Assembly: GCA_024275915.1 (NCBI GenBank)
Contig: JAJRYG010000050.1
Span: 1-40,633 of the forward strand
Origin: Gammaproteobacteria bacterium
Lineage (GTDB): Bacteria; Pseudomonadota; Gammaproteobacteria; UBA6429; Thiohalophilaceae
DNA: 40,633 nt
Reading direction: 5' to 3'
Shown here one piece after another: positions 1-40,633 of this stretch. The notes beneath the pieces were generated by a model that ran no database searches, was not told the DNA's origin, and saw only the letters and a program-made list of their open reading frames with translations. The position numbers were made by a program, and so were the translations under genes. Position 1 is the stretch's first letter. Each line of letters begins with the position of its first letter.

Positions 1-131
1 CCATGAAGCCAGGCAGCATGTGGACACAATATGCCCCGTCCCTGCACTTCACAAGGTTGAATGTCGACGGCATCGAACCCATGATGTATGTGTCTGTCGG
101 ATACTTTAACAGAATGTTGAAAAAGTCCTGA
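1..131 (+). CDS. Possible C-terminal end of an unidentified protein (partial)
   Basis: Reading frame 3 is open from the left edge to a TGA at 129-131. The 42 visible codons contain the segment PSLHFTRLNVDG followed by MYVSVGYFNRMLKKS, which looks protein-like but which I do not recognise. An internal ATG at position 3 could be a start, but the frame may equally continue from beyond the window. The A/T-rich stretch at 132-218 before trxB fits an intergenic region. This is weak evidence resting only on an open frame of plausible composition. Confidence 0.25.
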   Translation, partial: MKPGSMWTQYAPSLHFTRLNVDGIEPMMYVSVGYFNRMLKKS

Positions 132-194
132 GCGGGATTTTTTCAATCTGGATAAAAAAACAAGGTTTCTCGTTTTTCCCACATTTTTCATTAA

Positions 195-1175
<981 letters not shown>

Positions 1176-1246
1176 CGAGGGACATGGGAGGCGTGACGAG
1201 AAGCCACCCGGTTCTGACTTTCCCCGTCACTCGTCCCTGATTCGGT

Positions 1247-2380
1247 ATGCAATACAGCATCCTTGGCAGTCTGGAGGAGATCCGCGCCTCTGACTGGAAC
1301 GCGCTTGTCCACCCCGACAACCCCTTTGCCCGCCACGAATTCCTCGTCGCCATGGAACGCCATGGCGCCGTGGGAGAGCGCTTTGGCTGGTACCCCCAGT
1401 ACCTCATTGCCCGTCGTGGAGGCCAGCTTGTGGGTGCGATCCCCATGTATCTGAAAGACAATTCCTATGGTGAGCTGGTGTTCGACTGGGCCTGGGCCGA
1501 TGCCTATCACCGCAGCGGCAAGGATTATTACCCGAAACTGGTGGTGGCCATCCCCTACACGCCGGTGACCGGCCAGCGGGTGCTGGCCCGCAGTGACGCA
1601 CACCACGAGGACATTACCCGGGGACTCATCGATGCCGCACTGGCGCATGCCCGGCAGCTGGGCGTGTCTTCACTGCACTGGCTGTTTACCGACGAGTTCG
1701 ATACCCGCCAGTTTCAGCAACACCCTGAATTCATGCTGCGCTTGGGTTGCCAGTTTCACTGGCACAACCAGGGCTATGCCGATTTCGATGATTATCTGGC
1801 TGTATTTACTTCCGCCAAGCGCAAGAAGATCCGTCAGGAACGTCGCCGGGTGCGGGAGCAGAACATCACCCTCGAGGTGCTGCACGGTGATGAAGTCAGT
1901 GATGAACAATGGGACGTCTACCACCGTTTCTATACCGATACGTTCGACCGCAAGAGTGGCTACCCCACCTTTTCAAAGCCGTTTTTCAAGGAAATTGCCC
2001 GTACCCTGCCTCGCAACGTGGTGCTGGTGCTGGCCAGCCATGATGGCCAGTATGTGGCCGGCGCCTTCAACATGCGTGGCAGCCAGAGCCTGTATGGCCG
2101 CCACTGGGGATGCAGCGCCGACTTCCACAGCCTGCACTTCGAAGCCTGCTATTACCAGGGGCTGGAATACTGCATCGAACAGGGGCTAAAACGTTTCGAG
2201 CCCGGTGCCCAGGGTGAGCACAAGATTGCCCGCGGCTTCCTGCCCGTCAAGACCTTCTCGGCGCACTGGATTGCCGATCCGCAATTCAGTCAGGCCATCG
2301 GACAGTTCCTTGCGCATGAAACCGGTGGCATGCAGGAGTACATCGACGAACTGGCCGAACACAGCCCCTTCCGGCAGTGA
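1247..2380 (+). CDS. GNAT/FemAB-like acyltransferase family protein (COG3146 type)
   Basis: The 377-residue protein resembles the COG3146/DUF482 family, described as GNAT-fold proteins distantly related to the FemAB peptidoglycan-bridge enzymes. Family-like features are the N-terminal segment with NPFARHEFL, a basic stretch SAKRKKIRQERRRV in the middle, the aromatic segment GRHWGC, and a C-terminal LKRFEPGAQGEHK motif followed by the conserved GFLP. The actual substrate is not known for most members, so a function in peptidoglycan or amino-acid acyl transfer is only inference. It lies 71 bp after trxB. There is no signal peptide, so it is probably cytosolic. Confidence 0.8.
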   Translation: MQYSILGSLEEIRASDWNALVHPDNPFARHEFLVAMERHGAVGERFGWYPQYLIARRGGQLVGAIPMYLKDNSYGELVFDWAWADAYHRSGKDYYPKLVVAIPYTPVTGQRVLARSDAHHEDITRGLIDAALAHARQLGVSSLHWLFTDEFDTRQFQQHPEFMLRLGCQFHWHNQGYADFDDYLAVFTSAKRKKIRQERRRVREQNITLEVLHGDEVSDEQWDVYHRFYTDTFDRKSGYPTFSKPFFKEIARTLPRNVVLVLASHDGQYVAGAFNMRGSQSLYGRHWGCSADFHSLHFEACYYQGLEYCIEQGLKRFEPGAQGEHKIARGFLPVKTFSAHWIADPQFSQAIGQFLAHETGGMQEYIDELAEHSPFRQ

Positions 2381-2406
2381 GATCTATCACCATGCTTATA
2401 AGATGA

Positions 2407-2457
2407 TTGTCGTAACGACAAAAAAAGCGCACCCCCGAGCCTTCGGTAACATATAAT
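2407..2457 (+). promoter_or_regulatory. Candidate promoter and operator before the methyltransferase gene
   Basis: A perfect -10 hexamer TATAAT lies at 2452-2457, 31 bp before the ATG at 2489. The matching -35 position (about 2429-2434) is poor. Upstream, at 2407-2421, is the odd palindrome TTGTCGT-A-ACGACAA (7-bp arms), which looks like an activator or repressor site and could compensate for the weak -35. Function is inferred. Confidence 0.35.
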
Positions 2458-2488
2458 CAGCTGACAATAACAACCGGATCCGTGTTCC

Positions 2489-3301
2489 ATGACAAACCAG
2501 AGCCAGAAAATCGAGGAGATGGATGTCTCCAGTCGCAAGGAATTCTACGACTACTATGCCGAGGAAAGCCTCTCCGAAGGTACCCTCAACCGTCTGCAGA
2601 ATATCAAGAACACGGTAACCCGCACGCTCGGCGACAAGGCCAGAGAAACCCTGGATGTGGTAGACATTGGCTGTGGTGCCGGCACCCTGAGCCGGCTCTG
2701 GGCCGAGGATGGCCATCGTGTCTTTGGCCTGGACATCAACCAGCCACTCATCGAGCTGGCCCAGCAGCGGGCAGATGAGGAAGGTTCGGACATCCAGTAC
2801 AGTGTTGGCACGGCCAACGACCTGCCCTGGGAATCGGCAAGCAAGGATGTCTGTCTGGTACCGGAACTGCTCGAGCATGTGACCGACTGGCAAACCTGCC
2901 TGGATGAATTTGCCCGCATTCTCAAGCCCGGTGGTGTGCTATATCTGAGCACCAACAATACCCTGTGTCCCATCCAGCAGGAATTTACCCTGCCCCTGTA
3001 CAGCTGGTACCCCGGTTTTGCCAAACGTTATTTCGAGAAGCTGGCCATGACCACCCATCCCCAGATTGCCGGCCATGCCACCTACCCGGCGGTCAACTGG
3101 TTTACCTTCTACTCGCTGCGAAAAGAATTCGCCAGGCGAGGCATGGACTCCATGGACCGTTTCGACATGATGGATGTGGATAATGGCAACAGCCTGAAAA
3201 AAATCATCATCCAGACGGTGCGTGCTGCCCCCCCCTTGCGTTTCATGGCCCATGTATTTACCCCCTACACCGCCATCATGGGGATCAAAAAAGCCACCTG
3301 A
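2489..3301 (+). CDS. Class I SAM-dependent methyltransferase, UbiG-like
   Basis: The 270-residue protein has the SAM-binding motif I VVDIGCGAGTLS (GCGAG at 61-65), the acidic motif II GLDIN, and the post-motif region ILKPGGVLYLSTNN typical of UbiG/Methyltransf_11 enzymes. The arrangement resembles ubiquinone-biosynthesis O-methyltransferases such as UbiG. It is not in a ubiquinone operon, and the C-terminal region with YPAVNWFTFYSLRKEF differs from classical UbiG, so the substrate remains open. It stands alone between the GNAT-like gene and aat and has its own likely promoter. Confidence 0.8.
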   Translation: MTNQSQKIEEMDVSSRKEFYDYYAEESLSEGTLNRLQNIKNTVTRTLGDKARETLDVVDIGCGAGTLSRLWAEDGHRVFGLDINQPLIELAQQRADEEGSDIQYSVGTANDLPWESASKDVCLVPELLEHVTDWQTCLDEFARILKPGGVLYLSTNNTLCPIQQEFTLPLYSWYPGFAKRYFEKLAMTTHPQIAGHATYPAVNWFTFYSLRKEFARRGMDSMDRFDMMDVDNGNSLKKIIIQTVRAAPPLRFMAHVFTPYTAIMGIKKAT

Positions 3302-3333
3302 TCCACCGCGGGATCCTGCCGCTTGTCGCGATC

Positions 3334-3353
3334 ATGCCAGCGCAGGCTGGCAT
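3334..3353. repeat. Short palindrome of dispersed-repeat type
   Basis: ATGCCAGC (3334-3341) and GCTGGCAT (3346-3353) form a perfect 8-bp stem with loop GCAG. The flank CTGGATGCCAGCCTGC, read on the minus strand, resembles the REP-like palindromes common between genes in gammaproteobacteria (from memory). It lies between the methyltransferase and aat and may act as a bidirectional transcript end. A degenerate relative may lie at 35130-35143. Confidence 0.5.
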
Positions 3354-3476
3354 CCAGGCAGGGCCGGGGTGTTGGGTAAAAGCGGTTCGCTGTTACCGAC
3401 CCCGGTACGTATTCTTGTATCTTTTATCTTGTCTCTGCCCTTTTACTCTGGCGCGATTCCCTATATCGTTAATCCC

Positions 3477-4229
3477 ATGACTGCACCCTACTGGCTGGAT
3501 CTGGCCAATCCGGAACTGTTTCCCGATGTGGCTCTGGCGCTGCGTGATCCCGATGGCTTGCTGGCGGTGGGTGGTGATCTTTCCGAAGCCCGTCTGCTTG
3601 CGGCCTATCGCAGGGGAATTTTCCCCTGGTACAGTGATGATCAACCCATTCTCTGGTGGTCACCGGATCCCCGTTTGGTGCTGTTTCCCGAGCGGCTGCA
3701 TATTTCCAGGAGCCTGAAAAAGACCCTGAAAAAGGCCCCGTTTGATCTCTCCATGGATCAGGCATTTGATCAGGTCATCCTGGCCTGCAGCGAGCCGAGG
3801 GCGGATCAACCGGGCACCTGGATCACCGAGGAAATGCGCCTGGCCTATGAGCGCTTGCATCAGGCCGGTCATGCGCACTCGGTCGAGTGCTGGCAGGACA
3901 ACAAACTGGTGGGTGGCCTGTATGGTATCGCCATCGGCAAGGTCTTTTTTGGCGAGTCCATGTTCAGCCGGGTAAACAATGCATCCAAGCTGGCCTTTGT
4001 GTCCCTGACCCGGCAACTTCAGCAATGGCAATTTGGCCTCATCGATTGCCAAGTGGAAAGTGCACATCTCAACAGCCTGGGTGCCAGCCCAATCCGGCGC
4101 AGTGAATTCATCCAGTACCTGAATGTATTTTGTGAAATAAAAACCCCGCCAACGACCTGGCAGTTTGATCCTGCCCTACTCGAACAGCTACAGAAAACCG
4201 GCGGCATACTTGACACCCTAACAGCATGA
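3477..4229 (+). CDS. aat: Leucyl/phenylalanyl-tRNA--protein transferase
   Basis: This enzyme transfers Leu or Phe from charged tRNA to proteins with N-terminal Lys or Arg, marking them for ClpS-ClpAP. The 250-residue reading begins at the ATG at 3477, which gives the family N-terminus with LANPELFPD. The frame is open further upstream, but that part has no family resemblance. Family motifs visible are DGLLAVGGDLS, AYRRGIFPWY, WWSPDPR, the middle block VGGLYGIAIGKVFFGESMF and the end region LIDCQ with HLNSLGA. It stands before bpt, and clpA and clpS follow within 4 kb. Confidence 0.96.
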   Translation: MTAPYWLDLANPELFPDVALALRDPDGLLAVGGDLSEARLLAAYRRGIFPWYSDDQPILWWSPDPRLVLFPERLHISRSLKKTLKKAPFDLSMDQAFDQVILACSEPRADQPGTWITEEMRLAYERLHQAGHAHSVECWQDNKLVGGLYGIAIGKVFFGESMFSRVNNASKLAFVSLTRQLQQWQFGLIDCQVESAHLNSLGASPIRRSEFIQYLNVFCEIKTPPTTWQFDPALLEQLQKTGGILDTLTA

Positions 4230-4250
4230 AAAATGAAAATCTTTCCAGTG

Positions 4251-4278
4251 TTGCATTCTCATTATTGCAACCTATAGT
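4251..4278 (+). promoter_or_regulatory. Candidate promoter for bpt
   Basis: TTGCAT (4251-4256) and TATAGT (4273-4278) are spaced by 16 bp, upstream of the ATG at 4310. The -10 overlaps the small palindrome CCTATA-gt-TATAGG. A start near 4285 would give a leader of about 25 nt. This rests on sequence match only. Confidence 0.45.
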
Positions 4279-4309
4279 TATAGGAAGATGACGCATTCTT
4301 GCTTATGTT

Positions 4310-5047
4310 ATGAATGACGAAACCTCACTTTTTGACACTATAGATCAGCTGCGTTTCTACGTCAGTCCGCCTCATCCCTGCAGTTATCTCGATACCAAGG
4401 AAGCCATTACCCTGTTTGTCGATCCTGAAGCCAGGATGGACATGTCCACCTATCAGCAGTTGTCCCGAGCAGGTTTTCGCCGCAGTGGCAACTTTGTCTA
4501 TCGACCCCATTGTGGCGACTGTCGCAGCTGTGTACCGGTGCGTCTGCCTGTGGCCGATTTCCAGGCCAGTCGCAGTCAGCGGCGCTGCTGGAACAGGAAC
4601 CGGGATCTGAGTCTGACGATCAGGCCGGCCAGCTATGAAGAAGATCACTATCTACTGTACCGTCGATACATGCTGTCCCGGCATCCCGGAGGTGGCATGG
4701 ACAAGGATGACCCGGAAGCCTACCAACGGGTGATGTTGGCCGAGTGGTCCGATACCCGCCTGTTTGAATTCCGCCGTGATGACAGGCTGATGGCCGTTGC
4801 CATCGTCGATGCAGCCGAAAACAGCCTGTCAGCGGTGTACACCTTTTTTGAGCCCGATGAGCCACAGCGCAGTCTTGGCGTGTATGCCGTGCTCAGCCAG
4901 CTCGAGCACGCCCGGCAGTCGGGCATCGACTGGCTCTACCTGGGCTACTGGAACCCCGATACACCGAAAATGGCCTACAAGAATGCTTACCAGCCGCTGC
5001 AATATTTCGATGGAAAAACATGGAGGGACCGCTCACCACTGGAATGA
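4310..5047 (+). CDS. bpt: Aspartate/glutamate leucyltransferase (bacterial ATE family)
   Basis: The 245-residue protein matches bacterial Bpt, which attaches Leu to proteins with N-terminal Asp or Glu for degradation through ClpS-ClpAP. It shows the N-terminal PHPCSYL segment (C24), the Cys cluster HCGDCRSC (C68, C71, C74) characteristic of the ATE N-domain, and the C-terminal signature LYLGYWN followed by MAYKNAYQPL. The length is normal. Together with aat, clpS and clpA nearby it forms a complete leucyl N-degron pathway. The gene is often labelled ate in older annotation. Confidence 0.95.
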   Translation: MNDETSLFDTIDQLRFYVSPPHPCSYLDTKEAITLFVDPEARMDMSTYQQLSRAGFRRSGNFVYRPHCGDCRSCVPVRLPVADFQASRSQRRCWNRNRDLSLTIRPASYEEDHYLLYRRYMLSRHPGGGMDKDDPEAYQRVMLAEWSDTRLFEFRRDDRLMAVAIVDAAENSLSAVYTFFEPDEPQRSLGVYAVLSQLEHARQSGIDWLYLGYWNPDTPKMAYKNAYQPLQYFDGKTWRDRSPLE

Positions 5048-5204
5048 TTTAAAAACCATAAAATAATCAATAACTTGGCATGAAAGATATATTAAAGCGG
5101 TGGGTTGTGAGGCCGATATTCAATATAAGTAATTCGTCTGAACTGCGTGCGGAAACAGACGTCTAACAGGGTAAGGACACTTTCAACCGTTTCAGGAGGA
5201 CGAC

Positions 5205-5441
5205 ATGCTGAGCTTCATCTATCAACTTGTGAACGAGTACGAACATGAACATGGTTTCCGGCCCAATGTGCTGTATCTCAACCGGGAACATTTTCATGAA
5301 CTGACCTCCCAGCTGGCCGAGATCCGCAATCTAGGCACCATCAGCCGCCTGCTGGGTATGGAGCTGGTGCTCGATACCGATGTGACTCACCCCCATGTAT
5401 GCTGGTCGGAAATCGACTGGCAACGGGCGATTGCCGTCTAA
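5205..5441 (+). CDS. Small conserved-looking hypothetical protein, 78 aa
   Basis: A very strong ribosome-binding site (AGGAGG, 5194-5199) precedes the ATG at 5205, and a strong intrinsic terminator follows 12 bp after the stop, so this is almost certainly expressed. The acidic, His-rich protein contains [20 protein letters not shown] and then HVCWSEIDW, with no membrane segment and no signal peptide. I do not recognise a family. Its place between bpt and infA does not reveal a role by itself. It has its own terminator, so it forms a separate transcript end from infA. Confidence 0.8.
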
Positions 5442-5453
5442 TCCACCTCTCCG

Positions 5454-5477
5454 GGCCCGCCATTGGTGGGCCTTTTT
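5454..5477 (+). terminator. Intrinsic terminator after the 78-aa gene
   Basis: Stem GGCCCGCC (5454-5461) pairs with GGTGGGCC (5465-5472), with one G-U pair and loop ATT, followed by TTTTT. This is a textbook rho-independent terminator ending the bpt/78-aa transcript before infA. Confidence 0.85.
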
Positions 5478-5540
5478 GCCTGTTTGCTTGCCATTTTGGT
5501 GAAAAAGCACCGGTAACGGCCAAATTATCCCTTCTGGTTT

Positions 5541-5569
5541 TTGATAATCTGTGCGGATTCAGGCATTAT
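5541..5569 (+). promoter_or_regulatory. Candidate infA promoter
   Basis: TTGATA (5541-5546) and CATTAT (5564-5569) are separated by 17 bp, downstream of the preceding terminator and 52 bp before the infA ATG. It is a plausible sigma-70 site, by sequence match only. Confidence 0.4.
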
Positions 5570-5620
5570 TCGCGCTTGATTTTTCTAGTCTGCAAACAAC
5601 CTGTCGAGATAGATAACCGG

Positions 5621-5839
5621 ATGGCGAAAGAAGAGCACATTGAAATGGAAGGCACGGTCATCGAGACCATGCCCAATACCACGTTCCGGGTCGAACTGGA
5701 AAATGGCCATGTAGTCATTGCCCACATTTCGGGCAAAATGCGGAAACACTACATCCGCATCCTCACCGGTGACAAGGTCACCGTGCAACTCACTCCTTAC
5801 GATCTGAGCAAGGGACGCATCGTTTTCCGCGGCCGCTAA
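5621..5839 (+). CDS. infA: Translation initiation factor IF-1
   Basis: The 72-residue protein is an almost canonical IF-1: start [13 protein letters not shown]-fold core with [15 protein letters not shown], the [14 protein letters not shown] block that contacts 16S rRNA helix 44 in the A site, and the end [10 protein letters not shown]. The ATG at 5621 gives the standard length; a longer upstream opening of the frame has no family similarity. The ribosome-binding site is weak (AGATAACCGG). It is convergent with clpA, as in E. coli and Pseudomonas. Confidence 0.98.
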
Positions 5840-5852
5840 ATAGCGGTTCCAA

Positions 5853-6017
5853 CTACCAGATCAATTTGCGGGCAAGTAGTTTTTCATGAACACCGTCCCA
5901 GGCACGGAAGAATTCGGCATGACACGCCGTGAATACATCCCTGCAAGCTCGACAGTCGTAGTCGCTCCGGGCAAGCTGACGGTCATGCCAGGTTCTTCCG
6001 CACCCGCGACACAGCAA
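5853..6017 (-). CDS. Possible small zinc-ribbon protein downstream of clpA
   Basis: Just after the clpA stop, in another frame, an open stretch encodes LLCRGCGRTWH, then a basic spacer, YDCRACRDVF and a further Cys. This is two CxxC pairs separated by 15 residues, as in zinc ribbons. If a TTG at 6017 is used, the product has 54 residues with Cys at 3, 6, 22, 25 and 32. There is no ATG after the clpA stop and no clear ribosome-binding site, so it may be translated by coupling to clpA, be a remnant, or be chance. Its 3' end lies 13 bp from infA. Confidence 0.25.
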   Translation of the reverse strand: MLCRGCGRTWHDRQLARSDYDCRACRDVFTACHAEFFRAWDGVHEKLLARKLIW

Positions 6018-6024
6018 GGCCGTC

Positions 6025-8286
6025 TTACTGTGTCGCCACCTCGTTTTTCCCTTCCAGCTCGAAGTCCAGTTTTTCATCACTGACCGTGATGCGAATGCGG
6101 CCACCATCGGCCAGCTTGCCGAACAGCAGTTCTTCGGCCAGCGGCTTCTTGATGCTGTCCTGAATCAGGCGGGCCATGGGCCGGGCGCCCATGTCGGGAT
6201 CATAGCCGTGCATGGCCAGCCAGGTGCGGGCCTCGTCGTCCACTTCCAGGATCACGCCCTTCTCTTCCAGCTGCCCTTCAAGTTCGAACAGGAACTTGTC
6301 GACAACCTGGCTGATGTGCTCTGGTCCCAGCTGTTTGAACTGGATGATGCCGTCCAGGCGGTTGCGGAATTCAGGGGTGAACATTTTCTTGATGCTTTCC
6401 ATCGCGTCGGTGGAATGATCCTGCCGGGAGAAGCCGATAGAAGCTCGGCTGAGGCGATCAGCACCGGCATTGGTGGTCATGATCAGCACGATGTTGCGAA
6501 AATCGGCCTTGCGCCCGTTGTTGTCGGTCAGGGTGCCGTGATCCATCACCTGCAGCAGCAGGTTGAACACATCCGGATGGGCCTTTTCGATTTCATCCAG
6601 CAGCAACACGGCATGGGGATGCTTGTTGATCTCTTCGGTGAGCAGGCCGCCCTGATCGTAGCCCACGTAGCCAGGCGGGGCACCGATGAGACGGGACACC
6701 GTGTGGCGTTCCATGTACTCGGACATGTCGAAGCGGATCAGCTCGATGCCCATGGTACGGGCCAGCTGGCGGGTGACTTCGGTCTTGCCCACCCCGGTGG
6801 GGCCGGCAAACAGGAAAGAACCGATAGGTTTTTCGTCCACAGACAGCCCGGAGCGGGACAGCTTGATGGCCGCAGAAATGCTGGAAATGGCCTCGTCCTG
6901 GCCGTAGATCACCAGTTTCAGATCCCGTTCCATGTTGCGCAGCACGTCCATGTCGTCAGACGAGACGGTCTTGGGCGGAATACGGGCGATCTTGGCGACA
7001 ATGGCCTCGATGTCCTTGACGCCAATGGTCTTCTTGCGTTTGGACGGCACCTGCATGCGCTGGTTGGCGCCCGCCTCGTCGATGACGTCGATGGCCTTGT
7101 CGGGCAGATGGCGGTCGTTGATGTAGCGCTCGGCCAGCTCGGCGGCGTGCCGCAGGGCGTGGTGGGTGTAACGTACCTCGTGGTGCTCCTCGAAACGGCT
7201 CTTGAGGCCTTCGAGGATCTGCACGCATTCCTCGACGGTGGGTTCGGGTACGTCGATCTTCTGGAAGCGCCGTGACAGGGCGCGGTCTTTCTCGAAGATA
7301 CCGCGGTATTCCTGATAGGTGGTGGAACCGATGCACTTGAGTTCGCCAGTGGCCAGCACCGGCTTGATGAGATTGGAGGCGTCCATGGCCCCGCCCGAGG
7401 CGGCCCCGGCACCGATGATGGTGTGGATCTCGTCGATGAACAATATCGAATGGTCCAGCTTGTCCAGCTGCGCCAGCACGGCCTTGAGGCGTTTTTCGAA
7501 GTCGCCACGGTATTTGGTGCCGGCCAGCAGGGCGCCCAAGTCCAGGGAGTAGATGGTGTAGGGCGCCAGCACTTCCGGCACTTCCTCGTCGACGATCTTC
7601 TTGGCCAGACCTTCGGCCAAGGCGGTCTTGCCCACGCCGGCCTCACCAACGAACAGGGGGTTGTTCTTGCGGCGACGGCACAATACCTGAATGGTACGCT
7701 CGATTTCCGCCTTGCGGCCGATGAGCGGATCGATCTTGCCGGCCCGCGCCAGTTCGTTGAGGTTGCTGGTGTACTGGTCGAGGGGATTGTTGGCCGTGGA
7801 TTCGGCCTGTTCCTCGTCGTTTTCGCTCTGATGTTCGAGCTGTTCCTCGTCCCGGATCCGGGAGATGCCGTGGGAGATGTAGTTGATGACCTCCAGCCGT
7901 GAAATCCCCTGTTTCTTGAGGAAATACACGGCCTGGGATTCCTGCTCGCTGAAGATGGCCACCAGCACGTTGGCACCACTGACCTCCCGCTTGCCCGAGG
8001 ACTGCACATGGAAGACCGCACGCTGCAAAACGCGCTGGAATCCCAGGGTCGGCTGGGTTTCGCGATCGTCATCGTTGGGTAACAGGGGCGTGGTTTCATC
8101 GAGGAAAGTCACCAGCTCGCCACGTAATTCTTCCATGTCGGCACCGCAGGATTCGAGGATTTCGGCCGCCGAGGGGTTGTCCAGCAGGGCCAGCAACAGG
8201 TGTTCGACGGTCATGAACTCGTGCTGTTGTTCACGTGCATCCTTGAATGCCTGATTAAGGGCGCTTTCCAGTTCTTTGTTCAACAT
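6025..8286 (-). CDS. clpA: ATP-dependent Clp protease ATP-binding subunit ClpA
   Basis: ClpA is the hexameric AAA+ unfoldase that feeds substrates into ClpP. The 753-residue protein has the double Clp_N domain (from MLNKELE), then AAA-1 with Walker A GEAGVGKT (about 214-221) and Walker B ILFIDEIH, and AAA-2 with Walker A GPTGVGKT (about 495-502) and Walker [14 protein letters not shown]. The ClpP-docking loop reads IGF where E. coli ClpA has IGL. I chose the ATG at 8286, preceded by AAGGTGGA; the frame opens 16 codons further up without family resemblance. It lies 23 bp after clpS, so the two are probably cotranscribed. Confidence 0.97.
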
Positions 8287-8309
8287 AATAATTCCACCTT
8301 CATACTTTT

Positions 8310-8636
8310 TCAGGAATCGACTTCCAGGGTGCACAGCAGAGGATGTTCGTTCTGCCTGGCATAGTCGTTGACCTGGGCTACCTTGGTTTCAGCAATGTCC
8401 CGTGGATAGAGGCCACAGATGCCCTTGCCCTTGGTATGTACATTCAACATGATATGAGTAGCCTGTTCACGATTCATGCCAAAAAATGCTTCCAGCACGT
8501 GTACAACAAATTCCATGGGGGTGTAATCGTCATTTATCAAGACAACTTTATACATGGGGGGACGTTTTGTTTTCGGTTTGGCCTCTTCGAGGAGCAAACT
8601 GTCGTCCGATTTTCCGGGTAAATATTTATCGCTCAT
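8310..8636 (-). CDS. clpS: ATP-dependent Clp protease adaptor ClpS
   Basis: ClpS binds N-degron residues (Leu, Phe, Trp, Tyr) and delivers proteins to ClpA. The 108-residue protein has a flexible N-terminal tail and then the core [17 protein letters not shown], whose NDDYT/MEFV region forms the N-end residue pocket. The [13 protein letters not shown] and DIAETKV blocks are also typical. It is the first gene of the clpS-clpA operon, divergent from the cold-shock gene. Aat and Bpt, which create its leucyl substrates, are encoded nearby. Confidence 0.97.
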
Positions 8637-8679
8637 ATTGGTAATTTTAGCTGATGGTTTATTTTATGCTTGTATGCTT

Positions 8680-8709
8680 ATATTGAGGTCTGTTTCACAT
8701 GCAAGTCAA
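8680..8709 (-). promoter_or_regulatory. Candidate clpS-clpA promoter
   Basis: On the minus strand TTGACT (8709-8704) and CAATAT (8685-8680) are spaced by 18 bp, about 44 bp ahead of the clpS ATG. The -35 is good and the -10 is moderate. Confidence 0.35.
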
Positions 8710-8753
8710 AAATTATTGTCTATATTTAGACGGTGTGAAGTGGTACAGGTTCC

Positions 8754-8777
8754 ACATTAAATATGTTTATTTAATGT
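8754..8777. repeat. Perfect 10-bp inverted repeat between clpS and the cold-shock gene
   Basis: ACATTAAATA (8754-8763), loop TGTT, then TATTTAATGT (8768-8777). The arms match exactly in an A/T-rich divergent intergenic region. It could be an operator shared by clpS and the cold-shock gene, or a structure in the cold-shock mRNA leader. A second, imperfect pair (AACCCCGTA near 8786 with TACGGGTT ending near 8817) follows. Confidence 0.5.
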
Positions 8778-8823
8778 CTTTGTTCAACCCCGTAAAGTTT
8801 AAATAATAATACGGGTTCGTAGT

Positions 8824-8844
8824 CTAGCATGACAAGGAGGCTAG
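8824..8844 (+). promoter_or_regulatory. Small hairpin presenting the cold-shock gene ribosome-binding site
   Basis: CTAGC (8824-8828) pairs with GCTAG (8840-8844), placing ACAAGGAG of the Shine-Dalgarno sequence (full AAGGAGG at 8834-8840) in the loop, 10 nt before the ATG. The stem is only 5 bp, so any thermosensor-like role is speculative. Confidence 0.3.
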
Positions 8845-8850
8845 GAAGGC

Positions 8851-9078
8851 ATGTCTACAGGTACAGTCAAGTGGTTCAGTAATGCAAAGGGTTACGGTTT
8901 CATTGCCCCTGAAGAAGGGGGTGATGACATCTTCGCCCATTTTTCCGCCATTTCGATGGAGGGGTATAAAACCCTGAAAAAAGGCCAGTGCGTGGAGTTC
9001 GAATGTACGCAGGGCCCCAAGGGTAAACATGCCACTGAAATCAAACTGGCATCACAACCCGACCTAACCGAGCATTAG
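8851..9078 (+). CDS. cspD: Cold-shock domain protein (CspD type)
   Basis: The 75-residue protein is a single cold-shock domain. It begins [18 protein letters not shown], with RNP1 (KGYGFI) and RNP2 (DIFAHFSAI, where CspA proteins have VFVHFS-like residues). It binds single-stranded nucleic acid. The symbol is given because this gene beside clpS-clpA is normally cspD, a stationary-phase replication inhibitor in E. coli. The assignment is by position and similarity, and CspD and other Csp paralogs are hard to separate from sequence alone. An AAGGAGG ribosome-binding site precedes it and a terminator follows it. Confidence 0.9.
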
Positions 9079-9095
9079 CTGTTCAGTTGCCGGAT

Positions 9096-9126
9096 TAAAA
9101 AAGCCCCGTTTTATCGGGGCTTTTTC
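9096..9126 (+). terminator. Intrinsic terminator after cspD
   Basis: A-tract, then GCCCCG, loop TTTTAT, CGGGGC and TTTTT. The A/T symmetry could let it work for the convergent icd transcript as well. Confidence 0.9.
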
Positions 9127-9203
9127 GTTGTTGCGGGTTTCTGGCGGCTCTGCTCGCTCCTCCATCCCTGGAATGAGTCAATCACGCCTCCCCTGTTTCA
9201 TTG

Positions 9204-10463
<1,260 letters not shown>

Positions 10464-10680
10464 GCAGGCTCCAAGAATATGGTTGAAATAAAAGCGGGAA
10501 TTGTAGCAGTTTTATGTCATTTTCGCCTGTTGGCCGGAAATTCGTCAGGGCAGACGCCTGCTCAGCCCGCAGCCGGTGTAAGTCATTGATATTCAGACAC
10601 CGTGAAGCCCCGGCCGCGGTTGCTCCGGGGAACATTCGTCCCGGCGGGATGGCCAGGGCGTGATCCAGATCAGGCCGGTT

Positions 10681-12387
10681 TCAGATGGAAACGGCCTGTT
10701 TCAGCCTGTCCTGCTCACTCGTGGGGATGCGAGGCTGGCCGATATGGAAGCCCTGCAGCAAGTCGATGCCGATCTCGCACAGTATTTCCATTGCCCGGGG
10801 TGTCTCGACAAACTCGGCAATGGTCGTCTTGCCCATCAGGTGGGCAATATTGTGCATGGACTGGACGATTTCCAGGTTGAGCGGATCTGTCTCGATATTC
10901 TTGATGAATGAGCCATCGATTTTCACGAAGTCAACCGGAAGCTCCTTGAGGTAGGCATAGGACGAATAGCCGGCGCCAAAATCATCCAGTGCAGTCTTGC
11001 AGCCCAGGGCCTGCAGACGCCCCAGAAAACCGGCCGCCAGCGACAGGTTGCTCATGGCCACGGTTTCGGTGATTTCGAAAATGAGCAAGGTGGGATCGAT
11101 ACGGTGACGTTCGATCTCCTCGGTGATCACCTGGATGATATCTGCCGATTCGAAAGAGACCGCCGAGAGGTTGATACTGAGTCGGCGATCCTGGTTGTTG
11201 TCCTGGATTTCCCTGAGCATGCGCAGGGCATTCCGGATCACCCATTTGTCGATATCGGCCATCAGGCCGAAGCGTTCTGCCGGCGGGATGAATCCCGATG
11301 GCATGATGATATTACTGTGCCGGTCGGCCATGCGTAACAGGACTTCATGGCAGGCTACCGTGCCGGATGGTTCGACAATCGGCTGACAGGCGATCAGGAA
11401 CATGTCATGTTCCAGTGCCAGTTTGATGCGTCGCGTCCAGCCCATCTCGTCAAACAGTTCACCCATGAATTTTTCATCGGCATCGGAATAGATATGTACC
11501 TGGTTTCGGCCGGAAAGCTTTGCCGCATGGCAGGAAAAATCAGCCCGTGCCAGCAGGTTTTCCTTGCCTTTATGAGGTTCGATCATGGTGATCCCGATGG
11601 AACAGCCAATATCCACGACCTGTTGCTGGTATTTGAAAGTGTAATCCTGTACCTGTTTGCGAAAACTCTCGGCAACATAGACGGCAGTTTCATCGGTTAC
11701 GTCATACAGCAGCAGTGCGAATTCATCACCCCCGATACGGGCCAGCAGATCAGTGTGACGCAAGCGATTGTGGAGAATGCTGGTGATTTCGATCAGTAAC
11801 TGATCGCCGGCAATGTGCCCGAGAGTGTCATTCACATACTTGAAGTTATCCAGGTCGATGTACAAAAGTGCGCAGGAAAGTCCACGATTTTCCATTCTGT
11901 CGACACGTTCGACAACATTTTCCAGTTCCTGCATGAAATAGTTTCGGTTATTCAGGCCGGTCAATGAATCGTGCTGGGCGATGTACTGCAGATCCTCAAT
12001 CATGGCCTTGCGTTCGCTGACATCCGCGACAATGGCGGTAAACATCTTCTGGCCGGCCAGCATGTAGCTGCTGATCTTGACCGACATGCAAAATGTTGTC
12101 TGATCCTTGCGCCTGGCGTGCATTTCTTCATCCAGATTGAGGAGCTCGCCACGTTTATGGGCACGCAGATAACCCACATTGACTTCAGCAAGCAGAATAC
12201 TAACCGGCTTGCCCCGGATTTCCTCCAGGCTGTAGCCAAACAGCTTTTCGGCGGCATGATTGAAAGACTCGATATGGCCACACTCATCGTAGGTGACGAT
12301 GCCTTCAGCGGCATTGTCCAGTACCGCTTCAAGTCTGATCTGCCGGTGATGAACCTGCTGTTGCATGTTGCGAAAGGCATCGAGCAA
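10681..12387 (-). CDS. PAS-GGDEF-EAL part of a split cyclic-di-GMP protein (C-terminal fragment)
   Basis: This 568-residue reading from a TTG at 12387 lies in the same frame as the upstream fragment and is separated from it by one TAA (12399-12397) and three sense codons. It contains a PAS domain (EGIVTYDECGHIESFNHAAE), a GGDEF domain with an intact GGDEF motif in ARIGGDEFALL, and an EAL domain. The EAL signature reads EVLLR. The other EAL residues look kept: the INLS region, FEITET, DDFGAGYSSY, and AEFVET. The diguanylate cyclase half is therefore probably competent and the phosphodiesterase half possibly so. No ribosome-binding site is seen at the TTG, so this is more likely the lost half of one gene than an independent gene. 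Confidence 0.75.
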   Translation of the reverse strand: MLDAFRNMQQQVHHRQIRLEAVLDNAAEGIVTYDECGHIESFNHAAEKLFGYSLEEIRGKPVSILLAEVNVGYLRAHKRGELLNLDEEMHARRKDQTTFCMSVKISSYMLAGQKMFTAIVADVSERKAMIEDLQYIAQHDSLTGLNNRNYFMQELENVVERVDRMENRGLSCALLYIDLDNFKYVNDTLGHIAGDQLLIEITSILHNRLRHTDLLARIGGDEFALLLYDVTDETAVYVAESFRKQVQDYTFKYQQQVVDIGCSIGITMIEPHKGKENLLARADFSCHAAKLSGRNQVHIYSDADEKFMGELFDEMGWTRRIKLALEHDMFLIACQPIVEPSGTVACHEVLLRMADRHSNIIMPSGFIPPAERFGLMADIDKWVIRNALRMLREIQDNNQDRRLSINLSAVSFESADIIQVITEEIERHRIDPTLLIFEITETVAMSNLSLAAGFLGRLQALGCKTALDDFGAGYSSYAYLKELPVDFVKIDGSFIKNIETDPLNLEIVQSMHNIAHLMGKTTIAEFVETPRAMEILCEIGIDLLQGFHIGQPRIPTSEQDRLKQAVSI

Positions 12388-12396
12388 CAGACGTGT

Positions 12397-13608
12397 TTAG
12401 GCAAGGCGGAAGTCATGCAGGGGCGTATAGGGTGCTCCTGCAGCTTCTGCATTCAGGGCGCTGGCGATATTGAGTACCGGCCGGCGAATGAGGTATTCAA
12501 ATATCACGTAGCCAACCAGCATGAAAAGAAAAATCCCCGCAACTGACAACCAGTTCATCATGGATATTTTCCTTGCCACCGCATAGGAATTCTGGATATT
12601 GTTATCCGTATCGGCTTGCTGTAGCCGGTTTATCTTGTCGACGATCATACGTGCCTTGCTGAAATCGGGACGGATCGTGGATGTCAGATATGCAATATCA
12701 ATCCGCCAGGCATCGGATGTATAAATATCCCTGATTTGCTGATAGTGCTTTTTATAGTCATTGAATGACTCGGTCAATACGGGGAGAGAACTGCTGACCT
12801 CAAGGCCAAGTTTGTTTTCACTGTCCAGTTTCTGTAATTCTGCGAGATAAGCATCAACCTGATCTACATAGAGTTGCCGGTTTTCCAGATTCTGCTTCAT
12901 GCTGTTTTCGGGTAAACCAAAGATACCTGAACGGTTGGCAATAAAAAGCCGAAACCAGCTGATTTGTTGTACCCAGACATAGCGCAGATCTTTAAGTAGA
13001 TTGATCACCTTGTAGGAATTTTCATTGATCTTTTCATTTTCCAGCTCGGTGATGGCAGGTTCCAGCACCTGTATGAAGCGGGTATTTGCCGGTAACAATT
13101 TCTGTTCCATCAGCCACATGCCGGGAAAGCGGATATTTGGTTCCAGAATCATCGACTGATATTGCTTAACATGCTGGCTCAGTTTCTGTACCTGCAAGTC
13201 CAGTTGTTCGATCAGTTGCGTATACTGAAGATTGTCACCATTTTCCTGACTGATCTGGTCTTTTAAAATACCGACCAAGCTGCTCAGACGGCTATTGCCC
13301 CGTTCGATTTTATTTCTGGTTTCAGGGTCGAACGAGTAGGAAATCAGTGTGTACTGGTGGATGTAGACTTCGAGATCCTGCAGGGTTTCCTTGATGCGGC
13401 GAATTTGCCAGTCGATCTGCCGGCTTTTATCAATGTCACGGATGGACTGGCGAGTGGTTTCCTGCACCAGGTAGGCCGAATAGATCACCACACCCACCGA
13501 GAGGAAAAGCACAGGCAGGGCGATGAGCAAAAATCGCTGTTTGAGACTTAAACTTGCCATGGCAAGACGACATATTCTCTTTTTGTTCTGATTACTGGCA
13601 TTATCCAT
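12397..13608 (-). CDS. Membrane sensor part of the split GGDEF-EAL protein (N-terminal fragment)
   Basis: The 403-residue product has a cationic N-terminus, a first membrane segment with FLLIALPVLFLSVGVVIYSA, about 270 periplasmic residues rich in helical heptad-like sequence, and a second membrane segment with GIFLFMLVGYVIFEYL. It ends after LHDFRLA at a TAA. The next in-frame codons read TRLLLDAFRNMQQQV, which is what normally links such a membrane anchor to PAS-GGDEF-EAL. A Glu or Gln codon would fit the TAA position by one substitution. ATGs at 13608 and 13560 are both possible starts; I prefer 13608 but neither has a strong ribosome-binding site. It is divergent from rluE. Confidence 0.75.
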   Translation of the reverse strand: MDNASNQNKKRICRLAMASLSLKQRFLLIALPVLFLSVGVVIYSAYLVQETTRQSIRDIDKSRQIDWQIRRIKETLQDLEVYIHQYTLISYSFDPETRNKIERGNSRLSSLVGILKDQISQENGDNLQYTQLIEQLDLQVQKLSQHVKQYQSMILEPNIRFPGMWLMEQKLLPANTRFIQVLEPAITELENEKINENSYKVINLLKDLRYVWVQQISWFRLFIANRSGIFGLPENSMKQNLENRQLYVDQVDAYLAELQKLDSENKLGLEVSSSLPVLTESFNDYKKHYQQIRDIYTSDAWRIDIAYLTSTIRPDFSKARMIVDKINRLQQADTDNNIQNSYAVARKISMMNWLSVAGIFLFMLVGYVIFEYLIRRPVLNIASALNAEAAGAPYTPLHDFRLA

Positions 13609-13677
13609 CAATATAGCGTCACATGGCTGCCTGCCTTTAAAATAATCACCCTGTTGAAAAGTGTATCCTTTGCCGAT

Positions 13678-14379
13678 ATGTCGCAACTTGTTGTTTTTAA
13701 TAAACCTTTTGATGTCCTGAGTCAGTTCACGCCGATTCGGCAGAGTGACCGGTCCCTCTCGAATTACCTGGATGTGCCCGGTTTCTACCCGGCCGGTCGG
13801 CTCGACAAGGACAGTGAGGGCCTGCTGTTGCTCACCGATGACGGTGAAATCCAGCACTGCATCGCCCACCCGCAGCAGAAAATGGCCAAGACCTACTGGG
13901 TGCAGGTGGAAGGGGAAATCAGCGAGGTGGCCCTCCAGCGGCTCCGGGAGGGCCTGGAGCTCAAGGACGGCCTGACCGCCCCGGCCCAGGCCCGCAAGAT
14001 GGCCGAGCCCGACCTCTGGCCCCGGCAGCCACCGGTACGCTACCGGGCCAGCATCCCCACCAGCTGGCTGTCCCTGACCATCACCGAGGGCCGCAACCGT
14101 CAGGTACGGCGCATGACCGCCGCCACGGGATTCCCTACCCTGCGCCTGATTCGTTATGCTGTGGGTCCGTGGAGCCTGGACGGCCTGCAACCGGGCCAGT
14201 GGCGCCAATTCGACATCGACAGGAGCCAGATCTGCCATGAGCGAAAACCCCGACAACCCGCATCTGCACCTCACCGTGGCGGCCATCATCGAAAAGGCCG
14301 GCCGGTTTCTGCTGGTGGAAGAAATCATCAAGGGAAAAAACGTGCTCAACCAGCCCGCCGGCCACGTGGAAAATGGTGA
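13678..14379 (+). CDS. rluE: 23S rRNA pseudouridine synthase (RsuA/RluE family)
   Basis: The enzyme of this family makes pseudouridine 2457 in E. coli 23S rRNA. The catalytic motif GRLDKDSEGLLLLTDDG contains the active Asp. The segments AKTYWVQVEGE, LTITEGRNRQVRRM and FPTLRLIRYAVG are typical. The ATG at 13678 gives the family N-terminus QLVVFNKPFDVLSQF. After GQWRQ the frame runs on for about 50 Arg/Pro-rich residues and overlaps nudJ by 143 bp. This tail is unlike the family and suggests a lost stop or a frameshift near the end: in another frame a TGA at 14238 would give a 4-bp ATGA overlap with nudJ. Confidence 0.9.
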   Translation: MSQLVVFNKPFDVLSQFTPIRQSDRSLSNYLDVPGFYPAGRLDKDSEGLLLLTDDGEIQHCIAHPQQKMAKTYWVQVEGEISEVALQRLREGLELKDGLTAPAQARKMAEPDLWPRQPPVRYRASIPTSWLSLTITEGRNRQVRRMTAATGFPTLRLIRYAVGPWSLDGLQPGQWRQFDIDRSQICHERKPRQPASAPHRGGHHRKGRPVSAGGRNHQGKKRAQPARRPRGKW

Positions 14380-14698
14380 ATCCTTCCTCGCTGCGGTCAG
14401 GCGTGAAACCCTGGAAGAAACCGCTTGGCACTTCGAGCCCGAGGCCGTGACCGGTATCTACCGCTGGCGGCTGCCGGGCACCGAGGAAACCTATTTTCGT
14501 CACTGCTTTTGTGGCCAGGTCGTGGCATTCGAAGCCGAACGCCAACTGGACAGCGATATCCTTCGCACCGTGTGGCTCAGTCTCGACGAGCTTCAGCAGC
14601 AACGGGAGCGGCTGCGCAGTCCACTGGTGCTGCGCTGCCTCGAAGATTATCGGGCCGGTGCCCGCTATCCGCTGGATCTGTATCATGATGTGATCTGA
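14237..14698 (+). CDS. nudJ: NUDIX hydrolase, NudJ type
   Basis: NudJ in E. coli hydrolyses thiamine pyrophosphate precursors and nucleoside di- and triphosphates. The 153-residue product carries the Nudix box as [20 protein letters not shown] followed by TAW, with the final Gly of the consensus replaced by Ala. The start at 14237 gives [18 protein letters not shown], the normal family beginning. It stands between rluE and mnmA as in Pseudomonas and many other gammaproteobacteria. The gene starts inside the extended 3' end of rluE. Confidence 0.92.
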
Positions 14699-14756
14699 TC
14701 CCGGCGTCTGCTACACTGCCTGCTCCACCGCTCAACGACAACGACGTAGATTCATC

Positions 14757-15875
14757 TTGACCAGTCAATCCCTTTCTCCCTCCCAGTCCGTGATCGTCGG
14801 CATGTCCGGTGGTGTGGATTCCTCTGTCGCTGCCCTGCTCATGCAACAGCAGGGCCTCGAAGTGCGCGGGGTATTCATGAAGAACTGGGAAGGCGACGAC
14901 ACCGAGGATCACTGTGCCGCCGAGGACGATCTGGCCGACGCCCGCAAGGTCTGTGAAAAACTCGGCATTCCCCTGCAGGGCGTCAACTTTGCCGATCAGT
15001 ACTGGGAGCGGGTGTTCGAATATTTCCTGCAGGAATACCGGGCCGGTCGCACCCCCAACCCGGACATCCTCTGCAACCGGGAAATCAAGTTCAAGGCCTT
15101 TCTCGACTACGCCATGCAGCAGGGGGCCGACTACATCGTCACCGGTCATTATGCCCGCATTGGCCAGCAGCAGGGCCGCTATACCCTGCTGCGTGGACGG
15201 GACAGCAACAAGGATCAGAGTTACTTTCTCTACACCCTTGGCCAGCACCAGCTGGCACGCAGCCTGTTTCCGGTCGGTGAACTGGAAAAAGCCCGGGTGC
15301 GGGAAATTGCCGAGCAGCATGGTCTGGTGACCTTCGACAAGAAAGACAGTACCGGCATCTGTTTTATCGGCGAGCGGGATTTTCGCGCCTTCCTCAAGCG
15401 CTACCTGCCTGCCCAGCCCGGTGAGATCCACACCCCCGACGGGCTCCGTCTGGGCCAGCACGAAGGCCTGATGTACTACACGCTAGGCCAGCGTCAGGGG
15501 CTTGGCATTGGTGGAGTGAAAGGCCATGAGGGGGCCACCTGGTACGTGGCCGACAAGGATCTGGACAACAACATCCTCATTGTTGTCGATAGGCATAACC
15601 ATCCCCTGCTCCACAGCCAGGCACTGATGGCGACCGATCTGCACTGGGTGAGCGGCCAGGCCCCGGCCCTGCCATTGAAATGCACGGCAAAAACCCGATA
15701 TCGCCAGCAGGATGCCGCGTGTGTCATCGAATCGATACAGGAATCGGCTTGCCGTGTCAGTTTTGACCAGCCCCAGTGGGCGGTAACCCCGGGCCAGTCC
15801 ATCGTCTTCTACCAAGGTGAGGAATGCCTGGGTGGTGGTATCATCAACAGTTATGAACGGAACAAACAGGCATGA
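14757..15875 (+). CDS. mnmA: tRNA 2-thiouridine(34) synthase MnmA
   Basis: MnmA thiolates U34 of the tRNAs for Lys, Glu and Gln, taking sulfur from the IscS/Tus relay. The 372-residue product has the PP-loop SGGVDSS (17-23). The two catalytic cysteines are C106 in NPDILCN and C202 in STGICFIG. The ATP-contact region TGHYAR and the KDQSYFLY block are also present. The only reasonable start is a TTG at 14757, because the next in-frame Met lies in the PP-loop. The stop overlaps hflD by 4 bp, indicating cotranscription. Confidence 0.96.
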
Positions 15876-16513
15876 GCAAGACCCTGCGTGACAAAACCCT
15901 GGCCCTGGCCGGGATCTTTCAGGCCGCCAGTCTGGTCAATGAACTGGCTTCCACCGGCAATGTGGACAAACACGACTTTGAAACCTGCATCCGCAGTATT
16001 TTTGTCACCGACCCGGACAGTACCGAGGAAGTTTTCGGGCAGCTGGAATACCTGCAAAAGGGTCTGAGAGTACTTGGCGAACAACTCGGCAGTGAACAGA
16101 CCGAACGGGACATCAACATCGCCCGCTATGTGATTTCCCTGTTGCACCTGCAACGCAAGCTGGCAAGGAACAAGACCATGCTGGATCGCCTGTCCAGCGG
16201 CATCGAGAACGCCCGGCGTCAGAGTGAACATTTTCATGTTACACATGAAAACGTGATAGCCAACCTGGCCGAACTGTATAGGGAAACCATCAGCCGGCTC
16301 AACCCCACCATCATGGTCAATGGAGAAAGCCAGTACCTGTCCAACCCGACCACCGCCAACCAGATCCGTGCCCTGTTGCTGGCCGGCATCCGCGCTGCCG
16401 TACTGTGGGCACAAAGTGGCGGCAGCCGCTGGTTCATCCTCCTGAACCGGGGCAAGATCGTCAACGAAGCCGAACGTATCCGGCGCCAGGAAATCCAGCA
16501 AAGGTTACATTGA
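15872..16513 (+). CDS. hflD: High frequency lysogenization protein HflD homolog
   Basis: The 213-residue, mostly helical protein matches HflD, known in E. coli as a membrane-associated factor that influences lambda lysogeny through CII. Its cellular role is poorly defined. Family features are the start with [17 protein letters not shown] and the later segments LRVLGEQLG and [18 protein letters not shown]. The ATGA overlap with mnmA is the usual arrangement. In many relatives purB follows; here the gene ends at the border of the toxin-immunity island. Confidence 0.93.
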
Positions 16514-16686
16514 GTTGTATTGAGACAGAGGCAAGGCCAGAATTCAGGCTATTCCGTGGTTAATCTCCAGCTGTTCCCAACGGTTACTGCATACTGATTC
16601 TCAGGCCAGTTGTGACAAGTACACATTGATATCAAAATACCGAGGCCAGCTCTGTCGAAAATATCAAACCGTCAATGCCAGACTCT

Positions 16687-17196
16687 TCAACAAGGTTTTG
16701 AACTTTTCAGTATAGTACACGTTCCTGTAATCGTCATATTCTGTTCGAAGACCAATAAATTCATCAGTTTATCTTCCCTGAAGACAAGACTTCTCATATC
16801 AATGTAACCGCTGTCTTCCGCGACCCGTTTACTGGTGGATTCATCGATCTTGTCCAGCCCGGTTTTGCAGGTAACATGAAACACCCAGTATGGTATGCCT
16901 TCGCAGCTGATGGGAAGGAATTTCCCATATTCTTCGAGTGGATCTGACAAACACTTGAATGCTTTCTCGTTTATCACAAGTTGCTCTATGAACCAACAAG
17001 TAATATCTGGTGGTGACAACACGGTTTTACTGTCACTTTCATCAAAAAATTCGACATTGAGTGTTTTCCAGAAACCTGACCATTCAGGTTCCTCAAGCAC
17101 GAAATAGTAATCTCCACCAAACTTCTCAACAAGTTCATCGGGGGGAATATTGAAAACCAGGTATTTTGTACGATCATATCGTAGCTTGTAAATCAT
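16687..17196 (-). CDS. Imm11/DUF1629-like immunity protein, probably frameshifted at its C-terminus
   Basis: The 169-residue reading resembles the MXAN_0049/Imm11 (DUF1629) immunity family, which often accompanies AHH-type nuclease toxins. Family-like parts are DITCWFIEQLVINEKAF, the block YGKFLPISCEGIPYWVFHV and IDESTSKRVAEDSGYIDMR. After REDK the annotated frame continues LMNLLVFEQ. The next frame instead reads TDEFIGLRTEYDDYRNVYYT and then EKFKTLLKSLALT, a more family-like ending. One extra A at 16770-16772 would join them, and one more G near 16671 would extend to a stop at 16632 (about 188 residues). Its ATG overlaps the toxin TGA (ATGA), the normal coupling of such pairs. Confidence 0.65.
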   Translation of the reverse strand: MIYKLRYDRTKYLVFNIPPDELVEKFGGDYYFVLEEPEWSGFWKTLNVEFFDESDSKTVLSPPDITCWFIEQLVINEKAFKCLSDPLEEYGKFLPISCEGIPYWVFHVTCKTGLDKIDESTSKRVAEDSGYIDMRSLVFREDKLMNLLVFEQNMTITGTCTILKSSKPC

Positions 17197-17402
17197 GCCA
17201 ATCGTCCCCTGGGTGATGCAGTCAGGTCCTTTTTGAGCATGACATACTCGGGGAAAGTATGTTCCTGCAAATGTCTGGCAATCAGCTGTAAATCCTTGCG
17301 AAATGCAGGCTTATGATACATGTTCCCAAGTCGGCTGCGTATCCGGAAGTAATAGTTGGAACGGTGAATACGGCTGTGTGGTACCGCTTTTGGCATTTGT
17401 GG

Positions 17403-17507
17403 GTGAATGCAGCACAACTTCGGCTTATCATGGCAAGTCTGGGTATTAGGATCGATGATCCGGATAATGGCTGCTGGTTACCTGAAAATACAGCCGCTAC
17501 ACATCAC
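17403..17507. other. Inverted 105-bp segment inside the toxin gene
   Basis: The segment begins GTGA and ends TCAC, a 4-bp terminal inverted repeat (GTGAATG against GTGATG if one gap is allowed). Its coding sense is on the plus strand, while both flanks code on the minus strand. Re-inverting it makes both junctions coherent: GGH then VNAAQLR at one end and NTAATHH then PQMPKA at the other. I see no recombinase gene in the window. Confidence 0.8.
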
Positions 17508-17760
17508 GTGCCCGCCAGCAACGATTGCATGGGCATGGCAACGTGCAGGGTGCTTTTTACCATTTATCTCAAGGTGCTTTCCAAGCCGGGCTGAATTGTG
17601 ATTTTCATTCCGCAGTTCACTTCTTGTCATGCATTTTGCCTGAAGTCGGTATTTATCAATACCTTCTTGAATTAGGTCTGCAACAGCCACTTTATTGAGG
17701 TCGGCGTCAGTGAGTCTGGTCTCTTGAGCGAGAACCTGATCAATCGCCCGATCAAGCAGG

Positions 17761-17767
17761 TTTTTTT
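17761..17767 (-). repeat. A7 homopolymer at the toxin frameshift
   Basis: On the minus strand ATG is followed by seven A and then CCTGC. The toxin frame requires a -1 step here, or eight A. This could be a fixed deletion, slippage at the poly-A, or a sequencing error. Confidence 0.6.
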
Positions 17768-17914
17768 CATGATACTTGACAGTTTTTCTGGTACAGGCAT
17801 TCGTGTCTCCTTACATTTTACCTTGATGCATGCTGTGGCCCGATAACGGCAGTTTCAGCCGTTCATTGCAAGTCGCATGTTTTTTCTGCCCAGTTATCTT
17901 TACATCTTCAGGAG

Positions 17915-17947
17915 GCTCTGAATAATTCATCCCTGAATTATCAGAGC
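17915..17947. repeat. Inverted repeat upstream of the toxin region
   Basis: GCTCTGAATAATTCA (17915-17929) faces TGAATTATCAGAGC (17934-17947); the arms match except for one extra A. There is no T-run on either side. It lies in the 267-bp gap (17801-18067) between the toxin start and the tatD end. That gap otherwise holds the toxin ribosome-binding site, an A/T-rich stretch around 17945-17985 and a second hairpin at 18034-18060. Confidence 0.5.
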
Positions 17948-18033
17948 ACAAAAACAAAAAGTACGATTTTCGTTTTTTGCACAAAACCAAACGCTTGTCG
18001 TGTTTGATTTTGGCGGCACTTCCCTGTGCCGCG

Positions 18034-18060
18034 GGAATCTCTGAATATATCAGAGATTCC
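18034..18060. terminator. Hairpin downstream of tatD
   Basis: GGAATCTCTGA (18034-18044), loop ATATA, TCAGAGATTCC (18050-18060): a perfect 11-bp stem starting 7 bp after the tatD stop. It lacks a T-run on the minus strand, so it may protect the mRNA 3' end or act with Rho rather than as a classical terminator. Its inner TCTGA/TCAGA resembles that of the hairpin at 17915-17947. Confidence 0.45.
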
Positions 18061-18067
18061 TTCATTT

Positions 18068-18850
18068 TTATCTTCTGGCATTCCTGAACAGGGAAAAGAA
18101 ATTTTCCGTGGTCTGCTCGGCGATGTTTTCCAGGCTTTCGTTGCGCAGTTCGGCGATGCATTCGGCGACGTTGCGCACCCAGGCCGGCTGGTTGCTCTTG
18201 CCACGGTATGGCACCGGTGCCAGGTAGGGGGAATCGGTTTCCACCAGCATGCGATCCAGGGGCATGTTCCTTGCCACTTCCTTGAGGGCCCTGGCGCTGT
18301 TGAAGGTGACGATGCCGGAGAAGGAGATGTGGAAGTTCAGATCCAGGGCTTTTTTCGCCACTTCCCAGTCTTCGACAAAACAGTGCATCACGCCACCGAC
18401 TTCGTCGGCCTTTTCCTCCTTCATGATCTGCAGGGTGTCTTCGGTGGCGTCACGCATGTGGATGATCAGGGGCTTGTGGGTCTGTCTGGCCGCGGCGATG
18501 TGCTGGCGGAAGCGCAGTCTTTGCCACTCCACGTCACCTTCGGTACGAAAGTAATCCAGCCCGGTTTCGCCGATGGCAACGATGTTTTCGTCATGAGCCA
18601 GTTCCACCAGCCGTTCACAGTCCGGATCCTCGCCTTCCTGTTCGTTGGGATGCACACCCACCGAGGCGGAAATGAAGTCGTGCTGACGGGCCGGTTCGAG
18701 CACATCGTCGAGGTGTTCTAGATCGATGCAGACACAGAGCATGTGTCCGACCCCCTGCTGTTTGGCGGCATCGAGGGTACCGTCGAGTTTGCCTTCATAG
18801 GGTGTAAGGTCGAGCCTGTCGAGATGACAATGGGAATCTACAAGAAACAT
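18068..18850 (-). CDS. TatD family metal-dependent hydrolase (YcfH type)
   Basis: The 260-residue TIM-barrel protein has all TatD metal-site motifs: VDSHCHLD near the start, GETGLDY (metal-binding Glu), the His of PLIIHMRDA, MHCF, and the C-terminal ETDSPYLAPVP. TatD relatives act as 3'-5' DNases or D-aminoacyl-tRNA deacylases; the YcfH group next to holB is not well defined, so the substrate is open. It ends the minus-strand run pabB-pabC-mltG-tmk-holB-pilZ-tatD, the same order as in Pseudomonas and related genera. Confidence 0.93.
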   Translation of the reverse strand: MFLVDSHCHLDRLDLTPYEGKLDGTLDAAKQQGVGHMLCVCIDLEHLDDVLEPARQHDFISASVGVHPNEQEGEDPDCERLVELAHDENIVAIGETGLDYFRTEGDVEWQRLRFRQHIAAARQTHKPLIIHMRDATEDTLQIMKEEKADEVGGVMHCFVEDWEVAKKALDLNFHISFSGIVTFNSARALKEVARNMPLDRMLVETDSPYLAPVPYRGKSNQPAWVRNVAECIAELRNESLENIAEQTTENFFSLFRNARR

Positions 18851-18913
18851 GGAAGTTGACCGGAAGTTTAAGGTGAATAAGGTTCGTCAGGGTGAAAACG
18901 GTTTGTTTTTGTC

Positions 18914-18934
18914 GTTGCCCCGGTTCGGGGCAAC
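18914..18934. terminator. Hairpin downstream of the PilZ gene
   Basis: GTTGCCCCG (18914-18922), loop GTT, CGGGGCAAC (18926-18934): a perfect 9-bp GC-rich stem 2 bp after the PilZ stop. On the minus strand it is followed by GACAAAAAC instead of T residues, so efficient intrinsic termination is doubtful. Confidence 0.4.
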
Positions 18935-18936
18935 CA

Positions 18937-19287
18937 TTACATGGTATGAGTCTGGCGGTCTGATTTCAGGGCGCCGGCCAGATAGGTTTCGATCTTGTTG
19001 CGTGCCTGACCTTCGTCCTGGTTGGTGAATTGTACACCGATACCGGCGGCACGGTTGCTTTGCGCGCCCTTGGGGGTGATCCAGATGATCTTGCCGGCCA
19101 CGGGCAGTTTTTCCTTTTCATCCATCAGGGTCAGCAGCATGAACACTTCGGCACCCAGCTTGTAGGGTTTGTTGGTGGGAATGAACAGCCCGCCGTTTTT
19201 CACGAATGGCATGTAAGCGGCATATAGGGCACTCTTGTCCTTGATGGTCAGGGAAAGAATACCTTGTCTGCCCGCAGGAATACTCAT
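18937..19287 (-). CDS. pilZ: PilZ domain protein
   Basis: The 116-residue single-domain protein sits immediately after holB with a 4-bp overlap, the position of the original pilZ gene needed for type IV pilus function in Pseudomonas and Xanthomonas. It shows GGLFIPTNKPYKLGAEVFML and later GIGVQF. The N-terminal RxxxR c-di-GMP-binding motif of other PilZ domains is not evident (it has GRQGILSL), which agrees with the non-binding PilZ prototype. A type IV pilus role (PilF/PilB-associated) is inferred from the family and location. Confidence 0.88.
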   Translation of the reverse strand: MSIPAGRQGILSLTIKDKSALYAAYMPFVKNGGLFIPTNKPYKLGAEVFMLLTLMDEKEKLPVAGKIIWITPKGAQSNRAAGIGVQFTNQDEGQARNKIETYLAGALKSDRQTHTM

Positions 19288-20291
19288 TGTCGAACCTCGT
19301 TCTCAGTTTGGACTTTTACCGGCATGTTGCTCCAGTAGAGCAGGATGCCTTCCAGGATGGATTGGACATTGACGGCCGTGTTGAGCAGCCGACGCCCTTC
19401 TTGCACCTGGTCCAGTAATGTGTACAGTTTGCTCAAGTCTAACGCCTGGGCCAGTTTCTGCAAAGGGGCTTTGACGTCAGGGTTGAACAGACGAGTGCCC
19501 GGGCTGATCTGCAGGCGGATCAGGTCACAAATCCAGCTGTATACCCAGTATATCGTCAGTTCCGTGTCGGTCTTGACCCAGTTGGCCGCCAGTTTGACCG
19601 GATCCCCCTGCCCTGCTGGCAGTGCCAGCCAGGCCTTGAGCATGGCTTGACGCTGTTCCAGCTGGCTGTTTTCGGCCATTTCCAGCGCCTTCAGGGGGGC
19701 ACCGGCGGCCAGGGCCAGCAGCGTTTGCGTCTGGCTGGTGTCCGGCAGGCGGGATTCGAGCCATGCCAGGCACTGCTCTGGCACGGGAACGGGCAGTTTG
19801 AGGGTCTGACAGCGGCTGCGAATGGTCGCCGGCAGACGTGATGGTGTGGCGCTGATGAGGATGATCAGGGTATTTTCCGGAGGCTCTTCCAGGGTCTTGA
19901 GCAGGCTGTTGGCAGCCGCTGTATTGAGCCGATCTGCCGGCTGGATGAGGATCACCCGATGGCGCGCATAGTGTCTGGCCAGCGCGAGTTTTTCGATGAG
20001 CTCCCGGATCTGGGCGATCTTGATCTCTTTTGCCTCTTCCTGGGGCTGGATGTGCAGAATGTCGGGATGGGCACCGGAGGCGAACAGGTGGCAGGCATGG
20101 CACTGACCGCAGGCCTGGCTGTCGTCCACGGGAGTTTCACACAGCAGCAGCCGGGCAAACTCCTCGGCAAGCAGTTGCTTGCCGATGCCCGCCGGCCCGC
20201 TGATCAGCAGGGCGTGAGGCAGCTGGCCGGCCTGGCGCAGTCTGTCGAGATTGGCAAAAGCCGGGGCCAGCCAGGCCAGCGCTTCGCTCAC
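19284..20291 (-). CDS. holB: DNA polymerase III subunit delta'
   Basis: Delta' is a clamp-loader subunit. The 335-residue product has the degenerate-loader P-loop region ISGPAGIGKQLLAEEFA, and four zinc-module cysteines in LLCETPV, ACGQCHAC. It also has the NTAAANSLLKTLEEPPENT block, and LPATIRSRCQ, the SRC motif of clamp loaders. It overlaps tmk (4 bp) and pilZ (4 bp), so the three are translationally coupled in one operon. Confidence 0.96.
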   Translation of the reverse strand: MSEALAWLAPAFANLDRLRQAGQLPHALLISGPAGIGKQLLAEEFARLLLCETPVDDSQACGQCHACHLFASGAHPDILHIQPQEEAKEIKIAQIRELIEKLALARHYARHRVILIQPADRLNTAAANSLLKTLEEPPENTLIILISATPSRLPATIRSRCQTLKLPVPVPEQCLAWLESRLPDTSQTQTLLALAAGAPLKALEMAENSQLEQRQAMLKAWLALPAGQGDPVKLAANWVKTDTELTIYWVYSWICDLIRLQISPGTRLFNPDVKAPLQKLAQALDLSKLYTLLDQVQEGRRLLNTAVNVQSILEGILLYWSNMPVKVQTENEVRQ

Positions 20292-20911
20292 TGTGCCAGG
20301 ATCTCGCTGAGTACCTCACCGATCTGGTGCTGGACCTTGTCCAGGCTGGGCGAGGCGTCGATGATCTTGACCCGTTCGGGCTCGGCCTTGGCACGGCGCA
20401 GGTAGGTATGACGGACATGTTCAAAGAAATCCTGCTTTTCCAGTTCGAAGCGATCGGGCTCACTGCGGGAACTGGCCCGTGCCAGACCATCCTCGACGGG
20501 CATGTCCAGCAGGAAGGTGAGATCGGGTCGCAGATCACCCTGTACCCATTTTTCCAGAATCGCGATGCGACTCTGGTCGATGCCTCGTCCCCCGCCCTGA
20601 TAAGCGTAGGTCGCATCGGTAAAGCGATCACAGACCACCCATTTTCCGGCTTCCAGTGCAGGGATAATGAGCTGGTGCAGATGCTGGGCACGGGCGGCAA
20701 ACATCAGCAGCAGTTCGGTATCATCACAGATGTCGTCCTGATGGGTATCCAGCACCATCTTGCGGATGGTTTCCGACAGGGGTGGGCCTCCCGGTTCACG
20801 GGTACGGACGACATCGATGCCTGCGTCCCTGAGAATGTTTTCGATAAAGTTCAGATTACTGGTTTTACCGACACCTTCGGTGCCTTCCAGGGTAATGAAT
20901 CGACCTTTCAT
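20288..20911 (-). CDS. tmk: Thymidylate kinase
   Basis: This enzyme phosphorylates dTMP to dTDP for DNA synthesis. The P-loop EGTEGVGKTSN, the dTMP-binding TREPGGPPLSE, the DRF motif in VVCDRFTDATYAYQGGGRG and the LID region near RASSRSEPDRFE are all visible. I chose the ATG at 20911 (MKGRFITLEG), which fits homologs. An ATG four codons earlier at 20923 is also possible. It is preceded by mltG (gap about 20 bp) and overlaps holB. Confidence 0.96.
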   Translation of the reverse strand: MKGRFITLEGTEGVGKTSNLNFIENILRDAGIDVVRTREPGGPPLSETIRKMVLDTHQDDICDDTELLLMFAARAQHLHQLIIPALEAGKWVVCDRFTDATYAYQGGGRGIDQSRIAILEKWVQGDLRPDLTFLLDMPVEDGLARASSRSEPDRFELEKQDFFEHVRHTYLRRAKAEPERVKIIDASPSLDKVQHQIGEVLSEILAQ

Positions 20912-20930
20912 GTTGACCACCATGGGTTGA

Positions 20931-21971
20931 TTATTGTTTCGGTGTATAGGATGAAAACGGCTTGCGGCGACCCTTGAGCTGATATTTGATCACCGCTTCG
21001 TTGTGTTGCTTCAGGGTAGCAGAAAACTGGTGGCTGCCGTCGCCCCGGGCAACAAAATATATGTTATCACTGTCGTCCGGATGCAGGCTGGCATGGATGG
21101 CATCACGGCCCGGCAGGGCGATGGGGGTGGGTGGCAGCCCTCCACGGCGATAGGTGTTGTAGGCGGTGTCCCGTAACAGATCCGACTTGCGAATGTTGCC
21201 CTGGTAACGTTCCCCCATGCCGTAGATGACGGTGGGATCGGTCTGCAGGCGCATGCCTTTTTTCAGGCGCCTGACGAACACCCCGGCAATGGCGCGACGT
21301 TCACTGGCCAGTCCGGTTTCCTTCTCGACGATGGAAGCCATGATCAGGGCTTCGTAAGGGGTCTTGTAGGGCAGGTTCTCGGCCCGTCTGGCCCATTCGC
21401 TGTCGAGCACCGCCTGCATGGCCTGGTTGGCACGCCGGAGGAAGGCCAGATCCTTCATCCCCTTGGGAAAATGATAGGTGTCAGGCAGAAACCAGCCTTC
21501 CGGATGCACTCCCGGCTGGCCGAGACGTTCCATGATGGCCGCACCGTCCAGCCCGTTCAGGGTCTGTTTCAGTTCGCGGCTGTGACGGACGAGATCCATC
21601 ATCTGCCGGAAGGTCCAGCCTTCGACGATGGTCAGGGAATACTGGCGTACCTTGCCACTGGTGAGCAAGGCGATCAGCTGACGGGGTGTCATGCCGGCCT
21701 GCAGCTGGTATTCACCGGCCTTGATTCTGCGATCCAGCCCCGAGATTCGCCCGTACCAGCGCAAATAGCGCGGCTTCGTGACGATCCCCTGCTGTGACAG
21801 TTCGTTGAGCACACCAATGAAGTTGGACCCACTGCGCAGTTCATAACCGACCGGTTCGTGCAGGGGCAGTGGCGCATCGAGATAGGTGTTAACCTGCATG
21901 ATCAGCCAGCCGCCGGCCAGCACCATGCTGGCGAGAATGAGAAACAGAAACAATTTGAGTCGTTTAAACAT
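20931..21971 (-). CDS. mltG: Endolytic murein transglycosylase MltG
   Basis: MltG (YceG) cleaves nascent glycan strands and is thought to set their length. The 346-residue protein has one N-terminal membrane anchor (about residues 5-25, rich in Leu and Phe). The LysM-like subdomain follows, then the catalytic domain with the active Glu in ASIVEKETG. Also present are the DPTVIYGMG block and the TPIALPG, HPDDSDNIYFVARGDGSH end. Its start overlaps the end of pabC by 8 bp, the usual pabC-mltG-tmk-holB arrangement. Confidence 0.95.
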   Translation of the reverse strand: MFKRLKLFLFLILASMVLAGGWLIMQVNTYLDAPLPLHEPVGYELRSGSNFIGVLNELSQQGIVTKPRYLRWYGRISGLDRRIKAGEYQLQAGMTPRQLIALLTSGKVRQYSLTIVEGWTFRQMMDLVRHSRELKQTLNGLDGAAIMERLGQPGVHPEGWFLPDTYHFPKGMKDLAFLRRANQAMQAVLDSEWARRAENLPYKTPYEALIMASIVEKETGLASERRAIAGVFVRRLKKGMRLQTDPTVIYGMGERYQGNIRKSDLLRDTAYNTYRRGGLPPTPIALPGRDAIHASLHPDDSDNIYFVARGDGSHQFSATLKQHNEAVIKYQLKGRRKPFSSYTPKQ

Positions 21972-22797
21972 TTCGTACCGGATAGGATGCGCTGAGTGTC
22001 TGTATCATGTTGCGGTATACCTGACCGACCGGGTAAGTCCTGCCGGCATATTCCCTCACCGGCCAGAGGCCGATAAGGCTGTTGCTGAGAATGATTTCAT
22101 CGGCGTGGCGCAATTCATCACGCCCGATGCGGCGTATTTCAAACAGTATGTTGTGCGCTTTCGCATACTCGATTACCCAGTCACGCATGATACCGGCGAC
22201 ACCACACTTGCGGGTATCGGGCGTGATCAGTAATTCCTCCTTTACCAGGAACACGTTACTCATGATGCCCTCGACCAGTTCACCCTGCAGATTGAACATC
22301 AGGCCTTCGGCAAAATCTTCCTCTCCCCACTCCATGCGGGCAAGCACGTTTTCCAGCCGGTTGAGATGCTTGATGCCGGCCAGCCGCGGATGGCAGGCCA
22401 TCGGGGTTTGGCACTCATGGACGCGGACCCCCTGCTGCCAACAAGCGGCCGGGTAAGCGGGCCAGGCATGAGCGGAGACGATGCGGGTGGAGGTCGTCTC
22501 ATCAGGAAGCCGATAGCCACGTCCGCCACTGCCGCGAGTGATGATGATCTTAATCACGCCCCTGCCCTGCCCCTGTGCCAGCCGGTTCACTTCAGCCAAC
22601 AATACCTGTTTATCGGGCACAGGAATGCTGAGCCGTTCACAGCCCTCTTGCAGGCGGGCAAAATGCCGGTCGAACCAGGGACAGCCTGCATCGACAAGGG
22701 CCAGGGTTTCGAACAGGCCGTCACCATAGTGAATCGCCCGGTCACTGACCTCAACCCGCTGTTCCTGCCGTCCATTGATCAGCACCGGGCCACTCAT
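21964..22797 (-). CDS. pabC: Aminodeoxychorismate lyase
   Basis: This PLP enzyme converts 4-amino-4-deoxychorismate to 4-aminobenzoate and pyruvate for folate synthesis. It is a fold-type IV protein of 277 residues. The PLP Lys lies in AGIKHLNRLENVL, close to E. coli KHLNRLEQVL; DGLFETL near the start and SNVFLVKEELLITPD are typical. It overlaps pabB (4 bp) upstream and mltG downstream. The pair PabB-PabC provides the two steps after chorismate apart from the amidotransferase PabA, which is not in this window. Confidence 0.94.
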   Translation of the reverse strand: MSGPVLINGRQEQRVEVSDRAIHYGDGLFETLALVDAGCPWFDRHFARLQEGCERLSIPVPDKQVLLAEVNRLAQGQGRGVIKIIITRGSGGRGYRLPDETTSTRIVSAHAWPAYPAACWQQGVRVHECQTPMACHPRLAGIKHLNRLENVLARMEWGEEDFAEGLMFNLQGELVEGIMSNVFLVKEELLITPDTRKCGVAGIMRDWVIEYAKAHNILFEIRRIGRDELRHADEIILSNSLIGLWPVREYAGRTYPVGQVYRNMIQTLSASYPVRNV

Positions 22798-24194
22798 GGT
22801 TTGCCTCCGGTTGCCAGCAGCATGCCCCGGGCCTTGTGACGGGTTTCTTCCAGCTCTCTTTCGGCAATGGAATCGGCCACCAGACCGGCACCGGCACGTA
22901 CGGTGATATGTTCGTCATCGACACTGATGGTGCGGATGAGTATGTTCAAATCCATGTCGCCATGGTGATTGATATAGCCCATGGAACCCGTATAGGCACC
23001 CCGGCCGCTCTGTTCCAGCTCGGCAATGATGGCCATGCAGCGTTCCTTGGGACAACCGGTGATGGTGCCACCGGGAAAAACGGCTCGCAGGACCTGACCG
23101 GGAGTGACCCCGGGACTCAAGCGGCCACGCACATTGGAAACGATGTGGTGCACATGAGCATAGGATTCCAGCACCATCATTTCATTGACCTCGATGCTGC
23201 CTGGCACGCAGACGCGTCCCAGATCGTTGCGTTCCAGATCGATGAGCATGACGTGCTCGGCCTGCTCCTTGGGGTGGCCCATGAGTTCGGAGCGACTCAG
23301 GTGGTCTTCGTCATCGTCCTGCTTGCGTGGCCGGGTACCGGCAATGGGGCGGGTTTCCACCTGACCATCCCGCACCCGCACCAGTCGTTCCGGTGAAGAA
23401 CTGACGATGTGGGCATTATTGATTCTGGCCAGTCCGGCAAAGGGCGCGGGATTGGTCTGGCACAGGCGCCGGTAAAGCTGGCTGCTGTCCAGGCCTTCCG
23501 GTGTCTTCCCACGCCAGGCCCGCGACAGGTTGACCTGAAACACGTCACCATCGACGATGTAGCGTTTGATCCGTTCGATCTGGCTCAGATACCGCGTCGC
23601 CGGCTCTTCTTCAAGTTCAATCGGTGTGGACACCGGGGCATGTTCATGTTCAGCTGCGGACTTCGCCAGACAATCTTTCAACAACAGCATGTATTCTGTC
23701 GTTTCGGCCACCAGAATGGTCCGATTTTCCTGGTGGTCCTGAATGATCGCCGCCGGAATGCGGCAGGCATAGGCCACGGGCAAGGCATCGTCCACCTGAG
23801 GCAGGTGCAGGCGGGGTTCGACCTGACCTGCAAGTTCATAACCCAGATAGACGAACCAGCCGCCGTGAAACGGCAATTCCCTGTTGTCGGTCGGTACATC
23901 CCTGCGATTGATGTTAATACGGGCATCCAGGGCACTGAGAAAATCGTCCTGAACCTGGTTTTGAAGTTCTTCGTCGATATGGACACCCCTCGGCCACTGG
24001 AGACGACCATTCTTGTGCAGTTGCAGGGTCTCGCCGGGAAAGGCGAAGAGGATGTCATAACGGGCATGGGTATGGCGGCCGGCATCGGCCACTGCACTTT
24101 GCAGCAGGAAGGGAAAACGATCAGGCTCATGACGGTGCAGGCGAAGCAGATCGCCTGTCCCGTCCTGATACTGATACAGCAAAGCGGATTTCAT
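22794..24194 (-). CDS. pabB: Aminodeoxychorismate synthase component I
   Basis: The 466-residue protein belongs to the anthranilate synthase I/PabB family and aminates chorismate with ammonia from PabA. The chorismate-binding half includes YIVDGDVFQVNLS, RPIAGTRPR, and the C-terminal GGTITGCPKERCM and GRGAYTGSMGYI blocks. PIAGT supports PabB over TrpE, because TrpE usually has a Thr at the Ala/Lys-discriminating position (family knowledge). Its direct overlap with pabC gives the same conclusion. It follows fabF by 55 bp on the minus strand. Confidence 0.93.
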   Translation of the reverse strand: MKSALLYQYQDGTGDLLRLHRHEPDRFPFLLQSAVADAGRHTHARYDILFAFPGETLQLHKNGRLQWPRGVHIDEELQNQVQDDFLSALDARININRRDVPTDNRELPFHGGWFVYLGYELAGQVEPRLHLPQVDDALPVAYACRIPAAIIQDHQENRTILVAETTEYMLLLKDCLAKSAAEHEHAPVSTPIELEEEPATRYLSQIERIKRYIVDGDVFQVNLSRAWRGKTPEGLDSSQLYRRLCQTNPAPFAGLARINNAHIVSSSPERLVRVRDGQVETRPIAGTRPRKQDDDEDHLSRSELMGHPKEQAEHVMLIDLERNDLGRVCVPGSIEVNEMMVLESYAHVHHIVSNVRGRLSPGVTPGQVLRAVFPGGTITGCPKERCMAIIAELEQSGRGAYTGSMGYINHHGDMDLNILIRTISVDDEHITVRAGAGLVADSIAERELEETRHKARGMLLATGGKP

Positions 24195-24249
24195 GGTTGC
24201 GCCTGTGCGCTGTGCAATGAGACTGTTTGCCGCCTTTGAAACAACCGCC

Positions 24250-25491
24250 TTAGTCAGGCCGGCGGAAAATCAGCGTGCCGTTGGTGCCGCCAAAGCCAAA
24301 GGAGTTGGACATGGCCACATGGATCTCCATTTCTTTTGCTGCATTGGCGGCAAAATCGAGATCACATTCGGGATCCTGGTTGAAGATGTTGATGGTCGGT
24401 GGTGCTACCTGATCGCGAATGCTGAGGATGGTAAAGATGGCTTCCAGACCACCGGCGGCACCCAGAGCATGGCCCGTCATGGACTTGGTGGAAGTCATCA
24501 CCAGCTTGTAGGCGTGATCGCCGAAGCTACGCTTGACCGCCATCACCTCGGCCTTGTCACCGGCTGGCGTCGAAGTACCATGGGCGTTGATGTAGTTGAC
24601 CTGTTCCGGGTTGATGCCACCGTTCTTCATCGCCAGGTTCATGCAGCGGCTGGCGCCCTCGCCCCCTTCGGACGGAGCCGTCATGTGATAGGCATCGCCA
24701 CTCATGCCAAAGCCACTGAGCTCGGCATAGACCTTGGCGCCACGTTTTTTGGCATGTTCGAATTCTTCCAGTACCACGACGCCGGCACCGTCACTCAGGA
24801 CAAAACCATCACGATCCACGTCCCAGGGCCTCGAAGCGGTAGTGGGATCGTCATTGCGCGTAGACAAGGCACGGGCAGCAGCAAAGCCGGCCAGGCCACA
24901 GTGGCTAGTGGCCATTTCGGCACCGCCGGTGATCATCACGTCGGCATCGCCGTACTCGATGATGCGGGCCGCATCACCGATACTGTGGGTGGCGGTGGCA
25001 CAGGCGGTGACCATGGCAATGTTCGGTCCCTTCATGCCGTACATGATGGACAGGTTGCCGGAGATCATGTTGATGATGTTACTGGGCACGAAAAAGGGCG
25101 AGACCTTGCGCGGCCCGCCTTTCATGAAGGCCTCATGACCTTTTTCGATACCGGGCAGTCCACCGATGCCGGAGCCGATGGATACACCGATCCGTTCGGC
25201 ATTTTCATCGGTCACTTCCAGGCCAGCATCTTCGATGGCTTCCTTTGACGCGGCAATACCGTAGTGGATGAAGGGATCCATTTTCCGGGCTTCTTTCTTT
25301 GACATCACGGTGGTGACATCGAAACCTTTCACGGAACCACCAAAGGTCACCGGGAATCCGGTGGTATCAAAATGTGTAATCGGGGCAATACCGCTTTTAC
25401 CGGCGAGGATATTCTCCCACGAGGATTCGACACTCAGGCCGACAGGCGAAATCATGCCCATGCCAGTTACGACAACACGACGCTTAGACAA
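24250..25491 (-). CDS. fabF: 3-oxoacyl-ACP synthase II
   Basis: FabF elongates acyl-ACP with malonyl-ACP in type II fatty acid synthesis. The 413-residue length is normal. The active Cys is C164 in [10 protein letters not shown]. The two catalytic His are in [12 protein letters not shown] and [19 protein letters not shown] closes the thiolase fold. It follows acpP with an intervening terminator-like hairpin, which may lower its expression relative to acpP. Confidence 0.97.
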
Positions 25492-25543
25492 TGGTAGCTC
25501 CTTGAGATGGTCTGGTTATTTGTGCGACAACTTAAATACAAAA

Positions 25544-25577
25544 GGCCGCAACCATGGGATCATCGATGGTTGCGGCC
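25544..25577 (-). terminator. Terminator or attenuator between acpP and fabF
   Basis: GGCCGCAACCAT (25544-25555) and ATGGTTGCGGCC (25566-25577) form a perfect 12-bp stem, loop 10 nt. On the minus strand it is followed by TTTTGTATTT. This is a strong intrinsic terminator, 26 bp after the acpP stop, so most acpP transcripts could end here. Confidence 0.85.
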
Positions 25578-25602
25578 AGGTAGCCAGAAATCAGCTAATT
25601 GA

Positions 25603-25836
25603 TCAGGAATGTGAGGTAACGTAATCAATGGCCTGTTGTACGGTGGTGATCTTTTCAGCGTCTTCGTCAGGAATTTCTGTTTCAAATTCTTCTTCCAGCG
25701 CCATTACCAATTCAACGGTATCTAATGAGTCGGCGCCCAGATCGTCAACGAAGGATGCTTCCTTGGTGACTTCTTCGGGTTTAACTCCGAGTTGTTCTAC
25801 AACGATCTTTTCAACGCGTTCTTCAATACTGCTCAT
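25603..25836 (-). CDS. acpP: Acyl carrier protein
   Basis: The 77-residue, very acidic four-helix protein carries the growing acyl chain. The phosphopantetheine Ser is S37 in [19 protein letters not shown]. It starts [18 protein letters not shown], typical of proteobacterial ACP. It lies between fabG (152 bp upstream) and fabF, with a terminator behind it, which suits a highly expressed single transcript. Confidence 0.98.
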
Positions 25837-25884
25837 GGTTTAATATTCCTCTTGTGGTTATGTTCAGCCTGAGCTGCGGACGCT

Positions 25885-25913
25885 ATTGTATTGAAAACGA
25901 CCGCCAGATGCCA
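25885..25913 (-). promoter_or_regulatory. Possible acpP promoter
   Basis: On the minus strand TACAAT (25890-25885) lies 17 bp after a weak -35 TGGCAT (25913-25908), in the fabG-acpP gap, 49 bp before the acpP ATG. The -10 is good and the -35 poor. acpP usually has its own promoter in related bacteria. Confidence 0.3.
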
Positions 25914-25988
25914 CATTTTATACCTTTTGGTGGCGTTTCGCCCAGACACTAAAAAACAGAAGTGTTATCAGTATGTTAGGGCTGAATA

Positions 25989-26732
25989 TCAACCCATGTA
26001 CATGCCTCCGTTGACATGAATGGTCTCGCCGGAGATGTAACTGGCGCCCGGAGAAGCCAGAAATGCTACCGCCTTGGCGATTTCGGCCGGATCACCGAGG
26101 CGTCCCAGTGGAATCTGCGACAGCAGGGCTTCGCGCTGTGACTCAGGCAGGGCGCGGGTCATGTCGGTGTCGATAAAACCGGGGGCAACCACATTGACGG
26201 TGATCCCCCGTGAGCCCACTTCCCGGGCCAGCGACTTGCTGAAGCCGATGACGCCGGCCTTGGCGGCCGAATAATTGGTCTGGCCGGCATTGCCGGTGAC
26301 ACCGACCACGGAAGCGATGCTGATGATCCGACCCTTGCGGGCTTTCATCATGGCCCGCAGCACCGACTTGCTGAGACGGAAAATCGAGGTCAGGTTGGTG
26401 TCCATGATGGCCTGCCATTCCTCTTCCTTCATGCGCATCAGCAGGTTGTCACGGGTGATGCCGGCATTGTTGATGAGAATGCTTGGCGCGCCGAAGGCTT
26501 CGGTCACGGCTTTCAGGGCGTCATCGATGCTGGCCTGATCGGTCACGTTCATGGCCACACCCATGCCTTTGATACCCTTTTCTTTCAGGTAGTTGGAGAT
26601 GTTTTCTGCACCGGATTCCGAGGTTGCGGTACCAACGACGGTCGCACCGTTCGCACCCAGTTCCAGCGCAATTTCCTTGCCGATGCCGCGACTGGCACCG
26701 GATACAAAAGCGATTTCATTTTCCAGACTCAT
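25989..26732 (-). CDS. fabG: 3-oxoacyl-ACP reductase
   Basis: FabG reduces 3-ketoacyl-ACP with NADPH. The 247-residue SDR protein has the cofactor motif GASRGIGKE (12-20), NNAGITRD, and the catalytic Ser141, Tyr154 and Lys158 in the NYSAAKAG context. The C-terminal YISGETIHVNGGMYMG is standard. It is preceded by fabD (34 bp) and followed by acpP. Confidence 0.97.
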   Translation of the reverse strand: MSLENEIAFVSGASRGIGKEIALELGANGATVVGTATSESGAENISNYLKEKGIKGMGVAMNVTDQASIDDALKAVTEAFGAPSILINNAGITRDNLLMRMKEEEWQAIMDTNLTSIFRLSKSVLRAMMKARKGRIISIASVVGVTGNAGQTNYSAAKAGVIGFSKSLAREVGSRGITVNVVAPGFIDTDMTRALPESQREALLSQIPLGRLGDPAEIAKAVAFLASPGASYISGETIHVNGGMYMG

Positions 26733-26766
26733 GGTCTACCCCCAGGAGATTGATATTGTGGTTGTC

Positions 26767-27693
26767 TCAGGCTTGCAGCGCGGCGGCCAGCGTGTCGGGA
26801 TCATACACGGCCTGGGCTGGCATTTTACGGTCGATACGCTTGTTGAGGCCGGCCAGCACCTTGCCGGGTCCGCATTCGATGAGCCGATCCACGCCCTGCT
26901 GCTGCATGGCCTGAATGGTTTCCACCCAACGAACCGGGTTGTGCAACTGGCGGACCAGGGCATCACGAATGGCATCGGCATCCTCTGCGGTCGCCACATC
27001 GACATTGTTGATGACCGGGATGGCGGGCACCTTGATGTCGACCGCTTGCAGGACATCAGCCAGCTTTTCGGCAGCCGGCACCATCAGGGCACAGTGAGAC
27101 GGTACACTGACCGGCAGGATGATGGCGCGTTTGGCCCCTTTTTCCTTTGCCACCTCGACAAGTCGTTGTACAGCGGACTTGTTGCCCGCCACCACCACCT
27201 GACCCGGTGAATTATAGTTGACGGCGTCGAGCACTTCGCCGTCAGCGGCCTGTACACAGGCTTGACGAACCGCCTCGTCCTCCAGACCCAGCACCGCAGC
27301 CATGGCACCGGTACCGGCCGGGACGGCCTCCTGCATCAGCCGGCCACGCTCGGCAACCAGCTTGATGGCATCGGCAAAGGCCAGGCTGTCGGCACAGACC
27401 AGGGCCGTGTATTCACCCAGGCTGTGACCTGCCATGACTTCGGGACTGGCCCCACCCTGAGCCTGCCAGACGCGCCACACGGCGACGCCGGCGGCGAGCA
27501 TGGCAGGCTGGGTGACGTCAGTGCTGTTGAGCTTTTCTGCCGGACCATTTTGTGTGATGTCCCACAGGTCGTAATCCAGGGCTTCGCTGGCCTGAGCGAA
27601 AGTGGCCTGTACTTCAGGGAAGGCTTCGGCCAGCTCTGCGAGCATGCCCACCGACTGGGAACCCTGGCCGGGAAAGACAAATGCGAGTGACAT
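26767..27693 (-). CDS. fabD: Malonyl CoA-ACP transacylase
   Basis: FabD loads malonate onto ACP. The 308-residue protein has FPGQGSQ near its start, the nucleophile S91 in GHSLGEY, and the VSVPSHCALM segment with the catalytic His. The end QCGPGKVL-like stretch appears here as ECGPGKVLAGL. It lies between fabH (54 bp) and fabG (34 bp) in the standard fab order. Confidence 0.97.
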   Translation of the reverse strand: MSLAFVFPGQGSQSVGMLAELAEAFPEVQATFAQASEALDYDLWDITQNGPAEKLNSTDVTQPAMLAAGVAVWRVWQAQGGASPEVMAGHSLGEYTALVCADSLAFADAIKLVAERGRLMQEAVPAGTGAMAAVLGLEDEAVRQACVQAADGEVLDAVNYNSPGQVVVAGNKSAVQRLVEVAKEKGAKRAIILPVSVPSHCALMVPAAEKLADVLQAVDIKVPAIPVINNVDVATAEDADAIRDALVRQLHNPVRWVETIQAMQQQGVDRLIECGPGKVLAGLNKRIDRKMPAQAVYDPDTLAAALQA

Positions 27694-27747
27694 GTTGGTA
27701 CCTCTGATTCTTTAATTCTTTTTGGTGTTGGCAATCTTCCGCGATGC

Positions 27748-28713
27748 TCAGTACTTGAGCAGGGCCGAGCCCCAGGTGAAGCCACCGCCAAAGGCTTCCA
27801 GCAAGACCGTGTCGCCCTTCTTGATGCGGCCATCGCGCACGGCGATATCCAGCGCCAGCGGAATGGAAGCGGCCGAGGTATTGCCATGTTCGTCGACAGT
27901 GACCACGACGTTGTCCATGGACATGCTGAGTTTCCTGGCGGTGGCCTTGATGATGCGGATATTGGCCTGGTGGGGCACCAGCCAGTCGATGTCCGATTTC
28001 TGCATGTTGTTGGCATCCAGGGTTTCATCGACGATGCGGCCGAGGGTATTGACCGCCACCTTGAAGACCTCGTTGCCCTTCATTTCCATGAATGCCTTGC
28101 CGGACTTGAGTAGCTCGGGGTTCTCGGACAGGCCGGCGGGCACGGTGAGCAGCTCCTTGTACTGGCCGTCGGCATGCAGGTGGGTGGAAAGAATGCCCTG
28201 CTCCTCACTGGCGGACAGGACCACGGCACCGGCACCATCACCGAACAGCACACAGGTGCCGCGGTCGGTCCAGTCGACGATGTTGGACAGGGTTTCGGCG
28301 CCCACCACCAGGGCGTTCCTTGCCTTGCCGGTGGTGATGAACATGTCGGCCAGCCCCAGCGCATAGACGAAGCCGGTACACACCGCCTGCACGTCGAAGG
28401 CGGCACTGCCATGGATGTCGAGGCGGTCCTGCAACAGGCAGGCCGTACTGGGAAAGATACGATCCGGTGTGGTGGTGGCAACGATGATCAGGTCGATATC
28501 GTGGATGGAGATGCCTGAAGCCTCGATGGCGTTGCGTGCGGCCTGTTCGGCCAGGTCACAGGTGGTCTGGCCATCGACGATATGACGCTTCTTGATGCCG
28601 GTGCGATCCGTGATCCACTCGTCGGAGGTATCCACCATTTTTTCCAACTCGGCATTGGTCAGGATCTTTTCAGGCAGGTAGCTGCCTGTGCCGATAATGC
28701 GAGAATAAGTCAA
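27748..28713 (-). CDS. fabH: 3-oxoacyl-ACP synthase III
   Basis: FabH starts fatty acid synthesis by condensing acetyl-CoA with malonyl-ACP. The 321-residue enzyme has the nucleophile C112 in [11 protein letters not shown]. The His is in PHQANIRI, and an Asn lies in the [11 protein letters not shown] motif. The C-terminus [13 protein letters not shown] is typical. It overlaps plsX by 4 bp (start codon inside the plsX end), the usual coupling. Confidence 0.97.
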
Positions 28714-29741
28714 TTTTTCTGTTCCTTGGCGAGCTCGGCTTCGAGCTGTCTGGTAATGAGTTCTGGAACGTTGGTCTTCACTTCTACCACGGCTTCATTG
28801 ATGGCCTGGCTGAAGGCGAAGATGTCGGCACCACCATGGCTTTTCACCGTAATGCCCTGCAGACCCAGCAGGCTGGCACCATTGTAGGCACGAGGGTCGA
28901 TACGCTTGCGGAAGGCCTTGAGCACGGGCATGGCAATCAGGCCGCTGAGCATGGTCAGGGGATTGCGCTTGAATTCCTGCTTCATGTAATGGCTGATCAT
29001 CTTGGCGACGCCTTCGGTGGTCTTGAGCATGACGTTGCCAATGAATCCATCGCAGACCACCACGTCGGCATCGCCCATGTAGATGCCGTCGCCTTCCACG
29101 TAGCCGATGTAGTTGAGGTTGCTCTTCGCCAGCAGACGACCGGCTTCCTTGACCCGTTCGTTGCCCTTGATTTCCTCTTCACCGATATTCAGCAGACCGA
29201 TGGTGGGATTGGGATTGTTGTCCACGGCGGTGGCCAGTGCAGAGCCCATCAGGGCGAACTCCAGCAGGCTTTCGGCACTGGAATCCACATTGGCGCCCAG
29301 ATCCAGCACATGGGTATGCCCGCCCTTGATATTGGGCAGTACGGTGCAGATGGCCGGGCGGTCGATACCGGGCAGCATTTTCAGTACAAAACGGGCGGTT
29401 GCCATCAGCGCGCCGGTATTGCCGGCACTGACACAGGCCTGGGCCTGCCCCTGCTTGACCAGATTGATGGCCACGCGCATGGAGGAATCCTTTTTGCCGC
29501 GCAACGCCAGCGAAGGTGATTCATTGGAGCCGACGACTTCGGAGGCATGATGGGTCAGCAGACGGGGATTGTCACCTTGCCCGCTGGATTTCAGAATTTC
29601 TTCCATGGCGGGCAACTGGCCGACAAGAATAAGCCTCAAATCAGGATTCTGCTTGAGGGAGCGGATCGCCGCTGGGATCACGACACTGGGGCCGAAGTCT
29701 CCACCCATACAATCCAGTGAAATTGTTATTTCGTTACTCAT
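28710..29741 (-). CDS. plsX: Phosphate acyltransferase PlsX
   Basis: PlsX makes acyl-phosphate from acyl-ACP for phospholipid synthesis by PlsY. The 343-residue product starts with the family sequence [14 protein letters not shown] and has [37 protein letters not shown] and the C-terminal YNGASLLGL. It is coupled to fabH by overlap. A long hairpin between rpmF and plsX may attenuate transcription from the yceD-rpmF promoter. Confidence 0.97.
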
Positions 29742-29781
29742 GAAATAGCGATGAATCCGTTTTATTCTACTTATTAATCAA

Positions 29782-29811
29782 ACACGGGACATGGTTGCCC
29801 ATGTCCCGTGT
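29782..29811 (-). terminator. Long hairpin between rpmF and plsX
   Basis: ACACGGGACATG (29782-29793) pairs exactly with CATGTCCCGTGT (29800-29811); one further G-C pair shortens the loop to TTGC. On the minus strand it is followed by TTTGATTAATAAG, a short T-run. It lies 58 bp after the rpmF stop and is probably a partial terminator limiting plsX-fab expression relative to the ribosomal protein gene. Confidence 0.7.
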
Positions 29812-29868
29812 CTTGTCTGCTCAAGGCCGCTGCCTGCCAGAATCGGCACAACAGGGCGGGACCCCGTC

Positions 29869-30048
29869 TTATTCCGTGCCCGTATCGATGACCTTGCGAC
29901 CACGGTAGTAACCATCTGCACTGATGTGGTGACGACGGTGTGTTTCACCGGTGGTGGGTTCGATGGACAGTGTAGACGCTTTGAGCGCATCGTGAGAGCG
30001 ACGCATGCCACGTTTTGATGGAGTTTTACGATTCTGTTGAACAGCCAT
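29869..30048 (-). CDS. rpmF: 50S ribosomal protein L32
   Basis: The 59-residue protein reads [20 protein letters not shown] and continues through [30 protein letters not shown], a clear L32 of the type lacking the four zinc cysteines. It is preceded by yceD with 7 bp between them and followed by plsX, the classical yceD-rpmF-plsX order. L32 binds 23S rRNA near the exit tunnel. Confidence 0.97.
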
Positions 30049-30055
30049 GATAGCC

Positions 30056-30604
30056 TCATTTACCTTTGTTGGATGACTTCAAATTTGCGAGCACACTGAA
30101 CGGATTTTGCCGCTCTTCCGTCTGCGTCGCGGAATCTTCGGGTTCCGGGTGATTTTCCACCCAGTCCCTTGCAGGACATTCTGTCAGTTCATGGCGGGCG
30201 ATGGCCGGCAAAAACAGCAACAGTTCTTCCTCAATCATGTCGAGCAGCATAATCGGCACCGAATCCACGATGTAGGGCTCGTAGGGCCCCGGTATGCCTT
30301 CGGCGGCGACCGCATCACGAACGAAGGCCAGCGACAGGTCGATATCGACCGCCAGTGGCATGGGTTCGAGGCAACGCTGGCATTCCACCACCATGGTGCC
30401 GGTAACCTTTCCGCACAGAAAGGGGACATCCATGCTGTCAATGTTGAATTCCAGCTGCACATGAACCTGCCCGGCATCGTCACTCAGGGCCGCGCCCAGC
30501 CGCTTCATTTTCTGAAGTGGCAGTTCGCCCTCATAGATTCGTCCAGCCTGCGCCAGCCGAAATGGGTCAACCTGTACAGGCAAGCGTTCCGTCTGTCTCG
30601 ACAT
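30056..30604 (-). CDS. yceD: YceD family protein (DUF177), 23S rRNA accumulation protein
   Basis: The 182-residue protein belongs to the DUF177/YceD family, reported to be needed for normal 23S rRNA levels in E. coli. It has [17 protein letters not shown] at its start and the central Cys pair in [19 protein letters not shown]. An acidic [10 protein letters not shown] segment lies near the end. The start at ATG 30604 fits the family; a longer upstream frame has no similarity. The near-consensus promoter just upstream would make the mRNA almost leaderless. Confidence 0.93.
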
Positions 30605-30613
30605 AAGCGGCGA

Positions 30614-30643
30614 ATTGTATCCAATCCTCCCCTTGAGTGTCAA
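30614..30643 (-). promoter_or_regulatory. Strong sigma-70 promoter of yceD-rpmF-plsX-fab
   Basis: On the minus strand TTGACA (30643-30638), 18 bp, TACAAT (30619-30614). The expected start lies near 30607, only about 3 nt before the yceD ATG at 30604, so the transcript would have no room for a ribosome-binding site. Confidence 0.75.
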
Positions 30644-30706
30644 AAAAATCCTTGAGAATCCGGCTGTTCCGTGACATTGACACGCTTTCGTTGGCAAAAA
30701 TGAAGC

Positions 30707-30735
30707 TTGACAGTCACCGCCACATCACATACACA
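30707..30735 (+). promoter_or_regulatory. Possible pycA promoter
   Basis: TTGACA (30707-30712), 17 bp, TACACA (30730-30735), immediately before the long palindrome. The -35 is perfect and the -10 weak. If used, the palindrome would lie entirely in the pycA leader. Confidence 0.35.
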
Positions 30736-30795
30736 GTTATCCCAATCGTTGCATAAATTTTCGGCGCAGGATAGCGTAGCGCCTTCCATGCCAGC
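30736..30795 (+). repeat. 60-bp dispersed direct repeat, copy 1
   Basis: This matches 34912-34971 in the same orientation with 3 mismatches in 60 bp. It includes GTTGCATAAATTTTCGGCGC and GTAGCGCCTTCCATGCCAGC. It is the outer half of the left arm of the palindrome at 30741-30931. Confidence 0.85.
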
Positions 30796-30931
30796 ATTTT
30801 CAGTGCCGCGCTCGATTTTTCCAATTCTCACACAGGTTTGGCTATGCTGCGGTTGGAAAAATCTGCGCTCAACACTGAAAATACTGTCCTGAAAGCCCCT
30901 GCATCCAAAAATTTATGCAACTATTATGGGG
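30741..30931. repeat. About 190-bp imperfect palindrome (MITE-like) upstream of pycA
   Basis: Several blocks pair in nested order. GTTGCATAAATTTT (30748-30761) matches 30908-30921 exactly. ATTTTCAGTG (30796-30805) matches 30873-30882 exactly. TTTTTCCAA (30816-30824) matches 30853-30861, with GCGC and GAT extending it. Intervening CTTYCA and GCAGG-like stretches also correspond with gaps. Arms are about 80 nt around a 28-nt centre. This fills most of the 388-bp gap 30605-30992. Such terminal-repeat structures are typical of MITEs and large dispersed palindromes; no coding content is seen. Confidence 0.8.
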
Positions 30932-30992
30932 TATTTCCGGGTTATGCGTGGATAAAACCCCTACCTTGCGGACGACACTGGCGGATAGCGAA

Positions 30993-32411
30993 TTGATAAA
31001 AAAAATACTCATTGCCAACCGCGGTGAAATTGCCGTCCGGATTGTGCGCGCCTGTGCCGAGATGGGCATCACCTCGGTGGCCGTGTTTGCCGAGGCCGAC
31101 CGCTACAGCCTGCATGTCAAAAAGGCAGACGAGGCCTACAGCCTGGGGCCCGATACCGTTGCGGGTTACCTCAATGCCCACCGGCTGGTCAATCTGGCCG
31201 TTGCCACCGGCTGTGATGCCCTGCATCCGGGCTATGGCTTTTTGTCCGAAAACCCGGAACTGGCCGAAATCTGTGCCCGCCGAGGTATCCGTTTCATCGG
31301 CCCTGACGCCAGCATCATTCGCACCATGGGCGACAAGACCGCCGCCCGCGATACCATGCGCAAGGCCGGGATCCCCATTACGCCAGGCAGCCTCGGCAAC
31401 GTGACAAGCCTGGACGATGCCCTTGCCATTGCCAAGGATATTGGCTTTCCGATCATGCTCAAGGCCACCTCGGGCGGGGGCGGGCGTGGCATCCGTCGTT
31501 GTGAAAATGCCGAGGAACTGCGCCGCAATTACGATCGTGTGCTGTCCGAGGCAGAGAAATTCTTTGGCAATGCCGAGGTTTTCATCGAAAAATTCATTGC
31601 CAACCCACGCCATATCGAGGTGCAGATCCTCGCCGACAGCCATGGCAACGTGGTGCACCTGTTCGAGCGGGACTGCTCCATCCAGCGGCGCCACCAGAAA
31701 CTCATCGAAATTGCCCCCTCGCCCCAGCTGGACGACGATCAGCGCGCCCTGCTCGGTGATCTGGCCATTCGTGCCGCCAGGGCTACCGGCTATACCAACG
31801 CCGGTACCGTCGAATTTCTCATGGACAGCGGTGACAACTTCTACTTCATGGAAATGAACACCCGTCTGCAGGTGGAGCATCCCATCAGTGAGGAAATTAC
31901 CGGTATCGACATCGTTCAGGAGCAGATCCGCATCGCCGCCGGCCTCAAGCTGCGCTACAAGCAGGAAGACATCCAGCGACGTGGCTATGCCATCGAGTTT
32001 CGCATCAATGCCGAGGATCCGCGGAATGATTTCCTGCCCAGCTTCGGCCGCATTACCCGCTATTTCGCCCCCGGCGGACCCGGCGTGAGAACCGATGGCG
32101 CCATCTACACCGGCTACGATATCCCACCCTATTACGATTCCATGTGTGCCAAGCTCATCGTCTGGTCACTGACCTGGGACGGCCTCATCGATCGGGCCCT
32201 GCGAGCCCTGCGGGATATCGGTGTGTTCGGTGTCAAGACCACCATCCCCTATCACATCGAAATCCTCAAGAATGCCGAATTCCAGGCCGGTACCTTCAAT
32301 ACCGGGTTTGTCGAAAACCATCCGGAACTGGCCGATTACTCGGTCCATTGTTCCAACCGCCAGCTGGCGGCAGCCGTAGCTGCGGCCATCGCCGCAAACA
32401 TGGGGCTGTAG
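30993..32411 (+). CDS. pycA: Pyruvate carboxylase subunit A (biotin carboxylase)
   Basis: This is an ATP-grasp biotin carboxylase. It has KILIANRGEIAVRIVRAC at the start, HPGYGFLSENPELAE, the glycine-rich ATP loop SGGGGRGIR, ERDCSIQRRHQKLIE, and the catalytic FMEMNTRLQVEHP. Directly followed by a carboxyltransferase/biotin-carrier gene, it fits the two-subunit pyruvate carboxylase known from Pseudomonas (PA5436/PA5435 type) more than AccC of acetyl-CoA carboxylase. I chose TTG at 30993 (472 residues, GGCGGA 9 nt upstream). The ATG at 30915 lies inside the palindrome and adds 26 unlikely residues. Confidence 0.88.
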   Translation: MIKKILIANRGEIAVRIVRACAEMGITSVAVFAEADRYSLHVKKADEAYSLGPDTVAGYLNAHRLVNLAVATGCDALHPGYGFLSENPELAEICARRGIRFIGPDASIIRTMGDKTAARDTMRKAGIPITPGSLGNVTSLDDALAIAKDIGFPIMLKATSGGGGRGIRRCENAEELRRNYDRVLSEAEKFFGNAEVFIEKFIANPRHIEVQILADSHGNVVHLFERDCSIQRRHQKLIEIAPSPQLDDDQRALLGDLAIRAARATGYTNAGTVEFLMDSGDNFYFMEMNTRLQVEHPISEEITGIDIVQEQIRIAAGLKLRYKQEDIQRRGYAIEFRINAEDPRNDFLPSFGRITRYFAPGGPGVRTDGAIYTGYDIPPYYDSMCAKLIVWSLTWDGLIDRALRALRDIGVFGVKTTIPYHIEILKNAEFQAGTFNTGFVENHPELADYSVHCSNRQLAAAVAAAIAANMGL

Positions 32412-32463
32412 TATATGGATATCTTTCACCTCCACATCGTCTTGAACCATTCAGGGAAAATCA

Positions 32464-34275
32464 ATGGCCGTTAAAATCACCGACACCGTACTGCGCGATG
32501 CCCACCAGTCCTTGATCGCCACCCGCATGCGCACCGAAGACATGCTCCCCATTTGCGAACAGCTGGACAAAATCGGTTACTGGTCGCTGGAAATGTGGGG
32601 TGGGGCCACCTTCGATGCCTGCATCCGTTTCCTCAAGGAGGATCCTTGGGAGCGGCTGCGTAAGCTCCGCGAAGCCTTGCCCAATACCCGCTTGCAAATG
32701 CTCTTGCGCGGACAGAATCTGCTGGGCTACCGACATTATGCCGATGATGTGGTGCGTGCCTTCATCGATCGGGCCGCCGATAACGGCATGGATATCTTCC
32801 GCATCTTCGATGCCATGAACGACACCCGTAATCTCGAAGTTTCCATCGAATCGGTGAACAAGGCGAACAAACACGCCCAGGGTGCCATCTGCTATACCAC
32901 CAGCCCGGTGCATACCACCGAATATTTCGTTTCCCTGGCCAGACAGATGCAGGACATGGGTTGCCACAGCATCGCCATCAAGGACATGGCCGGCCTGCTC
33001 ACCCCGGCGGTGACGACCCAGCTGGTGACCGCCTTGGTCGAGGTTCTCGAAGTGCCGGTCTTCCTGCATTCTCACGCCACCTCGGGGCTGGCCAGCATCT
33101 GCCAGTACCAAGCGGTGGAATGCGGTGCCGCCGGCATCGATACGGCCATTTCAGCCTTTTCCGGTGGCACCAGTCATCCCCCCACCGAAAGCATGGTGGC
33201 GGCCTTTGCCCGAACCCCCCATGACAGTGGCCTGGATCTGGAAGCGCTGCAGAAGATCGGCTTCTACTTCCGTGAAGTACGCAAGAAATATCACCAGTTT
33301 GAAAGTGAATTTACTGGCCTCGATACCCGGGTGCAGGTCAACCAGGTCCCAGGCGGCATGATTTCCAACCTCTCCAACCAGCTGAAGGAACAGGGCGCCC
33401 TGAGCCGCATGAATGAGGTACTTGAAGAAATTCCCCGGGTCAGGAAGGAACTGGGTTACCCACCGCTGGTGACTCCGACATCTCAGATTGTCGGTACCCA
33501 GGCCGTCCTGAACGTGCTCACCGGTGAGCGCTACAAGACCATTACCAACGAGGTCAAACTCTATTTGCAGGGTCGTTACGGCAAGGCCCTGGGCGAAATC
33601 AGTCCGCAGGTTCGACACATGGCCATCGGTAACGAAGAAGTCATCGATTGCCGGCCCGCGGATCTGCTCGAGGACGAAATGGCAAACCTGCGCAAGGAAA
33701 TCGGCCTGCTGGCGAGAAACGAGGAAGACGTGCTGACCTATGCCATGTTCCCCGATCTCGGCCATGACTTTCTCGAACAGCGATCAAATGGCACCCTGGT
33801 GCCCGAACCCTTGGAACCCATCGATGCCAACGGCAACAACAAGCAACACATAACGACCGACTTCAACATCACCATGCACGGCGAAACCTACCACATCCAG
33901 CTGACGGGCAAGGGCTATGCCACGTCCCACCGGATTCCCTACTACCTGTCGGTTGATGGTGTCCCTGAAGAACTGCTGGTCGAGCCATTGAATGAAATCC
34001 AGACCGAGGAAGAAGCCGGTACAGGCAGGGCCGTTTCAGGCAAACCACCCCGTGCCCGCAAGCCGGGTGATGTCACCACCTCGATGCCCGGTACCATCGT
34101 CGAGGTACTGGTCGAGGTCGGTGACAAGGTCAAGGCCGGTGCCCCGGTGCTGATCACCGAAGCGATGAAGATGGAAACCGAAATTCAGGCACCGGTCAGT
34201 GGCGAAGTCGTCGCCATCTATGTGAGCAAGGGTGAAAGCGTGACCCCCGACGAAACCCTGATCGAAATTCAATAA
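32464..34275 (+). CDS. pycB: Pyruvate carboxylase subunit B / oxaloacetate decarboxylase alpha-like
   Basis: The 603-residue protein has an HMGL-like carboxyltransferase TIM barrel (TVLRDAHQSLIATRMRTED at the start, AIKDMAGLLTP, FLHSHATSGLA, ISAFSGGTSHPPTE), a PYC/OadA domain, a Pro/Ala/Arg-rich linker, and a C-terminal biotinyl domain. The biotin Lys is K569 in EAMKMETEI. Similar proteins are OadA in sodium-pumping oxaloacetate decarboxylase, but no oadB or oadG is nearby and pycA is, so pyruvate carboxylation to oxaloacetate is the better reading. It lies 52 bp after pycA. Confidence 0.9.
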   Translation: MAVKITDTVLRDAHQSLIATRMRTEDMLPICEQLDKIGYWSLEMWGGATFDACIRFLKEDPWERLRKLREALPNTRLQMLLRGQNLLGYRHYADDVVRAFIDRAADNGMDIFRIFDAMNDTRNLEVSIESVNKANKHAQGAICYTTSPVHTTEYFVSLARQMQDMGCHSIAIKDMAGLLTPAVTTQLVTALVEVLEVPVFLHSHATSGLASICQYQAVECGAAGIDTAISAFSGGTSHPPTESMVAAFARTPHDSGLDLEALQKIGFYFREVRKKYHQFESEFTGLDTRVQVNQVPGGMISNLSNQLKEQGALSRMNEVLEEIPRVRKELGYPPLVTPTSQIVGTQAVLNVLTGERYKTITNEVKLYLQGRYGKALGEISPQVRHMAIGNEEVIDCRPADLLEDEMANLRKEIGLLARNEEDVLTYAMFPDLGHDFLEQRSNGTLVPEPLEPIDANGNNKQHITTDFNITMHGETYHIQLTGKGYATSHRIPYYLSVDGVPEELLVEPLNEIQTEEEAGTGRAVSGKPPRARKPGDVTTSMPGTIVEVLVEVGDKVKAGAPVLITEAMKMETEIQAPVSGEVVAIYVSKGESVTPDETLIEIQ

Positions 34276-34329
34276 GCGCACGCTTCCGGGTATACTTGCC
34301 GGCCATTTCAATCACCCCGGGCTGTTGCC

Positions 34330-34905
34330 ATGACTCTGATCCTCGCTTCCACCTCACCGTTTCGCAAGGCCATCCTGGAAAAGCTCGGCCTGCCCTTCGA
34401 GGCCATTCCGCCTGCAGTGGACGAGACCCGCTTGCCAGATGAAAGCGCCGAACAACTGGTGCAACGGCTGGCCATCGCCAAGGCAAAAGCCATTGCCGAC
34501 AGCCGGGATGACGGCCTGGTGATTGGCTCGGATCAGGTTGCCGTGCTTGACGGGACGATTCTCGGCAAGCCCGGCAGTCATGAAAATGCCGTCAAACAGC
34601 TGCAACAGGCCTCCGGCAAGCCCGTGATCTTCTATACGGGGCTGGCGCTGGTCAATGCGGCAACGGGCAAGGTGCAGTCCGAGGTGGTGCGCTTTGACGT
34701 GGTCTTTCGGCGGCTCAGTGATGAGCAGATTGAAAATTACCTGCAAAAGGAAAAGCCCTACAACTGCGCCGGCAGCTTCAAGTCCGAGGCCCTGGGCATT
34801 GCCCTGTTCGACAAACTGCAGGGCGAGGATCCCAACACCCTCATCGGCCTGCCCCTGATCCGCCTGGTGCACATGCTGGAAGAGGAAGGTGTGCGGGTAA
34901 TTTAA
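34330..34905 (+). CDS. Maf family nucleotide pyrophosphatase (YceF type)
   Basis: Maf proteins hydrolyse non-canonical or modified NTPs; YceF in E. coli prefers m7GTP. The 191-residue protein has the family start [43 protein letters not shown], and the [18 protein letters not shown] block. Its location near yceD and rluC in related genomes points to the YceF subgroup rather than YhdE. Here the pyruvate carboxylase genes separate it from yceD. Confidence 0.93.
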
Positions 34906-34911
34906 CAGGAT

Positions 34912-34971
34912 GTTAACCCAATCGTTGCAGAAATTTTCGGCGCAGGATGGCGTAGCGCCTTCCATGCCAGC
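34912..34971 (+). repeat. 60-bp dispersed direct repeat, copy 2
   Basis: Same orientation as 30736-30795 with 3 mismatches. It begins 7 bp after the maf stop. No matching right arm is seen here, so this is a truncated copy of the palindromic element. The gap 34906-35251 has no supported gene; it holds this copy, a degenerate 30-bp repeat pair and a weak CCAG/CTGG palindrome at 35130-35143. Confidence 0.85.
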
Positions 34972-34979
34972 TCAAGGTA

Positions 34980-35009
34980 CAATGCGCTGCGCTTTTTGCA
35001 CCCTACTCA
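34980..35009 (+). repeat. 30-bp intergenic repeat, copy a
   Basis: CAATGCGCTGCGCTTTTTGC and following CACCCTACTCA match 35194-35223 with 4 mismatches in 30. The sequence resembles common GTGCAATAAGCGCAGCGCAT-type intergenic repeats of gammaproteobacteria (from memory). Confidence 0.6.
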
Positions 35010-35193
35010 CTAAATAACTGTTCCATATTTCCGTTCAGAGAATGCAAAGAGCCTCGGCATTTGCTGCCACGCATCAGCGACGAAGCCAGCAAAACAATCC
35101 CCTTGCCACGCTCCAGTTCTCCCTGGAAGCCAGCCTGTACTGGTATGGCCGTAGAATTTCCATCCTTGTCATTCGTCACTTGTATGGAAGCTG

Positions 35194-35223
35194 CAATGCG
35201 CTGTGCTTATTGCACCCTGCTCG
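35194..35223 (+). repeat. 30-bp intergenic repeat, copy b
   Basis: CAATGCGCTGTGCTTATTGC and following CACCCTGCTCG is the partner of 34980-35009, in direct orientation 214 bp further on. Confidence 0.6.
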
Positions 35224-35251
35224 CTTGTAACTTGTATCTGCCTTGTGGTGT

Positions 35252-36223
35252 TTATTTCAACCCCGTCGCCTCGACACCCAGTGCCTGGGCCATGGCCTGG
35301 CCGATACTGGCACCGAAGCGTTTGGTCAGCCGTTCCAGGTAATTGGGTTTGGCGGTAAAATCGACGATGTTTTCCTCTTTGATGATCTCGCGCGCCACAT
35401 AGCTGCTGTTGCCCAGGGCATCCACCAGACCCAGTTCGACACCGGTTTCGCCGGTCCAGAACATGCCGGAGAAGATGTCGTCATTTTCTTTCAGCCGATC
35501 GCCCCGTCCTTCCCTGACCACGTCGATGAACTGTTGATGGATGTTGCCAAGCAGGGTCTTGATGTGGGCCACGTCTTCGGGTTTTTCCTTGCTGAAAGGA
35601 TCCAGCATGCCCTTGTTCTTGCCTGCGGTATAAAGCCGACGTTCGATGCCCAGTTTCTCCATGGCACCGACAAACCCGAAGCTGTCCATGAGTACGCCGA
35701 TGGAACCGACGATGCTGGCCTTGTCGGCATAGATTTCATCGGCCGCGGCCGCGATGTAGTAGCCACCAGAGGCACAGATATCGGACACCACGGCGTAAAG
35801 CTTGGTGTCGGGGTATTTTTTTCGTAGTCGCTTGATTTCATCGTACACATAGCCAGCCTGAACCGGGCTGCCACCGGGGCTGTTGATGCGCAGGATGACC
35901 CCCGCCGTGTTCTTGTCTTCGAAGGCGGCACGCAGACCGGAGACGATGTTGTCGGCACTGGCCTCGGAACTGGCAGAAATCACGCCCTGGAGATCGACAA
36001 GGGCCGTATGCTTGCCGACGGTGATGCCGGTTTTGCCACTGTCGGGCAGGTAGATGGCAAAGAAGATCATCAACAGGTAGGCCAGAAACAGGGTACGGAA
36101 CAGAATGTTCCAGCGCCGGCTGCGTCGCTGTTCATCCAGTGCGGCAAAGGCCAGGCGGTTTATCACCTCCTGTTGCCACTTGTCAGCAGGATTCGGGGTA
36201 TTGGGGAGTTGATTGCCTAACAT
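35252..36223 (-). CDS. sppA: Signal peptide peptidase SppA (short form)
   Basis: This inner-membrane serine protease degrades cleaved signal peptides. The 323-residue length is that of the single-domain form. A membrane anchor lies at about residues 41-59 (TLFLAYLLMIFFAIYL). GVILRINSPGGSPVQAG forms the oxyanion region. The catalytic Ser is probably S152 in CASGGYY, and the Lys is K202 or K204 in YTAGKNKGML. It precedes the HAD gene and rluC in the divergent group opposite rne. Confidence 0.92.
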   Translation of the reverse strand: MLGNQLPNTPNPADKWQQEVINRLAFAALDEQRRSRRWNILFRTLFLAYLLMIFFAIYLPDSGKTGITVGKHTALVDLQGVISASSEASADNIVSGLRAAFEDKNTAGVILRINSPGGSPVQAGYVYDEIKRLRKKYPDTKLYAVVSDICASGGYYIAAAADEIYADKASIVGSIGVLMDSFGFVGAMEKLGIERRLYTAGKNKGMLDPFSKEKPEDVAHIKTLLGNIHQQFIDVVREGRGDRLKENDDIFSGMFWTGETGVELGLVDALGNSSYVAREIIKEENIVDFTAKPNYLERLTKRFGASIGQAMAQALGVEATGLK

Positions 36224-36245
36224 CGTGTTGTCCTTGTTTGACTTG

Positions 36246-36908
36246 TTATGCGGCTTGGCTGAGGTTCTTGATTAACCAGTCATCCAGCTCGGCAAGATTA
36301 TCCACACAGGCTAATGGATTACATTCCAGCAGTCTACTTTTGTCATGCACGCCGTGGGTGACGGCCAGCGAGTCCACCCCGGCATTGCTGGCCATTTGCA
36401 GATCATACTCCGTATCACCAATCATCAGGGCGGCATTGTTTTCCACGCCGAGCCAGTCCATGATATCCAGCAACATCTGCGGCGATGGCTTGGAGCCGGC
36501 TTCATCGGCACAACGGGAATAATGGAAATACCGTCCGAGGCCGGTTTCTTCCAGGACCTTGTCCAGGCCCTGGCGACCCTTGCCGGTGGCTACCGCAAGC
36601 AGAAAGCCCTCGTCGTGCAGACGTCGGATCAGCCTTTCTGCACCTTCGAACATGGGCATGGGGGTGTTGTCGGTGAAAAGAAAGTGATGGCGATAACGCT
36701 CGACCAGCAGCCCGTATTCTGCTTCAGTCCCGTCGGGGTAGAGTTGCACCAAGGCCTCATACAGGCCCAGGCCGATAATATGACGAACCTGGTCATTGCT
36801 GCGAGGCTCCAGCCCCGCATCGGCAATGGCCAAGTGCATGCAGGTAACGATGCGGGCCTCGGAATCCATCAGGGTGCCGTCCCAGTCGAATACGATCAGT
36901 TTGTTCAT
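36246..36908 (-). CDS. HAD-IA family hydrolase, phosphoglycolate phosphatase-like
   Basis: The 220-residue protein has the HAD motif I FDWDGTLMDSEARIV (nucleophile Asp and acid Asp). A helical cap follows, then motif II VATGKG, motif III Lys in EAGSKPSPQM, and motif IV MIGDTEYDLQMA. It resembles Gph/PA2974-type phosphatases. The natural substrate cannot be told from sequence. Its ATG abuts the rluC stop, so the two genes are cotranscribed. Confidence 0.9.
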   Translation of the reverse strand: MNKLIVFDWDGTLMDSEARIVTCMHLAIADAGLEPRSNDQVRHIIGLGLYEALVQLYPDGTEAEYGLLVERYRHHFLFTDNTPMPMFEGAERLIRRLHDEGFLLAVATGKGRQGLDKVLEETGLGRYFHYSRCADEAGSKPSPQMLLDIMDWLGVENNAALMIGDTEYDLQMASNAGVDSLAVTHGVHDKSRLLECNPLACVDNLAELDDWLIKNLSQAA

Positions 36909-37877
36909 CTATTTGTCATTTCCCAGTTTCAGTTTTTTCAGGAGCTGTTTCAGTTCGTGGCTCAGTGGCGCCTCGACACAGATGGCCGGTTCGTCGTCCT
37001 TCAACTGGAAGGTCAGACGCTTGGCGTGCAGAAACAGGCGTTTGAGCCCCTGCTCGCGCATGGCCCGGTTGAATGCCTCATCACCGTACTTTTCGTCACC
37101 GGCAATGGGCTGGCCAATGCTGGCCGCATGTACCCGGGCCTGGTGGGTGCGGCCGGTTTCCAGCTTGATTTCCACCAGGCTGGCGGTCTCACCACTGAAA
37201 ACCGGTGTGATCACGCTGTGGGCGTCCTTGCCGGTCTTGTCCACCTGGACGATGCGTTCTCCCGAGCTGAGCACATTCTTGCGTAATGGCACACTGACAG
37301 TACGCTTTTTGCCCGACCAGGGGCCTTTCAGCAGAGCCAGGTAGCGTTTGTCCATTTTGTTTTCCCGCAACATTTCATGCAAGCGGCGCAGGGCACTGCG
37401 TTTCTTGGCAATCAGCAGGCAACCCGAGGTATCTCGGTCGAGACGATGCACCAGCTCCAGAAACGGCGCGGTGGGGCGAAGGGCACGTAAGCCCTCGATG
37501 ACACCATAATTCAGCCCACTGCCCCCATGGACAGCCAGACCGCTGGGTTTGTTCAATACCAGAATCCGGGAATTCTCAAAAATAATGGCATCCTGTAACT
37601 GCTGGAGCACCCTTTCGCCGGGTCTGGCAGGTTTTTTGTCGCCCAGTCGAACGGGAGGGATGCGGACGGAATCACCGGCTTTCAGGCGGTAGTCCGGCTT
37701 GATCCGTCCCTTGTTGACCCGTACCTCGCCACGGCGCAGGATACGGTAAATCAGGCTTCTGGGCGCCCCCTTGAGGCGGGTCAGAAGGAAGTTGTCGATG
37801 CGTTGGCCGGCCCGTTCACTGTCGATTTCGACAAACTGGACAGCACTGGCTGGCAGGTTTTGTACTTTGTCACTCAT
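36909..37877 (-). CDS. rluC: 23S rRNA pseudouridine synthase RluC
   Basis: RluC makes pseudouridines 955, 2504 and 2580 in E. coli 23S rRNA. The 322-residue product has an N-terminal S4 RNA-binding domain (RILRRGEVRVNKGRIKPDY) and the catalytic HRLDRDTSGCLLIAKKRSA with the active Asp. LETGRTHQARVHAASIGQPI and LFLHAKRLTF follow. It is divergent from rne, exactly as in E. coli and Pseudomonas, which supports the RluC assignment over RluD. Confidence 0.95.
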   Translation of the reverse strand: MSDKVQNLPASAVQFVEIDSERAGQRIDNFLLTRLKGAPRSLIYRILRRGEVRVNKGRIKPDYRLKAGDSVRIPPVRLGDKKPARPGERVLQQLQDAIIFENSRILVLNKPSGLAVHGGSGLNYGVIEGLRALRPTAPFLELVHRLDRDTSGCLLIAKKRSALRRLHEMLRENKMDKRYLALLKGPWSGKKRTVSVPLRKNVLSSGERIVQVDKTGKDAHSVITPVFSGETASLVEIKLETGRTHQARVHAASIGQPIAGDEKYGDEAFNRAMREQGLKRLFLHAKRLTFQLKDDEPAICVEAPLSHELKQLLKKLKLGNDK

Positions 37878-37906
37878 GTTGCATAGTCTACCAGCAAGTG
37901 CGGTGA

Positions 37907-37935
37907 TTGATGTGCTTGCAGATCATTGATATAGT
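37907..37935 (+). promoter_or_regulatory. Promoter of rne
   Basis: TTGATG (37907-37912), 17 bp, TATAGT (37930-37935), 30 bp from the rluC start on the other strand. A start near 37942 gives an rne leader of about 325 nt. Confidence 0.6.
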
Positions 37936-37941
37936 GGGTGA

Positions 37942-38266
37942 AATTCCGGAAAATCCCGGAAGCTGCACCAAAATCGTGCAGCCGGTTAAATCCGATTTTT
38001 CGGCGCCATTGATTGAAATTTGTAATGGTGCCCTGTTGCCCGTTGTAACCTTCAAGTCATGACCTCAGCGGGTCTGGATAAACATATGCGCTCCCATGAC
38101 GGACACGATTCTGACATGGTGGGCAAACCATAAAAAAGCATGATCGGCGCAGAAATAAAGCGCCACCACGTACCGCGGCAAGGTCATGTCACCGTTACTC
38201 GGTCTGGTTGATCCCACAGGTCTTGATTTGACCGTGGTTGAGCGCCTTAGCGTTAAGGTTCTTTAG
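37942..38266 (+). promoter_or_regulatory. Structured 5' leader of rne
   Basis: The 389-bp gap 37878-38266 holds no gene. The leader has three consecutive stems: TTCCGG/CCGGAA (37944-37949 with 37956-37961), GCTGCAC/GTGCAGC (37962-37968 with 37976-37982), and GGCGCCATT/AATGGTGCC (38002-38010 with 38024-38032, one G-U). In E. coli the 361-nt rne leader has hairpins through which RNase E represses its own mRNA; similar autoregulation is inferred. AAGG lies about 10 nt before the ATG. Confidence 0.55.
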
Positions 38267-40633
38267 ATGAAAAGAATGTTGTTCAATGCCACGCAACCGG
38301 AAGAGTTGCGTGTCGCCCTTGTTGATGGTCAGCGCATGTATGACCTCGACATTGAAACCACCCACCACGAAACCAAGAAATCCAATATCTACAAGGGCAA
38401 GATCACCCGCGTCGAGCCCAGTCTCGAAGCGGCCTTTGTCGATTACGGCGCCGAACGCCACGGCTTTTTGCCCATGAAGGAAATTTCCCGCCAGTACTTC
38501 AAGGCGGATGCGGATCTTTCCAAGAAGGTCAATATCAAGGATGTCATTCGGGAAGGCCAGGAAGTGGTCGTTCAGGTGGCCAAGGATGAACGTGGCAACA
38601 AGGGTGCTGCCCTGACCACCTTCATCAGCCTGGCCGGGCGCTATTCGGTGCTGATGCCCAACAATCCCCGTGCCGGTGGCGTGTCTCGTCGCATAGAGGG
38701 GGATGAACGCAATGAAGCCCGGGATGCCCTCAATGCGCTGGATATTCCCTCTGACATGGGCCTGATCATCCGTACCGCCGGCCTTGGCAAGAATGTCGAG
38801 GAATTGCAGTGGGATCTCAATTACCTGCTGAACCTGTGGAAATCCATCGACGAAGCCTCGAAGCAACGCCCTGCCCCGTTCCTGATCTACCAGGAAAGCA
38901 GCCTCATTACCCGCACCATTCGCGATTATTTCCGCAATGACATCAGCGAAATCATCATCGACGAGCCCTCGGTATACCAGCAGGCGGTCGAATTCATGCA
39001 GCAGGTGATGCCCAACAATCTCAACAAGATCAAGCTGTACGAGGATCCGGTTCCCCTGTTCACCCGCTACCAGATCGAATCACAGATCGAATCGGCCTTC
39101 CAGCGTGAAGTGCGCCTGCCCTCCGGGGGCGCCTTGGTCATCGATCATACCGAAGCGCTGATTTCCATCGACATCAACTCGGCTCGCGCAACCAAGGGCG
39201 GTGATATCGAGGAAACGGCCCTCAACACCAACCTGGAAGCGGCCGACGAAATCGCCCGCCAGCTGCGTCTGCGTGATCTGGGCGGTCTGGTGGTCATCGA
39301 CTTTATCGACATGACTCCGTCGAGAAACCAGCGTGAAGTCGAAAACCGCATGCGTGATGCACTGAAAATGGATCGCGCCCGGGTCCAGGTGGGTCGAATC
39401 TCCCGTTTTGGCCTGCTGGAAATGTCCCGGCAGCGCCTGCGGCCGTCACTGGGTGAGTCCAGCCAGCTGGTCTGTCCCCGTTGCAGCGGTCAGGGCACCA
39501 TTCGTGGTGTCGAATCCATTTCCCTGTCGATTCTTCGTGTCATCGAAGAAGAGGCCATGAAGGAGAAAACGGCCAAGATCATTGCCCAGGTGCCGGTTTC
39601 CGTGGCCGCTTTTCTGCTCAATGAAAAACGGGACATCCTCTTTGATATTGAAAAACGTCAGAAGGTGAACATTCTGCTGGTGCCCAATACCTCACTCGAA
39701 ACGCCCCACTACGATGTAGAGCGTATTCGTGAAGGTGAAGACACGGCACAGACCAGCAAGCACAGCTACGAAATGGCCACTCACAAACCCAATGAACTCG
39801 CCGAGAAACTGGCCAAAACCAGCGAGGCAAGAGCCAAAGCCGAGGTGCCTGCGGTCAAGTCCGTGGCACCAACGACCCCCCGCCCAAGTACAACCCCGCC
39901 CGAGTCTTCTGTCGCACAAACGGGTATTCTGGTCAAACTCTGGCGAGGCCTGTTTTCAAAAGGTGAGGAGCCCGAACCCACGGAGAAAAAATCACCTGCC
40001 CGCTCAGCCAGCACACAACGTCGCCGTGACAGCGGGACGGGCCAACAGCGTAGCCGGGGAAAAACCACCCGTCGGAGCAACACCGGCCAGCAACGTAGTC
40101 GTAGCGAGAGCCAGGGCCGCGCACGTCAACAACAAGGCCCCAAGCGCGAAGACAAAAAGCCGGCCGCCAGCCAGAGCAAACAGGCGGCCACAGAGGCTCC
40201 TGCTACTTCCGAGGTAGCTGATAACCAGAGTCAGGAGCAGCAACAAGCCCAGTCACGGCCACAAGGCAGCTCAGGCAGTCGCCGTGGCCGCCGTGGCGGG
40301 CGCCGCCGTCGCAGCGGTGGGGGCCGTAGTCAGACGGAAACAACCGCCACAGAAAATACCGCCCAGCAAACCGGGCAACCGGCATCTGCCGAGACGGTGG
40401 CAGACAGCAAGGCTCCGGTAAAAAGTCCCCAGCAGTCGGGTACACAACAGCAAGGCTCTTCAGCAGAAAAACCGGTTGATTCCACTTCTAGGAAGAATTC
40501 AGCTGCTGCCTCCGAGAAGGCTCCGGCTGCCGAGAAGGCTCCGGCTGCCGAGAAGGCTCCGGCTGCCGAGAAGGCTCCGGCTGCCGAGAAGGCTCCGGCT
40601 GCCGAGAAGGCCCCGGCTGCCGAGAAGGCTCCG
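38267..40633 (+). CDS. rne: Ribonuclease E (partial, 3' end outside the window)
   Basis: RNase E is the essential endonuclease of RNA decay and rRNA/tRNA processing and the degradosome scaffold. 789 codons are visible without a stop. The N-terminus [20 protein letters not shown] is canonical. An S1 domain (about 37-120), the catalytic D302 ([10 protein letters not shown]) and D345 (VVIDFIDMT), and the zinc-link C403/C406 ([10 protein letters not shown]) are intact. After about residue 500 the protein is low complexity. A short amphipathic segment with [14 protein letters not shown] may be the membrane anchor. Arg-rich RNA-binding patches with [15 protein letters not shown] follow, then tandem EKAPAA repeats. 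Confidence 0.96.
40514..40633 (+). repeat. 18-bp tandem repeat in the 3' part of rne
   Basis: The unit GAGAAGGCTCCGGCTGCC is repeated 6.7 times to the window edge, with a T-to-C change in the sixth unit. It encodes EKAPAA from residue 750. The array may continue beyond the window. Confidence 0.95.

Follow-up and report, generated by a model that had tools for sequence, protein, structure and literature searches.

A palindromic MITE inserted at the predicted transcription start of pycA in a gammaproteobacterium

The nested palindrome that lies between yceD and pycA in a gammaproteobacterial contig is a MITE insertion. The window, meaning the whole 40,633-nucleotide stretch of DNA analysed, carries one member of a dispersed family. 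The conclusion follows from the many copies of the sequence in the same genome, their terminal inverted repeats (TIRs), the 4-bp target-site duplications (TSDs) that flank them, and nine relatives in which the same site is empty. A sequence-only reading of the window had proposed a MITE or large dispersed palindrome at this position, and these observations bear it out.

The following course of events is, taken together, very probable. (i) A transposase would act in trans on the 21-bp terminal repeats and insert the element at TTAA-like 4-bp targets, which are then duplicated. (ii) The element would have been amplified in the lineage of the window's species. (iii) One copy inserted next to the native pycA promoter, 5 bp beyond its -10 box. 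(iv) The element would then form the beginning of the pycA mRNA, whose 5' leader would fold into a long imperfect stem. (v) The likeliest effect would be post-transcriptional, through cleavage by RNase III or altered stability of the 5' end. The family exemplifies a hairpin MITE that multiplied in a burst confined to one lineage. The pycA copy is also a natural case in which a mobile hairpin has probably taken the place of the entire beginning of a central metabolic gene's 5' leader.

The palindrome and its repeat family

The arms of the palindrome, first described as about 190 bp long, are real. Within 30741-30932, 72 base pairs are predicted, 68 of which span the midpoint. Exact blocks of 14 bp (30748-30761 with 30908-30921) and 10 bp (30796-30805 with 30873-30882) are found as originally noted, and the exact 9-bp match of that reading is contained in a 12-pair block (30814-30825 with 30852-30863). 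The boundaries fall at 30741 and approximately 30928 (table 1). Folding of the palindrome with short flanks yields -80 kcal/mol (z = -5.1), an energy matched by 0 of 200 dinucleotide shuffles. Set against other 192-mers of the GC-rich window, the minus strand reaches -95.0 versus -63.1 +/- 11.7, and the plus strand an unremarkable -71.4 versus -63.2 +/- 11.3. Because the raw energy of the plus strand is unexceptional in such a window, the decisive evidence is not energy but the recurrence of the sequence, with 40 copies in this genome. A covariance-model search of Rfam at the locus returns no credible family; its sole match is a chance microRNA (E 0.29).

Table 1. Coordinates of the element copies and neighbouring features in the window.
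Feature	Position	Strand	Remarks
yceD-like gene	30056..30604	-	divergent from pycA; synteny kept in relatives
pycA promoter, TTGACA-N17-TACACA	30707..30735	+	conserved in relatives, clearest in the nearest ones
Left TSD, TTAT	30737..30740	.	4-bp TSD established on 43 copies
MITE copy, nested palindrome	30741..30928	+	family-consensus orientation; right end ambiguous
Left TIR, CCCAATCGTTGCATAAATTTT	30741..30761	+	matches consensus exactly
Right TIR, ACTATTATGGGG	30908..30928	-	3 mismatches to consensus, end disturbed
Candidate right TSD copy, TTAT	30924..30927	.	sequence reading, ambiguous; implies loss of the element's last 5 bp
pycA, pyruvate carboxylase biotin carboxylase subunit, start TTG 30993	30993..32411	+	aligned to relatives' ATG
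Second copy, truncated, left arm only	34912..34971	+	95% identity over 60 bp

The genome searched for copies is the window's own, a 2.34-Mb assembly of 112 contigs that is 77% complete and broken at repeats. BLASTN identifies about 40 copies with 78-100% identity, on both strands and on many contigs, so the palindrome is not a single occurrence. Alignment of the copies yields a 189-bp consensus that starts with CCCAATCGTTGCATAAATTTT and ends with AAAATTTATGCAACGATTGGG, bounded by TIRs of about 21 bp (CCCAATCGTTGCATRAATTTT). The 21-bp end has 106 matches in this genome at three mismatches or fewer, compared with 0 for a reversed control pattern, and both TIRs of one copy (L102, on contig C105) fit the consensus pattern exactly. 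Internally deleted derivatives of 131, 100, 75, 69 and 55 bp also occur, together with truncated forms and near-minimal palindromes of about 30 bp. In three of these palindromes (L076:6052, L088:3055 and L089:3014; TTAACCCAATCATTGCATGAATCATTGGGTTAA) both element ends are fused with nothing between them. The element is non-coding: the ORFs that overlap the window copy are short, and frame-shifting indels distinguish the copies. An intergenic location is found for 39 of 40 copies tested, according to rough gene calls based on codon usage, and no orientation preference is apparent. The truncated second copy in the window sits directly after the maf stop codon, with a TTAA flank. Other dispersed repeats abut or replace element ends at the recurrent junctions GGCTCTTCAGAAGAATTTGTGGGTGGC... 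and GCCTCGTTAGAAAAATTTGTGGGTGGAGATGGTTGTG...; these are located in L014, L028, L033 and L071, and in L027, L037, L068, L078 and L096. They may represent nested insertions or a separate repeat family that favours a particular target.

The signature of transposition is seen in the flanks. Among 43 copies with two ends, the 4-bp flanks are identical in 12, where 3.4 are expected from shuffled right flanks (maximum 9 in 2000), and 115 flank bases agree against an expected 91.7 +/- 4.4. The same 43 copies display no excess identity at 3, 5 or 6 bp. The target consensus is T-T-A-A and AT-rich; TTTA, TTCA, TTAT and others also occur, and the TSD is imperfect in most copies. The window copy is rearranged at its right end, so that its own TSD is uncertain. 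Its right end would be 30923 if the right TSD is the TTAT at 30924-30927, and 30931 if the terminus is GGGG. All nine relatives that share the yceD–pycA region lack the element there, and the element is missing from a further 39 genomes of the family, among them one from the same genus.

Upkeep of the hairpin within and between families

Pairing within the window's genome was assessed on 28 full copies, by applying the consensus structure to the strand that folds better. This consensus fold was preferred to RNAalifold, whose consensus was poor, probably owing to alignment shifts. In this set 1871 of 2050 cells pair, compared with 1867.7 +/- 3.6 after shuffling. Pairing survives a change on both sides in 13 cases, where 9.8 are expected, and no covariation is detected among these 28 copies. 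The inserted copies in the window's genome drift freely and decay neutrally.

A search across the class turned up homologues of the element in genomes from further families (G197, G217 and G194). The G197 homologue is 187 bp long, is flanked by TTAA and TAAA, and is present in at least three copies within the 286 kb sampled; it aligns with the consensus over its full length at about 66-67% identity (128/193 aligned columns). G217 and G194 contain versions of 95-96 bp. Imposed on the G197 element, the consensus structure retains 61 of 71 pairs, compared with 39-44% for slid controls. Pairs changed on both sides still pair in 11 of 13 cases, and in 10 of 10 in the reverse direction, whereas one-sided changes preserve pairing in 4 of 12 (forward) and 2 of 10 (reverse). 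As the double changes are so consistently compensated, the palindrome is maintained between element families. Judged from these alignments, active elements preserve it along their lineage, while each inserted copy decays.

How this maintenance operates is open to two readings. Template switching during replication is known to correct quasi-palindromes, and arm-to-arm correction of this kind, rather than any use of folded RNA or DNA, might account for persistence of the palindrome between families. Doubly changed pairs occur all along the stem, transversion swaps among them, and own-genome copies carry no constraint on pairing, both of which are consistent with this explanation. It is a serious contender, though somewhat short of an even chance. 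Against it, the G-U pairs of the two families lean to the same strand (5 versus 1 and 5 versus 2; in total 10 versus 3), and the strand richer in G-U also folds better in both (-96 versus -73 and -86 versus -77). This lean is not significant and mildly favours selection on the folded strand. It is only tentatively suggested, as a rather doubtful proposition, that the elements form an undescribed, widely scattered MITE superfamily of this bacterial class (TIR CCCNATCGTTGCATRAA, TTAA-like 4-bp target, no known transposase), in which the full-length hairpin is selected as a folded single strand of RNA or DNA for spread and inserted copies decay freely. We know of no settled answer to the question of hairpin selection versus upkeep by replication errors for ERIC- or Correia-like elements. 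The compensated homologues in other families offer a test case for folded-strand selection against palindromy arising from replication errors.

The pycA promoter, start codon and leader

The TTGACA box of the pycA promoter occupies 30707-30712. A sigma-70 scan did not pick up this promoter because its -10 box is weak; despite this, conservation in relatives supports it. The element starts at 30741, 5 bp past the last base of the -10 box, and promoter spacing places the predicted transcription start at about 30742. An insertion just after a TTGACA-like promoter had been claimed from the sequence, which is right and can be refined: the insertion is at the predicted transcription start, not merely in the leader. 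Since the element begins at this predicted site, the pycA mRNA probably opens with the element, its 5' leader being a long imperfect stem. The start codon of pycA is TTG here and ATG in 9 of 9 aligned relatives. The ATG at 30915 lies in the right arm and had been doubted for that reason. It is not the pycA start, because the relatives' ATG aligns with TTG 30993; moreover, PycA homology starts about 24-26 codons downstream of 30915.

In a folding model of the leader from 30742, the hairpin folds independently of its surroundings. The region around TTG 30993 has a mean unpaired value of 0.57 with the element and 0.54 without it. As this region is about equally open in either case, an effect on mRNA processing or stability is to be expected over one on ribosome access, and a block of translation by the element would, on this model, be less likely. 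The transcript may fold in this way in vivo, may be a substrate of RNase III and may thereby alter the level of PycA.

Two alternatives bear on the consequence for pycA. The first, with nearly an even chance of being correct, is a neutral insertion whose leader hairpin leaves expression unchanged. The promoter is intact, the predicted accessibility of the ribosome site is unchanged and element copies decay neutrally, all of which favour this alternative, but for Correia and ERIC hairpins in transcripts, cleavage by RNase III or exposure of RNase E sites has been reported (PMC10969869, PMC2649163). The second, a conserved structured RNA specific to pycA (a cis-regulatory leader or a small RNA), is very improbable. 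The hairpin would indeed lie within the pycA leader, and compensatory changes preserve it at the family level. However, the empty yceD–pycA site in relatives, which have no hairpin upstream of pycA, refutes this reading; in addition no Rfam family corresponds to it, the 40 copies adjoin unrelated genes without orientation bias, and pairing among own-genome copies is at the chance level given above.

Known element classes and the search for a transposase

Bacterial MITEs share with this element its size, lack of genes, TIRs, TSD, intergenic dispersal and long stem (PMC2229807, PMC10969869). Here the element is small (less than about 400 bp) and non-coding, has TIRs and a TSD, is dispersed in intergenic copies and is missing from an empty site. 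It constitutes a new family among bacterial MITEs and is neither a Correia nor an ERIC element. Correia elements (CREE/NEMIS) are 100-157-bp non-coding inverted repeats with target duplication, mostly intergenic, that form hairpins in mRNA (PMC2649163). In Neisseria meningitidis, mtrCDE is separated from its native promoter by such an element, which is transcribed as part of the mRNA and cleaved there by RNase III (PMC2649163). This is the nearest mechanistic case; the pycA copy likewise stands between promoter and gene. Correia elements differ in their TA termini and 24-bp TIRs (PMC2229807), and are found only in Neisseria. The present element is palindromic throughout, with TIR CCCAATCGTTGCATRAATTTT, and has a 4-bp TTAA-like target in place of the TA termini and TA target of CREE (PMC2229807). 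ERIC/IRU sequences (127 bp) likewise are intergenic and non-autonomous, form a long stem-loop and occur as dispersed copies (PMC2759123, PMC2229807). They differ in having 7-bp TIRs and TA termini, and their hosts are Enterobacteriaceae and Vibrionaceae; the ERIC consensus and TA termini are not found in the element, which has a TTAA-like target and no Rfam or plasmid match. As far as tested, the sequence is unrelated to Correia or ERIC. RUP and other IS630-driven MITEs also have TIRs and duplicate their target, but this is a 2-bp TA rather than a 4-bp TTAA-like site (PMC2229807).

The less ordinary features of the family are its TTAA-like target and a full-length hairpin that is compensated across families. 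In the open-access literature, no paper was found with the element's TIR or with a comparable TTAA-target bacterial MITE family. Transposons of the piggyBac/IS1380 type use a TTAA-like 4-bp target beside ends that start with CCC. The element shares both traits; membership is not claimed, as its target is only TTAA-like and the genome contains no IS1380 transposase.

The 4-bp TTAA-like duplication and symmetric 21-bp ends point to a cut-and-paste (DDE-type) transposase that would act on the element in trans. They speak at the same time against mobilisation by a RAYT (Y1) transposase, as in REP/REPIN-type elements. Such elements are also short palindromic intergenic repeats with many copies, but no Y1_Tnp gene (PF01797) is detected at E <= 0.001 in the 77% complete genome, and this origin is highly unlikely. 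Searches of the same genome with PF01609, PF13701, PF13546 and PF01797 identify no autonomous element with the same TIRs, an absence that carries little weight because the assembly is incomplete and broken at repeats. PF13701 (IS1380-type) gives no match in the genome and none over the cut-off anywhere in the family, and PF13546 (IS701-type) none in the genome at the threshold used. PF01609 has no more than three matches, all partial; they comprise an IS1182-type gene that is divided between C1 and C92 as well as a fragment in C80. The IS1182-type remnants of C1 and C92 are rejected as mobiliser, since their ends are different (GGCTAAACCCGACAGACTCC). On contig C78 (L071) an inverted TIR pair stands 808 bp apart and encloses no recognisable transposase-like ORF.

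Searches beyond the genome gave few matches. The exact 21-mer TIR occurs three times across 85,000 genomes, each time with no partner repeat, and these matches are taken as chance. Matches to a shortened TIR in IMG/VR were rejected, the inverted partner being absent from the DNA examined, and plasmids contain no sequence similar to the element consensus. Two Patescibacteria contigs (L041 and L042) carry the exact 21-mer, apparently within a CDS on the other strand. The peptide EKFMQRLG, read opposite the 21-mer in both, recalls Y1 transposases, a likeness that we take to be probably coincidental.

Further repeats were observed along the way. The halves of the IS1182-type gene stand at two contig ends, L103 (C1) and L104 (C92), with a terminal sequence near GGCTAAACCCGACAGACTCCTAG. 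Another intergenic repeat motif, (T)TAACAGGCTGTTGAAAAA, recurs in L103, L104, L068 and L073. At 40484-40633 in the window, an 18-bp tandem repeat (GCTGCCGAGAAGGCTCCG) runs into the contig end and is a coding repeat of the Ala/Glu/Lys/Pro type.
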